64,000 nt of DNA, from positions 1 to 64,000 of the forward strand of contig VBOW01000016.1 in the NCBI GenBank assembly GCA_005893275.1. The letters are read 5' to 3'. The notes beneath the pieces were generated by a model that was given only the letters and a program-made list of their open reading frames with translations, did no database searches and was not told the DNA's origin. Each line of letters begins with the position of its first letter. The first letter of the stretch is position 1. This document shows positions 1-64,000 of this stretch, in pieces. The position numbers and the translations under genes are program-made. This DNA is from Candidatus Eisenbacteria bacterium. Lineage in GTDB: Bacteria; Eisenbacteria; RBG-16-71-46; SZUA-252.

Positions 1-2018
1 TCCTGCGCGTCGTCCTCGAGCACGAACACGACCGTATTATTCCAGAATGGTGAATGGGAGAGCGCGTCGATAACGCGTCCCAGGGCCAGGTCGTTGTCCG
101 CGACGTACGCGCGCGGCGTCGGCGCGCCCGCCTTGGCACCCGCCGTATGGTCGTTCGGCAGTCGCAGGAAGGTCAGTGCCGGCATCGTGTCGGCAGCCAC
201 GAAACGGCGGAATTCCCCTAGCCATGCGTCGACCCGCTTTTGGTCCGTCGTCTCGAGGTCCCAACCCGGAAAGTCGGGCGAGGTGTTCGCAGCGAGAGGC
301 GCCTTCGTGGCGGTCCAACGTCCGGAGCGATCCCGGATCGCGAACTCGCCGTAATTGCGTATCGTGACCCCGGCTCGGGCCGCAGAGTCCCATAGGTATC
401 CGGTGCCCGGCTCATTCACGTCGTCGTCGGGAATCGTGTCGCGATTCTCCCCCTCGTAATCGTAGGTTCTTCCGCGGTCGGAGTAGAGGCTCGGAACGGT
501 CTTCTCAACGTAGTCCGGCGCGTAGGCGGCCGTCGACCAGTCGTGGCCGTCCGCACTGACTTCGGCGTTTACGAAGAAGCGGTCGAACAGGCCGAAACGC
601 TCGGCGAGCGCGTGATGATTGGGGCTCACGTCGCGCGGGAAATAGACGAGCGATGTGTCGCCGTCGCCCGCGCTCATGTCCCCGAACATCTGATCGTAGG
701 TGCGATTCTCTTTGATGACATAGATCACGTGCGTGAACGGAGGGTACGTCGGCCGTGCCCGCGTCCTGTCCCAGCCCTCGGCGCGCGCGACGCGGCGGGA
801 CAGCGCGTCGAGGCCGCGCCCTGTGGGAAGGGACACCGTCGTGAGCGATCCCGAAGTCTGGCCCAGCGTGTAGGAGCGCTCGTCGGGTTCGGCCTTCTTC
901 CCCGGCTGACGCCGCCTCGGATTCGGGCCGGTTCCGCGACCCTTGCCGTTCAACACCAGCAACGTGTTGCCGTCCGCCAGCACCGCGGTCGGATACCACT
1001 CGACCGGAACGCGCCCGAGAAGGGCGTCCCGGCCCTCCGTCCCCGGTGCGTCCGCTGTCGCGGCGCTCAGCTCGAACACCGCCGTCGCGTTGTTGTCCGC
1101 CTCGGCCACGTAGAGGCGGCGGTTGTCCCGTGAGAGCGCGAGCCCATTGGGCGTGGCACCCTCGGGAGGACCCTTTGCCGCCCCGTCGTTCAGCTCTCCG
1201 ATTACCGCCCCGCGACGGGTGTCAACGACAGCAATCCGGTCGAAGCTCGCGCGTGCGACGAAAAGACGAGTCCCCCGCGTGTTGAGCACCAGAGCCGACG
1301 GATGCCGGCCGACCGGCACGCGCGGGCCCGCCTCGAGCCCGGCGGTGTGCGGCGCGAACGTCGCGAGCCAGGAGCCTCCCCACGCCGAAACGTACACGCG
1401 GCCGTCCGGACCCGCCACGACCCCGTACGGATATCGGCCGGTCGCCAGGCGCTGGACGACACGACCGGCGCTCAGGTCGACGACGGCGAGCGAGTCCGCG
1501 AGGTTCTCGGCGACGTAGAGCCACCGCCCATCCGGCGAAATCGCCATGCCCGATGGGTAGCGGATCCCGAGGCCGACGGAGCCCTTGGGATCGAGCCGGA
1601 TGCTGTCCGAGAGCGCGGCCGAATCCCCCTCCCAGGTGTACCGATAAACCACGTCCTGGCTGCCTCCGGACGCATAGAGCGTCCGCCCGTCGCGGGAGAA
1701 TGCGAGACCGAGAAAGGCCGCGGGCTGGACAAGGGTCTGAGTGACCCTCCGACTCGTCGGATCAACGACCTGGAGGCTCTGCTCGCGGTGTCCACTCAAG
1801 AGCGCGACCACCCGGGCGGAATCAGGACTGAAAGCCATCGCGAGCGGCATCGACCCGAGTTCGATCGAGGAGCCAGCCGGGTCCAAGACGACGCCGGTTG
1901 GAAGCCGAATCGGTTCGACGGCCAGGCGCGAGCACGAGGCGATCGCGATAACCGCAAGGACCGGCACGCGGGCGACGGAAGTTAGGATCCTGGATGTTGC
2001 TCTCAGAGCCAACCTCAC
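1..2018 (-). CDS. YncE-like beta-propeller / phosphoesterase fusion lipoprotein (3' end outside window)
   Basis: The reading frame is open from a GTG at 2018 to the left edge, giving about 672 residues; the C-terminus is missing. Residues 1-30 form a lipoprotein signal ending in IASC, so the protein is probably lipid-anchored in the envelope. Residues about 50-420 contain repeated surface-propeller motifs (FSPDS, SPDGRWLYVAEN, LSRDNRRLYVAEADN), typical of YncE/YVTN seven-blade propellers. From about residue 430 the sequence changes to a phosphoesterase/alkaline-phosphatase superfamily domain, with VIYVIKENRTYDQMFGD around E437 and SADGHDWST some 45 residues later. This is the phospholipase C/acid phosphatase type (PF04185-like). 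Such bifunctional proteins are known, but the substrate is not. The GTG is favoured because it gives a complete lipoprotein signal; no strong ribosome-binding site was seen. Confidence 0.88.
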   Translation of the reverse strand, partial: MRLALRATSRILTSVARVPVLAVIAIASCSRLAVEPIRLPTGVVLDPAGSSIELGSMPLAMAFSPDSARVVALLSGHREQSLQVVDPTSRRVTQTLVQPAAFLGLAFSRDGRTLYASGGSQDVVYRYTWEGDSAALSDSIRLDPKGSVGLGIRYPSGMAISPDGRWLYVAENLADSLAVVDLSAGRVVQRLATGRYPYGVVAGPDGRVYVSAWGGSWLATFAPHTAGLEAGPRVPVGRHPSALVLNTRGTRLFVARASFDRIAVVDTRRGAVIGELNDGAAKGPPEGATPNGLALSRDNRRLYVAEADNNATAVFELSAATADAPGTEGRDALLGRVPVEWYPTAVLADGNTLLVLNGKGRGTGPNPRRRQPGKKAEPDERSYTLGQTSGSLTTVSLPTGRGLDALSRRVARAEGWDRTRARPTYPPFTHVIYVIKENRTYDQMFGDMSAGDGDTSLVYFPRDVSPNHHALAERFGLFDRFFVNAEVSADGHDWSTAAYAPDYVEKTVPSLYSDRGRTYDYEGENRDTIPDDDVNEPGTGYLWDSAARAGVTIRNYGEFAIRDRSGRWTATKAPLAANTSPDFPGWDLETTDQKRVDAWLGEFRRFVAADTMPALTFLRLPNDHTAGAKAGAPTPRAYVADNDLALGRVIDALSHSPFWNNTVVFVLEDDAQ

Positions 2019-2056
2019 GTAATGGTGTGTGTAGACTCGCGAACCGGAAAGAGACT

Positions 2057-2090
2057 GGTATCCTAGCACGGTCGTGCCCGGCGCGATACC
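2057..2090. promoter_or_regulatory. Nested inverted repeat upstream of the propeller/phosphoesterase gene
   Basis: GGTATC (2057-2062) and GATACC (2085-2090) flank a second inverted pair, GCACG (2066-2070) and CGTGC (2073-2077). It lies 39 bp upstream of the leftward gene and about 165 bp upstream of the rightward one. On the minus strand TAGGAT within the left arm could be a -10 hexamer. It could be an operator or an RNA hairpin; the role is inferred from position only. Confidence 0.3.
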
Positions 2091-2255
2091 GGGGGCCGAT
2101 CCGCCAGCCCGTTGGGCGGTCTTCGCTTAGACCACCCTCGCCGCGGCTGAAGAAGCGCCCCCTCCACGCCGATAACTACTTGGCACTCGCGCTGCCCGGG
2201 CTGGTCCGGGCGCCGGTTCCCTTATCGCCAAAGCCAGAGCCATGGAGCGCATTTC

Positions 2256-3527
2256 GTGAAGAAGCGCCGACTGCTGCGCAAGACGCAAGTTGTCCAGTTT
2301 CTCCTGCGCGTTTCCAAGTTCCTTCTCAAGAGCCAGCTCATGACGCTCTTGCTGGGGCTTTGCGCTTTGGGCTTCGTCGTGGGGAAGCAGGTGCACCCCG
2401 ACCCCAAAGCCGTGCCCTTCGAGGAGCTGTTCGAGAATCTGAGCGTGGTTTCGTACCGCGAGACGCCATCCGACTCGACCGCCCACTTTGTGGTCGAGCT
2501 CTCGACCCGCGGCCGAGTATTCCGGCAGTACGACATCGATGCGCGGCGATTCGAGGCGCCGATGCGCGGGCATGACTATCGGCGCTCGATCAGCATCACG
2601 CGCTACCCTCCCATCAAAGTGCGCGGTCACGTGAACCGCGGCTTCTGGCTCGAGCTTCCCGATTCTTCCGACCACGCTCTCCTCCCCGGGCAGTTCGACG
2701 AGCTCTACCAGACGACCCTCAACTTCGTGAAACCGCTTTCGGCGGCGGCTGTCGTGCTCGGAACGCTCTCGGGGTACTCGATGGGCTACCGCATGGGCAC
2801 ATGGAGCACCTCGTTGTCCAACCCGAAGGTGCAGGAGCGCGTACTCGCCGTTCCGGGCATCGGCCGCGTGATCGCGCGGGAGGCCTGGCGGCGGGTTCTC
2901 CTCGAGCCGGTCGTCATGGACCAGGAGAGCGACGCCGGACGATTCGCCTCGGTTCGCGGAACACAGCGCATCTACACCAACTTCTTCCGGCTCGCCCTCG
3001 CCGACAGCAATGACTTTATCCCCCATGAGACCGCCCGTCTGGACTCGGCCGGATGTCCCTACGAATCACGCACGATGCGCGCCTTCGCGCAGGCGGTCCA
3101 TTGTGCGACCCAGGACACATGCGATCTCGCGAGCATCGACTTTGCCGCGATCGAGAATTGGGCGAACCTGCTCGACCGCCGCGGGCACTGGGCGTACAGG
3201 TCGACCCCGCCCCGGGGCGTGGAGCGCATGCGGTACTTCGGCACGCTCGCCTGGTATGGGGTCGCCCCATCCGAGCCCGACGAACGGCGCATCTGGGTGG
3301 GGCGCCGCCTCCTTGTGCGAAACGGCGATACGGAAGGCTTCGTCGCGGACGAGATCCCGCTGACCCGGGTGGGATGTCCCATCGCGTGGCGGGAATGGCT
3401 CCGCGGCGACAGCAAGTATCTGAGCGGGAATGCCTGGACCGCGCAGTTCATGAGGGAGTCGCGGCAGTTTGCGCCGGTGGTGCAGCTCGGGCGCGGCATC
3501 GCGAACAGACTGATCGGGAAGGAGTGA
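2256..3527 (+). CDS. Membrane-anchored protein of unknown function
   Basis: Predicted 423 residues from a GTG at 2256. I do not recognise the family. The N-terminus is very basic (KKRRLLRKTQ), then a hydrophobic segment at about residues 29-43 (TLLLGLCALGFVVGK) fits a signal anchor. A second weakly hydrophobic, Gly/Tyr-rich stretch lies near 152-180 (KPLSAAAVVLGTLSGYSMGY) and may be another membrane segment. The rest is soluble-looking, with Cys residues in pairs (SAGCPYES, HCATQDTCD) that could form disulfides outside the cytoplasm. The start is uncertain: an ATG at 2242 opens only a five-codon frame whose TGA overlaps this GTG. It is followed by a candidate promoter and a separate gene, so it looks monocistronic. 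Confidence 0.7.
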   Translation: MKKRRLLRKTQVVQFLLRVSKFLLKSQLMTLLLGLCALGFVVGKQVHPDPKAVPFEELFENLSVVSYRETPSDSTAHFVVELSTRGRVFRQYDIDARRFEAPMRGHDYRRSISITRYPPIKVRGHVNRGFWLELPDSSDHALLPGQFDELYQTTLNFVKPLSAAAVVLGTLSGYSMGYRMGTWSTSLSNPKVQERVLAVPGIGRVIAREAWRRVLLEPVVMDQESDAGRFASVRGTQRIYTNFFRLALADSNDFIPHETARLDSAGCPYESRTMRAFAQAVHCATQDTCDLASIDFAAIENWANLLDRRGHWAYRSTPPRGVERMRYFGTLAWYGVAPSEPDERRIWVGRRLLVRNGDTEGFVADEIPLTRVGCPIAWREWLRGDSKYLSGNAWTAQFMRESRQFAPVVQLGRGIANRLIGKE

Positions 3528-3574
3528 GGCCCCCTCCTTTCTAAGAACGCGACGCCCCGGGCTCCGAAATCCCC

Positions 3575-3603
3575 TTGACAGCCGCGCCCGTTCGCCGCAG
3601 ATT
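3575..3603 (+). promoter_or_regulatory. Candidate sigma-70-type promoter for the large secreted protein
   Basis: A perfect TTGACA at 3575-3580 is followed after 17 bp by CAGATT (3598-3603), a weak -10 match. It lies in the 235-bp gap before the ATG at 3763. The -35 is good and the -10 poor, so this is tentative. Confidence 0.3.
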
Positions 3604-3762
3604 GGAAACACGTCTCCCCCCTGCCGCTCCAACCATTCCCCAACAGCCGGCGACGAATCCCATGTGACGTGATGGATGTCCCAACCGGGCGCCCCAGACC
3701 GGTTGGAGGTTCTTTTCTTCCGCATTCGATCGAGCCGGGAAGGTATCAGGGGGATTGGTGGA

Positions 3763-6462
3763 ATGAGATCCGGGCTCTCGCTCCTGGGCATCCTCGCACT
3801 CTGGGCTTCCGTCTGCGCATTCCAGTCGCCCGACCCGGCGGCACCCGGCCGTCCGGACCAGCACCTCCTGATTCGCAACGACGGCAAATTCGTCCACAAC
3901 GTCGGCCAGCTGCTGCTGCAGATCAGCAATTACGGGGTTACGGGCGCGCCCTTCTACGGGGCCTTCTCGAACGTGCCGGGGGCCGAGTGGCCTCCTGGCT
4001 CGGGAAATGACTACATGTACGCCGCCGGCCTGTGGGTCGGGGCGCTCGACGCGAGCGGAATTCCGCACGTCACCACCAGCATCGGGCGCACCCGGTTTGA
4101 CTTCGAGATGTCCCCGACGTTTCAGCCAAGGAATCCATGCGTATCCCTTCCACCCGACAAGGTCGCCGACGTGCGGGAATCCTACGAGGGGGCGCCCGGC
4201 GGAAACCGGATCATCTCGGCCAGCGTGAACGCCGACGATGACGGAGACGGGCTGATCGACGAGGACTTTCCGAACGGGGAGGACGATGACGGGGACGGGC
4301 GGTGCGACGAGGATTATTCGGCCATCGGCCAGCAGATGCTGGCCTGCGAGTACTTCGACGACCTCGAGAACATCCGGGCCGGGAGCCCCGAGCACGTTCC
4401 ACTCGGGCTCAAGATCCAGCAGACCTCCTACGCGTGGGCAACTCCCGGGCAGAACGATTTCGTCGGCATGGACTACAAGATCATCAACCGCAGCGGCTCC
4501 ACATTGCGGAACGTCTTCGTCGGGATCTTCGCCGATATGGACATTGGAAGCCGTGCCGCGTGTCCCGACTGCTACTACCTGGACGACGAGGCCGGGCTCT
4601 TTGATTCGACGGTAATCTACGTGGGATCCGCCGGCGATATCGTGAAGCGAAGGATCCAGATGGGGTACATGTGGGACAATCCGGACGATCCGGCTCGGAC
4701 GCAGGACAACAAAGGGGGCGACGCACCCGGATACATCGGGTGCATGTTCCTGAATCACACGACCGACCCGAGCGGGGCGTCGGCTCCCCGAAGAGTGGGC
4801 ATCACCTCGTTCAAGTTCTTTTCGGGAGACGCGTCGTTTGCGTCCGGAGGGGATCCCAGGAACGATTCCCAGCGTTACATTCTCATGTCCGATCCGATGC
4901 TGAACCCCGATGTCGTGGGGCAGATCACCTCGTCGAGACCGCTCGACTATCGATTCACCATGACGACCGGGCCGTTCCGGTCCATTCTTCCCGACTCATC
5001 CTTGACGATTTCCGTGGCCTGGGTGATGGGACTGGGGCGAGGGCCGAGCCAGGCCGGCGGAACCTTGATCGACAACGCGATCCGGGCCCAGCAGGTCTTC
5101 GACGGGCTGTACACCGACCTGGATGGCAACGCCCTCACGGGGACCTGTGGGAAGGAGACATGCCTCCTCAACACACAAGTCGGGGGGCGCTTCGTCTACC
5201 AGATCCCCGAGTCCTCGCTATGCCGCCTGCGGTTTCACACCGACGTACACACCGTGCCCCAGTTCGCAGATGTGACACCGTGGGATCCGAACACGCCGTG
5301 CGAGAACCAGCAGGACGGGAAATACGTGTGCCAGGACCGCCTCGGGGGAACGATCCCGAACGGCGGGGCGCACTGCGCGAGCGAGGACACGCTCGCCACG
5401 GTGATCGTCGCGCCCACCTGTACGTACGTGGACTTCGACTGCGACGCGAGCACGGGCCAAGGCGGTCGGGAGCATCTGGTGAACTGGGTCGCCGCGGCAC
5501 CCTTGCCCTTGCCCTTTTACGGCGGAGAGAACGGGCAGGGCGAGGTCGCGGACTACCTGCGCAACTACTCGAGCACTCGCACCTCCGCCTGGTTTTTCCC
5601 CGGGGACCGGAAAGTCACCCTCAAGTGGAACAACTTCGCCGAGCAGGTGCGCGACGTCCAGCACGGGAACCTCAAGACGTTCGTCGGCTACCGGATCTAT
5701 CGCGCGGCCGGGTGGACGCGTCCTCTGGGGACGAACGCGCCTTCCCGGGACCTGTGGTCCCTCCTGGGCGAATGGCGGCCGAGGCCCGGGGGTACCTCCG
5801 CGAGGTCCTTGTCGGAGCTGATTGACCCATCCGTTCCCATCATCACCAGCAATCCCGTCGAGGTCCATTGGGACCCGAACCGGCGCCTGGTTCGCAACGA
5901 TACGACCTACACGGAAATCGATACGCTGTTCGCGGTGGGGCGGTACAGCTACGTGGACGCGCACGTGCTGAACGGCTTCCCGTACTTCTATGCGATCATT
6001 CCGCTTTCGCTGGTGCCGGGCGACTCGGCAGGCTCGGACGTGACCTTGCAGGGGAACCCGAGCGCGTCGAACGCGCAGGTCGTGTATCCGCGGGGGGATT
6101 CGCGGAACGACCAGAAGCATGTGTTCGTCGTGCCCAACCCCTACAAGGGAGGAGCAGAGTGGGATCTCGTGCCCCAGGGAGACGATCCATCGGGAACGAA
6201 GGTCACATTCATGAACCTGCCCCGCACCAGGGGGACCATCCATATTTTCACCGTGGCGGGCGATCTCGTGAGGGATATCCCCTTCGACGGGAGGCCGCCC
6301 GGGGATCTTCAGTACGGGAAGGACCCCGTAACGTCGGGCCAGGGCTCGGTCCCCTGGAACATGATCTCGCGGAATGGGCAGAAGATCGTGACCGGGATCT
6401 ACCTTTTCTCCGTGGACACCGAGCTCGGGCACGAGGTCGGAAGATTCGTGGTCATCCGGTAG
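3763..6462 (+). CDS. Large secreted/surface protein with Asp/Gly repeats and C-terminal FlgD/T9SS-like domain
   Basis: Predicted 899 residues. The ATG at 3763 is preferred over an upstream in-frame start (3676) because it begins directly with a signal peptide (MRSGLSLLGILALWASVCA) and has GGGGGAT just upstream. Residues about 158-184 hold two DDDGDG-type loops (DDDGDGLIDED, DDDGDGRCDED), resembling calcium-binding thrombospondin-3/dockerin-like repeats. The middle is rich in aromatic and Cys residues and has no family I recognise. The last about 115 residues begin VFVVPNPYKGG and continue with TIHIFTVAGDLVR and GIYLFSVD. This is the pattern of FlgD-like Ig domains at the C-terminus of secreted proteins in FCB-group bacteria, where it can act in sorting or anchoring. 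It is probably exported to the cell surface; its function is unknown. Confidence 0.82.
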   Translation: MRSGLSLLGILALWASVCAFQSPDPAAPGRPDQHLLIRNDGKFVHNVGQLLLQISNYGVTGAPFYGAFSNVPGAEWPPGSGNDYMYAAGLWVGALDASGIPHVTTSIGRTRFDFEMSPTFQPRNPCVSLPPDKVADVRESYEGAPGGNRIISASVNADDDGDGLIDEDFPNGEDDDGDGRCDEDYSAIGQQMLACEYFDDLENIRAGSPEHVPLGLKIQQTSYAWATPGQNDFVGMDYKIINRSGSTLRNVFVGIFADMDIGSRAACPDCYYLDDEAGLFDSTVIYVGSAGDIVKRRIQMGYMWDNPDDPARTQDNKGGDAPGYIGCMFLNHTTDPSGASAPRRVGITSFKFFSGDASFASGGDPRNDSQRYILMSDPMLNPDVVGQITSSRPLDYRFTMTTGPFRSILPDSSLTISVAWVMGLGRGPSQAGGTLIDNAIRAQQVFDGLYTDLDGNALTGTCGKETCLLNTQVGGRFVYQIPESSLCRLRFHTDVHTVPQFADVTPWDPNTPCENQQDGKYVCQDRLGGTIPNGGAHCASEDTLATVIVAPTCTYVDFDCDASTGQGGREHLVNWVAAAPLPLPFYGGENGQGEVADYLRNYSSTRTSAWFFPGDRKVTLKWNNFAEQVRDVQHGNLKTFVGYRIYRAAGWTRPLGTNAPSRDLWSLLGEWRPRPGGTSARSLSELIDPSVPIITSNPVEVHWDPNRRLVRNDTTYTEIDTLFAVGRYSYVDAHVLNGFPYFYAIIPLSLVPGDSAGSDVTLQGNPSASNAQVVYPRGDSRNDQKHVFVVPNPYKGGAEWDLVPQGDDPSGTKVTFMNLPRTRGTIHIFTVAGDLVRDIPFDGRPPGDLQYGKDPVTSGQGSVPWNMISRNGQKIVTGIYLFSVDTELGHEVGRFVVIR

Positions 6463-6676
6463 GCGGTTCCCCGTCCTGGGTCACCAAGCCTCTCAAGAAA
6501 ACAACGGGCTCGGTGACCGGAGTCACGGACGGCCGGCGCCCTTCGAGGCATTATGGAAGTGCCGGCGGTGCGCGGCGCTCTCCGTTTTGCAGCCGGGCCC
6601 TCTCGCTACTATGACCATGCTTACCTTCGAGGGTTGAGGCTGCTCGCCACGGATCGTCGCGGTGCCGCCGGTGCTT

Positions 6677-7396
6677 CTATTCCGCCTCGCGTGATGCGAT
6701 CTTATGAAGCAGCGCGGGGTGCCGCAGTCTGATCCTGCCGCGCGAGAGGCTGATCGCCCCGAGCCGCTCGAACTCCTTGAGCAGCCTGCTGACCACTTCC
6801 CGCGCCGTGCCGAGGTCGGCCGCGATCACGGCGTGCGTGATTTCGATGCTGCCATGGGTGCCGTCTGCCTCGAGGAGGAGCTCCTCCAGGCGGCTCGCGA
6901 GCCTCTGATCCATCCGGCGGAAGGCCACCTCCTCTACCAGCGACATCACCTCGCTGAGGCGCCTCGAGAACATCTCGAAGACGAACGTTCGAAGCGACTC
7001 GTGTTCCGCCATCCAGAGGCGGAACGCGGCGGCCGGAACGACAATCGCTTGGACGTCCTCCTCGACCCTGGCCATGGCCGGGACCCGACTGTCCGAGAGG
7101 ATGCACGACACGTTCAGGGGGCACACCTCACCGGCCCCGACGTGGTAGAGCGTGATCTCCTGACCGCTCTCCGCCAGCTTGAAGACCCGCATCTTGCCGC
7201 TGACGATGATCGCGAAGTGGGCGCACGAATCACCCTCTCGAAGGAAGTAGGCGCCCGCCTCGAGACGAACGACCGTTGCCGCCTCCGTGAGCGCGCGTTG
7301 TAGGTCGAGCGGGGCGTGGGTGAAGAAAGGGATTCGATCCAGAGCTTCGCGCTTGTCGTCGGCGGAGACTCGACCGCTCGCGACGGTACCAGCCAT
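6677..7396 (-). CDS. Crp/Fnr-family transcriptional regulator
   Basis: Predicted 239 residues. The ATG at 7396 follows GGGAGGAC, a strong ribosome-binding site; an upstream in-frame start (7492) adds a basic tail unlike the family. The N-terminal half is a cyclic-nucleotide-binding-type beta barrel (FLREGDSCAHFAIIVSGKMR, ending IVVPAAAFRLWM). A long dimerisation helix with FEMFSRRLSEVMSLVEEVAF follows, then a winged helix-turn-helix (THAVIAADLGTAREVVSRLLKEFE, recognition helix around TAREVVSRLL). Cys residues in GEVCPLNVSCIL lie in the barrel, at a place where some family members sense redox or haem, but no Fnr-type N-terminal Cys cluster is present. The regulator diverges from the small barrel gene at 7581, so it may control that gene or itself. 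Confidence 0.93.
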   Translation of the reverse strand: MAGTVASGRVSADDKREALDRIPFFTHAPLDLQRALTEAATVVRLEAGAYFLREGDSCAHFAIIVSGKMRVFKLAESGQEITLYHVGAGEVCPLNVSCILSDSRVPAMARVEEDVQAIVVPAAAFRLWMAEHESLRTFVFEMFSRRLSEVMSLVEEVAFRRMDQRLASRLEELLLEADGTHGSIEITHAVIAADLGTAREVVSRLLKEFERLGAISLSRGRIRLRHPALLHKIASREAE

Positions 7397-7580
7397 GAGG
7401 TCCTCCCGAGCCGGGGCCTTCCGATCCCCGAGGCGAGTACCATCGCACAGGCCTGTCCGCGCGACAACGGTCCTTCGAGCGCGGGCGGGCACCCCCCGAT
7501 TCTGGCAGCGGTTACGCGGAGGATAGGGTAGGCTCTTGCGCGCCCTTCGTTCGGTTCGCCCTGGATCAAGGAGGTGAGCG

Positions 7581-8057
7581 ATGCGGATTCACAGCGGTGC
7601 CGGCCTCGTCTTCGCGGCTACAATCTTGCTCCTCTTCGCCTCGGCTTCAGCCGCTCGAGCGGATGTTTCCGCCGGAGTGCGCGGCGGGCTCAGCGTCGAT
7701 CCCGATCAGGTCCTCTTCGGCGGCCACCTCGAATTCCCTCGCATCGCGGACCGCCTCTACGTCGTGCCGAGCGCGGAAGCAGGGTTCGGAGACGACCTGT
7801 TCACCCTCTCCTTCAATGGCGACCTGCAGTACCGATTCAAGGTGCGCAGTGAGGTCCGCCCCTACGCCGGCGGCGGCCTCTCGCTCTACTTCGTGGACTC
7901 CGATTTCGGCGGAAGCGACACGCAGCTGGGCGTCAACATCCTCGGGGGCATTTTCTTCGGCCGAAGAGCACGCCGGCCGATGTTCATCGAGGCGAAGGTG
8001 GGCCTCACCGACGAGATGCCGGATTGGAAGTTTCTGTTCGGGGTCACGTTCCGCTAG
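7581..8057 (+). CDS. Small outer-membrane beta-barrel-like protein
   Basis: Predicted 158 residues, preceded by a near-perfect AAGGAGGTGA ribosome-binding site. It has an N-terminal signal peptide (about residues 1-27, cut near SAARADV). Alternating hydrophobic/polar strands follow (LYVVPSAEAGFG, LTFNGDLQYRF-type segments, YAGGGLSLYFVD, LGVNILGGIFF), and it ends in an aromatic-terminated strand (WKFLFGVTFR). This is the layout of eight-stranded OmpA/OmpW-like barrels, and the length fits. It is transcribed away from the Crp/Fnr gene and is probably monocistronic. No ligand or pore function can be read from the sequence. Confidence 0.8.
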   Translation: MRIHSGAGLVFAATILLLFASASAARADVSAGVRGGLSVDPDQVLFGGHLEFPRIADRLYVVPSAEAGFGDDLFTLSFNGDLQYRFKVRSEVRPYAGGGLSLYFVDSDFGGSDTQLGVNILGGIFFGRRARRPMFIEAKVGLTDEMPDWKFLFGVTFR

Positions 8058-8113
8058 ACCGGCCTTCTGTCTTTCTAAGGGGTGCGACGCGGGGGGACTA
8101 GCACGGAAGCGCC

Positions 8114-9391
8114 TCAGAGAGGAACATCGCACTCCACCGAGACGATATCCTCGACGGTCTCTCGCCGCGCGATGAGTGTGCCGCGCCCCGTCTCCCACCA
8201 AACCTCGGCGGCCCTTCCGATGGAGAGGTAGTTCGAGCTCATCGCGGAGCCATAGGCGCCCGCGTCCTGCAGGACGAGCAGGGCGCCCGGTCCGGGCCGG
8301 GGCATGAGCCGTGGCCGGACCAGCTCCCGGTCCCCTCGGGTGAAGATGTCGCCGCTCTCACACAGGGGCCCGGCCACGATGCACGGCTCATCGGGAGCCT
8401 CCGCGCCCGGCCCCCAGACCTGGATGTGGTGATAGGAGCCGTAGAGAGCGGGCCGGAGGAGGTCGCAAAAGCCGGCGTCCACCATCACGAAGGTATGCCC
8501 CTGTCCCCTGGCGTTGGCCCGCGTCTCCTTCACATCCCTGACCCGGGCTACGAGCACGGCGCCGCCCGCGACCAAGCAACGTCCCGGCTCCACCTCCACC
8601 CGGATCGCCCGACCCGCGGTGTCGGAGAAAATTCCGCCGGCCTCGTCGAGGAGGGCGCGGAGCGAAGCCAGATCGTAGGAGGAGCCATCTGGATGATACG
8701 GGTGGGGAATCCCCCCGCCGAGGTTTACCGACTCGGTATCGGGAAAGTCGGGGAGCAACCCCTTCAAGAACTCGACCAGCCTCCCCACGTTCGTGTCGAA
8801 CTCCCGCAGCTCGGGCCCGGTCCCAACGTGGACGTGCAACGTCGTGATCGGGAGCCGCGCCTCGGCCGCGAGTCTCCGCACATCGGCCAATCGATCGGGC
8901 CATACCCCATGTTTCGAGGAGGGCCCGCCGGTGTCGCACGATTCCACATGCCCCTGGCCAAAACCGGGGTTCACCCGCACCGCGATGGGCCCGCGGTACC
9001 CCCCCGCGCGCAGCTCGCCGATCATTCCCGGGGATCCCACATTGGGCATGACCCGATGCTCGAGGACCGTCTCGAGCGCGTTATCGCGAAAGACGTCAGT
9101 CGTGAGGAGGATCACGGGTGGCTCCGATCCTCCCGGAAAGCCGGCGCGTCTCGCGCGCAATACTTCGTTCCCGCTCACGGCATCGATCCAGAGGCCCGCC
9201 TCCAGCACGACGTCGAGGATCTTCCGGCACGAATTGGCCTTCATGGCATAGCGTCCCGCCAGGCCTGGCCGGCCCACGATCTCCGCGAACCGGGTCACGG
9301 AGCTGCGCAGCTCGTCGCCGTCGTAGAGGTAGAAGGGCGTGCCGACTCGAGAGGCCAGGCGGTCGAGCGGATAACGTGCGAGGTCCAGCAT
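8114..9391 (-). CDS. Diaminopimelate/ornithine decarboxylase-family PLP enzyme (LysA-like)
   Basis: Predicted 424 residues from the ATG at 9391. This start begins the conserved fold (LASRVGTPFYLYDGDEL), while the upstream extension reads through a terminator. The PLP lysine is in RYAMKANS, the phosphate-binding glycines in NLGGGIPHP, the product-side EPGRCLVAGG motif is present, and the active-site Cys sits in CESGDIF. These define a fold-III decarboxylase acting on D-centred or L-amino acids. LysA (meso-diaminopimelate to lysine) is the most likely assignment. Fold-III paralogues acting on other substrates, such as carboxynorspermidine or siderophore-type decarboxylases, cannot be excluded, and no other lysine genes are adjacent. 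An upstream terminator (9431-9465) implies its own promoter. Confidence 0.85.
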   Translation of the reverse strand: MLDLARYPLDRLASRVGTPFYLYDGDELRSSVTRFAEIVGRPGLAGRYAMKANSCRKILDVVLEAGLWIDAVSGNEVLRARRAGFPGGSEPPVILLTTDVFRDNALETVLEHRVMPNVGSPGMIGELRAGGYRGPIAVRVNPGFGQGHVESCDTGGPSSKHGVWPDRLADVRRLAAEARLPITTLHVHVGTGPELREFDTNVGRLVEFLKGLLPDFPDTESVNLGGGIPHPYHPDGSSYDLASLRALLDEAGGIFSDTAGRAIRVEVEPGRCLVAGGAVLVARVRDVKETRANARGQGHTFVMVDAGFCDLLRPALYGSYHHIQVWGPGAEAPDEPCIVAGPLCESGDIFTRGDRELVRPRLMPRPGPGALLVLQDAGAYGSAMSSNYLSIGRAAEVWWETGRGTLIARRETVEDIVSVECDVPL

Positions 9392-9430
9392 GGGACCGAA
9401 GAGTACCGATTCGCGGAGAGCGTAGAGGGC

Positions 9431-9465
9431 AAAAAAAAATGGGGAGGCTCGTGACGAGCCTCCCC
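9431..9465 (-). terminator. Rho-independent terminator after the barrel gene at 9480-10082
   Basis: A perfect 11-bp GC-rich stem (9441-9451 with 9455-9465, arms GGGGAGGCTCG/CGAGCCTCCCC, loop TGA) is followed on the minus strand by T nine times (A-run 9431-9439). It begins 15 bp past the stop of the barrel gene, so it ends that transcript and separates it from the decarboxylase. Confidence 0.93.
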
Positions 9466-9479
9466 TCACTCTTTCCGAA

Positions 9480-10082
9480 TCAGCGCCGCGGGCGGTGCCG
9501 GGCCGACGGCCGGCTTGGAGCCCGGCTCTCCGACCCATTGGGAAGATCGAAGGACACACCGACCTTCATCGTGAACTGGTTCATGTCCTGAACGATTCCA
9601 TACCACGCATCGACCACCAAGTCGGTCTTCGGGCTCAGGGGTGTGATGAACCCACCCCCCATGTCCAGACCGAGCTTCGTCGAAGAATCCTTGATGGTCG
9701 GAAACCCTGGGACCGACGCCTTGGCGCCGAGGAAGTGGAGGCCGAGCCCTGCCCCCATGTAGGGTTGGAATTTAGGCGAGGACACGTGGAACATGTACTC
9801 GCACCGAGTGCCGAGCGAGAAATCGTGAACCGAAGCCTCGGCTCCGCCAAAGTCCTCCGATTTCGACCAGTAGCCCAGATGCGGGGCCAGCCTAATCGCG
9901 GGCGAGAGATTTCCCATGTTCGCGAAGACTCCCAGGCCCAGCGTGCTGCTGGCATTCTCGGGATCGACGAGGCCGACGTTGCCGCCGAGGCTTCGCAACC
10001 CGAGATTCGTACGCGCCAGTGCATTTTGCGACGCCATGCTGCAAAACACGAGGACGGTCAAAGCAACGAGTAGTTTCTGCAT
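9480..10082 (-). CDS. Outer-membrane beta-barrel-like protein
   Basis: Predicted 200 residues. The ATG at 10082 is chosen because it starts a clean signal peptide (MQKLLVALTVLVFCSMASQNALA) and has GGAGGGG upstream. The mature part has repeated amphipathic strands with Gly/aromatic girdles (TLGLGVFANMG, RLAPHLGYW, RCEYMFHV, PYMGAGLGLHFLG, KLGLDMGGGF, FTMKVGVSFDLP), typical of OmpA/OmpW-type barrels with extracellular loops. After the last strand the protein has a basic, Pro/Arg-rich tail (PSARHRPRR), unusual for a barrel, whose last strand normally ends in an aromatic. It is monocistronic, with its own terminator. Confidence 0.78.
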   Translation of the reverse strand: MQKLLVALTVLVFCSMASQNALARTNLGLRSLGGNVGLVDPENASSTLGLGVFANMGNLSPAIRLAPHLGYWSKSEDFGGAEASVHDFSLGTRCEYMFHVSSPKFQPYMGAGLGLHFLGAKASVPGFPTIKDSSTKLGLDMGGGFITPLSPKTDLVVDAWYGIVQDMNQFTMKVGVSFDLPNGSESRAPSRPSARHRPRR

Positions 10083-10205
10083 CAGCCCCTCCACGGTCTC
10101 AGGCGACATCGCCGCAGGGAACTGCGGCATTTTGGATCATGGGTGATCCCCCGCCGGATGGGATGGGAGGCGCAAGATTTGTACCGGGTCCTCCGAGGCG
10201 AGCCG

Positions 10206-11288
10206 TCAAATTCGGCGTTTGTCCGGCCGGCGCCTTGCCTCGAGGTGGATCCGCCTCCACCTACGCTGCTCCGCCAAGCGCAGCCTGAGATCCGATTTCA
10301 CGGCCTGATGAAGGACCTCCCGCTGGAGTTTCAAATAGCTCTGGAAACGCCCGGCTTCGAGGGACCCGTCTTCGAGCGCGGCGTGAACCGCGCAGCCCGG
10401 CTCGGACGCGTGGGTGCAATCCCGGAAACGGCAGCGCCCGGCCAGCTCCGCGATATCCTCGAACGCTTGCGCGACCCCTTCTTCACCCCCCCACATGAGA
10501 ACCGTGCGCATTCCCGGCGTGTCGAGGAGCATGCCGCCGCAAGGAAGCACCACGAGGCGGCGCGCCGTCGTCGTATGACGCCCCCGGCCGTCCGCTCGAA
10601 TATCCCGCACGTCCATCAGATCCTCGCCGACGAGCCGGTTTACCATCGTGGATTTGCCCACGCCGGAGGAGCCGACCAGCGCGACGGTCCGCCCGGGCGT
10701 GAGATAGGGCGAAAGGGCGTCCAGCCCGCCCGGCGAGAATGCGCTCGTCACATGGACGGCCGCACCCATTGCCGCGCGCTCGACCGCCTCCATGAGAGAC
10801 TCCACATCGGCGCACAGGTCCGCCTTGCTCAGCACGACGACCGGCTCGGCCCCGCTCTCCCAAAGCAGGGTCAGGTAACGCTCGAGTCGGCGTGGATTCA
10901 AGTCGCGGTTGAGAGACTGCACCAGGAAAACCGTGTCGATGTTCGCGGCGACCACCTGCTCCGCCGTTTTTTCCCCTGCCTGTTTGCGTGAGAACTTGGT
11001 GCGCCGCGCAATCACGAAGTGGATGAGGGCCGTACCCTCCCCTGCATTGCCTCTCGGGGCGCGGGCCATGACCCAATCGCCCACACACGGGAGGTCGGCC
11101 GCCACCTCCGAGGCCTCATGACGGAGACGCCCGACGACCTCGGCGTACCAGAGGCCCCCCTCGCCGAGGACTCGATAACTTCCTCGCTGCTCTTCAACCA
11201 CCCTCAAAGGGATCAAACCGATTTCGTTGATCCGTTGGACCTGCTGCTCGAAAAAGGGGCTCCACCCCAGCGCTTCCAGGCTTGGCAC
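10206..11288 (-). CDS. rsgA: Ribosome small-subunit-dependent GTPase A
   Basis: Predicted 360 residues starting with GTG at 11288 behind GAGGTGG. The order of motifs is the circular permutation typical of RsgA/YjeQ: an N-terminal OB fold (about 30-105), the G4-equivalent LSKAD (153-157), the P-loop GSSGVGKST (206-214), and DTPG (256-259). The C-terminal zinc site has C286, C291, H293 and C299. RsgA is a late 30S maturation factor that hydrolyses GTP on the small subunit. Length and all motifs are intact. It stands alone between unrelated genes. A 14-codon ORF with a very strong ribosome-binding site and a hairpin lies 175-220 bp upstream on the same strand. Confidence 0.95.
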   Translation of the reverse strand: MPSLEALGWSPFFEQQVQRINEIGLIPLRVVEEQRGSYRVLGEGGLWYAEVVGRLRHEASEVAADLPCVGDWVMARAPRGNAGEGTALIHFVIARRTKFSRKQAGEKTAEQVVAANIDTVFLVQSLNRDLNPRRLERYLTLLWESGAEPVVVLSKADLCADVESLMEAVERAAMGAAVHVTSAFSPGGLDALSPYLTPGRTVALVGSSGVGKSTMVNRLVGEDLMDVRDIRADGRGRHTTTARRLVVLPCGGMLLDTPGMRTVLMWGGEEGVAQAFEDIAELAGRCRFRDCTHASEPGCAVHAALEDGSLEAGRFQSYLKLQREVLHQAVKSDLRLRLAEQRRWRRIHLEARRRPDKRRI

Positions 11289-11624
11289 GTTCGTCCACCT
11301 CTGCCCTCACGGGCCATGGATGAATGGAAATGCGGCGAGCCCGCCCAGGAGCATAGAGAGAGCCGGCACCTCAACGGGGGGTGACGGAAGGCGCTCCGGC
11401 GATACTAGCTGGCGGGAAAGCCGACGGGACCGTCGGCCGGAAGGCGGGCGCTGAGACGCGGCCTAGCGGCCGGGAGCGGCTCCTTGGGCTTCAATGGCCG
11501 TCGTCATATGCACCCTCCTTGAATCGGGGGACATGCTTTGACCGGGCAGGCGCCCGACTCGAATCAAGGTATCTTGGCAACCCCTGGTCAACGGAGAATG
11601 CGGCCGGTTCGGGAGCAGTTTTGC
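11289..11624. other. Divergent intergenic region between rsgA and the RlpA-like gene
   Basis: A 336-bp gap. It holds a short leftward ORF (11463-11507) and a perfect hairpin at 11420-11437 (GCCGACG/CGTCGGC with a four-base loop), followed on the minus strand by TTT. Both sit in the rsgA leader. No clear -35/-10 pair was found in either direction. Confidence 0.5.
11463..11507 (-). CDS. Possible 14-residue leader peptide upstream of rsgA
   Basis: ATG at 11507 is preceded seven bases away by AAGGAGG, the best ribosome-binding site in this neighbourhood, and opens a 14-codon frame encoding MTTAIEAQGAAPGR and ending in TAG. A GC hairpin (11420-11437) with a short T-run follows 26 bp after the stop, before rsgA. 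This is the layout of a translated leader with an attenuator, but nothing in the peptide (no run of one amino acid) says what it would sense. It could be chance. Confidence 0.3.
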   Translation of the reverse strand: MTTAIEAQGAAPGR

Positions 11625-12065
11625 ATGAAGACCGGGGATCCGGCTGCCGACTTATGGACCGTGGCCCCCGTGAGATACGTCGCCTGGATCGTAACATCGT
11701 CCCTGCTCCTGTCGGTCGGATGCGCCACAGTCGGCGCGCCCCCTGGCCGCGGCCCGGTCGCCCCCGCCCTGGACCGCGAGACGGGACGAGCCTCGTACTA
11801 CCACTCCCGTTTCCAGGGGAGCAGGACCGCGAGCGGCGAACGTTATGACGAGACGAAGCTCACGGCCGCCCACCGCACCCTTCCCTTCGGGACACGCGTG
11901 CGGGTGACCAACCTCGGCAATGGCCGCAGCGTGGTGGTCACGATCGCGGATCGCGGCCCCTTCGCCCGCGGTCGAGTGATCGACGTCTCGCGCGTCGCCG
12001 CGCGGAGGCTTGGATTTCTCGCTGACGGCACGGCGGAAGTGACCCTCGAGGTCCTCGGGCGGTAG
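11625..12065 (+). CDS. RlpA-like septal-ring lytic transglycosylase/DPBB lipoprotein
   Basis: Predicted 146 residues from the ATG at 11625 (GGGAGCA upstream; a GTG at 11670 is an alternative). A lipoprotein signal ends in LLLSVGCATVG. The remainder is a double-psi beta-barrel of the RlpA type: GRASYYHSRFQGSRTASGE, LTAAHRTLPFGTRVRVTN, VVVTIADRGPFARGRVIDVS, and AARRLGF. RlpA binds or cleaves glycan strands lacking stem peptides at the septum. This is the minimal form without a C-terminal SPOR domain, so septal targeting is not assured. It is probably a periplasmic, lipid-anchored cell-wall protein and is monocistronic. Confidence 0.9.
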   Translation: MKTGDPAADLWTVAPVRYVAWIVTSSLLLSVGCATVGAPPGRGPVAPALDRETGRASYYHSRFQGSRTASGERYDETKLTAAHRTLPFGTRVRVTNLGNGRSVVVTIADRGPFARGRVIDVSRVAARRLGFLADGTAEVTLEVLGR

Positions 12066-12071
12066 AGAAGC

Positions 12072-12100
12072 GAGCCCCCGGGCCGAAGGCCCGAGGGCTC
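12072..12100. terminator. Probable bidirectional hairpin terminator
   Basis: A 13-bp stem with one mismatch (GAGCCCCCGGGCC / GGCCCGAGGGCTC, loop GAA) lies in the 56-bp gap between two convergent genes. There is no T-run on either strand, so it may act only as a transcript-end hairpin. Confidence 0.6.
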
Positions 12101-12121
12101 TCTCGGTCGCCCATCCCTCCC

Positions 12122-12667
12122 CTATAGCCCTTCAGATTCCTTGACCTCGGCGCCCTGAATTTTCAGAAATACCCACACCCGCTTCCACCGATTGGCGCCG
12201 TTCGTCGCCGTGACCGACAGGCCCAGCTGCTCGGAATCCGTCCGAATCGGGATCCGATAGTAGACGCGCCAGGCCTTTGCCCCGGCATCGTAGAGGAACC
12301 CGTGTTTCTGCCCCAGGCGATCCGTGAGCGTCATTGCGGTGACGTCGGGGGATGCCTGTGCCGTGATCTCGACCACGCTTCCTGGGACGACCAGCGAGTC
12401 CGGAGCGAACACGGTGACGTCGGGCGGAAGCGAGTCGGCCAAAGCGGTCGCGTCCCCCTCCGCCAAAGCCCCAGCCTCCGGCGTGGTCGCACCGGTGGCC
12501 GAAGCCGCGACCATCTTCGGGGTTTCCTGGCCGGCGGTCGTCTGCCCGGCGTCGGCCGCGACCGAGGCCTGCTCCTTGTGCTCGCCGCATCCCAGAGCGA
12601 GAAATGCGAGCGCGGCGGATGCCACCACGATCGCGCGCCTCTTCGTTCCTGGGTCCTTCGTCTTCAT
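12122..12667 (-). CDS. Small lipoprotein of unknown function
   Basis: Predicted 181 residues, ATG behind GAGAAAGG. A basic N-terminus and a lipobox (LAFLALGCGEH) mark a lipoprotein. Residues about 35-80 are a low-complexity Ala/Thr/Gly linker. The C-terminal about 95 residues (DVTVFAPDSLVVPGSVVEI through the final WKRVWVFLKIQG) have alternating strands resembling an Ig-like or carbohydrate-binding beta-sandwich. I do not recognise the family. It is convergent with the RlpA-like gene and stands alone. Confidence 0.78.
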   Translation of the reverse strand: MKTKDPGTKRRAIVVASAALAFLALGCGEHKEQASVAADAGQTTAGQETPKMVAASATGATTPEAGALAEGDATALADSLPPDVTVFAPDSLVVPGSVVEITAQASPDVTAMTLTDRLGQKHGFLYDAGAKAWRVYYRIPIRTDSEQLGLSVTATNGANRWKRVWVFLKIQGAEVKESEGL

Positions 12668-12986
12668 TGCCTTTCTCCCATCCGGCTCCGTTGTCCGATC
12701 TGTGGCCGGATCGCCGGCGCTACCACGGATCGCCTGGTGATGGGCACGCGCCCCAGCGCCAGGACCGCGGGCGGCTCGCTGGACGGCCGCCGCTCCGTGG
12801 TCCAGCTAGATCAATCCCCGTGCCTCAGGAATAAGTCACTTCATGTGAACGACTTGCGTGATTTGATGTCCACCCGGCGGAGGCACTTATGTGTCAAGCT
12901 TGACACGGACTCCAATGCGGCCCACAGTGCCGTGACCCGGTAAGCCCTTGATTCACTATCGATCCAACCATTCCAGGGAGCGTGGC
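12668..12986. other. Divergent region upstream of the sensory trio, with a 16-bp palindrome
   Basis: A 319-bp gap between the small lipoprotein and the solute-binding-like gene. A perfect 16-bp palindrome (GTGTCAAGCTTGACAC) occupies 12891-12906, about 80 bp upstream of the rightward GTG start. A TTGACA hexamer is embedded on each strand, but no matching -10 was found on either side. The remainder shows no repeat or ORF I can support. Confidence 0.5.
12891..12906. promoter_or_regulatory. Perfect 16-bp palindrome, candidate operator
   Basis: GTGTCAAGCTTGACAC is an exact palindrome upstream of the solute-binding-like/NtrYX operon. A homodimeric regulator site is the obvious reading; which regulator binds is unknown. 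Confidence 0.45.
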
Positions 12987-14186
12987 GTGACGGACACGGA
13001 GGGGGCCGCATTCGGAACGGCCGTCGCGTCGGTTTTCCTGTTTCTGGTCATGAGCGCCGACGCTTTGGCCCAGCCCATCCCCCTCAACGCGAAGGCCATC
13101 TGGGCGCATGAGTCGCGCGTGGTTCTCGCCGCGACCGATTCCCTGGCGGTCGAGGAGGGCTATGTCCTGTCGTTCCTATCGCGTAAAAAGACGGTGGCCA
13201 CGGCGGTCGTATCCGCCGTCTACGATGGCTTGGCGGTCGCCACGCTGGCATCCGGATCTCTGAAGCGGGTGAAGAAGCTTCAGGACCTGAGAATCATGGC
13301 CGAACGCCCGCCGGTCCGGCCTCTGCCCTCGTTGCGGGTCGGGTACCCCTCCTCCAACCGGCCCAATCTGATCTTCACGTGCGAGCCAATGACAATCCGC
13401 GCTCCCCTGCGGGCCGGCGCCTATCGCATGGAGCCGTCGGGCGGGCGCTCCTACCGGCTGGTGCGCGATTCCGCGATCCCGGCTCAATCGCCCTGGCCCG
13501 ACACGCTCCTGATCCGCCTCTTCGACGAGGCCGCGGATGAGGAGATAGCCCTGGAGCGCGGCGATCTGGACGTCGCGGTTTTTTGGCCCGGCGAGCTCTC
13601 CTCCCACATGCGGGAGAATCCACAGTGGCGCGATTACCTTCGAGGCACCCGTTCCCGAGGCGTTCTCGCGGCGCTGACAACGTCGGACAGGGACCCGGGA
13701 AGCACATCGATTCCGCGCGACAGCAGCGCGGTCGCATCCCTCAACGAGGAGGTTTTTCGCGGCGATCTCCAGCCCTGGAGCCCGCCCTTCGGCCGCGCGC
13801 AATTTCCCGAGACCGTGTGGACGGTGCGATCTCACGTGGCGAGGCGGTTCGAGGTCGACCGATCCTGCCCGGGCTGGCAAGCGCTTGAGCTCTCCCTCAA
13901 TCGAGGAAGGTCGGGGGTTCCGGACGAGTGGAGCACCTCGCGGTTGACCTACCTCGACGCGCCCATCGATTCGCCGGATTCGCTCTCGTCTGCCAGCGCC
14001 GAATACGTGCGCCGGAGCGCGCTGCCTTCCGCGATTCGGGAAGGAGCGGAGGGCCGCGTGAAGTTCCTCTTCGCCATCCGCTGCCCCGTGGTCTGCCCGC
14101 GGAAGCTCCGCGCCTACGTGGGCGCGCTCGGAGCGGACGCGTTCGTCGACGTGCCCGACTGCCGGCCGGCTCGCCGCGAGCCATGA
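12987..14186 (+). CDS. Periplasmic protein with degenerate SBP_bac_5-like segment, coupled to an NtrY-like kinase
   Basis: Predicted 399 residues from the GTG at 12987, with AGGGAG six bases upstream; a TTG at 12948 is possible. The N-terminus is a signal peptide or anchor (GTAVASVFLFLVMSADALA). Residues about 130-210 resemble the middle of family-5 peptide-binding proteins: RAGAYRMEPSGG, then DTLLIRLFDEAADEEIALER and GDLDVAVFWPGEL. The usual fold is shortened and a full binding site is not evident. The C-terminus has two Cys (CPVVCPRK) and a further CRPA. Its stop overlaps the kinase start (ATGA), so the two are translationally coupled. I infer an envelope ligand sensor for the kinase; direct function is unproven. 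Confidence 0.75.
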   Translation: MTDTEGAAFGTAVASVFLFLVMSADALAQPIPLNAKAIWAHESRVVLAATDSLAVEEGYVLSFLSRKKTVATAVVSAVYDGLAVATLASGSLKRVKKLQDLRIMAERPPVRPLPSLRVGYPSSNRPNLIFTCEPMTIRAPLRAGAYRMEPSGGRSYRLVRDSAIPAQSPWPDTLLIRLFDEAADEEIALERGDLDVAVFWPGELSSHMRENPQWRDYLRGTRSRGVLAALTTSDRDPGSTSIPRDSSAVASLNEEVFRGDLQPWSPPFGRAQFPETVWTVRSHVARRFEVDRSCPGWQALELSLNRGRSGVPDEWSTSRLTYLDAPIDSPDSLSSASAEYVRRSALPSAIREGAEGRVKFLFAIRCPVVCPRKLRAYVGALGADAFVDVPDCRPARREP

Positions 14187-15889
14187 CCTCCCTGCGCGGG
14201 CGCCTGATCCTCGCCTTCTCTCTGGTCACCATCGTTCCGTTGGCGATCGCCATGTATCTCCTGACCGAGCGGATCGAGACCATGGTCCGCGCCCAGGCGG
14301 CGGAACGGTTGAGCGCCGCGCTCCGGGGGATCCAGACGCAGGTGGCATCCGACGCCCAGCATGTGGCGGAGAAGCTCCAAATCCTCGGAAGGGATCCCCT
14401 CCTCAAGCGGCTGTTTCTGCTTCAATCCGGCAGTACCCGGGACCTGTCCGAGTACTTGGGGGAACGGCGATTCCTGCTCGGGCTCGACTTCCTGAGCGTT
14501 GCCGATACGAGCGGGAGCGTGGTCGCGGCGGCTGCCCCAGGAGAGGGCCGCCCCGACGCCTCGGGAATCCCGGCGGCGCGGACGGGCTCCGACGGTCCGG
14601 TCATCGAAGCCCTTCCAGGCGCGCCGGGTCTCGCGATGGTCGCCAGGGCGCCGATTCGCTACCAGAACGACATAGCCGGCTTCGTACAAGGCGGCTTGAT
14701 GTTCGACGCTGAGTTTCTGCGACGCCTCAGCAAGGCCGGGGGCGTCGAATTGGCGTTGCGCGACGAGGAGAGCCGCGTCGGCGCCACGACTCTCGCCGGC
14801 CTGCCGGCTTCAGCGCTGCCCTATCACGATGGTGTCGAGCGCGTCGAGCTGCGAGGACGTCCTTATCTCAGCCGGAGCGTTCCGCTCAGCGTGGGCGCGC
14901 CCCCCCACGCGATCCTTACCGGGCTGGCCTCCACCGCCGCAGCCGACCGGACGATCGCGTCGCTTCAAATCGCCTCGGCGATCCTGGGTCTTCTGGGCCT
15001 CGGGATCGCGGCGTTGCTCGGGATTTTTTGGTCCTCCCAGATCTCCCGCCCCGTCGAGCGGCTCGCCGCGTTCTCCCACAAGCTCGCGCAGGGAGAGTGG
15101 GAGGAGCCCTTGACGCTCCACAGCGTGCGCGAGCTGCAGACGCTCGTGGCGGCGCTCGACCGGATGCGGAAGGACCTGCAGGCCTATCGCGACAAGCTCG
15201 TCACGAGCGAGCGTCAGGCGGCGTGGAGCCAAATGGCCCGCAAGGTCGCCCACGAGGTCACGAACCCGCTCACGCCCATCGCGATCTCGGTTGCCGATCT
15301 GAAACGAAGCTACGACCAGAAGCGGGCGGATTTCCCGGAAATCCTGGATCAGGCCGCCCAAACCGTCGCCGCCGAGGTCGAAACGCTGCGCCATCTCTTG
15401 CAGGAATTCTCCGATTTCGCCCGGCTTCCGAAGCCCGAGCTCGCACCGTGCCGCCTGTCGAGCCTGATGCGGGATCTCGAGACGCTCTACGGCCGCGATG
15501 TCGCGGCCGGCCGCCTGGTGCTCCCGCGTTCCGGCCCGGAGGTCACCTTCCCGTGCGATCACGGCCAGATGCGCCAGGCCCTCATCAACCTGATCAAGAA
15601 TGGACTCGAGACCTTGAACAGCGACGGCCGCGTGGTGGTGTCGGCCCGTGTCGACGGCGGGGTCCTCGAGATCGCGGTTTCCGATACGGGCGCCGGTTTG
15701 AATGCCGAACAGAGAGCCAACCTCTTCGTGCCGGGTTTCACGACCAAATCCCAAGGGAGCGGGCTGGGATTGACCATCGTCCAGCGGATCGTGAACGATC
15801 ATGAGGGAACGATCGCGGTCGACTCCGGTCCGGGGAGCGGAACCACGTTCCGGATACGGATGCCGCTGGGCCCGAGGGCCGAAGCATGA
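14183..15889 (+). CDS. NtrY-like membrane sensor histidine kinase
   Basis: Predicted 568 residues. ATG at 14183 overlaps the preceding stop as ATGA. A transmembrane segment lies at about residues 8-27, then a roughly 230-residue periplasmic sensor region (dCache-like in length), a second membrane segment at about 262-283, and a HAMP linker to about 340. The kinase core has the phospho-acceptor H357 (KVAHEVTNPLTPI, typical of the NtrY group), the N-box NLIKNGLE (469-476), G1 DTGAG (501-505) and G2 GSGLGL (525-530). All catalytic motifs are intact. It would phosphorylate the adjacent sigma-54 regulator, encoded with a 4-nt overlap. The signal is unknown; the coupled periplasmic protein upstream may supply it. 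Confidence 0.93.
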   Translation: MTSLRGRLILAFSLVTIVPLAIAMYLLTERIETMVRAQAAERLSAALRGIQTQVASDAQHVAEKLQILGRDPLLKRLFLLQSGSTRDLSEYLGERRFLLGLDFLSVADTSGSVVAAAAPGEGRPDASGIPAARTGSDGPVIEALPGAPGLAMVARAPIRYQNDIAGFVQGGLMFDAEFLRRLSKAGGVELALRDEESRVGATTLAGLPASALPYHDGVERVELRGRPYLSRSVPLSVGAPPHAILTGLASTAAADRTIASLQIASAILGLLGLGIAALLGIFWSSQISRPVERLAAFSHKLAQGEWEEPLTLHSVRELQTLVAALDRMRKDLQAYRDKLVTSERQAAWSQMARKVAHEVTNPLTPIAISVADLKRSYDQKRADFPEILDQAAQTVAAEVETLRHLLQEFSDFARLPKPELAPCRLSSLMRDLETLYGRDVAAGRLVLPRSGPEVTFPCDHGQMRQALINLIKNGLETLNSDGRVVVSARVDGGVLEIAVSDTGAGLNAEQRANLFVPGFTTKSQGSGLGLTIVQRIVNDHEGTIAVDSGPGSGTTFRIRMPLGPRAEA

Positions 15890-17226
15890 CCGTTCTCATC
15901 GTGGACGACGAGGCCAACATCCGATCGAGCCTGGAGGGCGCCCTCGGCCGCGAGGGGTATCAGGTCGATTGCGCGGCGTCGATCGGCGAGGGCAGAGCGA
16001 AGCTCCGCGAGGCTTACGACATCGTGCTGCTGGATGTCTGGTTCGAGGAAGGCAGCGGATTGGATCTCCTCGCAGAGATCATGGCCAACACCCCGGACTC
16101 CATCGTCATCATGATGTCGGGGCACGCGACGGTCGACGCCGCCGTGAGGGCAACGCGACTCGGCGCGTTCGACTTCCTCGAGAAGCCGATCTCGCTGGAG
16201 CGCCTGCTGGTTCTTCTTCGGAACGCCACGAACACGCTCGAGCTCAAGGCCGAAAACCGCCGCCTACCGCGACCCTGGTCGTTTCCCATCGTGGGCCGCT
16301 CCGAGGCGATTCAGAAGCTCCTGCACGAGATCCAGCTCGCGGGATCCGCTTCCGCGCGCGTGCTGATCCAGGGGGAGAACGGGACCGGGAAGGAGCTGGT
16401 CGCGCGGGCGCTGCACGCCGCCGGCCCACGCCGGGAGATGCCCTTCGTGGCGATGAACTGCTCGGCGGTCCCGGAGGAGCTGATCGAGTCGGAGCTTTTC
16501 GGCCACGAGAGGGGCGCCTTCACCGGCGCCACCCAGTCGCGGAGAGGCAGGTTCGAGGAGGCGCATCATGGAACGCTCTTCCTCGATGAGATCGGCGACA
16601 TGAGCCCACGGGCCCAGACCAAGCTCCTGCGCGTGCTTCAGGAGGGAGAGATCACCCGCGTCGGAGGAAATCGCGCCATCAAGGTCGACGTCCGGGCGAT
16701 CGCCGCCACGAATCACGATCTGGCCGAGCGGGTCCGGTCCGACCGGTTCCGTGAGGATCTCTACTTTCGGCTCGCGGTCATCCCGATCACGGTGCCTCCG
16801 CTGCGGGAGCGGCCCGAGGATATCCCGATTCTTGTGGAGCATTTTGCGGCGCAGCTTTCGAAAGAAACCGGCGGGAAGCCGAGGAAGTTCGGCCCCGGCG
16901 CGATCGAGCGTCTCCAGCGCTACTCATTCCCGGGAAACGTCCGCGAGCTTCGGAATATCGTCGAGCGGCTGCTCATCATGAGCCGCGGACCGAGCATCGG
17001 CCCCGAACAGGTTCACGCCGTCCTGCCGCCCGTGGAGAGCGAGTCGTCCGGGGGGATTCGCTTGAGCGACTCCGTGCGCGAGTTCGAGAGGAAGGAGATC
17101 GAAGCCGCGCTCCTCGCCGCGGGGGGCAGCATGACGAAGGCGGCGTCGCGCCTGGGGCTCGAGCGCAGCCACCTATACAAGAAGATGAGGAAGCTGGGCT
17201 GGCGACCCGAGACGTGGAATCCGTAG
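15886..17226 (+). CDS. NtrX/NtrC-family sigma-54-dependent response regulator
   Basis: Predicted 446 residues, start overlapping the kinase stop by four bases. It has an N-terminal receiver domain with D50 as phosphorylation site and K100 in EKPISL. The AAA+ domain has Walker A GENGTGKE (163-170), intact GAFTGA (210-215) for sigma-54 contact, Walker B LFLDEIGD, and the arginine-finger region [10 protein letters not shown] Fis-type helix-turn-helix sits at the C-terminus ([20 protein letters not shown]). This is a complete enhancer-binding activator. With the NtrY-like kinase it forms a classical pair. I found no convincing -24/-12 promoter nearby, so targets may be distant. Confidence 0.95.
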
Positions 17227-17318
17227 CGGATTCGTAGCGTGGACTCAGCCGCCCGCGTCTGATACCTTCTCGCCTCGAGACTCACCCCACATTCGTTCTT
17301 TTGCCGCAGGAGGTTGAT

Positions 17319-17972
17319 ATGCCGATCCGATTGGGAGACACCGCACCGAACTTTGCCGCCGAGACAACCGAGGGAACGATCGACTTCTATCGCTGGAAGG
17401 GGGATAGCTGGGCGGTGCTTTTCTCCCATCCGAAAGATTTCACCCCCGTCTGCACGACCGAGCTGGGCCGGGTGGCCGCGCTGAAGAAGGAATTCGAAAA
17501 GCGGAACATCAAGGTGATCGGCCTGAGCGTCGACCCCCTCGAGAGCCACAAAGGCTGGATGCAGGACATCGAGGACGTGACCGGGCACAAGCTCAACTTC
17601 CCGCTCATCGCGGACTCCGACCGGAAGGTTTCCGACCTCTACGACATGATCCATCCGAACGCGAACGACACGCTGACGGTGCGCTCGGTCTTCGTAATGG
17701 CTCCGGACAACAAGGTGAAGCTCACGCTCACCTACCCGGCAAGCACAGGGCGGAATTTCGACGAGCTTCTCCGCTCGATCGATTCCCTTCAGCTCACCGC
17801 GAATTACTCCGTCGCGACGCCGGTGGACTGGAAGCATGGCGAGGACGTGATCATCGCTTCCACGGTCACGGACGAGGAGGCCCGCAAGAAGTTCCCGGGC
17901 TTCAAGGCGAAGAAGCCCTATCTGAGAATCGTTCCGCAGCCGAGCAAGGAACAGGCGGGCGCCGCGGTCTGA
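17319..17972 (+). CDS. 1-Cys peroxiredoxin (PRDX6-type)
   Basis: Predicted 217 residues. ATG at 17319 follows AGGAGG; a slightly longer upstream start lacks that spacing. The peroxidatic Cys is in FTPVCTTELG, with the PxxxTxxC context. No other Cys occurs in the protein, so it is a true 1-Cys enzyme. The C-terminal extension (TPVDWKHGEDVIIASTVTDE, PYLRIV) is that of the PRDX6/AhpC2 subgroup. It reduces hydrogen peroxide and organic hydroperoxides in the cytosol using an external reductant. It is separate from the NtrYX operon by 92 bp. Confidence 0.95.
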   Translation: MPIRLGDTAPNFAAETTEGTIDFYRWKGDSWAVLFSHPKDFTPVCTTELGRVAALKKEFEKRNIKVIGLSVDPLESHKGWMQDIEDVTGHKLNFPLIADSDRKVSDLYDMIHPNANDTLTVRSVFVMAPDNKVKLTLTYPASTGRNFDELLRSIDSLQLTANYSVATPVDWKHGEDVIIASTVTDEEARKKFPGFKAKKPYLRIVPQPSKEQAGAAV

Positions 17973-17984
17973 CCGGATCGGCGC

Positions 17985-20900
17985 CTACAAGGTCGCGGCA
18001 GCCTGCTTGCGCTTCAGCTGCAGCACGCGCACATCCGGATCCACCACGATCCTCCGCGGCGAAAAGGCGCAGTGGATGGTGACCGTCTTCGATTCGCCGG
18101 CGCCGAGCCTCACGGTCGTGCGCGCTTCACGGTAGGATGGGCTCTGTCCCGGAGAGGCGGGCCGCGTCTCCGACCGCCTCGAGGCGTTCTGACCAGGTTC
18201 AGGCCAGCGCTCCCCGGCGGCCGCGGCAACCTCCACCGGCATGGTTCCCGTTCCCGCGTTCTGCACCGTCGCGGTCACATCGTAGCCGCCGCCACGCTTC
18301 ACTTTCTTCGCATTCGTGACACGGTATTCGGGCATCGCCCGATCCTCGAACCACTCCTTCGCGAAGGCGTCGTAGGCGACAGGATCCTTTGCGTACCCCC
18401 GCATCGAGGCCACGAAATCCTGCAAGGCGGGGTGATCGCGGCTTTCGCTCCACGTTCGGATGAAATGGCGGAGGCCGTCGAGCGCCCGGTCATGCCCCAT
18501 GAAGTCGTAGAGCATCCAGAACACCCACCCTCCGCGGTCGTAGAGGACGGTTTCGTCCGACTCCCTCTTTCCGTCGACGTCGTACATCGGCCTCTCGTCG
18601 TCCACCCGGCGGCGGTCGCCATAGCGCGCCTCGAGGCCCTTCGCGAATTCCATGCGCGCTCGCGGCCCTTTCACCTTCTCGAAGAGCAAGAGGGTCGAGA
18701 AATGCGCCATGCCCTCGCTCAGGAAATCACCGTTGGGCCCGTTCGCGGGGGTCAGAATGTTTCCCCACCACTGATGCGCCGCCTCGTGTGCGGTGACCAG
18801 GAACGTCGCGTCGGTCTTCGCGTCATTCTTCGTGAGGAAGCCGATGCTCTCGCTGAACGTAATGTTCGTGCCGAAGCCCTGCGCGTAGCCCGCGAGCGCG
18901 GGAAACTCCGAGAGCTTTAGCTCGCGCCAGGGGTAGGGCAGGAACCACTCGGAATACCAGCGGCGCGCTGCATCCAAGGTCGAGGACATCTCCTCGAGAT
19001 TGTAGGGGTGGGCGGGACTGTAGAAGATCGTCGTGGCCTCCCCTTGCTTCACCTTCCACCTGCCGCACACCACATTGAGAATCTTGACCGGGTGGTCCGT
19101 TTCCCACACCTGCGTCCGCCACCCGTCCTTCACGGTATTGCTCGTGCAGATCCCGTCCGAGTTGAGCGTGTAGATCGCCGGAGCTGTAACGATGACGCGC
19201 GCGGGAAACCATGCTGTCGCGCCGTAGCCCGCGCGCGTGATGCCCTTCCAGTAGTCGCGCGGGTATCGGCGCGCCTCGGTCTTGTTTTCCTTGGTCTCCC
19301 CGACGTCCTCCATAAATCCGAGAACCGGCAAGAAGCTGGGCGTGAAGCCGGTCAGCACGACCCCCGAAGGCAACACGAACTCGTCGGTGTTGCCGCCGTT
19401 CTTGGTTACGCCATTGGGTAAGCGGCCGTCCCAACTCCACCCGATGACAACCTTGTCCCCCTTCGCGAGCGGACGAGGCGGCGTGAACACATAGAGATGC
19501 TGGCGGTCCTCCGGGTTGTACGCCCGCCCGTTCATCGTCCAGGCGAGATGGTTCCAGTGCAGACCCCCCGTCAGCGGGATCTGGGCGAGCGTCGTATCCA
19601 AGCTGTTCACGAGCGTGAACGTGCCCGCGCTCGCCAGCCAGTGTTTGGGAGGATTCAGCTTCAACCTCACGTCCGCACGCGCGATGTCCGGCAGCGGGGC
19701 GTCGAGCCACGTCTTGAGATTCTTCGCCCAGTAGTCCTTCCTCGCCTTCTTGGCCGCTCCCCCTTCCACGCCTTGGCTCACCTGGAACACGAGGATCACC
19801 CAGGCAGCCACCGGCACCAGGGCGAACGGCGCGAGGCGGAGCGCCGAAGAGGCAACCTGCCGCGGCGCGATCCGGTGCATGGTGCGCACGGCATCCGCGC
19901 CGCGACGGCCGAAGAGCCGCACGGCCAACACGGTGAACAGCACGGCGAGGCCCAGGACCATGATTCGGTTCCAAATCAGGGCCACGCGGTCGGTCTCGAA
20001 GAATCCGATATCGCTCCACCGCAGGGATCCCCAGAGGGGCCAGTTGCCGGCCCAGCTGATCTGGCGCGTGAGCGCGCGGAAACCGCTGTAGACGAGCGCC
20101 GCGAGGGCCACGGAATACGCCGCGTACCGGTTCCCTACCGCGGCATACACCGCCGTGACGAACGCCGTCCATGCCAGGAAGGTGGGAATCAGGAGCAGCC
20201 CCCACACAAGGGCGTAGGGCGCCAAAGAGAACGGCACGGTGTGCTGAACCGCCAAGGCAATGAAGCTCGCGAGCAAGGACGCGAGGAGGATGACCGCTCC
20301 CACCGCGCTGTTCGCGAGGGCCTTTCCGAAGAGGAGTGCCCCTGTGCGCAGCGGCGTCGCGTAGAGAATCTGGGACAGACCCGTGGAGCGCTCGCGCTCG
20401 AGCGACTCCACCGTGTAGAAGAGGAGCAGGAGGAGCACGAGCGTCGTGGCCTGGCCCGCGATCGCCACCGCGCTCGTGCCGGGCGTGAGGAGAACGGGCG
20501 TGTCGAACGCCCCCACCGCGAGCAGCGAGTTCCCCAGTACCTGAATCAGGATGAGCGGCACGAAGATGTAGAGCCCCGCCTGACGCAGGAGCTCCCGAAG
20601 CTCTGCGCCCGCGACCGCCCCTACGCTCCCGAGGAACGACGGCGGCTTCCTTCTCATGCCGAGCGTGGCGAACGCGCCGCCCGGCGGCGCCCCCTCCCAC
20701 GGCGTCGCGGCGGCCGCATGCTGGGATTGGGCCCGGCCCCGGAGGGTCTTCTTCGATGCCACGACACCGCGCAGCGACCGGGCTACCGATCGCTGCGTCA
20801 GGAGAACCGCGCCGAGCCCGAGCGCGATCAGCCATGCCCGGTTCAGCCAAAAGAGCGCGTCGTATGGCACGGCTTGTTTGTTATAGAACTGCACCCCACG

Positions 20901-21617
20901 GTCGACCTTGAGATGCGTCTCGTTGAGCCAGCGGTACCCCGAGGGCTCGATCCCTTGAAGGAGCTTGTTCACGCGCAGGTCGAGCCAGGATGGCGCCCAG
21001 GTCCATAGGAAGAACCCGCACACGAGGAGCGTGGCGACCGGCAGCACGAAAACCAGGACCGCGTTCCCCGTCTTCTCGCCGACGTACATGGAAAGGCCGG
21101 CATAGAAGATGAGAAAGGGCAGCCCGATCGTCAGAACCGGCATAAGGTAGTTCATCGCCGCAAAAGGACCGCGTATTTCCTGCGCGCCGGCGTTCGGCAC
21201 GACGTGATTGAAGAAGGCGTTCGTGGCCATTTGCCAGCCCATCAGCACGACGAAGCCTCCGGTCACGGCCAAAAAGCGGCCCCAGACATACTCGCCCGGA
21301 GTCAACGGGGTGGAATGCAACAGGACGTCGACCCTCGCTTCGCGGTCGCGAAGAAGGGACAATCCCGCCGCGGCGGCGATGAAGAACGCGTAGTAGAGCA
21401 GCGTGATGAAGGTCATCATCTGAGTCTGGGCGAACTCGGACGTGATCCATGCCTTGGTGCCCCCCACCGAGCTGTCTCCCGAGGAGATCGACATCTTCCC
21501 GCTCGACAATCCGAAGGCGCTCAAGAGAAGAATCGCCGCCAAGGTGATGAAGAGCGGGCGGCGGAAGGAGTGCCAGAACTCGACGCCGAACGTCGCAGCG
21601 ATTCGCCGAGCGCTCAT
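17985..21617 (-). CDS. ABC permease / M1 peptidase fusion protein
   Basis: Predicted 1210 residues. ATG at 21617 overlaps the stop of the upstream ATPase gene (ATGA), which fixes the start. Residues about 1-640 contain two six-helix permease halves of the gliding/antibiotic ABC-2 type (YYAFFIAAAAGLSLLRDREA, VESLERERSTGLSQILYATP), each with the cytoplasmic RE(A/R) coupling segment. A soluble M1-like metallopeptidase domain follows. Its zinc motif is HEAAHQWWG (H944, E945, H948) with a downstream Glu in LSEGMAHF (E968), one residue further away than the usual 18. The GAMEN exopeptidase motif is replaced by GFGTNITFSE. The protein probably works with the adjacent ATPase. Such fusions are seen in other phyla; the cargo is unknown. 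Confidence 0.92.
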   Translation of the reverse strand: MSARRIAATFGVEFWHSFRRPLFITLAAILLLSAFGLSSGKMSISSGDSSVGGTKAWITSEFAQTQMMTFITLLYYAFFIAAAAGLSLLRDREARVDVLLHSTPLTPGEYVWGRFLAVTGGFVVLMGWQMATNAFFNHVVPNAGAQEIRGPFAAMNYLMPVLTIGLPFLIFYAGLSMYVGEKTGNAVLVFVLPVATLLVCGFFLWTWAPSWLDLRVNKLLQGIEPSGYRWLNETHLKVDRGVQFYNKQAVPYDALFWLNRAWLIALGLGAVLLTQRSVARSLRGVVASKKTLRGRAQSQHAAAATPWEGAPPGGAFATLGMRRKPPSFLGSVGAVAGAELRELLRQAGLYIFVPLILIQVLGNSLLAVGAFDTPVLLTPGTSAVAIAGQATTLVLLLLLFYTVESLERERSTGLSQILYATPLRTGALLFGKALANSAVGAVILLASLLASFIALAVQHTVPFSLAPYALVWGLLLIPTFLAWTAFVTAVYAAVGNRYAAYSVALAALVYSGFRALTRQISWAGNWPLWGSLRWSDIGFFETDRVALIWNRIMVLGLAVLFTVLAVRLFGRRGADAVRTMHRIAPRQVASSALRLAPFALVPVAAWVILVFQVSQGVEGGAAKKARKDYWAKNLKTWLDAPLPDIARADVRLKLNPPKHWLASAGTFTLVNSLDTTLAQIPLTGGLHWNHLAWTMNGRAYNPEDRQHLYVFTPPRPLAKGDKVVIGWSWDGRLPNGVTKNGGNTDEFVLPSGVVLTGFTPSFLPVLGFMEDVGETKENKTEARRYPRDYWKGITRAGYGATAWFPARVIVTAPAIYTLNSDGICTSNTVKDGWRTQVWETDHPVKILNVVCGRWKVKQGEATTIFYSPAHPYNLEEMSSTLDAARRWYSEWFLPYPWRELKLSEFPALAGYAQGFGTNITFSESIGFLTKNDAKTDATFLVTAHEAAHQWWGNILTPANGPNGDFLSEGMAHFSTLLLFEKVKGPRARMEFAKGLEARYGDRRRVDDERPMYDVDGKRESDETVLYDRGGWVFWMLYDFMGHDRALDGLRHFIRTWSESRDHPALQDFVASMRGYAKDPVAYDAFAKEWFEDRAMPEYRVTNAKKVKRGGGYDVTATVQNAGTGTMPVEVAAAAGERWPEPGQNASRRSETRPASPGQSPSYREARTTVRLGAGESKTVTIHCAFSPRRIVVDPDVRVLQLKRKQAAATL

Positions 21618-22576
21618 CCCGCCACACCCGCCGCCGCGGGCCCCAGCGAACGCGCGCCCTCTCCGAGAGGGGGGCGCCCCGCGCTCCCATTCCCGCGCGC
21701 CGGCAGCGCCCCCAGGCGCATGAGCACGAGATAGGCGTCCTCCAAGGTGACCGGCGCGGGGATGAATCCGTCGGGGGGCGCTTCGGAGGGATCGTAGATG
21801 CGGGCTCGATTGCGCCCTTCCACGAGGAGCGCCTGGGTCACCGTCCGCTCGGCGCGCAGGCGCGGGAGATCCTCCACGTGGACGGTCCCCTCGAACATGT
21901 GCCCGTCGATCGAGGCGCGAGCCTCGCTCGGGGACGTCACGGCCAGGAGGCGGCCGTCGCGGATGAGGGCGAAGCGCGGGCACAGCACGGCGACGTCCTC
22001 GACGATGTGGGTCGAGAGCAGCACGATGCGGTCGACCGCCAGCTCGGAAAGCAGGTGGTAGAAGCGCAGGCGCTCCTCCGGATCGAGCCCCGCGGTGGGT
22101 TCATCCACGATTATGAGACGGGGATCCCCCGCGAGCGCCTGCGCGATGCCCAGCCGCTGCCTCATGCCTCCGGAGTAGCCCTTCACAGCGCGCTTGGCGG
22201 CAAACGAGAGATTGACGCGGTCCAGGAGGTCCGCGACGAGCCTCTTCCGCCCTTGGGGCGCGTCGACTCCCTTGAGCGTCAGAAGGTGCGAGAGCATCGC
22301 CTCTCCGCTCAGGTGCGGGTAGAACCCGAATTCCTGGGGCAGGTATCCGAGGCGTGGCCAGAGAGTCCTTGGGTCTTCGAGGATGTCCGCACCGTCCAGG
22401 GTCACCGTCCCGGAAGTGGGCTCCAACAGCCCCGCGAGGATTTTCATGAAGGTGGATTTCCCCGCCCCGTTCGGACCCAGGAGCCCGAACATCCCCGCCG
22501 GGACATCGAGGTCGATGCCGTTCAGCGCCGTGACCGGGCCCGGGTAGACCTTGACGAGACCGCGCGTGCTGAGCAT
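21614..22576 (-). CDS. ABC transporter ATP-binding protein
   Basis: Predicted 320 residues with an ideal ribosome-binding site (GGAGGAGG). Walker A is GPNGAGKST, the Q-loop YLPQEFG, the signature YSGGMRQRLGIA, Walker B LIIVDEPTAGLDP, and the H-loop STHIVED. After about residue 230 comes a regulatory extension of ABC-2-type ATPases. It forms an operon with the permease/M1-peptidase fusion (4-nt overlap) and should energise it. The tail is Gly/Ala/Pro-rich. No regulator is adjacent, but a 16-bp palindrome lies 150 bp upstream. Confidence 0.95.
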   Translation of the reverse strand: MLSTRGLVKVYPGPVTALNGIDLDVPAGMFGLLGPNGAGKSTFMKILAGLLEPTSGTVTLDGADILEDPRTLWPRLGYLPQEFGFYPHLSGEAMLSHLLTLKGVDAPQGRKRLVADLLDRVNLSFAAKRAVKGYSGGMRQRLGIAQALAGDPRLIIVDEPTAGLDPEERLRFYHLLSELAVDRIVLLSTHIVEDVAVLCPRFALIRDGRLLAVTSPSEARASIDGHMFEGTVHVEDLPRLRAERTVTQALLVEGRNRARIYDPSEAPPDGFIPAPVTLEDAYLVLMRLGALPARGNGSAGRPPLGEGARSLGPAAAGVAG

Positions 22577-22884
22577 GGAGACCTCCTCCAGAACGGGACA
22601 AAATGGCGCTGGCGCTACCCGCGCGTGCCGAGGGAAAGGGGCGCCCCGGGCCCACCTGGCCCGGCGAGCCTGGGTACAGGATTACGTACGCCCCCGCCCG
22701 CCGCAAGGTTTCGCGAGCAGCAGGTAGTGGGTCGACCCACTCCCCAGGCTCAGCCCAGCTTGCGCCGGGCCCGGAGCGCGAAGGGCATCGCCTTCGAGGG
22801 CATCGAGGAGGCGCGTCGCGTACGGCCCCGACGTCGCGGACGCGCGCCGGCGCGCCAAGCTGTGCGCCGCCAAGGTGCGTCCGG
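22577..22884. other. Intergenic region upstream of the ABC operon with a 16-bp palindrome
   Basis: A 308-bp gap between the MFS gene's stop and the ATPase start. The only clear signal is an exact palindrome AGTGGGTCGACCCACT at 22726-22741. No T-rich terminator for the MFS gene was found, so read-through into the ABC operon is possible. Confidence 0.5.
22726..22741. promoter_or_regulatory. Perfect 16-bp palindrome, candidate operator for the ABC operon
   Basis: AGTGGGTCGACCCACT is fully self-complementary and sits 150 bp upstream of the ATPase start. It could bind a homodimeric repressor; as RNA it would also form a stem. No regulator gene is adjacent. Confidence 0.4.
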
Positions 22885-24198
22885 TCAGCGCGGAGCAGCG
22901 CGTCGCAGCCGCATGAAGGGTAGCAGGAACACCGAGACAAGCCCGAACGCCCCGTCGAGCGCCAGGGTCGCGGGATAGCCCCACCGCTGGAGCGCATGCC
23001 CCTGCCACGTGGAGGTGTAGGAGTACACCACGTTGCACAGGGCCATGTACGCCGTGAACTGGGTCGCCGCCACCGCGGGTGTCGTGACGTCCATGTAGAT
23101 CGCAGTCCCCACCCCATACATCAGCCCCTGGAAGACCGCGTACGAGAGCGTCAAGACCCAGAAGATCGTGACGAGGTCCTGGGGTGGAATCGGACGATCG
23201 GGAGCCTGCGGGCTGATCGGCATGGTCCAGCCGAATCGGTGCATGGCGACCGCCATGGCGAACGTCGGTAAGGTCGTCCCAACGATGAAGAGCGCCAACG
23301 TCCGTCTTCGCCCAAAGCGATCGGACAGCCACCCGCCGAGGACGCAGAATCCGGCCGAGAGCGCGGTGCTCCCGAGGCCGAGCAGTCCGATCCGCCGGTC
23401 GTCGAGACCGAGCTCCACCGCCAGATTGGACTGAAGCGAGAGCGAAAGCGCATAGCCTCCCATGGGAAGCAACGCGAGGAAAATCGCGACGAACGCGGCC
23501 CGGCTTCCTACGAAAGCCTTTCCGGTCTCGCGAACGAACCGCGCCAGCTCCTTTCCGACGGCCCTCAGGCGAGACCCGCTCGCGGCGAGACGCGGTGGCC
23601 CGGGCAGCTCGCGCATCGGCGCCGGCACGAGCAGCGTGACGAGCGCGATGGCGCCGGCGACGAAGAGGAACGTGGCCTTGAACCCGATCAGGGGCGTGAG
23701 GAGGAGCACCCCCGAGCCGCCGATCGCGTTGCCGACGTAGTTGCCGCCGAACATGAGGCCGTTGGCCAATCCTCGTTCATCCCCTCGAAGGACGTTTACC
23801 GCGAGCGCGTCGATGGCCACGTCCTGGGTGGCGCTGAACACGTTGTGGATTAGGATGATCGCCGTGAAAAGCCCGAGGCGGGTGGTGAAGCTCACGGGCA
23901 TCGCGGCGAGAAGGGTTACGACCATCATGGTTTGGGTGAGGAGAATCCACGTCCGCCTCCTCCCCCAGCGATCGCTCGAGAGGACATCTACGAACGGGCC
24001 GAACGCCCACTTCACGGCCCACGGAACCCAAAGCGCGCCGATGAAGGCGCCGATCGCGGCCGGCTCGAGCCCCTGGCGGCGCATCTGCGTCGCGACGGCG
24101 GTCGCGGTGAACCCCGCCGGAATGCCCTCGGTAAGATAGAGGAGGAAGAAAGCGGCCAATCGTCCGCGGCGGGAAGCGAGCAGGTTGGGCAGTCGCAC
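22885..24198 (-). CDS. MFS transporter, AmpG-like
   Basis: Predicted 437 residues from a GTG at 24198; the start is not fixed by a good ribosome-binding site. It has twelve hydrophobic segments. The opening (FFLLYLTEGIPAGFTATAV, then PAAIGAFIGALWVPWAVKW) matches the AmpG branch of the major facilitator family. The MFS loop motifs SDRWGRRRTWIL (loop 2-3) and LSDRFGRRRTLALF (loop 8-9) are both present. AmpG imports anhydromuropeptides for cell-wall recycling; other members carry other cargo, so the substrate is uncertain. It diverges from the Lhr helicase gene, with a tandem 11-bp repeat between the two. Confidence 0.85.
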   Translation of the reverse strand: MRLPNLLASRRGRLAAFFLLYLTEGIPAGFTATAVATQMRRQGLEPAAIGAFIGALWVPWAVKWAFGPFVDVLSSDRWGRRRTWILLTQTMMVVTLLAAMPVSFTTRLGLFTAIILIHNVFSATQDVAIDALAVNVLRGDERGLANGLMFGGNYVGNAIGGSGVLLLTPLIGFKATFLFVAGAIALVTLLVPAPMRELPGPPRLAASGSRLRAVGKELARFVRETGKAFVGSRAAFVAIFLALLPMGGYALSLSLQSNLAVELGLDDRRIGLLGLGSTALSAGFCVLGGWLSDRFGRRRTLALFIVGTTLPTFAMAVAMHRFGWTMPISPQAPDRPIPPQDLVTIFWVLTLSYAVFQGLMYGVGTAIYMDVTTPAVAATQFTAYMALCNVVYSYTSTWQGHALQRWGYPATLALDGAFGLVSVFLLPFMRLRRAAPR

Positions 24199-24237
24199 CG
24201 CAGAAAGGTGCGTTCCGACCGGGGCGATGTCAAGCCG

Positions 24238-24261
24238 CCCGGTATGTACCCGGTATATACT
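24238..24261. promoter_or_regulatory. Tandem 11-bp repeat and -10-like element between MFS and Lhr genes
   Basis: CCCGGTATGTA (24238-24248) is followed directly by CCCGGTATATA (24249-24259), differing at one base. TATACT at 24256-24261 is a good -10 hexamer for the rightward Lhr gene, leaving a 40-base leader. No good -35 at 17 bp was seen. Direct repeats at a promoter suggest an activator or repressor site. Confidence 0.4.
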
Positions 24262-24301
24262 GGGGGCGATCCCGAGCGTGTCTTCCCGAGGTCCATTCCG
24301 A

Positions 24302-27300
24302 ATGCCGTTGCAACACTTCCATCCCACCGTCGCGCGTTGGTTCACGGAGCGGATCGGCGCCCCTTCGCCGCCCCAGGTCGAGGGCTGGCCCAAGATCCGA
24401 TCCGGCGAGAACACCCTGATCGCCGCCCCGACGGGGAGCGGGAAGACCCTTGCCGCCTTCCTCTGGGCGATCGACGGGCTGCTTCGTCAGGGTGGAGACC
24501 TCCCCGACCAGACCCAGGTGCTCTACGTTTCCCCGCTCAAGGCGCTCGGGAACGACGTTCAGAAAAATCTCCAGAGGCCGCTCGCCGAGCTTTCCGGGCT
24601 CATGCCCGACTTCCCCACCGTGCGGGTGCTCGTGCGGACCGGCGACACGCGGCCGAGCGAGCGCGCGTCCATGGGCAGGAAGCCGCCGCACATCCTCGTG
24701 ACCACGCCCGAGTCGCTCTACATCCTGCTCACGAGCGGCGGCGGACGCACGATCCTCCGCACGGTACGCACGGTGATCGTGGACGAGATCCATGCGGTCG
24801 CGGGAAACAAACGCGGCGCGCATTTGGCGCTCTCCTTGGAGCGGCTCGAGGCCCTGGTCGGGCGGCCGCTCCAGCGAATCGGGCTCTCGGCCACCCAGAA
24901 GCCGATCTCGGAGATCGCCGACCTGCTCGTGGGGGTCGGGCGCGAATGCGCGCTGGTGGACATCGGACACCGCCGCGACCTGGACGTAGCGATCGAGCTT
25001 CCCGACTCCCCGCTCGCCACGGTCTGCTCCCACGAGACGTGGGAGGAGATCGTTCGCCGCATGGCAGAGCTCATCCGAGGGCACCGGACCACGCTCGTAT
25101 TCGTGAATACCCGAAAGCTTGCCGAGCGCATCGCGGCCCGCTTGACCTCCATGCTCGGCGAGGGCCAGGTCACGAGCCATCACGGGAGCCTCGCGCGCGA
25201 GCGTCGGCTCGATGCCGAGCGGCGGCTCAAGGAGGGAGCGCTGCGCGCGCTCGTCGCGACCGCATCGCTCGAGCTGGGAATCGACATCGGCGACGTGGAC
25301 CTGGTCATCCAGATCGGAGCGACGTACTCGATCTCGGTTCTCCTTCAGCGGGTCGGCCGGAGCGGACACGCCCTCGCCGGTGTCCCGAAGGGACGCATCT
25401 TCCCGCTCACGCAGGATGAGCTTGTCACCGCAACGGCGCTGCTCGAGTCCGTGCGCCGAGGCGACCTGGACCGCACCCCGTCTCCCGGCCGGGCCCTCGA
25501 CATTCTGGCGCAGCAGATCGTCGCCGCCTGCGTGCCCGAGACCTGGGAAGAAGCGCGCCTCTACGACGTCCTCCGGAGGGCCTGGCCGTACCGTGCGCTC
25601 GCGCGCGACGAATTCGACGACGTGGTCCGGCTTCATACCGTGGGGCGTGGCGCGTTGCTTCACCGGGACGGCGTCCACGGGCGGCTGCGCGCGACGCGGC
25701 GCGCCTCCATCACCGCCCTCACCTCGGGCGGGGCGATCGCGGACACGGGCCAGTACCGCGTCGTGATCGAGCCGGAAGGCACCCTGGTGGGCTCGCTGGA
25801 CGAAGACTTCGCGGTGGAGGCGAACGGCGGAGATATTTTCCAGCTGGGCAACGCTTCCTGGCGCATTCTCCGGGTCGAGCCCGGTGTCGTGCGGGTGGCC
25901 GATGCGCAGGGAGCGCCCCCGACGATTCCCTTCTGGCTGGGAGAAGCCCCGTCTCGCACGCGCGAGCTTTCGGAGGCGGTCGGGCGCGTCCGCGTGGGCG
26001 GGCGGAGCACGGAATGGCTCGAGCGGGAGGTCGGGGTGTCCCGCCCGGCCGCGGTCGAGCTCGCGGAATACCTGAACGACGGGGAGCGCGCGTTGGGCGC
26101 GGTCCCGACGCCCACCTGCGTGGTCCTCGAGCGATTCTTCGATGAGTCGGGCGGGATGCAGCTTGTGATCCATGCGCCCTTCGGCGGACGGATCAATCGC
26201 GCCTGGGGACTCGCCCTCCGGAAGCGCTTCTGCCGCGGCTTCGGGTTCGAGCTTCAGGCCGCGGCCAACGACGAGGCGATCGTTCTCTCGCTGGGCCCGC
26301 AGCACAGCTTCCCGCTCGAGGAGGTCTTCCAGTATCTCCACCCCGACGTGGCAAAGGACCTGCTGGTCCAGGCCCTCCTCGACGCGCCGATGTTTGGCAC
26401 CCGGTGGCGGTGGAACTTGGCCCGCGCCCTGCTCGTTCCACGAACGCAGAACGGCGGAAAGCGTGTCCCAACGCCGCTCTTGAGAATGCGCGCCGAGGAC
26501 GAGCTCGTGAAGGCCTTCCCGCAGGCGCTCGCGTGCGGCGAGACACTCCCGCCCGGGGACCTTCCGGTGCCGTGGGAGCACCCGATGGTCCGTCAAACGA
26601 TCGAAGACTGTCTGACCGAAGCGATGGACGTCGATGGATTCCTAGACGTGCTGCACCGGATTCGTGACGGCCGGATCCGCCGTGTCGCCGTGGACACGCG
26701 CGAGCCTTCGGTGTTCGCGCGCGGGATTCTGAACGTAATGCCCTACGGATTCCTCGACGACGCTCCACTAGAGGAGCGGCGGACCCAGGCGGTGACCGCA
26801 CGGCGAAGGCTCGATCCGGAGACCGCCGACACGCTCGGGGCGCTCGATCCGGAGTCCGTGGCCCGCGTGCGCGAGCAGGCGTGGCCGCAACCTGAAAACG
26901 CCGAGGAAGTGCACGAGTCGCTCCTCTGGATGGGATATGTGACGCACGCGGAGGCCGCTGCCTCGGACTGGGTGACATGGCTCGAGGAGCTGCGCGACGC
27001 CGGGCGCGTCCTGGCGGTCCCGGGTTCCGACGGAGAGATGCGCTGGCGCGCCGTCGAGGCGCCGCAGGATGCGAAGTCGATCCTGCGCGGCCGTCTCGAG
27101 GCGCTCGGCCCGGTCGTGATCGGTGAGGGGACCCGGCAGGCGGCCGGGGTGTCGGAATCCGAGGAACACCTCCTCCTCCAGCTGGAAGCGGAGGGCTCGG
27201 TCCTTCGCTGCCGTCTCGAGGGACGCCAAGCCTGGTGCGATCGCCGGCTGCTCTCCCGAATTCACCGCGACACCCTCGAGCGCCTGCGCCGTGAAATCGA

Positions 27301-28321
27301 GCCTGTCACCGCGGCGGAGTTCTGGCGCTTTCTCGCCTGCTGGCAGCACGCCGGCGAGGGCTACCGGCTCGAAGGCCCGCGCGGCGTCATCGAGGTCGCG
27401 CGCCGGCTCGCCGGATTCGAGATCGCGGCCGCCGCGTGGGAATCGGAGGTGCTCCCGGCCCGGGTCACGGGATACCGGCAGGAGTGGCTCGACCAGGTCA
27501 CCCTCTCCGGCGAGCTGGTCTGGGGCCGGCTCTGGGGCGTGGGAAACACCCCGGTCCGTTCCACGCCGGTCTGCCTTCTTCCTCGCGAGGACCTGGATTC
27601 CTGGCTCGCGCTGGCCGCGCCGAGCGTGGCCTCCGATGCGGCGGACCCGCGCGAGCCGCTCTCGAGCTACGCGGAGATCCTGCTCGATCTGCTCCGTTCG
27701 CGCGGCGCCTCGTTCACGCAGGAGCTTCAGCGCGAATCCGGGCTCCTCCCTTCCCACGTGGAGATGGGGCTGGCACAGCTGATCGGGCGCGGGGTCGTCA
27801 CGTGCGATTCCTTCAGCGGCCTCCGCCGGCTGATCACGGCGCCGAGCCGCCGCCGCGGCGTCATGAGGCGGGCTGCGTTCGCGCCGGCCGGGCGATGGAC
27901 GAGCTTCCGGGGCACCGAGGCAACCCGCGGGGAGGGCTTCGCTCGGGAGTCCCGGGCCCAACCGGCGTCCGATGCCGCGGTGGAGTTCGCCGCGCGCAGG
28001 CTCCTGGCCCGTTACGGCGTGATTTTCAGGCGGCTTCTCGATCGCGAACGAATTCCGGTTTCCTGGAGGGATCTCGTGCGTGTGTATCGGCTCTGGGAGC
28101 TTCGGGGCGAGGCGCGCGGGGGGCGGTTCGTCCAGCGTTTCGCGGGAGAGCAGTACGCCCTACCCGAGGCCGTCGAGCTGATGCGGCGGCTCCGCCGGAC
28201 GAATCGCCCGGCCGGTCGGGGACTGCCACTCTCCGCGGCCGACCCCCTCAACCTCGCCGGCATCCTGACCCCGGAGACTCGCATCCCGCCGCAAGCGCGC
28301 CACCGGGTGCTCGTGGCTTGA
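24302..28321 (+). CDS. lhr: Lhr-family ATP-dependent DNA/RNA helicase
   Basis: Predicted 1339 residues from the ATG at 24302; an upstream in-frame start (24185) crosses the candidate promoter. The helicase core has Walker A APTGSGKT (42-49), motif II DEIH, motif III SATQKP, VFVNTRKLAERIA, ATASLELGIDIGDVDLVIQI, and motif VI QRVGRSGHA. It continues into the long Lhr-specific C-terminal region with winged-helix and beta-barrel modules (YGVIFRRLLDRERIPVSWRD). It is 3'-5' translocating by family, and linked to DNA repair and alkylation or oxidative stress in other bacteria. The size is somewhat shorter than the roughly 1500 residues of enterobacterial and mycobacterial Lhr. It stands alone and is convergent with the methyltransferase gene, six bases apart. 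Confidence 0.95.
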   Translation: MPLQHFHPTVARWFTERIGAPSPPQVEGWPKIRSGENTLIAAPTGSGKTLAAFLWAIDGLLRQGGDLPDQTQVLYVSPLKALGNDVQKNLQRPLAELSGLMPDFPTVRVLVRTGDTRPSERASMGRKPPHILVTTPESLYILLTSGGGRTILRTVRTVIVDEIHAVAGNKRGAHLALSLERLEALVGRPLQRIGLSATQKPISEIADLLVGVGRECALVDIGHRRDLDVAIELPDSPLATVCSHETWEEIVRRMAELIRGHRTTLVFVNTRKLAERIAARLTSMLGEGQVTSHHGSLARERRLDAERRLKEGALRALVATASLELGIDIGDVDLVIQIGATYSISVLLQRVGRSGHALAGVPKGRIFPLTQDELVTATALLESVRRGDLDRTPSPGRALDILAQQIVAACVPETWEEARLYDVLRRAWPYRALARDEFDDVVRLHTVGRGALLHRDGVHGRLRATRRASITALTSGGAIADTGQYRVVIEPEGTLVGSLDEDFAVEANGGDIFQLGNASWRILRVEPGVVRVADAQGAPPTIPFWLGEAPSRTRELSEAVGRVRVGGRSTEWLEREVGVSRPAAVELAEYLNDGERALGAVPTPTCVVLERFFDESGGMQLVIHAPFGGRINRAWGLALRKRFCRGFGFELQAAANDEAIVLSLGPQHSFPLEEVFQYLHPDVAKDLLVQALLDAPMFGTRWRWNLARALLVPRTQNGGKRVPTPLLRMRAEDELVKAFPQALACGETLPPGDLPVPWEHPMVRQTIEDCLTEAMDVDGFLDVLHRIRDGRIRRVAVDTREPSVFARGILNVMPYGFLDDAPLEERRTQAVTARRRLDPETADTLGALDPESVARVREQAWPQPENAEEVHESLLWMGYVTHAEAAASDWVTWLEELRDAGRVLAVPGSDGEMRWRAVEAPQDAKSILRGRLEALGPVVIGEGTRQAAGVSESEEHLLLQLEAEGSVLRCRLEGRQAWCDRRLLSRIHRDTLERLRREIEPVTAAEFWRFLACWQHAGEGYRLEGPRGVIEVARRLAGFEIAAAAWESEVLPARVTGYRQEWLDQVTLSGELVWGRLWGVGNTPVRSTPVCLLPREDLDSWLALAAPSVASDAADPREPLSSYAEILLDLLRSRGASFTQELQRESGLLPSHVEMGLAQLIGRGVVTCDSFSGLRRLITAPSRRRGVMRRAAFAPAGRWTSFRGTEATRGEGFARESRAQPASDAAVEFAARRLLARYGVIFRRLLDRERIPVSWRDLVRVYRLWELRGEARGGRFVQRFAGEQYALPEAVELMRRLRRTNRPAGRGLPLSAADPLNLAGILTPETRIPPQARHRVLVA

Positions 28322-28327
28322 TCGGGC

Positions 28328-29110
28328 TTACCGTCCGTTCAGCCGAGTGTTCGCGTACCGCTGGATCGACATGTGCCTCTTACACGTAAAGTAGGGGGGA
28401 ACGAGCGGTCGCGTCTTTCCGGCGATGTCCTCGACATTGATGTAGCGGATCTTCTCGAAGCACTTCGGCTCGATCCCGCCGAGCACGGCACGCTCGTGGC
28501 CCTCGATGTCGACCTTCAAGCAGTCGATGGCGCCATGCCGCTCCAGCACGGGGCCGATGGCGTCCATCACATGGACGCGCCTCACCTGGATCGTCCGCCC
28601 GGTCTGGGCGCCGATGCTGCCGAGCCTCCCGGTCGGCTCGATGCCGAACTCGACCGTGCCCCGGGAGTCGGACACCGCCACCTGTTCCGGCTCGTAGCGG
28701 CTCTCGAGCCCGCTTAGGTTCAGCTTGAGGTGCTCGAAGTTGGCGGGAACCGGCTCGTAGAGGTAAACGCGGCTCCGCGGATTGCGGGTAAGCCAATAGA
28801 GGCACGAGAGCCCGATGTTGGCCCCGAAATCGACCACCGTCTCGAGCGGCCGCGGCGCGGCGTAGTCGTGCCGGCAGAAGATCGAATTCAGCGTCGACAG
28901 GTCCTCGTAGTGATACAGGTGGACCGTGCGCGGGCCGATCGGCGTCCGGATCACGACCGTGGTCGGATACCCGCCCTTCGAGAACAGCTCGCGATAGAAG
29001 ATATCGAGCGGCCGGGTGTAGAGGAGAAGCATCCGCAGCGCCGCCGCGTAGGAATGCCCCTCGGTCAACCGCTGGAACAGGACGCTTCCGTCGCGCTTGC
29101 CGAGCTTCAT
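28328..29110 (-). CDS. FkbM-family methyltransferase
   Basis: Predicted 260 residues. ATG at 29110 is eight bases after the stop of the upstream peptidase; a longer frame upstream only overlaps that gene. The SAM-binding motif I is VVDFGANIGLSCLYW and the acidic motif is YLYEPVPANFEHLKLN. The FkbM hallmark CLKVDIEGHERAVLGGI follows. FkbM enzymes O-methylate sugars or natural products, so this may modify a polysaccharide or glycolipid. It is co-directional and almost contiguous with the M20 peptidase, which suggests co-transcription, though no functional link is obvious. Confidence 0.88.
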   Translation of the reverse strand: MKLGKRDGSVLFQRLTEGHSYAAALRMLLLYTRPLDIFYRELFSKGGYPTTVVIRTPIGPRTVHLYHYEDLSTLNSIFCRHDYAAPRPLETVVDFGANIGLSCLYWLTRNPRSRVYLYEPVPANFEHLKLNLSGLESRYEPEQVAVSDSRGTVEFGIEPTGRLGSIGAQTGRTIQVRRVHVMDAIGPVLERHGAIDCLKVDIEGHERAVLGGIEPKCFEKIRYINVEDIAGKTRPLVPPYFTCKRHMSIQRYANTRLNGR

Positions 29111-29117
29111 GGAGCTC

Positions 29118-30482
29118 TCAACCGCCCTCCGCGAACGCGTGAATGAGTCGCGCCACGTGTCTGGCGTGCTTGAGGTACAGATCGAGGCGCAGGTTCTCGT
29201 CCGGCGCGTGGGCGCGGGTGTCCGGGTTTCCGAACCCCGCGGTCGCCACGGGGACGCCGAGCTCGTGGATGAACGCATGATTCGGACCCGAGCCCCCGAC
29301 CATCGGCACCACCTGCATCGGCACACCGTACACCGGCTCGGCGGTCTTGGACACGAGCCGAATGAAGGGATCGTCCGGATCGGTGCGCCCGGCCGGATTC
29401 CCCCCGAGAAATTGGACGCGGACATCGGAGAAGCCCTCGGCGTCGAGGTGCGCTCGCAGCTGCTTGAGGACAAGATCCGGGGTCATGTCGGGCACGAGTC
29501 GGAAGTCGACCTTTGCCGACGCCCGCGCCGGAAGCACGGTCTTGGAGCCGGGGCCTTGATACCCCGCGGTGATCCCGCATAGGGTGCACGTCGGTTCGAA
29601 GACTTCCGCGATGCGCAGCTCCACACCCCCGGTCATGCCCCGCAAGAATTCCCTCACGCCGTATCGGGCGCGGTAGTCGTCGGCCATGTCGGGCGCTTCG
29701 GCCATCAGCTCGCGATCGCGCGCGGTCGGCGGTCGCACCGCGTCGTAGAAGCCGGGAATGCGCACATGCTCGTCCCTGCCCTTGAGGGTTCCAAGCGCCC
29801 AGGTGAGCCTCCACGCGGCATTCGGGAAGATCGAGCCCCCGATTCCGGAATGAACGTCACGCGTCGCGGTCTCTACGGACAGCTCGACGTAGCAAATACC
29901 GCGCAACCCCGCGAATTGAAGCGGTACGTCCCGATGATCCACGTACCCGAACTCCCAAAGGCACGCGTCGCCGGCGAGGCGCCCGCGGTTTCGCCGGACG
30001 AACTCGGGAAGATGGACGCTTCCGACCTCCTCTTCCCCCTCGACCACGAACTTGATCCGGCAGGGGAGCTCGTTCGCCGCGGAAAGCAATGCGTCGATCG
30101 CGAGCAGGCGTGCCGTCAAGTGGCCTTTGTCGTCGCTCACGCCGCGTCCGTACAGCCGCCCGTCCCGGAGAGTCGGAGTGAACGGGGGGTTCGTCCAGAG
30201 CTCGAGCGGCTCGGGTGGCTGCACGTCGTAGTGGTTGTAGATGAGCAACGTGCGTTCGCTCCGGCCGCCCCGCTCGGCAAGCACGACCGGATATCCGCCC
30301 GAGGGTGCCGTTTCCACTTCAAACCCGCGCGCGCGGAGCATCCCGGCCACGAGCCCGGCGCATTTCTCCATCCCGAGATTCTGGGCCGCGACGCTGGGTT
30401 GAGCGGCGTAGCGGCAGAGCTCGGACACGCTCTCATCCAGGTGTTTCTCCACGTAGAGATCGATCGCTGCGAAATTCTTCAT
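29118..30482 (-). CDS. M20-family metallopeptidase (dipeptidase type)
   Basis: Predicted 454 residues, ATG after GGAGG. The motifs are those of M20/M28-clan dipeptidases: metal ligands in YNHYDVQPP and GRGVSDDKG, catalytic Glu in VEGEEEVGS, and the dimerisation lid in between. The length suits the CNDP-like/M20D dipeptidase group. It should hydrolyse dipeptides or N-acyl amino acids with two zinc or manganese ions. No signal peptide is seen, so it is cytoplasmic. The FkbM gene follows seven bases after its stop. Confidence 0.92.
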   Translation of the reverse strand: MKNFAAIDLYVEKHLDESVSELCRYAAQPSVAAQNLGMEKCAGLVAGMLRARGFEVETAPSGGYPVVLAERGGRSERTLLIYNHYDVQPPEPLELWTNPPFTPTLRDGRLYGRGVSDDKGHLTARLLAIDALLSAANELPCRIKFVVEGEEEVGSVHLPEFVRRNRGRLAGDACLWEFGYVDHRDVPLQFAGLRGICYVELSVETATRDVHSGIGGSIFPNAAWRLTWALGTLKGRDEHVRIPGFYDAVRPPTARDRELMAEAPDMADDYRARYGVREFLRGMTGGVELRIAEVFEPTCTLCGITAGYQGPGSKTVLPARASAKVDFRLVPDMTPDLVLKQLRAHLDAEGFSDVRVQFLGGNPAGRTDPDDPFIRLVSKTAEPVYGVPMQVVPMVGGSGPNHAFIHELGVPVATAGFGNPDTRAHAPDENLRLDLYLKHARHVARLIHAFAEGG

Positions 30483-30664
30483 CCGAGACCTCCAGGTAAG
30501 GCCGGAAGAGTATTCTAGCGCGCGGAACCTGCCGTCTCGGCGAGTCGCGAGCGGACAGCCTACACAAGTCTCTTGGAATGAAGGGGTTGACGCGGAAAGT
30601 TCGCGGTGTGCTGGAGTCAGCTAGCCCCGGCCGGCGAGGCGTCGGTCTTCCCGTGGCGCGCGAG

Positions 30665-30685
30665 GTAGCGCGCCTGTCGCGCTAC
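30665..30685 (-). terminator. Hairpin overlapping the stop codon of the kinase gene
   Basis: A perfect 8-bp stem, GTAGCGCG/CGCGCTAC with a 5-base loop, includes the TAG stop of the kinase gene. There is no T-run, so termination is doubtful. Confidence 0.3.
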
Positions 30686-33600
30686 GCGCCGGTCTCGACC
30701 GCGGCGAGCGTGCCTTCCCGGGCGGGCTCCACGTCGCAGCTCGCGACCCCGAAGGCGACCAGATAGCCGAGCGCATCGTCGCGGCGTCCGGTCCGGACGA
30801 GGGTGTCGAGGAGGTTCCCGATCATTTCTTTCCAATCGGGGTGATGCACCAGGGACCTTCGATCCTCGTCGCTTAGCGAGGCGAGGATCTCCTTCATCTG
30901 ATCGGCCGCACGCGTGAACTCCGTGGCCGCGGCGGCCAGGTCACCCGACTTCGCGCAAATCTCGCCGATCAGGTCGGAGCCCCGGGCCGCCAGGGGGCGG
31001 TATCCCCGCTCGTTCGCCCGCCGCACAACCTCGGCGAGCTCCTCAAGGGAATCCGATCCAGTCCCCGCCCTGCAGCCGGCGCGCGCCGCCATCAAAGTGG
31101 CGTGGAGCTCCAAATGCGCCATCTTGGACCAACGCGCGATATCCCGCGCCTGCCGTGCCGAACGCTTCGCCTCCGCGTGGCTGCCGGCGCGGAGCTCCAC
31201 TTCGGCCGATGCGAGAAGGGCGGTGACGAGGCTTGCGACGTGCCCCGTGGGCTCCCCGAGGGAAATCGCCTGCCGCGCGTGATCGCGGGCGGTGTCGAGA
31301 TCTCCACGCTCGGACGCGATCAGCGCGCGCTTCGCGAAGAGAGCCGCCAGGAGGGTCGCCGCGTCCAGATCGGACGCAATCTGCTCCGATAGGCGGATCT
31401 CTACCTCGGCCCGGTCGAGCTGATGCAAGTCGATGTAGAGCTCCGCAAGGTTGTCATGGAGGATCGCCACCGACCGATTCTTCTGACGCAACGATGCCCG
31501 GATCTCGAGGCCCTCGCGATACGATCGCTCCGCGCTCGCGTAGTGGCCCTGCTCGAAGTGCAAGACCCCGAGATTATTGAGGCACGCACAAAGGTCCTCG
31601 GTATTCCCGAGCTCCCGGCACAGGGAGAGCGACGCCTCCCAATGGCGCTGGGCGCCGACGTGGTCCCCGCTTTGATGGTGAAGGTTGCCCAGGTGCCGGA
31701 GCGTGACGGCCTCGCCGCGGCGGTCCACGGCCTTGCGATAGAGCGCGAGCCCCTCGTTCAAATGGTCCTCGGCTTCCTGCGGCTCACCAAGCTGGTAATG
31801 GATGATCCCGAGGTTCTTGTGCGACTGGGCCAGCCCGGGCTCGTCGTGCAACCGCTCGCGGATGTCGAGACAGGTGCGGTGGCAGGCGAGCGCTTCTTCC
31901 AGATCGCCTCGGACGTAGTGGATCCCGCTCAGGTTGTTGAGCGCCGCGGCGTGAATTCTCTCATCTCCCCGCTTCTCCGCCAGGGCGATGGCTTCGCGCA
32001 TGTGTTGCTCCGCCACCTCCATGTCGCCCTTGAAGAAATAGAGCTTCCCCAGCTCCCGGACCGCGGAATTCAGCCGAGCATCGTCCCCCGCGGCCCTCGC
32101 CTCCTCCGCGAGCGAGGCGTAGCGTCCGATCGCCTCTTCGTAGGTGCGCTGGGACTCGGCGGGATGTCCCAGGAGGTATTGCATTCTCCCGATGGCACGC
32201 ACGATGTCGGCCTCCCGCCTCGCATCCGGGGCGGAGCGGGTAAGCTCCAGGGCGGCCTCGTAGCTCACGAGGGCGGCCCGGTATCGCCCTGCGGCGTATT
32301 CCTGGTCGCCGCGCCGCTGCCGGACTTCGGCAAGCTCCCTCACGCGCTCGACGGGCGGGTGGTGCGGGTGGAGATCGTGGAGCAGGCTCTCGGCGCGTTC
32401 CAGGTACCGGATGGCGTCCGCATGGGCGAAAAGCCGCGCCGCCGCGCTCGCGGAGAGCATCAGGTAAGGGAGCGCTTCCGATTTGAGCCCGGCCGCGAGC
32501 AGGTTGTGCGCGATGACCCCGGCGTGCTCCTCCGATGCGCCGAAGCTCTCCGCCAGGAATTGGCCAACCACGGTGTGGTATTCGATCCGCAGCTCCGGGG
32601 GAATGCTGTCGTAGAGGATTTCGCGGATCTTGGAATGATCGAAGTGATACTGGGGACCCGCCGCGTGGATCAGGTGGTGGATCTGCTCGAGAAACTGAAG
32701 CGTCTTGAGCAACGGCATGCGCTCGAGGCCCAATCCACGCAAAATCGTCCCGGAGTGAAAGATGTCCCCTTCGACCGCGCCCAATTCCAAGATTTCCCGC
32801 TCGCGGGGACCCAGGCGGCTCAGCCGCCGCATCACGACGTCGTAGACCTTCTCGGGGATGGAGATCTTGTCCGCGGTGGTCGCCAGGGTCCAGGTCCCGT
32901 CCCTCTTCGCGAGGATCTTCTCGGCGGTGAGCAGTTTCAAGATCTCCACCATGAAGAAAGGATTTCCCTCCGCCTCGCGGTAGAGAAGCGACCCGAACTC
33001 TTCCCCCCAATCGTTCCCCGGGTAGAGCCGAGCGAGCACCTCCATCACTTCCTCACGGCTCAAACGCGCGAGCTCGATCCGCTCGAAGCGATCCTCGCGG
33101 CCGAGCATCCGGAGCATGGTCTGAAGAGGGTGCTGGCGGCCGTCGGATTCCGAGATCGCTTCCTCGGGGCGGTACGTGCCGAGGAGAAACATCCGGCGCC
33201 CCGAGGCGCGGCGGGTGAGAAAATGGAAGAGGCGCACCGAGCCTTCGTCCGCCCACTGCAGATCCTCGAGCACGAGAACCAGCGGGCGCTCCTCGGAGAT
33301 GAAGCAGATCACCTGATCCAGCACCTCCCACAGCTCTTCCTCGCTGGTCGGTCCGTTCGTGGCAAACGCGAAGCGTAGGAACCGGCTCAGAACGGGGATG
33401 GATCCCGCAATCCTCGGCGCGCGGTCGAAGAGGAATCTCTGGAGGGACTGAGCGGAATCCACGCCGCGCAGGGCGAAGTACTGTTTGATCGCCTCGGCGA
33501 ACAGCTGATACGAGCTGGCGCTCCCGCCGAAGAGAGAAGAAGCGACCAGGACTCGGGTCCCTTCGCGACGACAGTGTCGGCAGAACTCGTCGACGAGGCG

Positions 33601-34620
33601 GCTCTTCCCGATCCCCGCCTCGCCCGCGACGCATACCGCGGCCCCTTCCCCGACCCGCACCTCCTGATGAAGCGCCTTCAGACGCTCCATCGGACGCTCG
33701 CGACCGACCATCGGCGCCAGGAACCGCTCGCGCCGGGCGGAGACGACCTCACGGGTCGCCACAAGATCCAGCTCCTCGTGGACCCCGGCGCGCCGGCGGC
33801 GATCGTGCTCGCGGAAGCGGGCGAGATCCTCGGCCATCTCTTCAGCGCTTTGGTAGCGCTCCCGGGGATTCTTCATCATCGCCTTGAAGACGATGTGCTC
33901 CAGGTCCGCGGGAACTTCGGGCATAAGCTCCCGAATCGTGATCGGGTCCTCGTGCAGGATCGCGTGCGCCACCGCGACGGACTGGTCCCCCACGAACGGC
34001 AGGCGGCCGGTGAGGAGCTCGTACATGACGACGCCGAGGGAGAAGAGGTCGGATCTCCCGTCCACTTCCTGCCCCACGATCTGCTGCGGCGACATGTAGG
34101 ACGCCGTTCCCAGGATCGCGTCGCTGCGCGTCATCGTGCTGCCGCCGATGATCTTCGCGAGCCCGAAATCCATGACCTTGATGCGTCCTTCGGGGGTGCG
34201 CTTGATGTTCGCGCCCTTGATGTCGCGGTGGACGATTCCCTTGGCGTGGGCCTCGCGGAGCGCTCCCAGGATCTGGAGGCTCATTTCGAGAACCTCGTTC
34301 CACGAAAGCGGTCCGCTCGCGACCAGCTCGCGGAGGGTGGCGCCGGGCACGTATTCCATCGCGAGGAACATCTCGTTCCCTTCCGTGCCGACTTCGAAGA
34401 GGACCGCGGCGTTGGGATGGCTGAGGGTGGCTGCCGCGCGTCCTTCGTTGAGGAAGCGTCGGCGCGCTTCCGGATCCTGGGACAGCTCGGGGGGAAGGAA
34501 CTTGAGGGCGGCGCGGCGTTGGAGGAGATCGTCCGTGGCAAGGTAGACGACTCCCATCCCACCTTGCCCCAGCGTGGACTCGATTTTGTAATGCGATACG
34601 TGCGGCGGGCGGGGCTCCAT
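30682..34620 (-). CDS. PknK-like Ser/Thr protein kinase fused to AAA/STAND ATPase and TPR repeats
   Basis: Predicted 1312 residues. ATG at 34620 is chosen (GAGG at good spacing; a TTG five codons upstream is possible). The kinase domain occupies about 1-270: glycine loop LGQGGMG (17-23), K40, HRDIKGAN with D133 and N138, and DFG (151-153). After a linker, a STAND-type ATPase follows with Walker A GEAGIGKS (333-340) and Walker B LVLVLEDLQWADEG. From about residue 750 a long array of TPR-type helices fills the rest. No membrane segment is visible, so it is cytoplasmic. The layout matches PknK and guanylate-cyclase-like signalling ATPases that integrate peptide or protein signals. Substrates are unknown; it is not in an operon. 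Confidence 0.93.
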   Translation of the reverse strand: MEPRPPHVSHYKIESTLGQGGMGVVYLATDDLLQRRAALKFLPPELSQDPEARRRFLNEGRAAATLSHPNAAVLFEVGTEGNEMFLAMEYVPGATLRELVASGPLSWNEVLEMSLQILGALREAHAKGIVHRDIKGANIKRTPEGRIKVMDFGLAKIIGGSTMTRSDAILGTASYMSPQQIVGQEVDGRSDLFSLGVVMYELLTGRLPFVGDQSVAVAHAILHEDPITIRELMPEVPADLEHIVFKAMMKNPRERYQSAEEMAEDLARFREHDRRRRAGVHEELDLVATREVVSARRERFLAPMVGRERPMERLKALHQEVRVGEGAAVCVAGEAGIGKSRLVDEFCRHCRREGTRVLVASSLFGGSASSYQLFAEAIKQYFALRGVDSAQSLQRFLFDRAPRIAGSIPVLSRFLRFAFATNGPTSEEELWEVLDQVICFISEERPLVLVLEDLQWADEGSVRLFHFLTRRASGRRMFLLGTYRPEEAISESDGRQHPLQTMLRMLGREDRFERIELARLSREEVMEVLARLYPGNDWGEEFGSLLYREAEGNPFFMVEILKLLTAEKILAKRDGTWTLATTADKISIPEKVYDVVMRRLSRLGPREREILELGAVEGDIFHSGTILRGLGLERMPLLKTLQFLEQIHHLIHAAGPQYHFDHSKIREILYDSIPPELRIEYHTVVGQFLAESFGASEEHAGVIAHNLLAAGLKSEALPYLMLSASAAARLFAHADAIRYLERAESLLHDLHPHHPPVERVRELAEVRQRRGDQEYAAGRYRAALVSYEAALELTRSAPDARREADIVRAIGRMQYLLGHPAESQRTYEEAIGRYASLAEEARAAGDDARLNSAVRELGKLYFFKGDMEVAEQHMREAIALAEKRGDERIHAAALNNLSGIHYVRGDLEEALACHRTCLDIRERLHDEPGLAQSHKNLGIIHYQLGEPQEAEDHLNEGLALYRKAVDRRGEAVTLRHLGNLHHQSGDHVGAQRHWEASLSLCRELGNTEDLCACLNNLGVLHFEQGHYASAERSYREGLEIRASLRQKNRSVAILHDNLAELYIDLHQLDRAEVEIRLSEQIASDLDAATLLAALFAKRALIASERGDLDTARDHARQAISLGEPTGHVASLVTALLASAEVELRAGSHAEAKRSARQARDIARWSKMAHLELHATLMAARAGCRAGTGSDSLEELAEVVRRANERGYRPLAARGSDLIGEICAKSGDLAAAATEFTRAADQMKEILASLSDEDRRSLVHHPDWKEMIGNLLDTLVRTGRRDDALGYLVAFGVASCDVEPAREGTLAAVETGA

Positions 34621-34718
34621 CGGTCCAAACCTCAATCGGGTGACGAGCGGACGCGTTCGTAGAGCCGACGGCGCGGAGTATAGCGGTTCCGGTCCCGCAT
34701 TTCCAGACGAAGGTACGG

Positions 34719-34736
34719 GCCGGGTGGCGGCCCGGC
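34719..34736 (-). terminator. Possible hairpin after the RND pump gene
   Basis: GCCGGG/CCCGGC with a 6-base loop lies 8 bases past the pump's stop codon. It lacks a T-run on the minus strand, so it is only a candidate end for the five-gene operon. Confidence 0.3.
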
Positions 34737-34743
34737 GATCCGT

Positions 34744-37700
34744 TTACGAAGCGGCCGCGGCGTGCTCCCGAGCCCCCGTCTGTTCCGGCCGGTCCCCCTC
34801 GGCGGCCTTCCGGCCGCCCCATCGGCGTTGGAAGGCGTCGAGGTAGGTGTAAATCACCGGGGTCACGTAGAGCGTCACGAGCTGGGAGAAGGCCAAACCG
34901 CCGACCACCGCGATCCCCAGCGGCCGGCGCGCCTCGGAGCCGGAGCCGAAGCCGATCGCGATCGGAAGCGTCCCCATCAGCGCCGCCATCGTGGTCATCA
35001 TGATGGGACGGAAGCGGATCAGGCACGCCTCGACGATCGCCTCGCGCGCCGGCTTGCCCTCCCTTCGCTCGGCGTCGAGCGCGAAGTCGATCATCATGAT
35101 CGCGTTCTTCTTCACGAGCCCCACGAGCATGATGATCCCGACGAACGCGTAGATGCTCAGCTCCGTGCGGAACAGCAGCAAGGTGAGCAGGGCGCCGAAG
35201 CCCGCAAACGGGAGCCCCGAGAGAATCGTGAGGGGGTGGATGAAGCTTTCGTAGAGAATGCCCAGCACGAGGTAGATGACGAGCACGGCCACGGCCAGCA
35301 GCACGAGAAGCCCCTTCTGGCTCGACTGGAACACCTGGGCGGTCCCGAAGAAGCTCGTCGTGATGCTCGAAGGCAGCGTCGCGCGCGCGACGCGTTGCAC
35401 TTCGTCCACCGCGTCACCGAGCGAAGTGCCGGGCCGGAGATTGAAGGAAATCGTGACGGCCGGAATCTGACCCATGTGCGCCACGCTGAGCGGACCCACC
35501 CCCGGGGAAAGCCGGGCGACGGCGCCAAGCGGCACCAGGGAGCCGTTGCTTGTGCCAATGTAGAGGTTCTGCAAGGCCGAGATGTCGCGCTGGAACTCCG
35601 GACGAAGCTCCATGATCACCCAGTACTGGTCGGTCGAAGTGAAGATGGTCGAGACCTGCCGCGATCCGAATGCATCGTACAGCGTCTCTTCGATCTGCTG
35701 CGCGCTCACGCCCAGCGCCGCGGCGCGGTCGCGGTCGATCTCCACGCTCACCTGAGGGTTCGCGATCTGCAGATCGCTGGTCACATCCTGCAGGCTGGGT
35801 AAATCTTTAAGTCGATCGACGAGATCGTTGACGCCGCTGTAGAGCGTCGCCAGGTCCGTGCTCTGGAGCGTGAACTGGTACTGGCTCTTCGCCAGCCGAC
35901 CGCCGACGTTGATCACCGGAGGGTTCTGAAGGAAGACCCGGATTCCCGGAACGCGGGCGAGCTGGGGCTGAAGCTCCCGGATGATTTCGTCCGCCGAGCG
36001 GTCCCGCTCGGCGCGCGGCTTCAGCCGGATGATGATGCGCCCCTGGTTCGAGGAAGAAACCCCTCCCCCCGAGCCCACCGAGGAGGTGAATGACTCCGCA
36101 TTCGGATCCCGCCCGATGATCGCCGCGACCGCTCGCTGATGTTGCACCATCGACTCGAACGACGTGCCCTCCGCCGTCTCCGTGCTCGCGATCAAACGCC
36201 CCGTGTCCTCGCTCGGAATGAATCCTTTCGGCACGAGCCGGAAGAGCACGAAGGTGCCGATGAGAATGCCGAGCGAAAAAACCATCGTGGCGCGGCGGTG
36301 GCGCATGACCCAGGCCAGGGTCCGGGCGTAGAAGGCGAGCGCGCGCTCGTAGAGATGCTCCACGGCCCGATACGCGCGGCCGTGCTCGCGGACAGGGTCG
36401 AGCTTGAGGAAGCGGCTGCAAAGCATCGGCGTGAGGGTCAGCGAGACGAGTCCCGAGACCAGGATGGCCGCGCTGATGGTCACCGCGAACTCGTGGAAGA
36501 GCCTTCCCAGGAGGCCCCCCATCAGGAGCACGGGGATGAACACCGCCACCAGGGAAAGCGTCATCGACACGATGGTGAAGCCGATCTCCCTGGAGCCGTC
36601 GAGAGCCGCGCGGAGGGCGCCCTTGCCCTGCTCCATGTGGCGATGGATGTTCTCGAGCATGACGATGGCATCGTCCACGACGAATCCGACCGAGAGCGTG
36701 AGCGCCATCAGGGACAGATTGTCGAGGCTGTAGCCCACCTGATGCATCACGGCGAACGTGCCGACAACCGAGAGCGGCAGGGAGAGGCTCGGGATGATCG
36801 TCGCCGGAACATTGCGCAGGAACAGGAAGATCACCATCACGACCAGCGCCAGCGTGAGAAGCAACGTGAACTGAACGTCCAGCACCGATCGGCGGATCGA
36901 AACCGATCTGTCGTAGAGGGTATGGACCTCGACGGAGGCGGGAAGCTGGGCCCGCTCCCGCTCGACCAGCCTTTGCACCGCGCCCGCCACCTCCACCGTG
37001 TTGACTCCGGGCTGGCGTTGCACGGCGAGGGTGATGCTCCGCTGGTCCTGATACCAGCTCGCGACCCTGTTGTTCTGCACGTCGTCGAGCACGTCTCCGA
37101 GATCGCGCAGCCGGACCGGCGCGCCGTCCTTGGTCGCCACGACCAGGCTCCCGAACTCCCGGGCGTTCCTCAGCTGGCCGCTCGCCATCACCGTGGCGGT
37201 CCGGGTGGGGCCGTACAAGATACCCGTCGGAAGGTTCACATTCGCCGACTGGACCGCGTCGCTCACGGCGCCGATCGGGATCCCTCTCGAAGCAAGTGCC
37301 CGCGGGTCCAGGCGGATCCGGACCGCGTACTTCTGCGAGCCGAACACGGACACCTGCGCCACCCCCTGGACCATCGAGATATGCTGCGCGAGCACGTTCT
37401 CCGCGTATTCATCCAGCTGGGACAGCGAGAGCAGCTTCGAGGTCACCACGAGAAAGAGGATCGGCTGGTCGGCGGGATTGACCTTTTGATACGAGGGCGG
37501 CGTGATCCCCGTGGGGAGCGCGCGGAGGGTTTTTGCGATCGCGGCCTGGACGTCCTGGGCGGCCGCGTCGATATTCCGCTCGAGCGCGAACTGGAGGGTG
37601 ATCGATGTGCTCCCCTGCGCGCTCGACGAGGTCATGGCGTCGATGCCCGCGATCGTCGAGAACTGCTTCTCGAGCGGGGTCGCGACCGCCGATGCCATGG

Positions 37701-37872
37701 TCTCGGGGCTTGCGCCCGGCAGGCTCGCGTTCACGGAGATCGTCGGATAGTCCACGTTCGGCAGATCGCTCACCGGCAGCAGCCTGTATCCCACGATTCC
37801 GAAGATGAGCACGCCGGCCATGACCAGCGTCGTCATCACGGGGCGCTGGATGAACATTCCGGAGAGGTTCAT
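34744..37872 (-). CDS. RND-family efflux pump, HAE1/MdtB-MdtC-like inner-membrane subunit
   Basis: Predicted 1042 residues, full length for the family. ATG overlaps the adaptor's stop by four bases. The N-terminus is MNLSGMFIQRPVMTTLV, then the pore-domain SDLPNVDYPTISV motif typical of HAE1 transporters. The fourth membrane helix has the proton-relay pair D400/D401 (GFVVDDAIVMLEN). This differs from the heavy-metal (CusA-type) helix, so a drug- or organic-substrate-type pump is more likely even though it shares an operon with a copper ATPase. It works with the adjacent adaptor lipoprotein and, presumably, the TolC encoded 6 kb away on the opposite strand. Confidence 0.95.
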   Translation of the reverse strand: MNLSGMFIQRPVMTTLVMAGVLIFGIVGYRLLPVSDLPNVDYPTISVNASLPGASPETMASAVATPLEKQFSTIAGIDAMTSSSAQGSTSITLQFALERNIDAAAQDVQAAIAKTLRALPTGITPPSYQKVNPADQPILFLVVTSKLLSLSQLDEYAENVLAQHISMVQGVAQVSVFGSQKYAVRIRLDPRALASRGIPIGAVSDAVQSANVNLPTGILYGPTRTATVMASGQLRNAREFGSLVVATKDGAPVRLRDLGDVLDDVQNNRVASWYQDQRSITLAVQRQPGVNTVEVAGAVQRLVERERAQLPASVEVHTLYDRSVSIRRSVLDVQFTLLLTLALVVMVIFLFLRNVPATIIPSLSLPLSVVGTFAVMHQVGYSLDNLSLMALTLSVGFVVDDAIVMLENIHRHMEQGKGALRAALDGSREIGFTIVSMTLSLVAVFIPVLLMGGLLGRLFHEFAVTISAAILVSGLVSLTLTPMLCSRFLKLDPVREHGRAYRAVEHLYERALAFYARTLAWVMRHRRATMVFSLGILIGTFVLFRLVPKGFIPSEDTGRLIASTETAEGTSFESMVQHQRAVAAIIGRDPNAESFTSSVGSGGGVSSSNQGRIIIRLKPRAERDRSADEIIRELQPQLARVPGIRVFLQNPPVINVGGRLAKSQYQFTLQSTDLATLYSGVNDLVDRLKDLPSLQDVTSDLQIANPQVSVEIDRDRAAALGVSAQQIEETLYDAFGSRQVSTIFTSTDQYWVIMELRPEFQRDISALQNLYIGTSNGSLVPLGAVARLSPGVGPLSVAHMGQIPAVTISFNLRPGTSLGDAVDEVQRVARATLPSSITTSFFGTAQVFQSSQKGLLVLLAVAVLVIYLVLGILYESFIHPLTILSGLPFAGFGALLTLLLFRTELSIYAFVGIIMLVGLVKKNAIMMIDFALDAERREGKPAREAIVEACLIRFRPIMMTTMAALMGTLPIAIGFGSGSEARRPLGIAVVGGLAFSQLVTLYVTPVIYTYLDAFQRRWGGRKAAEGDRPEQTGAREHAAAAS

Positions 37873-38984
37873 CCGGGACTCCCGACGGATTTTCGGACCA
37901 GCACCTTGGCGCCGGGCGACAGCCTCATTTGCCCCTCGGTCACAACCGGCTCCCCCGCGCGAAGCCCGCGCGCGACGATCGCGAGCTCATCGACGGTGCG
38001 CTCGACTTCCACGGGACGAGGCGAGACGGTGGAGTCGGCGTTCACCACGTAGACATAGGATCCCTGCTGTCCCGAGGACACGGCCAGCGCCGGAACCACC
38101 ACGGCGCGCGGCGCGACGTAGAGAACGAGCCGGACGTCGACGAACTGGCCTGGGACGAGGCGGCCGTCCCGGTTCGGGAATTCCCCCTTGAGGAGAAGGG
38201 TGCCGCTCGCCGGGTCGACCGTGTTGTCCACGAAGACCAGCTTCCCTTGGAGCGTCGTGCCGCCGCTGTCGGGCTGGACCAGGACTCGAGGATTCGAGCG
38301 GCGGTAGCGCTGGAGCAGCGGCACATCCCGCTCGGCCACCTTGAATGCAACCCGCACGGGATACGGCTGAATGATCGTCACCAGGGGGTCGCTCGTGGAG
38401 GCCCGGACGTAGTCTCCGACGTGCACCAGGAGCCGTCCCGTCCGCCCGGAGATCGGCGCCCGAATCGCCGCGTACTCGAGATTCAATCGAGCGGTGTTCG
38501 CGGCGGCCGAGTCGGCGCGCACGGTCGCGGCAAGGGCCTCGGCGTTCCCCCGCGTCTGGTCCCACTCCGACTGCGAGAGGATGTTCTGCTCGAAAAGCGT
38601 CTGCGACCGCCCGGCTTCGCTGCGCGCGGTCTCCGCCTGGGCGCGATCGCGCGCGAGCGCGGCCAGCGCCTGATCCCAGGCTTCCTGGAAAGGGCGTGGG
38701 TCGAGCTGAAACAGCACCTGCCCCTCTCGGACGTTGTCTCCCTCGCGGAACGCGACACGGGTCACGACCCCGCCCACCTGGGAGCCGATCGCCGCCGTCT
38801 GAAGGGCCTCGACGGTTCCGGTCGCCTCGAGGGCGAACGGCATATCGCGCTCGACGGCGCTTGCCAGGCTGACCGCGATCCGCGGATTCCGTTGGGCGTC
38901 CTTCTCGCCACAGCCGGCCGAAACCAGCACGAGAACGAGGCACGCGAAGGACCGCCAGGAAGGAGGCCGCGCGGGATCCCGCAT
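37869..38984 (-). CDS. RND efflux periplasmic adaptor lipoprotein
   Basis: Predicted 371 residues. The signal peptide ends in a lipobox (LVLVSAGCGEK). A lipoyl/hairpin/barrel order typical of AcrA/MexA-type adaptors follows: GTVEALQTAAIGSQVGGVVT, FREGDNVREGQVLFQLD, a helical hairpin, YAAIRAPISGRTGRL, and the membrane-proximal region to the end. It bridges the pump and an outer-membrane channel. It starts two bases after the copper ATPase stop and overlaps the pump gene (ATGA). Confidence 0.94.
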   Translation of the reverse strand: MRDPARPPSWRSFACLVLVLVSAGCGEKDAQRNPRIAVSLASAVERDMPFALEATGTVEALQTAAIGSQVGGVVTRVAFREGDNVREGQVLFQLDPRPFQEAWDQALAALARDRAQAETARSEAGRSQTLFEQNILSQSEWDQTRGNAEALAATVRADSAAANTARLNLEYAAIRAPISGRTGRLLVHVGDYVRASTSDPLVTIIQPYPVRVAFKVAERDVPLLQRYRRSNPRVLVQPDSGGTTLQGKLVFVDNTVDPASGTLLLKGEFPNRDGRLVPGQFVDVRLVLYVAPRAVVVPALAVSSGQQGSYVYVVNADSTVSPRPVEVERTVDELAIVARGLRAGEPVVTEGQMRLSPGAKVLVRKSVGSPG

Positions 38985-38986
38985 GG

Positions 38987-41320
38987 TCAGATCGCGACCT
39001 TTCTCAGGCGCAGGGCATTCCCGATGACCGAGACCGAGCTCAGGCTCATCGCGGCGGCGGCAATCACCGGACTCAAGAGCAGACCGAACGCCGGATACAG
39101 GGCTCCCGCCGCGATGGGAACGCCGATGATGTTGTAGACGAACGCGAAAAAGAGATTTTGCCGGATGTTGTCCATCGTTCGCCGGCTCAGCCGCCGCGCG
39201 CGGGCGATCCCGCGCAGATCTCCCTTGATGAGGGTGACGGAGGCGCTCTCCATCGCCACGTCGGTTCCGGTGCCCATCGCGATCCCGACGTCCGCCTGCG
39301 CCAGAGCCGGCGCGTCGTTGATTCCGTCCCCCGCCATCGCGACCACGCGGCCCTCGGCTTGGAGACTCCTCACGATCTCGATCTTCCGGTCGGGGAGCAC
39401 TTCGGCGATGACCTCATCGATTCCGAGCGCGCTGGCCACCGCCTGTGCGGTCGTGCGGCCGTCTCCCGTCGCCATGATCACGCGGATTCCTTCCTTACGG
39501 AGCGCCCGGACCGCTTCGGGCGCGCCCTGCTTGATCGGATCCGCGATCCCCACCAGCCCGGCGAGCGCCCCGTCGACGGCCACGAACATCACCGTCTGCC
39601 CCTCCCCGCGAAGCGCCTCCGCGGCCGCGCTCCAGGGTGTGACGTCCGCCCCCGTCTCATCCATGAGCGCGCGGTTGCCGAGAGCGACCTTGCGGCCGCC
39701 GACATATCCCCGGACGCCCTTCCCCGGAATCCCCTCGAACCCGCTCGCCTCGGCGGGCGTGATGCCCCGCTCGTTCGCGCCCAGGAGGATTGCGGCCGCC
39801 AGGGGATGCTCGCTCCCGCGCTCCAGGGTCGACGCCAGGCGCAGCAGCTCGGAATCGTCGACGGGGGGGAGCGCCTTCACGGTGACGAGCCGTGGCTTGC
39901 CCTCGGTGAGCGTACCGGTCTTGTCGATCACGAGCGTATCGACCCGGCCCATGAGCTGGATGGCCTCGGCGTTTCGAAACAGGATGCCCATCGCGGCCCC
40001 CCTCCCGGCCGCCACCATGATGGACATCGGCGTCGCCAGCCCCAGGGCGCACGGGCAGGCAATGATGAGCACGGCGACTGCGTTGACGATCGCGTGCGTC
40101 ATGCGTGGCTCGGGACCGAGCAGGGCCCAGACCCCGAACGTGGCCGCGGCGATCCCGATCACGACCGGCACGAAGTACGCGGAGACCAGGTCCGCGAGCC
40201 CCTGGATGGGCGCCCGGCTACGCTGGGCCTCCGCCACCATCGCGACGATGCGCGCGAGCAGCGTCTCGCTGCCGACTCTTTCCGCGCGCATGACGAACGT
40301 CCCGGTCCGGTTGATCGTGGCGCCGATCACGCGGTCGCCAGGGTGCTTCTCCACCGGGATCGCTTCCCCCGAAACCATGGACTCATCCACGGCGCTCGCG
40401 CCTTCGAGCACGACACCGTCGACGGGAACTTTCTCCCCCGGGCGGACGCGGAGACGGTCCCCCATGCGCACGACTTCGAGGGGCACGTCCTCCTCGATGC
40501 CCCCCTCCGCGACACGCCGGGCCGTTGCCGGGGCGAGGTCGAGGAGCTTGCGGATCGCCACGCGGGTCCGCCGCCGCGCGCGAAGCTCCAGCACCTGGCC
40601 GAGCAGAACGAGGGCGACGATAGCCCCCGCCGCTTCGAAATAGACACCGACCTCGCCGGAGGCGTCACGGAATGATGAGGGGAACATCCCCGGAACCAGC
40701 GCGGCCACGACGCTGTAGGCATACGCCGCGAGCACCCCCATTCCGATCAGCGTGAACATGTTGAGGCTCTTGTTCTTGATCGAGTCGATCGCCCGGGCGT
40801 AGAAGGGCCACGCGGCCCACGTGCAGATCGGGGTCGCCAGCACGAGCTCGAACAGCGTGCGCGCGCGCATGGGCATCAGGCGACCGCGCGCCGCCTCCCC
40901 GAGCATCTCTTCCATGGCGAGGAGGAGGAGCGGCAGCGCCAGCGCGACCGCGATCCAGAACCGGCGCGACATGTCGCGGAGCTCGGAATCGTCTTCCACG
41001 CCGTCCGGCCCCATCGGCTCGAGCGCCATTCCACAAATGGGGCAGGCGCCCGGGCGATCGCGGACGATCTGGGGATGCATGGGGCAGGTCCAACCGCCCG
41101 CCCGCGACGAGGGGGCGGGCGAGGGGCCGGTCAGGCGAAGTTTGGGGGCGGGATGCGTCGACGAATAGGCTTCCGGAGATGCCCGGAACGCCTCGAGGCA
41201 GTGCGCGCCGCAGAAATGAAACGTCCGGCCACCGTGCGTCGTCGAATACGGCGAGCCGGGCGGGACCCGCATGCCGCAAACGACGTCCACCGTTTCTCCG
41301 GGTGCCGACACCTGGTTCAC
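38987..41320 (-). CDS. copA: Copper-type P1B ATPase with N-terminal YHS and HMBD metal-binding domains
   Basis: Predicted 777 residues. GTG at 41320 overlaps the upstream kinase stop (GTGA), with GGAGGG in front. Residues about 11-50 form a YHS domain ([21 protein letters not shown]). Residues about 77-102 form a heavy-metal-binding domain (CPMHPQ, CPICGM). The usual CxxC HMA domain is absent. Then come the transmembrane core with CPC (422-424), the phosphorylation site DKTGT (466-470), SEHPLA, and AGDGINDAP. Helices seven and eight show [11 protein letters not shown] and [15 protein letters not shown], the Cu+ signature. It exports copper to the periplasm and is encoded between its probable two-component system and an RND adaptor. 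Confidence 0.94.
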
Positions 41321-42783
41321 GAAACCCTCCCTCCCGCTTCGGCCCGCCGTCGCGGCAGCTCGACCGTGATCGCGAGGCCACGGGGCCCATTTCCTTGGGC
41401 GCGCACGGTTCCTCCGTGCCGCTCGACGATCTCCCTGACGATCGCGAGTCCCAGACCGGAGCCCCCGTGATCGGGCGCCGGTCCGCCGCCCGACCCCGCA
41501 CCTCGATAGAACCGCTTGAAGACGAGCGGAAGCTCCGCGGCCGGAATCCCGGGTCCATTGTCCCCCACCACGAGAAGGAATCGCTCGCCTTTCCCGGCCG
41601 CGAGGTCGAGCTGGACCGAGCCTCCTTCGGGGACGTAGCGGAGCGCGTTCACGAGCAGGTTCTCGAGCACCTGTTCCATGCGGTGCCCGTCGGCGTCGAT
41701 CCACGCCTCGTCCACGGACTGATGCCACGAGAGGCTCAGACCGGCCCGCCGAAATCGTGGCTCGAATCGTTCGATCGTATTGCGGCAGAGAGACGCCCAA
41801 TCGAGCGGCTCTTTGGAAAGCGGAGCCGCCCCGGCCTCGAGTCGCGCGAGCTCGAAGAGATCCCGGATCAAGAGATCCATCCGCCGCGACTCATCCAAGA
41901 GACCGCGCACGTATTGCGTGCGCTCTTCCTGCGAGACCGGCACCCGCGGGTCGAGCAGCGTCTCAGCATACCCCCGGATCGAGGTGAGGGGCGTGGCCAG
42001 CTCGTGCGTGATATCGGCGAAGAGCTGCCGCCGTTCGAGCTCGGTCGCTTCGATTTGGGCGCGGGCGACCGCGAGCCGCTCCGTCATGCGGTTGAGCTGC
42101 TGCGCGAGCCTCCCGATCTCGTCGCCGCTCCTGTCCGCGAGCCGGACCGTGAGGTCCCCTTCGGCGACCCTCGTGGCGAGAAGCTCCATGGCGCGCAGGC
42201 GGCGAACCAGCAGGCGGACCAGCACGAGCCCTCCAAACGCCGACACCACGATCGCGATGGGAAAGAGGAGAATGGAATTTTGCGATCCGACGATTCCCAT
42301 CGCCCCGCGCGGCCGGGTCCGGCGCACCACCTGGACCTCCCCGAGCACGGTGGGGCCCCGCATCACCCCCCGGCGCGCGACGACCTCGAGGGGACCCCTC
42401 GGGTCCGGTCGGGCCGGCGGGAACGAGGAGGAGTCGCGACCCGAGCGATCGGCGAGGGCGTGCGCGATGAATCGCCACGGAGGCGCGCTGGCGACGCTCC
42501 CGTCGCTTCCCCGGAACACGATCCACGCCGGCCTCACGGCTTCGCGGTGGCGCTCGAGCAGCGAATCGAGATCCGCCCCCGTTGCCAGGTTTGGACCCGT
42601 CGCGATGGCGCCCGCCACGGCCGAGGCGGCGAGCTCCGCCCGCGCTCTGGCCTCTCTCGCCTCGAGAGGCTGAAGCACGGCGGTCGCCACCAGGGCCTGG
42701 AGCAGGGTTCCCACAACCGTCGTGAGCAGGAAGATCGCCGCGATCGTCCAGAACAGGCTCCTCCCGCGCCCGAATCCCTTCAC
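41317..42783 (-). CDS. HAMP-containing sensor histidine kinase (CusS/CopS-like position)
   Basis: Predicted 488 residues. ATG overlaps the stop of the response regulator (ATGA). Two membrane segments, at about 10-34 and 170-196, flank a periplasmic loop. A HAMP linker follows. H260 is in [13 protein letters not shown], then the N-box [10 protein letters not shown]1 DNGPGI and G2 [10 protein letters not shown]. All motifs are intact. The genes it is coupled to suggest it senses copper or envelope stress; no obvious Met/His metal cluster is seen in the periplasmic loop. Confidence 0.94.
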
Positions 42784-43511
42784 GGGGACGGCTCCGCGAA
42801 TCGATATCCCGCGCCCCAGACTGTTTGGAGATAGCTCGGGTTCGAGGGGTTCTTCTCGAGCTTGCGGCGAACCCGACTGACCAGGCTGTCGATCGATCGG
42901 TCATCCACGACGCGGTCGCTTCCCCAGACCTGCTCCATCAAAGCTTCCCGGCTGAACACCCGCCCGGGGCGCGACGCGAGGAAATAGAGCAGATCGAACT
43001 CGAGGGTCGTGAGCGGCACCGGCTCTCCCTCGCGCTCCACCGCCCGCCGGGCCGGATCGACTCGAAGGGCTCCGATCTCGAGAATCCGATCGGCGAGGGT
43101 CCCGCTCGAGCGGCGCAGAAGCGCCCGGACCCGGGCCGTGAGCTCCCCCGTGCTGAACGGCTTCGTAACGTAATCGTCCGCGCCGAGCTCGAGCCCGAGA
43201 AGTTTGTCCCCCTCGCCCGAGCGCGCGGTGACCATGAGGATCGGGACGTCGCTGTCCTTTCGGATCCGCCGGGTCACCTCGAGCCCGTCCATGCCGGCCA
43301 GGCCCAGATCCAGGACCACGAGCGCCGGCTTCAGGCGCGCGAACTCCGCGAGCGCCCGACCACCGTCGGCGGCCTGGTGACACTCGTAGCCTGCCGCTTC
43401 GAGATTCTTCGCGATCAGGTCCGCGATTCGGGCGTCGTCTTCGACGACGAGGATTCTTGGATTCGCCACCGTCTTCGCTCCAGGGGCTTCGGGTCCGGAC
43501 GCCGTGGGCAT
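42780..43511 (-). CDS. OmpR-family response regulator (CopR/CusR-like position)
   Basis: Predicted 243 residues from the ATG at 43511, with AGTAGGA upstream. A longer frame crosses the promoter region and is unlikely. The receiver has the acidic pocket VEDD, phospho-acceptor D68 (LVVLDLGLAGMDG) and K117 (YVTKPFS). A winged helix-turn-helix C-terminus ends in LQTVWGAGYRF, the OmpR/PhoB hallmark. It is the first gene of the five-gene efflux operon. A 15-bp motif repeated in inverted orientation sits just upstream and is a natural candidate for its binding site, implying autoregulation and control of the divergent tolC genes. Confidence 0.94.
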   Translation of the reverse strand: MPTASGPEAPGAKTVANPRILVVEDDARIADLIAKNLEAAGYECHQAADGGRALAEFARLKPALVVLDLGLAGMDGLEVTRRIRKDSDVPILMVTARSGEGDKLLGLELGADDYVTKPFSTGELTARVRALLRRSSGTLADRILEIGALRVDPARRAVEREGEPVPLTTLEFDLLYFLASRPGRVFSREALMEQVWGSDRVVDDRSIDSLVSRVRRKLEKNPSNPSYLQTVWGAGYRFAEPSP

Positions 43512-43540
43512 CGCACATCCTACTGTACGCGTAAAGTTTT

Positions 43541-43618
43541 GCAGAGATGTGGCGCGAGCGTGCCCATTTATGGCCTCGGGTTGTCCGAGAAAATGCCAAT
43601 CGAGCGCCACATCTCTGC
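43541..43618. promoter_or_regulatory. Symmetric divergent promoter pair with 15-bp inverted arms
   Basis: The arm GCAGAGATGTGGCGC (43541-43555) is exactly complementary to GCGCCACATCTCTGC (43604-43618), with 48 bp between them. Read toward each operon, the motif GCGCCACATCTCTGC is followed at the same distance by a -10-like hexamer. On the minus strand ACATCT, then 17 bp, then TACAGT (43527-43522). On the plus strand ACATCT, then 17 bp, then TATCTT (43632-43637). GCG immediately precedes both hexamers. Because ACATCT is a poor -35, an activator bound to the arm would be needed. I infer one regulator, probably the adjacent response regulator, controls both operons. Confidence 0.7.
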
Positions 43619-43743
43619 CATAACCCCGGCGTATCTTCTCCGTAGATGAGCGGCCCGTGGCCCGGGAGGTTCCAGGTCGCGCGAAACGCGGAGCCGGATG
43701 CGCGGGTCTCTGTCCTAACAGCTTTGGCGGCACGGAGGTTCAA

Positions 43744-45057
43744 ATGGTTCGCCGGATCATGGGTCCCTTGCTTGTGATCGCGCTCGGTTCTGCGTTCGGT
43801 GGGGCGGCCGCGGAGCCGCGTCCCATCTCACTCGAAGAGGCGGTCGCGCTCGCGCAGCGCAACGCGCCGCAAGCGGTCCAGGCACGGGGTCAGTCGCGCA
43901 GCGCCGCGGCCGGAGTCCGCGCGGCCTACTCCGCGTTCCTCCCGAGCGTGAGCCTCACGGCCGGAGCCACGCGCCAGTTCGTCTCCGGCGGCCGAACGCG
44001 GATTGAAAACGGGCAAGTGATCACGCTCCCATCGGACCCGTGGTCCTCGAGCGTCGGCCTCGGAGCGAACGTGGATCTATTCACGGGGGGCCAGCGCTTC
44101 TTTGATTTGCGGCAGGCCCAGGCGATTCAGATCGCCGCCGAAGGGAACGAGACGATGCAGCAATACGACGCGGCCCTCGCCGCGAAGCAACAGTTCTTCA
44201 ACGTGCTCGCTGCTCGTGAGTCGCAAGGAGCGGCGGCCGCCCAGCTCGAGCAGGCCGAGCAGCAAAGGAAGAGCGCCATCGCACGGACCCTGGCCAGGGT
44301 GGCGACCCGCTCGGATTCGCTTCGGGCGGAGATCCAGTATCGGACCGCGCAGCTCGCGGTGACCGACGCGCAGAACGGGCTCGAATCGGCGAACGCCTCC
44401 TTGGCGCGGGTCGTGGGGTCTCCGCAGCCGGTCACCGCCGTGCAGGTCGACTCTCTCGAGCACCCCGGCTTGGCAATCGACGAGACGTCGCTGCGCCAGC
44501 TGGCGGAGAACGGTCCGGCCGTGCGGCAGGCAAAAGCCGGGCTGGACGCCGCGAAGGCCGCGCAGCGTAGCGCTTGGACCGATTACCTCCCCTCCCTCGC
44601 CGCGAGCTACTCGCGCACCGGAAGCGGTACCGGAAACGCACCGGTTCTCGCGGGAAATGATTTCAGCTATTCGGGCGCGCTCCGATTCTCGGCATCCCTC
44701 CCGCTCTTCAATCAATGGCAGCGCGAGGAGCGGATCACCCAGGCCAAGGTCGCGCAGGAGAACGCCGAGGCGGCCCTGCGCGACGCGCGCCTCGCCGCGG
44801 TCGAGACCTTGACGCGGCAGCTCGGCGCGTTCCGGTCGGCCGGGGAACGCGTGGCGTCGCAGGCCGCTTCGGTGGCGGCCGCCGAAGAAGATCTCCGCGT
44901 GCAGCAACAGCGATACGCCGTCGGCGGATCGACCCTGCTCGACGTCCTGACTTCCCAGACGCAGCTGAACGAGGCGCGCCGGGACCTCATCCGGGCGCGT
45001 TACGACCAGCGCGTCGCGAAGGCGGAGCTCGAGGCGTTGGTGGGAAGGGAGCTGTAA
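43744..45057 (+). CDS. tolC: TolC-family outer-membrane efflux channel
   Basis: Predicted 437 residues. ATG at 43744 follows CGGAGG; an upstream in-frame start overlaps the regulatory region. There is a signal peptide (MGPLLVIALGSAFGGAAAEP). Two tandem OEP repeats follow (ISLEEAVALAQRNAP; DETSLRQLAENGPAVRQAKA), each with long coiled helices and a beta segment (YSAFLPSVSLTAGATRQF; WTDYLPSLAASYSRTG). This is the channel of tripartite efflux systems. It begins a rightward operon with a MacA-like adaptor and a MacB-like permease, but could also serve the divergent RND pump, which has no channel of its own. Confidence 0.93.
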   Translation: MVRRIMGPLLVIALGSAFGGAAAEPRPISLEEAVALAQRNAPQAVQARGQSRSAAAGVRAAYSAFLPSVSLTAGATRQFVSGGRTRIENGQVITLPSDPWSSSVGLGANVDLFTGGQRFFDLRQAQAIQIAAEGNETMQQYDAALAAKQQFFNVLAARESQGAAAAQLEQAEQQRKSAIARTLARVATRSDSLRAEIQYRTAQLAVTDAQNGLESANASLARVVGSPQPVTAVQVDSLEHPGLAIDETSLRQLAENGPAVRQAKAGLDAAKAAQRSAWTDYLPSLAASYSRTGSGTGNAPVLAGNDFSYSGALRFSASLPLFNQWQREERITQAKVAQENAEAALRDARLAAVETLTRQLGAFRSAGERVASQAASVAAAEEDLRVQQQRYAVGGSTLLDVLTSQTQLNEARRDLIRARYDQRVAKAELEALVGREL

Positions 45058-45060
45058 GCC

Positions 45061-46494
45061 ATGGCGAGCGTGGGCCGCGCCGAAAAACCCGTGGGTTTGC
45101 GCCGGGCCGCCCAGCGTCCCCTGGTCCTGGCGCTCGTCGCGCTGGCCTCGATCGCCGCGATCCTCCTGGTCCGCGGAGCGCGGCACCGGTCCGGCGCGCA
45201 GGAGGTCCTGGCCGTTCCCGTCGAGCGACGCGACATCGCGGTCACGATCGAAGCGACCGGGGCCGTCGAGCCGATCGATCTCGTTGAGGTGAAATCGAAA
45301 GCCTCCGGACAGATCGTCCGGATGCCCGTGCAGGTCGGCTCCACCGTCCGCAGAGGCGATTTGCTGGCGCAGATCGATCCCCGGGACGTCCAGAATCAGT
45401 ACAGCCAGTCCCTGGCGGCCCTCGACGCGGCCCGAGCCAAGGCGGAAATCTCAGGGACGCAGAAGAAGCGTTCGGACGATCTCTTCGCGACACAGGTCAT
45501 CACCGCCGAGGAGCACGAGAGCGCCATCCTCGATTACGCGAACGCCCAGGCCGCGCTCGTGAAGGCGGCGGCGGACCTCGATCTCGCGAAACAGCGCCGG
45601 GAAGATGCGACCGTGCGCGCCCCCATCGGAGGAACCATCCTGGACCAAGCCGTCTCCTCCGGACAGGTGATCTCGTCGGCCACCTCTTCCGCCAGTGGCG
45701 GAACCACGCTTCTCCATATGGCCGACTTGGCCAAGATACGCCTGCGCGCGTTGGTCGGGGAGACCGACATCGGAAGCGTGCGACCGGGGCAAACCGCCAC
45801 GGTTACCGTCGACGCTTTCCCACAACGCACCTTCACGGGCCGGGTCGAAAAAATCGAGCCCCAGGCGGTCGTACAGCAATCGGTCACCATGTTCCCGGTG
45901 CTCATCTCCGTCTCGAACGAGAGCCGTCTGCTTCTGCCCGGGATGAACGGCGAGGTGTCGATGCTCGTCGACCAGCGGGAAAACGTCCCGGCGATCCCGG
46001 TCGACGCCGTCCGCGGCGCGCGCGAGATGCCGGTCGTCGCGGCCGCGCTCGGCTTGGATGCCGCCCGCGTTCGGGCGCAGGTCGACGAGCAGTTGAGGCC
46101 GCGGGCGGCCGGGCGGGCGACACGTTCCGGCGCCTCGGACTCGAGCCCCGGACGCGGGTTCCGGGCGGCCGCGCAGGGCACGCGCGCGGGCGGCGCGGGG
46201 CGCGCCAGCCGGGCGCAGGTTGCGTTCGTGAAGACCGCGGCCGGGCTTGAGCCCCGTGTCGTGCGGCTCGGGCTGAGCGATTTTGATTACGCCGAGGTCC
46301 TGGACGGGGTCGAAGCAGGAGAACAGGTCGTCCTCCTGGGGGTCGCCGAAGCCCAGGCGTCTAGGGCCGAAACCCAAAACCGGATCCGCCAGCGGCTCGG
46401 GAGTGGAGTGCCGGGCGTCCCGGGGACAGGCGGCGGGAGCGCCCGCGGCGGCGGTCCCGGCGGAGGCCGGGGCGGCCCCGGCGGGGGGCCTTAG
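45061..46494 (+). CDS. MacA-like periplasmic adaptor of an ABC export system
   Basis: Predicted 477 residues, starting three bases after the tolC stop. It has a membrane anchor at about 20-38 (LVLALVALASIAAILL). The membrane-fusion order follows: EATGAVEPIDLVEVKSKASG, GSTVRRGDLLAQIDPRD, a coiled hairpin, DATVRAPIGGTILDQAVSSG, and a beta-barrel with TVTVDAFPQRTFTGRV. A long Ala/Arg/Gly linker (about residues 345-385) interrupts the C-terminal part, which ends in a Gly-rich low-complexity tail of about 30 residues. It should join the MacB-like permease to TolC. The tail and linker are longer than is typical. Confidence 0.92.
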   Translation: MASVGRAEKPVGLRRAAQRPLVLALVALASIAAILLVRGARHRSGAQEVLAVPVERRDIAVTIEATGAVEPIDLVEVKSKASGQIVRMPVQVGSTVRRGDLLAQIDPRDVQNQYSQSLAALDAARAKAEISGTQKKRSDDLFATQVITAEEHESAILDYANAQAALVKAAADLDLAKQRREDATVRAPIGGTILDQAVSSGQVISSATSSASGGTTLLHMADLAKIRLRALVGETDIGSVRPGQTATVTVDAFPQRTFTGRVEKIEPQAVVQQSVTMFPVLISVSNESRLLLPGMNGEVSMLVDQRENVPAIPVDAVRGAREMPVVAAALGLDAARVRAQVDEQLRPRAAGRATRSGASDSSPGRGFRAAAQGTRAGGAGRASRAQVAFVKTAAGLEPRVVRLGLSDFDYAEVLDGVEAGEQVVLLGVAEAQASRAETQNRIRQRLGSGVPGVPGTGGGSARGGGPGGGRGGPGGGP

Positions 46495-46495
46495 G

Positions 46496-47719
46496 ATGCG
46501 GATCGGCGAGACCATCACCGTCGCGCTCGAAGCGCTCCGCGCGAACAAGCTGCGCTCGTTTCTGACCATGCTCGGCATCGTGATCGGGGTGGGGGCGGTG
46601 ATCGCCATGGTGGCGCTCGGTCGGGGGGCGCAGCAATCGGTTCGGGACCGCATCGCCTCCCTTGGAACCACGCTCCTGAGCGTGTTCCCGGCACAGGCGC
46701 GCGGCGCGGGCGGCGTCGCCTCCTCCAGCGAGCGCGCGCCGCTCGCGATCGACGACGCCAAAGCGATCGAGGACCGGTCCACGCTGGTGGCGGCGGTCCA
46801 ACCGGAGATGTCGCGCTCGCTCCAGGTGCAGTACGAGAACCGGAACGTGAATACTTCGATTGTCGGAACGACCGCGAACTATCTCGAGGTCAGGAAGTTC
46901 GCGATCGAATCCGGGCGCATGTTCAGGGGCGCCGAGGACGCGGCGCGCAGGCGGGTCGCGGTGCTCGGGCAGCAGGTTCTCACCGATCTGGGGCTGGGAT
47001 CAGGCGAGGCGCTGGTCGGCGCGGAGGTCCGGATCAACGGAATTCAATTCGAAGTCATCGGCGTGCTCGCGCCGAAAGGCCAGGGCGGGGGGTTCGCGAA
47101 CCCCGACGACCAGGTCTTGGTCCCGATCCAGACGGCACGCTACCGGCTGATCGGGAACGACCGGCTTCGCTCCATCAGCGTCCTGGCCCCCTCGGAGGAC
47201 GACATCCCGGTGACGATGGCGGAGGTCCAGAGGATCCTTCGGCGCGAGCACCGCCTGAGGCCGGGCCAGGATGACGACTTCGTGATCCGCAACCAGGCCG
47301 ATTTCCTGACCACCCTGGGCGAAACCACCCGCGTGTTCACATATTTGCTCGCGGGGATCGCGGCGGTGAGTCTGCTCGTGGGCGGAATCGGAATCATGAA
47401 CATCATGCTCGTTTCGGTGACGGAGCGGACCCGCGAGATCGGCATCCGAAAAGCGCTCGGCGCCACACAAAGAACCATCCTCCTCCAGTTCCTGATCGAG
47501 GCGGTGGTCCTCTGCCTCCTGGGCGGCACGATCGGAATCATCCTCGGAGCGGGCTCCGCGATGATCGCGCGGAGCGCGTTTCAATGGAGCACATCGGTGG
47601 GGGCCTCGTCGGTCGTGATCGCGTTCGTGTTCGCGGCCGCCGTGGGCATTCTCTTCGGGGTCTGGCCGGCCCGACGTGCGGCTTCGTTGGACGCGATGGA
47701 GTCGCTGCGCTACGAATGA
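46496..47719 (+). CDS. MacB-like ABC permease without ATPase domain
   Basis: Predicted 407 residues; ATG one base after the adaptor stop. Its N-terminus (RIGETITVALEALRANKLRS) enters the first membrane helix (FLTMLGIVIGVGAVIAMV). The large periplasmic MacB core domain follows (TANYLEVRKFAIESGRMF), then three C-terminal helices with GGIGIMNIMLVSVTERTREI and GIRKALGAT. Canonical MacB has an N-terminal ATPase of about 230 residues, which is absent here. No ABC ATPase gene lies in or beside this operon, so a partner must be encoded elsewhere. It exports peptides, lipids or macrolide-like compounds by analogy. The 3' end overlaps the convergent kinase gene by 10 bp. Confidence 0.93.
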   Translation: MRIGETITVALEALRANKLRSFLTMLGIVIGVGAVIAMVALGRGAQQSVRDRIASLGTTLLSVFPAQARGAGGVASSSERAPLAIDDAKAIEDRSTLVAAVQPEMSRSLQVQYENRNVNTSIVGTTANYLEVRKFAIESGRMFRGAEDAARRRVAVLGQQVLTDLGLGSGEALVGAEVRINGIQFEVIGVLAPKGQGGGFANPDDQVLVPIQTARYRLIGNDRLRSISVLAPSEDDIPVTMAEVQRILRREHRLRPGQDDDFVIRNQADFLTTLGETTRVFTYLLAGIAAVSLLVGGIGIMNIMLVSVTERTREIGIRKALGATQRTILLQFLIEAVVLCLLGGTIGIILGAGSAMIARSAFQWSTSVGASSVVIAFVFAAAVGILFGVWPARRAASLDAMESLRYE

Positions 47720-50316
47720 TCCCGGTCGCCCATGAGCTCTTTCACAATCCGTACCAGGTCCGCCATTTCGACCGGTTTCGCGACGTGCACGTCGAAGCCG
47801 GCCCGCAGAGCCCGGCTGGCATCCTCCGCGCCTGCGTAGGCGCTGAGGGCGACCGCGGGCGTCGTTCCGCCATGCTCGGCGGAAAGCGAGCGCAGTTTGC
47901 CGATCAGGTCATACCCGCTTTCGCCGGGCATCGCGATGTCGCTGATCAGCAAGTCGGGACGCCGGGAGGCGACCGCCGACAACGCGTCGCGGCAGGAGCT
48001 CACAGTGACAATGTCGGCTCCGCAGCGCGAGAGAACCATCGCGAGCAGCTCCCTCGAGTCGGGATCGTCCTCAACCAGGAGAATCCGCGTTCCACCGAGC
48101 GATTGAATGGAGTGGTCGTCGCCTTTCCCCGCCGGCTCCAAGCTCCCGGAATTCGTCCGACCCTCGATCCCGCGTAGCGCGGGCACCTCAGCGAGCGGCA
48201 ACGTCACAACGAAAACGGCCCCGCCCTCCTCCACTCGATTCGAAGCCGAGACGGTCCCTCGATGGAGATCCACGATGTGCCTCACGATCGCGAGGCCCAA
48301 CCCGAGACCTCCGTGCTTGCGGGTGCCCGAGGAGTCCCTCTGGCGGAAACGGTCGAATACGTAAGGGAGGAATTCCGGATCGATGCCGGGACCGTCGTCC
48401 TCCACTCGGATGGACGCGAAGAAACGCTCTTGCTCGAGGAAGACGGTGACGCGTCCGCCTTCGGGGCTGAACTTGATCGCGTTTGAAAGCAGATTCGAGG
48501 CAACCTGGTGAAGCCGATCCGGATCTCCTAGGACCGGTTTGGTCGGGTGCACAAGCTCCAGACTCAAGACGACGTTCTTGGTCTGAGCCATCGGCCTCAT
48601 CGTGTCGATCGCGCCCTCGACGACCGTGACCAGGTTGACCGCATGGACTTTGAGCTCCAGCCGGCCGACGGCCATTCGGGAAATATCCAGGATGTCCGAG
48701 ATCAGGTGGCTCTGGATCCTCACATTTCGGTTGATCGTTTCCACGGCCCGCGCCGTCGTCGCCGGATCGAGCTGCCCTTCCCGCAGTAAGTTCGCCCAGC
48801 CGGCGATGGCGTTGAGCGGGGTGCGGAGCTCATGCGAGAGCGTGGCGAGGAACTCGTCCTTGAGGCGGTTCGCCTCCTCGGCCTCGCGACGAGCGGCCTG
48901 CTCCCGAGCCAGCGAAGCCCGCGCGTTCTCCGCCCTCTTGTGCTCGGTGATGTCCTGGCCGGTCCCGATCATCCGTATGGGTTTCCCACGCCCGTCCGTG
49001 AGGACGCCTCCCTGATCCAGGAGGACCCGGACGCTGCCGTCCGGCCGAACGATCCGGTGCTCGAAGCTGAAGGCGTGTTTCTCGCGGACGGCGGTGGATA
49101 CCACGGTGCGGGCGTGCTCGCGATCGTCGGGATGGACCCGCTCGAGAAATCCTTCATAGGTAGCGCCGAAGGTGGTCGGGTCGAGCCCGTAGATCGAGCA
49201 GAGCTCATCCGACCACCAGACGACGTTCCGGTCGATGTCCCATTCCCAACTCCCCATCCGCGCGGCCCTCTGAGCTTCGCGAAGACGCGCCTCGCTCTTC
49301 TCCAGTTTCTCCTGGGCCCGCGCACGCTTGGCGACCTGGCTATGAAGCTCCTGATTGGAGATCCAGAGCTGCCCCGTCCGCTCCAGAACCCGCTGCTCCA
49401 GCTCTTCGTTGAGGCGGCGCACGGAATTCTCGATCCGCCGGCGGCCGGTGACCGCAGCGCTCATCGCGAGGATCATGATCGAGACGACGGCCATGAAACC
49501 CTGGAGCAGGAGGAGCGACTCGTTCGGAGGTCTGCCGGAGAAGGGCCCGAACCCTTGGAGCGTGCCTAGGGTGGCGATCGTGGAGAGCAGGGCGATGGCC
49601 GTCGTGGACTCACGCGGTCCGAACCGAAAGGCGACCCAAACCAAAGGCGGGAGACAGAAATATTGCAGGGGGTAACGCGTATCTTCGAAGGGGGTCATGC
49701 CATGGAACACGAACAGCGCGAGCGCGGCCAGCGTGAACAAGAGCAAGCCCGCTTCCACGATCTGCCGCCGTGACCAGAGCGCCTTAGGCTTGAGCCACCA
49801 CAGCACCGCGAGGGGCGCTACCACGAGCGCCCCCGACGCGTCTCCAAGCCACCAAGTCCACCAGATCACCCCGAAGTCCTTCCATGGCGCGAATCCTCCC
49901 AGAGAAAGCGTCGTGACGCCGATCGTAGCGCTCACCGCGGTGCTCACGATCCCCGCCAGGCCCGCGAACTTGAAGATATTATTTGGTTGCTCGAAGACGC
50001 GCCGACCACCGGCGAATCGCTGAACGAGATAGCTCCCGAGAAGCCCTTCCAGCGTGTTCCCGACGCCGATGCCGGCCGATGTCGCCGCGTTCCCCGCGGT
50101 CGTAAGGTTGGCCAAGAAAGCCCCGAGCAGGACGCCGGGCCAGACGCGGTAACCCAGGATGAGGAACGCCGCGAGCGCGATGCCGGTGGGGGGCCAAACC
50201 GCCGTAGCGCTCGCGTTCACGAACGCGAGGCTCAACCCGATCTTTCCCGCGATCAGGTAAACCACGGCGACCGCGAGGCTGGCCACGACGCCCTTGAGCA
50301 ATCGGGGATTCGGCAT
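47710..50316 (-). CDS. MASE1-PAS hybrid sensor histidine kinase with receiver domain
   Basis: Predicted 868 residues, ATG at 50316. Residues 1-290 are a multi-helix MASE1 membrane sensor (AGKIGLSLAFVNASATAVWPP and the tryptophan-rich IWWTWWLGDASGALVV). A coiled segment (RRLNEELEQRVLERTGQL) leads to a PAS/PAC domain at about 345-460 (WEWDIDRNVVWWSDEL, HRIVRPDGSVR). The kinase has H495 (TLSHELRTPLNAI), N-box LLSNAIKF, DDGPGI and [11 protein letters not shown]. The C-terminal receiver has D793 (LLISDIAMPGESGYD) and a VAKP lysine. It could pass phosphate to an unlinked partner. It reads toward the tripartite ABC operon and overlaps it at the 3' ends by 10 bp. Confidence 0.95.
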   Translation of the reverse strand: MPNPRLLKGVVASLAVAVVYLIAGKIGLSLAFVNASATAVWPPTGIALAAFLILGYRVWPGVLLGAFLANLTTAGNAATSAGIGVGNTLEGLLGSYLVQRFAGGRRVFEQPNNIFKFAGLAGIVSTAVSATIGVTTLSLGGFAPWKDFGVIWWTWWLGDASGALVVAPLAVLWWLKPKALWSRRQIVEAGLLLFTLAALALFVFHGMTPFEDTRYPLQYFCLPPLVWVAFRFGPRESTTAIALLSTIATLGTLQGFGPFSGRPPNESLLLLQGFMAVVSIMILAMSAAVTGRRRIENSVRRLNEELEQRVLERTGQLWISNQELHSQVAKRARAQEKLEKSEARLREAQRAARMGSWEWDIDRNVVWWSDELCSIYGLDPTTFGATYEGFLERVHPDDREHARTVVSTAVREKHAFSFEHRIVRPDGSVRVLLDQGGVLTDGRGKPIRMIGTGQDITEHKRAENARASLAREQAARREAEEANRLKDEFLATLSHELRTPLNAIAGWANLLREGQLDPATTARAVETINRNVRIQSHLISDILDISRMAVGRLELKVHAVNLVTVVEGAIDTMRPMAQTKNVVLSLELVHPTKPVLGDPDRLHQVASNLLSNAIKFSPEGGRVTVFLEQERFFASIRVEDDGPGIDPEFLPYVFDRFRQRDSSGTRKHGGLGLGLAIVRHIVDLHRGTVSASNRVEEGGAVFVVTLPLAEVPALRGIEGRTNSGSLEPAGKGDDHSIQSLGGTRILLVEDDPDSRELLAMVLSRCGADIVTVSSCRDALSAVASRRPDLLISDIAMPGESGYDLIGKLRSLSAEHGGTTPAVALSAYAGAEDASRALRAGFDVHVAKPVEMADLVRIVKELMGDRDHS

Positions 50317-50706
50317 TGGACGCAGGGGCTCCGGAACGAGATCGAGGGGGTGCGCGGAGGGGGAGCTTATGGAAGAACCGGGTCTGGCGCAACATCGCCG
50401 CCGGAATTCCAGGCGCCGAAGGGCGCGCCGCGGCGTGTGACTACGGAAACGGTGGGACCGTGACCCTGCGAATTATAGACCCCGGCGGGCAGCGCCCGTG
50501 TGACCCCTCTATAGCCCGGGAATGCGGCGCGCGAGGTGTCGATTCAGGTCCAGAGGCCGCTCCGAGCCGGGCGAATACTGCGCCTCGGGTGTGCGCTGCC
50601 CCACCGGGGAACTCGTTTCCGTGATGCTCTGGCGGGTTGGCGGGAGATTCGGGTGGCGCTCGGCCCCGGGGACCCTGAACACGCCGCACCCTTGAGGTCC
50701 GAACGG
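50317..50706. other. Intergenic region upstream of the hybrid kinase
   Basis: A 390-bp gap, probably holding the kinase promoter and the 3' end of the DUF948-like gene. Two loosely repeated blocks, GTGACCC-N-TATAG, occur at about 50459-50486 and 50500-50516. No ORF or strong hairpin is supported. Confidence 0.4.
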
Positions 50707-51126
50707 TCATTCATGATTCGCTCCTCCGTTGCTCGAGGGGCGACTGGTGAGTCGTCGAGCCAAGCCATCGAGGAATCGCTGCGTCCCGAGTCTGACACCT
50801 CGCGCCAACGCCACAGCGGCCCGGACCGGAACTTCCACCTCGTCAAGCAAGGTGTCCGAAAGGCAAGCCGTGCGCTCTCCGATCGATTCGAAGCGATCCA
50901 CCGCGCGTCGCAGCCGTGGGACGACATCACGAATGGATCGCACGAGCTCGCCCGCATCGCGCGCAACGTTCCCGAGCTGATCGATCCACTGTCGGGTTTC
51001 CTCGGCGAGCTTGAAGAATTCGTCCGAGGTCCTTCGAAAATGCCGCATCTCCCGAATGACCGTAATCGCGATGGCAACCACCGCAATTGTTACAATTACA
51101 AAGCAAATCTGGAGAACCGTCGACAT
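50707..51126 (-). CDS. DUF948-like membrane-anchored coiled protein
   Basis: Predicted 139 residues from the ATG at 51126. An upstream in-frame start (51213) adds a basic segment that is unlikely. A single N-terminal membrane helix (VLQICFVIVTIAVVAIAITV) is followed by an amphipathic coiled region (TSDEFFKLAEETRQWIDQLG, VRSIRDVVPRLRRAVDRFE). This is the layout of DUF948 proteins, often associated with YtxH-type general-stress loci. A YtxH gene lies 4.3 kb away. The protein is probably inner-membrane-bound. A large stem ending in a T-rich tract lies in its leader. Confidence 0.72.
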   Translation of the reverse strand: MSTVLQICFVIVTIAVVAIAITVIREMRHFRRTSDEFFKLAEETRQWIDQLGNVARDAGELVRSIRDVVPRLRRAVDRFESIGERTACLSDTLLDEVEVPVRAAVALARGVRLGTQRFLDGLARRLTSRPSSNGGANHE

Positions 51127-51734
51127 CGTTTGCCCCGACTTACCTGATGGGCTCCTGCACTTGAGGAGCGAAGCCGCGCGCCCTCCCGGTGCACGGCTCG
51201 CATTGAGCAACATCGGGGCCAGGAGAGCTGAAGAAAGAAAAGGGGCCCTCCATTAAGGGGAGAGGGTTGGGTGGGGAACCGCCCGGTCCCGGTCGGAAGG
51301 CCAGTGGAGGGCCCCTGGATACATTTTCACGCGAGCAAGGCCGGAGGATCGGACCGAAGACTCTGCCTTTTCGGTCTAGGTCCAGGTCTTTGACGTCCGG
51401 ACCCCCAGCACCTGCTCGCTCGAAACCTCATGAGCGCTCGCCACGCTCGACCGCATCATCTGCCGGCAAGTTACGCAGCAATCGTGCCACCGGCGTTGAG
51501 ACGTAACTCCGCTATTTGCAGTGCCTCACGTGTCGTCACAGGCATCAGGAGCTATGTACGGATTCCTACGCGCTTGTAGAAGCTACAAGGAGACGCCCGG
51601 CCTCGAACGTTTCCGGCGCAACGCGAGCCCTTGGAATGAGCCCGCATCGGTTCCGATCATGAGAGCCGAACACACCGTCTATTTGGTGTAAACTGGCCGT
51701 TCCCGGGGACCCGGAAGAAAAGAGAGATACGGCC
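51127..51734. other. Long divergent region between DUF948-like and glycosyltransferase genes
   Basis: A 608-bp gap, the longest in the window. It contains a terminator-like RNA element (51232-51315), a perfect hairpin CTTGTAG-AAG-CTACAAG (51573-51589), and a weaker inverted pair ACACC/GGTGT (51672-51676, 51685-51689) just ahead of the glycosyltransferase. A 45-codon rightward ORF (51554-51691) has weak codon bias and was not accepted as a gene. The sequence is less GC-rich toward 51500-51700. Confidence 0.5.
51232..51315 (-). ncRNA. Structured leader or small-RNA terminator upstream of the DUF948-like gene
   Basis: On the minus strand the arm GGGGCCCTCCA (51315-51305) pairs perfectly with TGGAGGGCCCC (51252-51242) across a 52-base loop, and the 3' arm runs directly into TTTTCTTTCTT. 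This is a rho-independent terminator shape with an unusually large loop, which itself is GC-rich and contains a GGTT/AACC pair. It sits 116 bp before the DUF948-like ATG on the same strand. It could be an attenuator in that leader or the end of a separate small RNA. I do not recognise a known RNA family. Confidence 0.5.
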
Positions 51735-52919
51735 ATGGAAACCATTGTCGATTTGGAAGGGAGCTCTGCCGCAACGAAGGCCTTCGACAATGGCGGAGCC
51801 GGCTCACACCCTTCGCTTCCAGAGCGGGAAGGGTCGCTCGCGATTGCCCAAGTGGCTCCCCTCTACGAGTCCGTCCCTCCGAAACTTTATGGCGGCACCG
51901 AACGGATCGTCTCGTACCTGACGGAGGAGTTGGTATCGGCGGGGCATGATGTGACGCTCTTCGCGAGCGGCGATTCGAGGACCAAGGCGAGGCTGGTCCC
52001 CGTCCGCCCTCGGTCCCTGCGGCTTGACGAGCACCGCGCGGATCCGCTCGCTCACCATCTGCTCATGCTCGAACGGGTCGTGCAGGAGTCGCGTCGGTTC
52101 GACATCATCCACTTCCACTGCGACTATCTTCATTTCCCGCTCTCGCGGCGGCTCCCCGTTCCCAGCCTCACGACTCTCCACGGCCGTCTGGATCTTGCGG
52201 ACCTGGTTCCTGTCTATCGCGAGTACTCGGACGCGCCTCTCGTGTCCGTTTCGGACGCTCAGCGGACACCGCTTCCATGGGCGAATTGGCAGGCCACGAT
52301 TCACCACGGTCTTCCTTCAAGCTTCGGCGCCGCTCCATCCAAGCCCGGGACCTACCTCGCCTTTCTGGGACGAATCTCCCCCGAAAAGCGGGTCGATCGC
52401 GCGATCGAGATCGCCCGGCGGACCGGCATGGAGATCAAGATTGCCGCCAAGGTCGATGCGGCGGACCGCGTCTATTTCGACGAGGTGATCCGACCGCTCC
52501 TCACCGACCGGAGGGTCGAATTCCTGGGTGAAATAGGAGAAAACGAGAAGATCCCGTTCCTGAGCGAGGCCTATGCCCTGCTTTTCCCGATCGACTGGCC
52601 CGAGCCGTTCGGACTTGTGATGATCGAGGCCATGGCGTGCGGAACCCCGGTGATCGCCTACCGACGCGGCTCCGTTCCCGAGGTGATCGACGACGGCGTG
52701 ACCGGGTACGTTGTGGGATCCATCGGCGAGGCTGTGAGGGCGGTGCAGCGAATCGGCGGCCTGAGCGGCGCTGCCTGCCGCTCCGTTTTCGAGCGGCGGT
52801 TTACTTCGAAGCGAATGGCCCAAGACTACGTGAAGACCTATCGGTCGCTGATCCGCCGGGCGGTCGGTCGCGCCTCGGGGCCGGCGCCTCGCTCGGTCGA
52901 GAGCAGCCGGGCGGCCTAG
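51735..52919 (+). CDS. Glycosyltransferase family 4 protein
   Basis: Predicted 394 residues, ATG at 51735 after GAGAGA. An N-terminal tail of about 35 residues precedes a GT-B fold (IAQVAPLYESVPPKLYGGTE, the loop that binds acceptor or donor phosphates). The donor-site motif is EPFGLVMIEAMACGTPVIA, with the E-x7-E pair, and FLGRISPEKRVDRAIEIARR starts the second Rossmann domain. It is a retaining transferase using a nucleotide sugar, probably on the cytoplasmic face. No other polysaccharide genes are nearby, so its product is unknown. It is convergent with a sigma-54 regulator. Confidence 0.92.
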   Translation: METIVDLEGSSAATKAFDNGGAGSHPSLPEREGSLAIAQVAPLYESVPPKLYGGTERIVSYLTEELVSAGHDVTLFASGDSRTKARLVPVRPRSLRLDEHRADPLAHHLLMLERVVQESRRFDIIHFHCDYLHFPLSRRLPVPSLTTLHGRLDLADLVPVYREYSDAPLVSVSDAQRTPLPWANWQATIHHGLPSSFGAAPSKPGTYLAFLGRISPEKRVDRAIEIARRTGMEIKIAAKVDAADRVYFDEVIRPLLTDRRVEFLGEIGENEKIPFLSEAYALLFPIDWPEPFGLVMIEAMACGTPVIAYRRGSVPEVIDDGVTGYVVGSIGEAVRAVQRIGGLSGAACRSVFERRFTSKRMAQDYVKTYRSLIRRAVGRASGPAPRSVESSRAA

Positions 52920-52929
52920 CGGCGAGCCT

Positions 52930-54279
52930 CTACACCGTCGCGGAGTAGTTGTTCAGGCGGTTATAGATTGTCTTCAGGCTGATGCCCAGGATCTCGGCGG
53001 CCTTCCTCTTGTCACCTCCGAAATGCTCGAGGGTGGCGAGGATGAAATGCCGCTCGATCTCCGCGAGCGACATCCCCACGCGCATCGCGTCGTGGGTGGA
53101 AGCCGCCGCCTGGGGTGCCGGCGCGGCGGGGCCGATCGGGAGGGCATCCATCTCGATAACATCCTCGCTCAGGATGAACGCCCGCCGGATCATGTTCTTG
53201 AGCTCCCGCACATTCCCCGGCCAGCTGTAGGCGGCAAGCCTCTGGAGAGCGGCGGCGCTGAATTTCTTGGAGGCGCCCTCCTCGCGGTTGATCTGAGCCA
53301 GAAAGTGCTCCGCCAGGAGAACGACGTCGTCGCTCCGGTCGCGCAAAGGCGGCAGCACGATCGGAAAAACATTCAGCCGGTAGAGAAGGTCCTCGCGGAA
53401 CTTGCCTTCCTTGACGGCGATCTCGGGGGGCCGGTTGCTCGCGGCGATCACGCGAACGTCCACCGCGATCGGCTCATCCCCGCCGACGCGAATCAGGGTC
53501 CCGGTTTCCAGGACGCGCAGGAGCTTCACCTGGAGCTCGATCGGCATCTCCGTGATTTCGTCGAGGAAAAGCGTCCCGCGCGACACGCGCTCGAAGTATC
53601 CCCGATGGAGCTGTGTCGCCCCGGTGAAGCTGCCCCGCTCGTGGCCGAACAGCTCGCTCTCAATGAGGTTGGCCGGGACCGCGCCGCAATTGACGGGAAG
53701 GAAAGGCTGGCTGCGGCGGCGTCCGAGCTCGTGGATGGTGGCCGCCACTTCTTCCTTTCCAGTGCCGCTCTCGCCAACGAGGAGCACCGTTGCGTCCGTC
53801 GGGGCGACCTTGACGACCAGGTCGTAGACCTTCTGCATGATCGGGGAGTTCCCGATCAGCCGGCCAAAGCGTCCCAGCTCGCGCAGCTCCTCGCGCAAGC
53901 AGCCGATCTCTTGCTTGAGCGCCAGCGTGCGCGAGACGTTCGCCAGCGCGGTCTTGAGCCGACGAATATCGACCGGCTTGGTGAGGTAATCGAGCACCCC
54001 TACGCGGAGCGCCGCCACGGCGGAGTCCACCGACGCGTATCCGGTAATCAAGATGAACTCCGGGCGGGGCGTCGAGTTCATGTCTGGGAGCAGCTCGAGC
54101 CCTTTTCCGTCCGGGAGCATCAGATCGGCGAGCACGACATCGGGCCGCGTCTGCGCGAGCCGATCGCGGGCTTCCGCGAGAGTCGCGGCGGACAGCGTGG
54201 AGAAGCCCTCCTTCTCCACGAGCTCCATCATCGCCGAGAGGCTGTTGGCTTCATCGTCGACGATCAGCGCGATAGGCAT
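52930..54279 (-). CDS. Sigma-54-dependent response regulator with variant GSFTGA loop
   Basis: Predicted 449 residues from the ATG at 54279, eight bases after the partner kinase's stop. It has a receiver domain with D52 (VVLADLMLPDGKG) and K101. The AAA+ domain has Walker A GESGTGKE (169-176), the sigma-54 contact loop GSFTGA (216-221) in place of GAFTGA, Walker B LFLDEITEM, and FREDLLYRL. The C-terminal Fis-type helix-turn-helix is KRKAAEILGISLKTIYNRL. The A-to-S change in the loop is found in some natural activators, so it is likely active. The paired kinase is degenerate (see next entry). Confidence 0.94.
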   Translation of the reverse strand: MPIALIVDDEANSLSAMMELVEKEGFSTLSAATLAEARDRLAQTRPDVVLADLMLPDGKGLELLPDMNSTPRPEFILITGYASVDSAVAALRVGVLDYLTKPVDIRRLKTALANVSRTLALKQEIGCLREELRELGRFGRLIGNSPIMQKVYDLVVKVAPTDATVLLVGESGTGKEEVAATIHELGRRRSQPFLPVNCGAVPANLIESELFGHERGSFTGATQLHRGYFERVSRGTLFLDEITEMPIELQVKLLRVLETGTLIRVGGDEPIAVDVRVIAASNRPPEIAVKEGKFREDLLYRLNVFPIVLPPLRDRSDDVVLLAEHFLAQINREEGASKKFSAAALQRLAAYSWPGNVRELKNMIRRAFILSEDVIEMDALPIGPAAPAPQAAASTHDAMRVGMSLAEIERHFILATLEHFGGDKRKAAEILGISLKTIYNRLNNYSATV

Positions 54280-54287
54280 GACGGTGC

Positions 54288-55079
54288 TCAGGCCCCGGCC
54301 GGGGCCAGAGGGAGCTGGATTTCCAAGCCCGCGGGGCCCCGCCGGCCGCGGGATCTCACTTTGATGCTGCCGCCGTGACGTTCCACCGCGCGCCGCGCCG
54401 CATAGAGACCCCGCTCGACGCCGAGGGCACGGCCCGGCTGGGGCGGGCCGCCCGAGCTGTCGAGAATCGCCGGTTGCGCTCCCGGCGCCGCGCCTGTCAG
54501 CGTGAACAGCGCCTTCCCGCGGCCGGCGGCGAGGGATATGCCCAATTCCCCGCCGTCCGGAAGTCCTTCGAGCGCCGTGAGGAGAATGTGGATCAGAGCG
54601 TGCTTGATCGAGTCTCGATTGCCGTCGACTACGACCGGCGCCTCGGGCAGGCTGAGAAGGACCTGCACTCTCGAGCGGCGGCAATAGGGGTCGAGAAACG
54701 AATGCAGGTCGCGGGCGGTATCGGCAAGGTCGAACCGCTCCCTCGAATCCTCGGTTACCCGCGTCTGGCCCAGCAGGCCATCCAGCATCCGCTCGAGCCG
54801 CCGAATTTCCGAGCCGATGACCTCCACGTAGCGCTCCTGGCGAAGGGACGCATCATCCTTGGATTTACCCTCGATGGTGTTGCGCAGGAGCTCCAAGTAG
54901 AGGATGACCGTGTGAAGAGGAGTTCGAATGTCGTGGGCGGTCACCGCCGACACCCGAGACAGGGCGCGCAGGTGGGCGGCGAGGCGCAAATCGGCTTCGA
55001 GCGCCCGCGTCGTCTCGTCGTCGGCCACCAAGTCCGGATCCAAGACGAACGGGGAACCTTCTAGCATGCCAGGATCCAT
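54288..55079 (-). CDS. Soluble histidine-kinase-like protein with degenerate ATP-binding domain
   Basis: Predicted 263 residues; the start (ATG 55079 or four codons later) is uncertain. The dimerisation helix is recognisable with H49 (VTAHDIRTPLHTVILYLELL). The ATPase region is not: where the N-box Asn should be the sequence reads HALIHILLTALEGL, the G1 DxGxG is replaced by LTGAAPGAQP, and the GLGL lid by GVERGLYAARRAVERHGG. Overall length and end (GLEIQLPL) still match a kinase. No membrane segment exists. It may act as a phosphatase, scaffold or phosphotransfer protein for the sigma-54 regulator encoded next, rather than as a kinase. Confidence 0.85.
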   Translation of the reverse strand: MDPGMLEGSPFVLDPDLVADDETTRALEADLRLAAHLRALSRVSAVTAHDIRTPLHTVILYLELLRNTIEGKSKDDASLRQERYVEVIGSEIRRLERMLDGLLGQTRVTEDSRERFDLADTARDLHSFLDPYCRRSRVQVLLSLPEAPVVVDGNRDSIKHALIHILLTALEGLPDGGELGISLAAGRGKALFTLTGAAPGAQPAILDSSGGPPQPGRALGVERGLYAARRAVERHGGSIKVRSRGRRGPAGLEIQLPLAPAGA

Positions 55080-55448
55080 GGGTCAGTGGCTATCGGGTTC
55101 GATGCGCCGAGATGCAGGCCGGGGGCCGTGTACGCTCCAGAGCGCGATCCATGCGCAGCCGGCCTAGGAAAAGAACGGACCGCAAACTCACCGTAACACT
55201 ACGTACATTGTGAAGGTCCCCCCCAGCCGTTGCAAGCCTTGATATTGCCAGGCCTTGATATTGCTAGATGTACCTCACGATGACCGGCTGCCGGTTCGAG
55301 GCCGGGACCTATCGGCCTCTCCAAGTAACGGCGGCTTCATCCGTCAGCGGGGTCAAGGGGCTCCGGGACGTGGAGCTGTGATTGTAACAATTGGGGTTCG
55401 ACGCGTTCGCCTAGGTTCACACCGCAAGGCGCAACAGGGAGTCGATCC
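55080..55448. other. Divergent region with a 13-bp direct repeat
   Basis: A 369-bp gap between the degenerate kinase and the YtxH-like gene. GCCTTGATATTGC occurs twice, 16 bp apart (55236-55248, 55252-55264). An ATTGTAACAATT near-palindrome sits at 55381-55392, about 55 bp before the YtxH start. No ORF is supported. Confidence 0.45.
55236..55264. repeat. 13-bp tandem direct repeat, 16-bp period
   Basis: Two exact copies of GCCTTGATATTGC start 16 bp apart in a divergent promoter region. The spacing, about one and a half helical turns, is compatible with but not proof of a DNA-binding protein site. Confidence 0.45.
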
Positions 55449-55769
55449 ATGGAAGTGTATCCCAACATCAACGAGGACGGGCGCGACGCGACGAACATCG
55501 CGCCCTTCGTTCTCGGGGTCGTGGTGGGAGCCGGAATCGCCTTGCTCTTGGCGCCCGCCCTGGGGAGAGACACGCGACGGCGTGTCGGCTCCACGGTTCG
55601 CCGCTGGAGCGACGGGGCTCGCCAGGCGGTGAAGCGGACACGGGACAGTCTGAACGAGCTCAAGAAGGATGCGCGGTCGGCGATCGACACGGGACGCGAG
55701 GAGTACCTGCGCAGCCGAATGACCCAAGAGGACCAGGGCGCGCGTACCTCTCACTCGCCGGGCCCCTGA
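55449..55769 (+). CDS. YtxH-domain small membrane protein
   Basis: Predicted 106 residues, ATG after GGGAG. An N-terminal glycine-rich membrane helix (APFVLGVVVGAGIALLLAP) is followed by a basic coiled region (TRRRVGSTVRRWSDGARQAV, RDSLNELKKDARSAID). This is the YtxH general-stress type fold. Function in the family is poorly known; it is linked to osmotic or envelope stress in firmicutes. The DUF948-like gene 4.3 kb away could be a functional partner. Confidence 0.8.
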   Translation: MEVYPNINEDGRDATNIAPFVLGVVVGAGIALLLAPALGRDTRRRVGSTVRRWSDGARQAVKRTRDSLNELKKDARSAIDTGREEYLRSRMTQEDQGARTSHSPGP

Positions 55770-55966
55770 ATGCGGCCGGCATTGCGATGCTGCGAGCCAC
55801 CCGGGGAGGGGCAGGGTCGCTCTTGTGACCGGCCCAAGAGAGGCGCCGGTCCGGGAAGGCGAGGGTTCCGACTCCCCTGCCCCCACCGTCGACCGCCGGC
55901 GTGGGCCATATGGAGGAGACCCCGGCCGTCGCAGGCGCGGGGGCGCCTCGCGCTGGCCCTCTGCGG

Positions 55967-56602
55967 TCAAGCTCGGTGAGAATGGCGACCGGATGGCGGG
56001 TGATCACGCGGCTCGCGGGGATCCGCAGAGTTGCCCGTCCCCGGTCGCCGATTTTTTGAGCCTCGCCCGCCCCAGCCCTCCGGCTGGGCGAGGGACTCCC
56101 TTCCGGACTCTGCCTTGACCTGGGGATCATGCTCCTTGATGAGCAGCCAGTTCTTCCCGCCGCTCTTGTCGGCCCGACCGCGGATCCTGATCAGGGCCCA
56201 CCTCCCGCCGAGCTTCTCGCCGCGGAGGTCGAAGACGAGGTGCCCGCGCTTGAGCCCCTCGTGCGGGTCGCCCACCGGCGTCCACGCACCGCGATCCCAG
56301 ATGTGCACGGATCCGGCGCCGTATTGCCCCTTCGGAATCGTCCCCTCGAAGGAGCCGTATTCGAGCGGATGGTCCTCCACCTGAACGGCGAGCCGCTTTT
56401 CCCCCGGATCGAGGCTCGGGCCCTTGGGGACAGCCCAACTCTTCAGCACACCGTCCAATTCCAGGCGGAAATCGTAATGCAGCCGGGACGCCTCGTGCTT
56501 CTGGATGACGAACAGAGGCCTTGGTGAGGGCCTGGCGGAGCCGCCGCGTGGTTCCGGTGTGAGGCGGAAATCCCGCTTGCGCCGGTAGGCACCGAGCGAC
56601 AC
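55967..56602 (-). CDS. Stand-alone LigD-type 3'-phosphoesterase
   Basis: Predicted 211 residues from a GTG at 56602. It matches the PE domain of bacterial NHEJ ligase D. The conserved core is LFVIQKHEASRLHYDFRLEL, followed by LKSWAVPKGPS and VQVEDHPLEYGSFEGTIPKG, with the metal-site His/Asp in these segments, then GAGSVHIWDRG. The PE domain trims 3' phosphates and ribonucleotides from DNA ends. Here it has no ligase or polymerase attached, and none is in the window, nor is Ku. The C-terminal 45 residues are a basic Pro/Gly/Arg tail. Stand-alone PE proteins are known. It is probably monocistronic. Confidence 0.88.
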   Translation of the reverse strand: MSLGAYRRKRDFRLTPEPRGGSARPSPRPLFVIQKHEASRLHYDFRLELDGVLKSWAVPKGPSLDPGEKRLAVQVEDHPLEYGSFEGTIPKGQYGAGSVHIWDRGAWTPVGDPHEGLKRGHLVFDLRGEKLGGRWALIRIRGRADKSGGKNWLLIKEHDPQVKAESGRESLAQPEGWGGRGSKNRRPGTGNSADPREPRDHPPSGRHSHRA

Positions 56603-57044
56603 GGCCTAGGCGCTCTCTTTCTCGACCGACATGCGGCCTCGCATGGATCGGAACTCCATTCTCGGGAAACGGACAGGACCCTTCCGCGCCACGAGCAGAG
56701 GGCGCGCCAGCTCGGGTCGGTGCGGCGCTTCCGACCGAAATCAAGGGGGTTCGGGTCGCGCCCGGGACGTTCGCCCGCCTCGCGCCGGGAAGTAATTACA
56801 AGTCGAGGCTCCCTTTTCTTCATGGTCCGGGCGGGAGCACGCGTCGGTGAGCCCGCATGCTGTCAAGCTCCGGCGCACGCGCCGCCCGCAATTCTCGATG
56901 CGCTCGAGGATTAAGGGAGACCCCAGACAAACTCCGTAATCTCCTGGCATGAGACTTGTTGGGGCAAGTGGGTTTTAGGTGGAGGTCTGTGCCTATCGTT
57001 CTCGGCCCCGCAGAATGCACCGGCCCGCCTTGAGGGGAACGCCC
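56603..57044. other. Intergenic region with a possible sigma-54 promoter
   Basis: A 442-bp divergent gap. TGGCATGAGACTTGTT at 56945-56960 resembles the -24/-12 class (TGGCAC-N5-TTGC) except that the -12 GC is GT. It is about 85 bp upstream of the CBS-domain start. The palindrome GTAATTAC lies at about 56794-56801. Nothing else is supported. Confidence 0.35.
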
Positions 57045-57434
57045 ATGACCGCTCGTGAGCTTATGAAACGCAAATTCGAAGTCATCCACGCAGACGCATC
57101 GCTCGAGGAGGTCGCTCGCAAGATGGAATCCAGCGGCATCGATCCCCTACCGGTGTGCAAGGACGGGCTCCTGGTCGGTCTGATCAGCCACCGGGAAATC
57201 GCGGTGCGGGCCGCCCCTGAGAGGCGTCGCACCGAGCCCATCCGGGTTTCCGACCTGATCGCGCCCGATATCCTGTTCTGCTTTGAGACCACCGAGGTGA
57301 CCGAGGCGGCGAAGTTGATGAAGGAAAATCGAGTTCCGCTGCTGCCCGTGCTCAGCCGGAGCAAGAGGGTGGTGGGTGTCCTGGCCCTCAAGGACATTCC
57401 CGGCGAACGCAACGCCCCCCAGCATCGGTTCTAA
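57045..57434 (+). CDS. Two-CBS-domain small protein
   Basis: Predicted 129 residues; ATG at 57045 after AGGGGAA is preferred over a start at 56979. Two CBS motifs are complete: MTARELMKRKFEVIHADASL with DGLLVGLISHREIA, then VSDLIAPDILFCFETTEVTE with RVVGVLALKDIP. CBS pairs bind adenosine nucleotides. As a free-standing protein it may sense energy state and act on an unlinked partner. It is convergent with the fatty-acid-hydroxylase-like gene and separated from other genes. Confidence 0.93.
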   Translation: MTARELMKRKFEVIHADASLEEVARKMESSGIDPLPVCKDGLLVGLISHREIAVRAAPERRRTEPIRVSDLIAPDILFCFETTEVTEAAKLMKENRVPLLPVLSRSKRVVGVLALKDIPGERNAPQHRF

Positions 57435-57508
57435 GATTCTCTAGTTCAGAATGAGTCCCACACGGCGCCGGCCCACACCGCGCCGGCCCACCCGGCCGCG
57501 CGTGCGCT

Positions 57509-58216
57509 TCAGCGGTCCTGCGCGCGCTTCCCGAAGTGGCTGTGCCGGCGCGCCACCATGCGCGCCGATGGAGGCGTCGGGACCGGGGCCGGCATTTTTG
57601 TGACGAGGGTTCCCAGCAGGAGATCCGCGAGCGGGAGCAGCACATTGAGATTGCGGTTCATGTGGACGTGGTGAATGCGGTGGTGTCGCTTCAGGAACTG
57701 AAAGTATCTCGATCGTTCGATGAATTGGAGACGCGGCTTGTGCATGAAATAGTGAAGGCTCTCGTACCCGGCGTAGTAGGTCGCGAGGGTCACCCCGAAC
57801 GACACGAGAAACGCCGCGTAGGGCAGCCGGACACCCAGGGCCGCGAGCGCCCAGGCCGCCAGCACCCAGGGAGCGGTGTTGATCGCGATGAGGATGGGAC
57901 CTCCCCACCACTGGAAGTGAAGAGCTTCTTCCTGCTCTTCCTCCACCACGTGAAACGTATCGTCGAACTTGCATAACTGATGGTGAATGAGCGTATGCGT
58001 CGTGAAGCAGCCCTTCGGGAGCCAAGGACGGTGCAGCCAATAGCGATGAAACGCCCACTCGAAAAAGCTGGATTGAACGACGGAGACGAGACAGCCGGTG
58101 AGAATCGCGATGGCGAACAAATGGAACCCTCGGGTGAGATGGGAACTGTTACCCGGACTATCGGCCCTGCTGGGGGGAAACTCAAACGATTTCGAGCATT
58201 TCTGAGGGCCGGGCAA
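57509..58216 (-). CDS. Fatty-acid hydroxylase/sterol-desaturase-like membrane protein
   Basis: Predicted 235 residues. The frame starts with a TTG; a downstream TTG at the first membrane helix is a possible alternative. Several membrane helices carry the His-rich di-iron motifs HRYWLH, HTLIHHQL, HYFMHK and RHHRIHHVHM. These place it in the fatty acid hydroxylase superfamily (PF04116), which hydroxylates or desaturates lipids or carotenoids using oxygen. The exact substrate cannot be told. The ends are soluble and basic. It is not part of a biosynthetic cluster. Confidence 0.82.
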   Translation of the reverse strand: MPGPQKCSKSFEFPPSRADSPGNSSHLTRGFHLFAIAILTGCLVSVVQSSFFEWAFHRYWLHRPWLPKGCFTTHTLIHHQLCKFDDTFHVVEEEQEEALHFQWWGGPILIAINTAPWVLAAWALAALGVRLPYAAFLVSFGVTLATYYAGYESLHYFMHKPRLQFIERSRYFQFLKRHHRIHHVHMNRNLNVLLPLADLLLGTLVTKMPAPVPTPPSARMVARRHSHFGKRAQDR

Positions 58217-58234
58217 AATGCGAGCCCGCGTGGC

Positions 58235-59395
58235 TCAACCTCGGGTCGCGATGGCCGTTGCGAGCCGTTCCACATCGGCGACTTCATTGTAGATCTGGGC
58301 GGAAAGCCGCACCCATAGCCTGCCACGCCATGCGTGGAGCTGTACCTCGATCCGGTCCTCGAAGAGGAGCGCGTCGCGAAGCCGGGCGGCGTCCTCCTTC
58401 GTGTGTCCCATGCGCTCGGGAAGAGGGACCGTTGCCATCGAGCCGATCATCGACTCGATTGGATCGAAGCTCGTCCGCAGGCGCTCGCTCAAGAGGCGCG
58501 CGCCCTCCCAGGCGAGGCGGTGGTTGTAGGATCGAACCGCTTCGATGCCCAACTCCCGCATGAATGCGATCCCCTCGGGGGCGGCGAGATAGGCGGAAGG
58601 GTCCCGGGTCCCGACCCAATCGAACTCGGTCGCGAACCCTCTCCCGAGACCCCAGGAGATTACCGTCGGATGAAGGCCCTCCTGAAGTCCGGGGGCCGCC
58701 CATAGAAACGCGCAGCTGCGGGGAGCGTAGGCCCACTTGTGGAGATTGCCCACGTACCAGTCCGCACCGATGGCCGGGAGGTCGAGGGGAAGCATGCCGG
58801 GCGCGTGGGCGCCGTCGATCAGGACGGCCACCCCCTTGTTGTGGCAACGCGCGACAATCTCCGTGATCGGCAGGACCAGCGCGCTCTCCGACGTGATGTG
58901 GTCGACGATGGCCAGGCGCGTCCGGGAGCCGATCGCCCGAAGCATGGACTCGATGAACGCGTTCGGGCCGTGCGACGGATCCGGCAGCTCGACCGTGCGC
59001 ACGAGCGCACGCCGCTCGTTCGCGTGGAACGCGACGGCATTCGCGATGGCCCCGTAGGCGTGGTCGGTGATGACGATCTCGTCCCCTTTCCCGAAGGGGA
59101 ACGAACGGAGCACCGCGTTGACCCCGGTCGTCGCGTTGTCCACGAAGACAAGATCGTTCCCGCGCGCCCCCAGAAACGCGGCCACCCGATCCGCGGCCGC
59201 CCGCATCCGCGGCTCAGCCGCTCGTGGCACGCCGACCGCCACCGCGGAGAGCTCGCGTAGAAGAAACCGCGAGGGCTGTTTTTCGATCTCGTCCCGGATG
59301 GCCTGCTGTGCCGCGAGCACCCGGCGCGGCGGCGCTCCGACCGTCCCGTGATTCAGGTACGTGATGTCGGGGTCCAGGGACCAGTGATCCGCCAT
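58235..59395 (-). CDS. Class V PLP aminotransferase (isopenicillin-N-epimerase-like)
   Basis: Predicted 386 residues from the ATG at 59395; a GTG at 59464 would extend the N-terminus by 23 residues. The fold is class V: DITYLNHGTVGAPPRRVL, VFVDNATTGVNAVLRSF, the cofactor aspartate motif VLIDGAHAPGM, and the PLP lysine in VGNLHKWAYAPR. The N-terminal LNHG and central DGAH motifs are those of the isopenicillin N epimerase/ergothioneine-lyase group. It may act as an epimerase, lyase or cysteine desulfurase-like enzyme. No pathway partner is adjacent. Confidence 0.9.
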   Translation of the reverse strand: MADHWSLDPDITYLNHGTVGAPPRRVLAAQQAIRDEIEKQPSRFLLRELSAVAVGVPRAAEPRMRAAADRVAAFLGARGNDLVFVDNATTGVNAVLRSFPFGKGDEIVITDHAYGAIANAVAFHANERRALVRTVELPDPSHGPNAFIESMLRAIGSRTRLAIVDHITSESALVLPITEIVARCHNKGVAVLIDGAHAPGMLPLDLPAIGADWYVGNLHKWAYAPRSCAFLWAAPGLQEGLHPTVISWGLGRGFATEFDWVGTRDPSAYLAAPEGIAFMRELGIEAVRSYNHRLAWEGARLLSERLRTSFDPIESMIGSMATVPLPERMGHTKEDAARLRDALLFEDRIEVQLHAWRGRLWVRLSAQIYNEVADVERLATAIATRG

Positions 59396-59536
59396 CGCAT
59401 GGCCGAACCGGGTCACGTCATGTACCGGGAGGTGGATGGAACCGGTCCCTCGGTGCGGCTGCACGGTCGATCGAGCGGGGTCTCAGGCCGCCGATTCTAG
59501 CAGCGGCGTCGACCGAAGTCGCGTATTCTCCCCGGC

Positions 59537-60883
59537 ATGCCATTCGCCTCGCTCGGGCTCTCGCCGCTCGTCGTCAAAGGGGTGCGGGCGGCGGGATACA
59601 TCGAGCCCACGCCGATTCAGAGCAAGGCCATCCCGATCATTCTCGAGGGCAAGGACGTGATCGGCGCGGCCCAAACCGGAACCGGAAAGACGGCCGCGTT
59701 CGTCCTCCCCATCCTGACGCGACTGCTCGGCGGCCCCCGGCGCCTCCGGGCGCTCGTGCTGACGCCGACGAGGGAGCTCGCGGCTCAGGTGGAAACGAAC
59801 GCGCGCGATTACGCGCGATTCACGGATCTTCGAGTCGGGGTCGTGTACGGCGGTGTTCCGATCCCGCCCCAGGAGAGGCTGCTGAAGCAGAGCGGTGTGG
59901 ACTTTCTCGTCGCCACGCCCGGGAGGCTCCTGGACCTTCACGACCGCCTCGCGCTCCGCCTCGACTACATCGAAGTGCTGGTGCTCGACGAGGCGGACCG
60001 GATGGTGGACATGGGCTTCGCCCCCGACCTGAAGCGGATCCTCCGCCTCATGCCCCGCGAACGCCAGACCCTCATGTTCTCCGCCACGATGCCGCCGGAC
60101 CTGAACCGGGTCGCGCAGGAGGCGCTCCGCCATCCGGCCCGCGTCGACCTGGCGCCGCCCACGAGGCCGGCCGCGGGAATCACGCAGGCGGTCTATCCGG
60201 TGCCGCGGCACTTGAAGACCGACCTCCTCGACTCCATGTTGTCGCGTTCAGAGCTGAGCAGCGTGATCGTGTTCGCGAGAACGAAGCACGGGGCCGACAA
60301 GCTCGCGAGGGACCTTCAACGTCGCGGCCATTCCGTGGCCACGCTCCACGGAAACCGGAGCCAGAGCCAGCGCGAGCGCGCCCTCGGAGACTTGAGGCGC
60401 GGGCGGGTGCAGGTCCTGGTCGCGACCGACATCGCATCCCGCGGCATCGACGTCGAGGGGATCACCCATGTCATCAACTACGACGTGCCGCACGCGCCCG
60501 AGGATTACGTTCACCGAATCGGACGGACGGGGCGCGTCGACGCGGTCGGGGATGCCTTCACGCTCATCGCGCCCGAGGAGCAGAAGCAGCTGACCGCGAT
60601 CGAGCGCTTCCTAGGGCGCTCCGTGCCTCGAGTGATCCTCCCCGATTTCGATTACAAGCGGCGTCCTGCAGAACGGAGACCCGCCCCCGCCCATCCACAC
60701 GGGCGAAACTCCCGGTCGGACGGTCCTCACCCAAGGGGGCGCCCGCATGGAGCCTCAGCAAGCGCGACCCAGACGCGTCCTCAGCCTGCGCCGCGGCCGA
60801 CCGGGGCTGAGCAGCGAACCAGCCATGGCAGACGGCCCAGGAAATCCCACGGGATGGATCGACGCAACCGGGGACGTATCTGA
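59537..60883 (+). CDS. DEAD-box RNA helicase, RhlE-like
   Basis: Predicted 448 residues. Complete DEAD-box set: Q motif (YIEPTPIQSKAI), Walker A AQTGTGKT (45-52), PTRELAAQV, ATPGRLLDL, VLDEADRMVDMGF, FSATMP, VIVFARTKHGADKLA, LVATDIASRGIDVEGITHVI, HRIGRTGR. After about residue 375 comes a basic, low-complexity Arg/Pro/His tail, common in RhlE-type helicases for RNA binding. It likely helps ribosome assembly or RNA turnover, often in cold or stress conditions. It is followed 32 bp later by a lipoprotein gene on the same strand. Confidence 0.95.
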   Translation: MPFASLGLSPLVVKGVRAAGYIEPTPIQSKAIPIILEGKDVIGAAQTGTGKTAAFVLPILTRLLGGPRRLRALVLTPTRELAAQVETNARDYARFTDLRVGVVYGGVPIPPQERLLKQSGVDFLVATPGRLLDLHDRLALRLDYIEVLVLDEADRMVDMGFAPDLKRILRLMPRERQTLMFSATMPPDLNRVAQEALRHPARVDLAPPTRPAAGITQAVYPVPRHLKTDLLDSMLSRSELSSVIVFARTKHGADKLARDLQRRGHSVATLHGNRSQSQRERALGDLRRGRVQVLVATDIASRGIDVEGITHVINYDVPHAPEDYVHRIGRTGRVDAVGDAFTLIAPEEQKQLTAIERFLGRSVPRVILPDFDYKRRPAERRPAPAHPHGRNSRSDGPHPRGRPHGASASATQTRPQPAPRPTGAEQRTSHGRRPRKSHGMDRRNRGRI

Positions 60884-60915
60884 ACCGGTCCGCCGGAAGA
60901 GAGGGGAGGATTGCC

Positions 60916-61443
60916 GTGCCACGAGATTGGGTCACCCGGACACTCAGCCTGCAGGCGGCTGCTCTTCTCACGCTGATGGGCATCACGAGCAGTTGCGCTT
61001 CCGAGAAACGGGAAGATCCCGCGCCTCTGAAATCGGCGATCGAGGCCCTGAACGCGCGATTCTCCGAAGCTTTTTCGCATCGGGATCCCGCCGCGATCGG
61101 ACAGCTCTACGCCGAGGACGCTCAGGCGCTCCCGCCGGGCGCCGCTCCGGTTGCGGGTCGGATCGCGATCCAGGAGCTTTGGAAAGAGGTGCTGGGTTCT
61201 CCGGTTGCGCGGGTTCAGCTGGAGACGGTCGAGGTCGACGGCAACCCGTCCACCGCGTGGGAGACCGGCCGCTACACCTTGATCGCAAAGGACGGGAGCA
61301 CCATGGACGCCGGAAAGTACATCGTCGTATGGAAGCACGATGATGCCGGTTGGAAAATCTACCGGGACATGTGGAGCTCCAACAGCCCACCCCAGGCGCC
61401 CGCGCCTGGAGGGCCGTCCGCGGAGCGTCCCGCCAAGCGTTGA
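60916..61443 (+). CDS. SnoaL-like/DUF4440 lipoprotein
   Basis: Predicted 175 residues from a GTG behind GGGAGGA. A signal peptide ends in the lipobox TLMGITSSCAS. The rest is a SnoaL-like NTF2 fold: IEALNARFSEAFSHRDPAAI, GQLYAEDAQALPPG, WETGRYTLIAKDGS, GKYIVVWKHDDAGWKIYRDM. NTF2-like lipoproteins include enzymes and binding proteins; the active role cannot be told. The C-terminus is Pro/Ala-rich. It probably shares a transcript with the helicase upstream. Confidence 0.85.
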   Translation: MPRDWVTRTLSLQAAALLTLMGITSSCASEKREDPAPLKSAIEALNARFSEAFSHRDPAAIGQLYAEDAQALPPGAAPVAGRIAIQELWKEVLGSPVARVQLETVEVDGNPSTAWETGRYTLIAKDGSTMDAGKYIVVWKHDDAGWKIYRDMWSSNSPPQAPAPGGPSAERPAKR

Positions 61444-61465
61444 GCGTGACCAGAGCCTTCGTGTC

Positions 61466-62725
61466 TCAGCCGCACCGGTCGGGTTTCAGGGCCGCGATCT
61501 CGACCGTCGGCGCATGTCCAGAGACGATATCGGCAACGAGCTTCCCCGTGATCGGCCCCATGCTGACGCCCATCATGGCGTGGCCCGCGGCCACGATCAG
61601 GTTTCGCCACCGTCGCGTACGCCCGATATAGGGGAGGCCGTCCGGCGTGCACGGACGGAGCCCGCACCACGGCCGGCAGGGAACGAAGTCTTCGGGCAGA
61701 AACGCGGGAAGGTATCTCGAGAGCGAGCGGGTCATGCCGCGAATACGCGGCGGATTGATTCGAAGATCGTAGCCCGCCAGCTCCATGGTCCCCCCGACAC
61801 GGAGCGACGATCCCATCGGCGTGACCGCCACCCTCGCCTCTTGCAGGATGAAGGAGCGCTGCGGCAGCTGGCGGGGCGAGTCCAGGGTCAGGCTGTAGCC
61901 CTTGCCCGGCTGCATCGGGATTCCCAAGCCTAGCTCGCGCGCGAGAAGGGGCGTCCAGGCGCCGGCCGACAGAACGAACTCGTCCCCCCCGATATCGCCC
62001 GCCTCGGTAACCGCGGCGTTCAGGGCGTCGCCTCGGCGCCGCCAGCCGCGCACCTCCGCCTTCCATAGGAAGGTGCCGCCCCGCTCCGCGACCAGTCGCG
62101 TCAGCATCGCCGCCAACCGCTGAGGCACGAGGTGGGCGTCGAGGGGATAGAAGACCCCGCCGAGGACGTCGAACGTGACTCCGGGTTCGAGCGCTGCGAT
62201 CTCCCCAGCGCCGAGCACCTCGGCGGGCATGCCGAGCTCGCGCGATCTCGAAGCGAGCTCGGTCTCCTCCTCAAGCCCGCCCCGCGAGCGGACCAGCACG
62301 AGCAGGCCCTGGCACCGGAGCCCGAACTCGTTGTCGCTGCGCCCGGCCAGATCCTCGTAGAGCGAGCGGCTGGCCAGGTTCAGATCGCGCAGAAGCGGCC
62401 CCGCGCGGTGCGCACGGCTCCTTCTGGACGCGCGCCAGAATCGAACCCCCCATGCAACCAGACCCGGATCGAGGCGGGGATGAACGTAGAACGGGCTCTC
62501 CGGATCCCACATCCACTGGAGCGCCTTCCGCACCATCCCGGGAGCGGCCAACGGCAGGAAGTGGCTCGGGGAGATGAAGCCGGCGTTCCCGAGCGAGCAG
62601 CAGTCATGCTCAGGCGCTCCGCGCTCGAGAATCGTCACCCGGTGACCCTGGCCGAGCAGGTAGTAGGCCGAGGAGAGACCGATGATGCCGGCGCCGCAAA
62701 TCACCACGTTCCGTCCGCGCGTCAT
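61466..62725 (-). CDS. DadA-like FAD-dependent amino-acid oxidoreductase
   Basis: Predicted 419 residues; ATG overlaps the stop of the upstream membrane-protein gene (ATGA). The FAD dinucleotide motif is VVICGAGIIGLSSAYYL (GxGxxG). The DadA-type loops follow (SLGNAGFISPSHFLPL, LVPQRLAAMLTRL, FVLSAGAWTPLLARELGL, MQPGKGYSLTL). The C-terminal signature is LIVAAGHAMMGVSMGPITGK. It probably oxidises D-amino acids (or sarcosine/proline-like substrates) at the inner membrane with electrons passed to quinone. The coupling to the LMF1-like gene is unexplained. Confidence 0.92.
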   Translation of the reverse strand: MTRGRNVVICGAGIIGLSSAYYLLGQGHRVTILERGAPEHDCCSLGNAGFISPSHFLPLAAPGMVRKALQWMWDPESPFYVHPRLDPGLVAWGVRFWRASRRSRAHRAGPLLRDLNLASRSLYEDLAGRSDNEFGLRCQGLLVLVRSRGGLEEETELASRSRELGMPAEVLGAGEIAALEPGVTFDVLGGVFYPLDAHLVPQRLAAMLTRLVAERGGTFLWKAEVRGWRRRGDALNAAVTEAGDIGGDEFVLSAGAWTPLLARELGLGIPMQPGKGYSLTLDSPRQLPQRSFILQEARVAVTPMGSSLRVGGTMELAGYDLRINPPRIRGMTRSLSRYLPAFLPEDFVPCRPWCGLRPCTPDGLPYIGRTRRWRNLIVAAGHAMMGVSMGPITGKLVADIVSGHAPTVEIAALKPDRCG

Positions 62726-64000
62726 CGCTGAAGCTCGGGAGGAGCCGCGACGAGTTGCCCGGCTTCAAGGGTCAGAACGGGACAGTAGAGGCCGAGACGT
62801 TCGCGTCGCCACCAGGCGCCGGTGGATCGGCGGGTGGCCGGATCCGTGAAGTGGTATCGGTAAACCACGGCGCGAATGTAGCGTGGCGGCGCGCCCGGGA
62901 ACGGATTTCCCGCGAACAGCTTCAAGACCGGCGCCGAATTCCGTAGCAATCGGTCACACAGGCTCAGGAGCCACCCCTGATGCTGAAAGTCGCTCAGGGC
63001 GGCGAACCACATCTGCCAATCCAAGCGGGGCTGGTGGGGCGCGACGAACGCCGGCGTCCTCGTCGGCTCCCCCGGCTTGTATCGGAATTCATACACCTTC
63101 CAATCCGCTCCGTCGACGCTCCCCTCGATCAGAATTTCGGGACGCTCCTTCGTCATGATTGCGAAGAGGCCGTAATGATTCACGGTGCGAAACGGCGCGA
63201 CCGCCTCGTACGCCCGCGGCAGGGGCCCGAGCCAGGCGGTGGGGGCGCCTATGGAATCAAGCAGCGGCACGAGGCTCAGAAGGAATAATCCCGCGAGCGC
63301 GGGCCGGAGAATCCACCGGGGCCAGCGGCCGGCGCGCGGTACCGAGCCTGGAGCCGGCACGAGCCGTGCGGTCAAGGCCCGGGGCCAGACCCCGTCGTCG
63401 AGGAGAAGGATACAGAGTGCCAACACGAGCCCATTGAAGAAGCCGTAGTTCCCGGTCAGGGCGATCAGAAGCTGGTGCCCCGCGATCAGCGCCGCGCCGG
63501 CGATGCGAATCCTCCGCGGCGCGAAAATCAGAAACGCCACGACCCCCTCCACGAGGAGCGTCGCACCGGTCGTCGCGCGCTGGACCCCGAGCGGCAGGTG
63601 GTGCGCGTACCAAGCGGTCCATGGGGGCAAAGGCTGCGTCTCGTAGTGGTAGGCCAATGCGGTGAGATTCCTCCACGCCGGATCGCCGCTCGCAAGTTTC
63701 ACGGCCGCGGATGCAAAGAGCAGCCGGAAGAGCAACCAGCGCGAAAGCCGAAGGGCGCCTCGCTCGGGCGGCGGATCGATTCGCGGACGCGACCACCACG
63801 CGCGAGGGACGAGGAACATCGAGATGAACCCGATCTCGAGCAGCAATCCGTCCCACTGGAACCACAGGAACTCGCGGCACACCGTGGCGAGCGACAAATA
63901 GATCGCCCAAAGCCCCAACAGGCAGGGTATCGGGGCGAACCCGAGCCCGAGCCCGGCGGCAAGCGCGACGCCCCCCGCGCAGAGAGCGGTCAGAAACCCA
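62722..64000 (-). CDS. Lipase maturation factor-like membrane protein (5' end outside window)
   Basis: The frame is open from the right edge to 62722 (about 426 residues). The start lies outside the window: a TTG at 63918 is only an internal candidate. The sequence FQWDGLLLEIGFISMFLVP, with several following hydrophobic segments (LVLALCILLLDDGVW, WILRPALAGLFLLSLVPL) and a soluble C-terminal part, matches the LMF1/LMF family (PF06762). Vertebrate members fold lipoprotein lipases; bacterial function is unknown. Its stop overlaps the DadA-like ATG, so the two are probably co-transcribed. Confidence 0.82.
   Translation of the reverse strand, partial: GFLTALCAGGVALAAGLGLGFAPIPCLLGLWAIYLSLATVCREFLWFQWDGLLLEIGFISMFLVPRAWWSRPRIDPPPERGALRLSRWLLFRLLFASAAVKLASGDPAWRNLTALAYHYETQPLPPWTAWYAHHLPLGVQRATTGATLLVEGVVAFLIFAPRRIRIAGAALIAGHQLLIALTGNYGFFNGLVLALCILLLDDGVWPRALTARLVPAPGSVPRAGRWPRWILRPALAGLFLLSLVPLLDSIGAPTAWLGPLPRAYEAVAPFRTVNHYGLFAIMTKERPEILIEGSVDGADWKVYEFRYKPGEPTRTPAFVAPHQPRLDWQMWFAALSDFQHQGWLLSLCDRLLRNSAPVLKLFAGNPFPGAPPRYIRAVVYRYHFTDPATRRSTGAWWRRERLGLYCPVLTLEAGQLVAAPPELQR

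Follow-up and report, generated by a model that had tools for sequence, protein, structure and literature searches.

Predicted paired operators of the OmpR/PhoB type between two divergent efflux operons of a Candidatus Eisenbacteria genome

The two efflux operons that diverge from a common intergenic region in the window, i.e., the whole 64,000-nt stretch of DNA analysed here, are very probably both activated by the neighbouring response regulator, which would act via paired divergent operators of the OmpR/PhoB type; this reading comes from the comparison of sequences. The operators are of a familiar kind, come from a poorly known bacterial group, and are unusually well conserved.

The leftward operon (all genes on the minus strand) encodes an OmpR/PhoB-family response regulator with Response_reg and Trans_reg_C domains (42783..43469, probable GTG start, by Pfam and alignment), a sensor histidine kinase (41317..42783; HAMP, HisKA, and HATPase_c in domain searches), a copper-type P1B ATPase with YHS and HMBD domains that is a lineage-specific member of the operon (38987..41320), an MdtA-like RND periplasmic adaptor (37869..38984), and an MdtB/MdtC-like RND permease, which is of the HAE1 type and not CusA (34744..37872). 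The rightward operon (plus strand) encodes a TolC-family outer membrane efflux protein (43744..45057), a MacA-like periplasmic adaptor (45061..46494), and a MacB-like permease with MacB_PCD and FtsX domains and without an ATPase domain of its own (46496..47719).

Inverted arms and tandem half-sites

The intergenic region contains two arms, GCAGAGATGTGGCGC at 43541-43555 and GCGCCACATCTCTGC at 43604-43618, that form an exact 15-bp inverted match with 48 nt between them. In each direction, ACATCT within the arm is separated by 17 bp from a -10-like hexamer that is directly preceded by GCG, namely, TACAGT leftward (43527-43522) and TATCTT rightward (43632-43637). The arms, the equal spacers, and the GCG had been described correctly in a first-pass annotation of this DNA, which also held that such matched geometry was unlikely by chance, and this judgement is borne out: the arms are the sole inverted repeat of at least 13 bp at a gap of up to 100 nt in the entire window, and among 1,000 dinucleotide shuffles of the intergenic sequence, the longest inverted repeat was 13 bp (typically 7), with 15 bp reached in 0/1000. 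A chance similarity without function, for which nothing speaks beyond the doubt attached to any single sequence, has a vanishingly small probability in view of these shuffles and of the conservation across families of the class.

The genome-wide search for additional copies that the annotation had proposed was run on the complete genome: the exact 15-mer occurs twice, both times at this locus, and all further near-copies have at least two mismatches and a frequency equal to the background of a reversed-pattern control. Two exact inverted arms at this distance might also be the terminal repeats of a small mobile element, or they might form an RNA hairpin or terminator, but this is exceedingly improbable. 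Terminal repeats have been ruled out by the lack of dispersed copies in the genome, and a hairpin or terminator by the location of both arms upstream of the -10 hexamers, i.e., in neither transcript; furthermore, the arms are kept over families, whereas the sequence between them and its length vary (45-105 nt).

By alignment, the 15-bp arm is a fragment of a larger tandem element of 22 bp (33 bp on the right side), and the two arms are identical because each of them contains half-site 1 and the first letters of half-site 2. The consensus of an ungapped alignment of 17 boxes is YGCCACATCTC-TGCCACAnnnn-nnGnG-TAnnnT. On both sides, the column profile of the half-site has its best self-match at shifts of -11 (0.90) and +11 (0.93), with values of at most 0.81 elsewhere; therefore, the element consists of direct repeats in a row and is not a palindrome, with head-to-tail half-sites about 11 bp apart as in operators of the OmpR/PhoB family.

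In the left operator (minus strand), the alignment of the 17 boxes places half-site 1, CGCCACATCTC, at 43544..43554 (profile match 43523-43554) and half-site 2, TGCAAAACTTT, at 43533..43543, and 5 bp after this tandem repeat follows TACAGT (43522..43527), the predicted -10 hexamer of the regulator operon. A possible degenerate third half-site, GGGCACGCTCG (43555..43565), is weakly conserved on this side. In the right operator (plus strand), half-site 1 is again CGCCACATCTC (43605..43615; profile match 43605-43637, E 2e-6) and half-site 2, from the same alignment, is TGCCATAACCC (43616..43626), with TATCTT (43632..43637), the predicted -10 hexamer of the TolC-MacA-MacB promoter, likewise 5 bp after the tandem repeat; both hexamers were assigned from sequence and alignment. 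Most of the genomes aligned have a third half-site (TGCCA...) ahead of these two on the TolC side; in the window, it is TGCCAATCGAG (43594..43604), at whose position TGCC or TGCCA is kept in most relatives. TAnnnT stands at a fixed register in 14/17 boxes and is shifted downstream by one base in two others, and it occurs just twice at the other scanned offsets across all 17 box sequences; it is absent from the usual place in one box of G006 and in the rightward box of G045.

ACATCT, which had been read as a -35-like element, straddles positions that vary among relatives while the half-site letters are constant, and has been rejected as a sigma-70 -35. A fixed mirror complex of the two boxes has been ruled out as well: the box-to-box distance ranges from 45 to 105 nt among relatives, and therefore the boxes would act as separate promoters.

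Conservation and co-occurrence with the regulator

Relatives were found by searching related genomes with the adjacent response regulator, and all genomes belong to one class. Seven relatives from two families of the class (G003, G001, G004, G006, G034, G018, and G028) share an arrangement in which the genes of regulator and kinase diverge from a TolC-MacA block, and one box facing each way is present in 7/7; an eighth syntenic genome, G045, which was identified later, carries both divergent boxes. The first-pass annotation had called for a comparison of the intergenic motif across related genomes and had named as evidence against its proposal the absence of the arms from close relatives in which both operons persist; no such case was found, and both boxes are kept in every syntenic relative. 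In G012, a box precedes the regulator gene and the contig ends upstream.

In leave-one-group-out scans (SIGNIFICANCE by held-out tests), for which a weight matrix of the 18-bp core was rebuilt each time without the tested group, the two boxes rank first and second in every syntenic locus, with 6-128 thousand positions covered per locus. In the window, they score 22.5 and 21.3 bits, and the next best of 127,966 positions scores 11.2. A 33-bp profile finds in the genome itself just these two sites at E up to 10 (150 of 529 first-look candidates scored).

Among 47 genomes of the class, the box is present in 16 at E up to 0.1, and an orthologue of the regulator (at least 59% identity) in 18. The box was found in 15 of the 18 genomes with the regulator versus one of the 29 without it (15 genomes with both, 3 regulator-only, 1 box-only; Fisher p 1.6e-8, a value that is overstated because the genomes are related). 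G045 is counted as regulator-only at E 0.1, yet has both boxes below that threshold; G022 and G040, with a regulator of 60-69% identity, have no detectable box. The box lies directly after the kinase gene in G005 and G012, and in G044 it precedes a series of genes of which regulator and kinase are the last; thus, the motif appears to move with the regulator.

The genome itself holds 37 protein matches to the regulator, and it might be argued that a paralogous OmpR/PhoB-family regulator owns the sites. This is quite improbable, as the box co-occurs with this particular clade and travels with its genes in the three genomes just named, and as the recognition helix is near-invariant within the clade. 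Binding by the adjacent regulator is thus the reading preferred here.

Two peculiarities of single relatives should be mentioned. G034 (L160 1501-1533) and G003 (L161 1501-1533) have an extra box before a gene for an exported protein of about 500 aa that is alike in both, and in G006 (L047 9819-9850), the ATG of the regulator follows the predicted -10 at a distance of 6 nt, which would make the mRNA leaderless.

The regulator and its predicted mode of action

The regulator consists of a receiver domain (PF00072) and a winged-helix Trans_reg_C domain (PF00486), both above cut-off. Its start is probably the GTG at 43469, which has GGAG upstream and yields 229 aa; the ATG upstream at 43511 (43509-43511), which would give a reading of 243 aa, is not kept in G003. 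As the GTG agrees better with the conserved start of the protein, the gene would probably begin about 72 bp from the arm, and not 30 bp as had been annotated. The family scores are below the cut-off for the PhoB equivalog (229.1 bits, cut-off 296.2), for the BaeR equivalog (216.2 bits, cut-off 380), and for TIGR01387, the CopR/CusR/SilR heavy-metal regulators (165.5 bits, cut-off 279.2); by this measure, the regulator is neither PhoB nor BaeR nor CopR. Nevertheless, a likeness to PhoB exists in the conserved polymerase-contact residues: W184, G185, V190, and D192, which mutations tie to polymerase binding in PhoB (PMC3348028), are all kept. The equivalents of the phosphorylation residues E9, D10, D53, T83, and K105 and the DNA-helix residues R193, D196, R201, and R203 are kept as well; PhoB positions 198, 200, and 219 differ (L, S, and W).

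PhoB binds direct repeats of the 11-bp type, as in phoA (PMC10294691), and, jointly with the C-terminal domain of sigma, occupies the -35 zone (PMC3348028). The sequence record of E. coli phoA reads TGTCATAAAGT-TGTCACGGCCG-AGACT-TATAGT (11+11+5+6), and the right box, CGCCACATCTC-TGCCATAACCC-CGGCG-TATCTT, has the identical layout. In both directions, the second half-site begins 16 bp before the -10 and a -35 hexamer is absent, as in class-II promoters with a Pho box; the differences from the Pho box of PhoB are the half-site, which is YGCCA and not TGTCA, and the targets, which are efflux operons. From the phoA-like layout and the conserved polymerase-contact and phosphorylation residues, we infer that the regulator activates both promoters, its own included.

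In the proposed mechanism, the arms would be the cores of two divergent operators, each made up of 11-bp half-sites (YGCCACA) in direct repetition, a pair towards the regulator gene and a triplet towards TolC, with a TAnnnT -10 following after 5 bp. The partner kinase would phosphorylate the adjacent regulator, the signal being envelope stress or a toxic compound, and the phosphorylated regulator would bind each array as a dimer or trimer, head to tail, occupy the place of the -35, and contact sigma-70 as PhoB does. Leftward transcription would cover regulator, kinase, (CopA), and the MdtA/B-like RND genes, i.e., it would include positive autoregulation, and rightward transcription would cover TolC-MacA-MacB. 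Within this scheme, we infer the binding by the adjacent regulator, the control by phosphorylation, activation over repression, and the type of signal.

The same regulator at the same operators could instead block the polymerase when bound and be released on signalling, considering that at both promoters the box overlies the -35 zone and that PhoB can itself repress from other positions (PMC10294691). However, repression is unlikely: both -10 hexamers lie at exactly the same distance from the box as in phoA, an activated promoter, a sigma-70 -35 hexamer is absent from the -35 zone, and the layout is kept in all relatives. The earlier suggestion of a single shared regulator for both operons, most simply the adjacent one, is strongly supported by the conservation of the arms, the 11-bp layout, the Pho-box distance, the co-occurrence, and the lack of other strong sites in the genome. 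That this switching of the operons would be an activation is drawn just from the geometry.

Efflux, envelope stress, and known systems

The leftward operon had been described as a copper ATPase/RND operon. Genes for an ATPase and an RND pump are indeed present, but the permease is MdtB/C-like (400 against the CusA/CzcA family, cut-off 701) and CopA is not a constant member. The P1B ATPase gene is found in the operons of the window and of G001, and in G018 the kinase gene is followed straight by that of the adaptor; the ATPase not being constant in the operons of relatives, copper is therefore not the common theme. The locus resembles CusRS/CopRS in that the regulator gene adjoins a metal ATPase and an RND pump, and differs in that regulator and kinase (148 against the heavy-metal kinase family, cut-off 293) score below the heavy-metal cut-offs, the RND pump is not CusA/CzcA, and CopA is missing from the operons of G003 and G018. 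Copper-specific regulation finds no support in these family scores or in the operon content and was rejected. At the place of the P1B ATPase, G003 encodes an unrelated exported protein (L041 4619-5266; cf. L044 10845-10949).

Variation is also seen on the other side. An ABC ATPase gene, which G034 and G004 have between the regulator and TolC genes (L043 3094-3891; L045 8958-9749), is missing at that place in the window. The MacB-like permease having no ATPase domain, the pump may borrow its ATPase from elsewhere; the best ABC ATPase candidate in the same genome (61%) belongs to a different efflux-like gene group (G000:C19:73157-73846). A gene for a small glycine-rich exported protein, absent in the window, comes first in the rightward operon of several relatives (L043 2318-3097; L045 9746-10385; L044 7558-8715).

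In AdeRS-adeABC of Acinetobacter baumannii, the direct repeat to which the regulator binds lies in the spacer of the divergent genes (PMC11892822), and the AdeR motif is the 10-bp repeat AAGTGTGGAG-N-AAGTGTGGAG (PMC10052836). The locus described here likewise has two-component genes divergent from a pump operon and a direct repeat in the spacer; in contrast to the single motif described there, the boxes here are two, in opposite orientation, and would serve two pumps. Judged by sequence, the layout is that of a Pho-box-type class-II promoter pair in a genetic setting that resembles AdeRS-adeABC.

Outside the syntenic arrangement, the box also precedes genes for exported proteins rich in LTXXQ-like motifs (G031, G025, G011, G014, G010, G012, G005, and G044). 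Of five such proteins scanned with Pfam, one had PF07813, the family of Spy and CpxP, above cut-off, three had a weaker match, and one had none. LTXXQ/Spy-like lipoproteins with an upstream box were noted in six relatives, in some cases at a great distance from the regulator genes (L141, L150, L151, L152, L158, and L159); the single LTXXQ gene in the genome of the window has no strong box. BaeSR of E. coli and Salmonella is an envelope-stress two-component system linked to the RND pump MdtABC and to Spy. The likeness lies in the MdtA/B-like pump of the operon and the LTXXQ/Spy-like genes with a box in relatives, the difference in a regulator that scores below the BaeR cut-off and in another operon order. 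The content of the putative box regulon suggests envelope stress plus efflux, comparable to BaeSR; as the single LTXXQ gene of the genome of the window lacks a strong box, such a role would be tentative there. Beyond this, and at an even balance of confidence, the regulator clade could run an envelope-stress response of its own, in which a YGCCACA operator with an 11-bp period would join the MdtB/C-like RND pump, MacAB-TolC, and, in relatives, Spy-like LTXXQ lipoproteins, the operator remaining constant as lineages rewired the regulon.

For a lineage without genetics, the analysis thus proposes a concrete operator of a two-component system, with a regulon of two promoters, and two different classes of pumps would be linked to one switch. 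The PhoB-type promoter layout (11+11+5+-10) appears to be held with another half-site sequence, and such a layout may be useful for predicting the targets of OmpR/PhoB-family regulators elsewhere.

Follow-up and report, generated by a model that had tools for sequence, protein, structure and literature searches.

A lineage-restricted two-part RNA element of Candidatus Eisenbacteria, probably a small RNA with its own predicted sigma-54 promoter

The Qrr small RNAs are sigma-54-dependent. Qrr (with LuxO) and GlmY (with GlrK/GlrR) are under control similar to that which we propose below for a conserved element of Candidatus Eisenbacteria (PMC7602753). Closest in layout, however, is Pxr of the Myxobacteria. 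This is a small structured RNA of about 108 nt with three stem-loops and multiple paralogues, found in one lineage only, which lies beside the sigma-54-dependent response regulator gene nla19 and has a predicted sigma-54 promoter of its own (PMC5568312). CpxQ is a small RNA of another kind; derived from the 3′ untranslated region of cpxP, it is the conserved 3′ end of a stress mRNA and acts in trans (PMC9438474).

How does the present locus compare? The window, by which we mean the whole 64,000-nucleotide stretch analysed here, belongs to a genome (G000) from one family of soil bacteria within Candidatus Eisenbacteria. The minus strand of one of its intergenic regions carries two conserved modules, A and B, which together look like a new small RNA rather than a switch of the DUF948-like gene nearby. 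Like Pxr, A+B has a neighbouring sigma-54-dependent regulator gene, its own predicted sigma-54 promoter and a distribution restricted to one lineage; unlike A+B, Pxr is not reported to be linked to csbD or to a history of gene loss in the portion of the cited study drawn on here. A+B has no Rfam match. GlmY and Qrr differ in belonging to another phylum, and the Rfam search gave no similarity to them. Like CpxQ, B could act in trans: in G004 and G007 it is a conserved hairpin lying 3′ of the stress protein gene csbD. Unlike CpxQ, A+B persists where the protein gene has been lost and includes a conserved 5′ module. A literature search found no paper that joins small RNA with Candidatus Eisenbacteria, and apparently none has been reported from the phylum. 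If our reading is right, it brings an RNA controlled by sigma-54 and a two-component system into a phylum that is mainly known through metagenomes. It would also provide a clear comparative case in which selection still acts on the non-coding flanks of a stress gene that has itself been lost.

The initial annotation described an 11-bp perfect GC stem with a 52-nt loop and a T-tract on the minus strand. This is borne out: on that strand 51315-51305 (GGGGCCCTCCA) pairs without mismatch with 51252-51242 (TGGAGGGCCCC) across a gap of 52 nt. The outer pair A51316–T51241 extends the stem to 12 bp, and module B (51241-51316, minus strand) consists of this variable yet paired outer stem and an almost invariant C-rich core, TGGCCTTCC...GGGCGGTTCCCCACCCAACCC. 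The distances were likewise correct, at 116 bp to the ATG of the DUF948-like gene (51126) within an intergenic region of about 606-608 bp. The RNA folds at -37.8 kcal/mol, with a z score of -2.1 against dinucleotide shuffles. A scan of the whole window for a perfect stem of at least 11 bp, with a loop of at most 60 and then at least 8 T in 11, returned module B and one further site, whereas first-order Markov versions of the window contained a mean of 0 such sites (20 trials). The hairpin is real and far beyond chance. The further site, on the minus strand at about 9450 (near 9.45 kb), has a strong stem too (GGGGAGGCTCG), with a T-rich tract after it and the look of an ordinary terminator.

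Is module B, then, a terminator and nothing else? In G000 a strong GC stem is followed at once by a U-tract, as in an intrinsic terminator, and it is this T-tract (TTTTCTTTCTT, 51231-51241, minus strand) that gives B its terminator-like appearance here. But a T run follows B in G000 and G001 only; it is absent in G003, G007 and G008, and in G004 a separate terminator-like hairpin stands after B. Moreover, the core within the loop is almost invariant in all six genomes that carry it, with 21 consecutive invariant letters, which is hard to reconcile with a plain intrinsic terminator whose long loop has irrelevant content. We regard such a terminator as very improbable. The suggestion that the loop might hold a sensor fold fared better in part, for it is in the loop, rather than the stem, that sequence conservation is highest.

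Comparison with relatives indicates that the hairpin is the 3′ half of a two-part conserved element and not an isolated terminator. Searching the intergenic region in relatives gave two matching blocks: module B and, as the 5′ half, module A (51330-51420, minus strand), a long rod-like imperfect hairpin. The conserved unit extends from about 51423 to 51241, larger than first reported. Module B occurs in one copy per genome in six genomes of a single Eisenbacteria family (G000, G001, G003, G004, G007 and G008); module A occurs once in each of the same genomes except G004, and a covariance search recovers it in these five with E values of 3e-11 to 2e-18. Among 47 genomes of the class no credible copy of either module was found beyond the six, nor was the element found in three other members of the family, the largely complete genomes G005 and G006 and the partial genome G002. 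A 19-letter piece of the core, searched across about 85,000 species, matched three records only, all of them Candidatus Eisenbacteria. Because the models of module B placed the 3′ arm of its outer stem two columns off, their search amounts to one by sequence; the pair counts given below were made on the correct structure. Several weaker candidates were set aside. Model matches in G005, G026, G034 and G030, and a second one in G000 (E 0.1-0.8), were taken as chance; a core 15-mer in G025 was rejected, its flanks being without similarity; and the weak BLAST matches that other contigs gave to the module A motif fall by coincidence inside conserved protein-coding sequence (TonB-receptor-like by eye).

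The lengths of module A (91, 90, 89, 87 and 88) differ by non-multiples of three, as do those of B, and A+B is therefore probably not coding; small open reading frames across the element show no frame conservation on either strand. At the gathering threshold Rfam gave no match in the window, and at a permissive threshold the element gave only a chance-level match to suhB, at 14 bits against 41. We conclude that this is a real, previously uncatalogued, lineage-restricted RNA element.

The strength of its conservation is best seen in the pair G000 and G003. From A through B these genomes are 92.2% identical over 179 positions, compared with 85.0% for the activator gene described below, 76.8% for the glycosyltransferase gene and 69.5% for the DUF948-like gene; the 200 nt before A, at 47%, are not alignable. 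By this alignment no other DNA of the locus is as well conserved as A+B.

What has csbD to do with this element? In G007 an intact csbD-like ORF (PF05532, E 1.9e-19) lies between A and B. In G008 the order is the same and csbD is frameshifted (alignment score 75; none of 2000 shuffles scored as high); these breaks could be assembly errors. In G001 the spacer between A and B retains a 22-nt match to the start of csbD (p 0.001), and in G000 and G003, genomes without csbD, the two modules are about 15 nt apart. G004, which has no module A, has csbD (E 1.8e-18) followed by B. In G012, no module B lies next to csbD. Loss of csbD is seen in G001, G000 and G003 independently of the breaks in G008, and the remnant in G001 is the main support for the view that csbD was lost in this genus rather than gained elsewhere. 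A general-stress protein gene (YflT/DUF1269-like, with weak Pfam scores) ends just before the upstream repeat described below in G007, G004 and G008 (L025 3656-4147, L024 7396-7995 and L023 4466-4960). By eye it seems broken in G001, between promoter and A, and G000 and G003 lack it at this position.

Given that csbD lies between A and B in G007 and ahead of B in G004, the two modules might be untranslated-region elements of the csbD mRNA, a 5′ rod and a 3′ stabilising hairpin, that survive in the csbD-less genomes as decaying, functionless relics. Relics, however, should drift like the flanks (47%), and in the csbD-less G000 and G003 it is precisely A-B that is best conserved (92%). We consider relics improbable. 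More tentatively, and with somewhat less than even confidence, the loci may represent a csbD stress mRNA at successive stages of becoming a regulatory RNA: intact in G007 (promoter, A, csbD, B), with csbD broken in G008, reduced to a start-codon remnant in G001 and to A-B alone in G000 and G003, where A-B would be more tightly constrained than each neighbouring gene compared.

Variation among the relatives is compatible with the predicted structure. The 30 pairs of module A form a rod interrupted by internal loops; pairing holds in 92% of cells and falls to 33-50% when the partners are slid. The outer stem of B varies among the six genomes but mostly stays paired. Changes on both sides of a pair were found in four pairs of A and two of B, with a borderline shuffle control. 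Compensatory base changes in relatives had been proposed as a check on the hairpin, and here the result is mixed: a few such pairs exist, more of them in A than in B, in too few sequences for a strong test. With five to six sequences, some of them close relatives, the covariation in A+B is weak and suggestive at most.

Which strand is the working one? Module A folds more stably on the minus strand than on the plus strand in each of the five genomes where it is present. For module B, on the other hand, the plus strand is at least as stable in all six sequences and clearly more so in most, in part because one C-A mismatch inside the hairpin is replaced by a U-G pair on that strand. Opposite the core of B, moreover, the plus strand carries a G-quadruplex motif (GGGGAGAGGGTTGGGTGGGG, 51261-51285), spotted by eye, whose four G-runs (GGGG-N-GGG-TT-GGG-T-GGGG) have short spacers, TT and T, that are fixed in all six genomes. 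The functional molecule could on these grounds be the DNA, as a quadruplex, or a plus-strand hairpin with a GGAA tetraloop. Against this, module A, the promoter, the order of the elements and csbD, which where present lies on the strand corresponding to the minus strand of the window, all indicate the minus strand, and in G007 and G008 the outer stem of B contains wobble pairs that form on that strand only. We therefore attach little probability to a plus-strand or DNA function.

In G000 (50707-51126, minus strand) and in G003 the element is followed by the DUF948-like gene. The name given to it is a weak call: the protein of the window had no match in a Pfam search at E 1e-3, and its orthologues match PF06103 at E 3e-4 and 2e-5, below the curated Pfam cut-off. 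Downstream of this gene lies a large gene for a MASE1-PAS-histidine kinase-receiver hybrid (47710-50316, minus strand); by eye, a MASE1-like ORF is also present near the DUF948-like gene in G003 and G004.

Might A+B act in cis in this lineage, as a leader that supplies the DUF948-like gene with its 5′ untranslated region, B being an attenuator or stability element for that gene? The gene stands directly after B on the same strand in G000 and also in G003, where its ATG is within about 40 nt of B and where read-through is likely, there being no T-tract. This arrangement is confined to two of the six genomes; the gene is about 850 bp from B in G001, 5 kb away in G004 and on another contig in G007 and G008, yet the core of B is conserved in all of them. 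Nor did energy folds of the six sequences, a small set, reveal an alternative anti-terminator fold common to the members. A leader of this kind we hold to be unlikely, and the regulated attenuator of the DUF948-like gene proposed in the initial annotation is not supported by the comparison, given the adjacency in only two of six genomes and the T-tract in only G000 and G001. The other possibility raised there, the end of an unknown small RNA, fits well and is the one that we favour: a predicted sigma-54 promoter precedes the conserved, probably non-coding A+B, whose 3′ end is B.

That promoter (TGGCACGATTGCTGC, 51475-51489, minus strand) is of the -24/-12 type, lies in the same place in relatives, and would place the start of the transcript at about 51463-51465. 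The sigma-54 promoter consensus is tGGcacg/tTGCt (PMC4641369); we scored TGGCACG-N4-TTGC, with GG-N10-GC. A GG-N10-GC site is present upstream on the same strand at all six loci. Against shuffles, four of the six loci are significant: G000, G001 and G003 with 10/11 letters (p 0.004-0.01) and G004 with 9/11 (p 0.03). G007 and G008 match 8/11, which by itself does not reach significance (p about 0.2-0.3). At 99 bp upstream of the promoter in G000 stands an inverted repeat without strand, TTGTAGCTTCTACAA (51574-51588), a candidate enhancer to which an activator could bind. It is the sole exact TTGTA-N5-TACAA in the G000 genome (the genomes have 0-3 exact copies each), and the repeat is found upstream of the element in all six genomes, with 10/10 letters in three and 9/10 in the other three (p 0.006 or less), at 67-214 bp from the promoter.

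The synteny extends to a regulator. Beside the element in all six genomes is a gene for an NtrC-type sigma-54 activator, in the window a response regulator with receiver, sigma-54 AAA+ and Fis-type HTH domains (52930-54279, minus strand), which is the candidate activator; a histidine kinase gene (54288-55079, minus strand) adjoins it, and similar ORFs lie beside the activator in G003 and G001. Of the nine genomes of the family, eight encode RpoN (sigma-54), G000 among them. We infer that promoter, repeat and neighbouring regulator form a coherent regulatory unit.

Taking these observations together, we consider it rather probable that A+B is the body of a conserved, sigma-54-driven stress small RNA of about 230 nt that ends in B. 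In such a scheme a two-component stress signal would trigger RNA synthesis: the NtrC-type response regulator, best represented by 52930-54279, would bind the repeat at 51588-51574 and activate the promoter at 51489-51475, and minus-strand transcription would begin near 51464. Rod A and hairpin B would form in the RNA, which in G000 would end at the T-tract after B. In G003, where A-B is nearly identical and the T-tract is lacking, it may run on into the DUF948-like gene. In relatives the same promoter and flanking elements would carry csbD between A and B; in the G000 lineage csbD would have gone, with the RNA elements still under constraint. The working part would be the invariant C-rich core of B, which in the simplest mode would base-pair to mRNA targets at their G-rich ribosome-binding sites, or else would bind a protein; any C-rich sequence, though, matches such sites trivially. 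Small RNAs with C-rich loops are known, among them the CUCCUCCC and RsaE types; B is C-rich like these and could likewise mask G-rich ribosome-binding sites, although its core sequence differs. The element probably belongs, as a new representative, to a known functional class, that of small RNAs dependent on sigma-54 and an activator.

The repeat at 51574-51588 is possibly shared with the divergent glycosyltransferase gene (51735-52919, plus strand). Facing that gene there are possible sigma-54-like sites in G003 (CGGCATGCCGTGTGC) and, similar by eye, in G001, and therefore the repeat may serve both directions; no such site was found in G000. Outside the locus there are four exact copies of TTGTA-N5-TACAA. 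Two have no sigma-54 match by the strict rule; the other two, in G008 and G007, have a 9/11 match at 99-110 bp, where the background for a match of 8/11 or better is 16% per 285 bp and strand. The copy in G007 (C163:34732) is about 5.5 kb from the element, upstream of the gene for a 50-aa membrane protein (MLWTITVLLFLMWLVGMV...); with TGGCATGGAACGTGA near 100 bp downstream, it is a possible second member of the regulon. The copy in G008 (C243:17544) has its sigma-54 site 99 bp downstream and lies ahead of a gene for a predicted secreted protein (MKLYLRLAFAAALLFVFAAPASAQ...).
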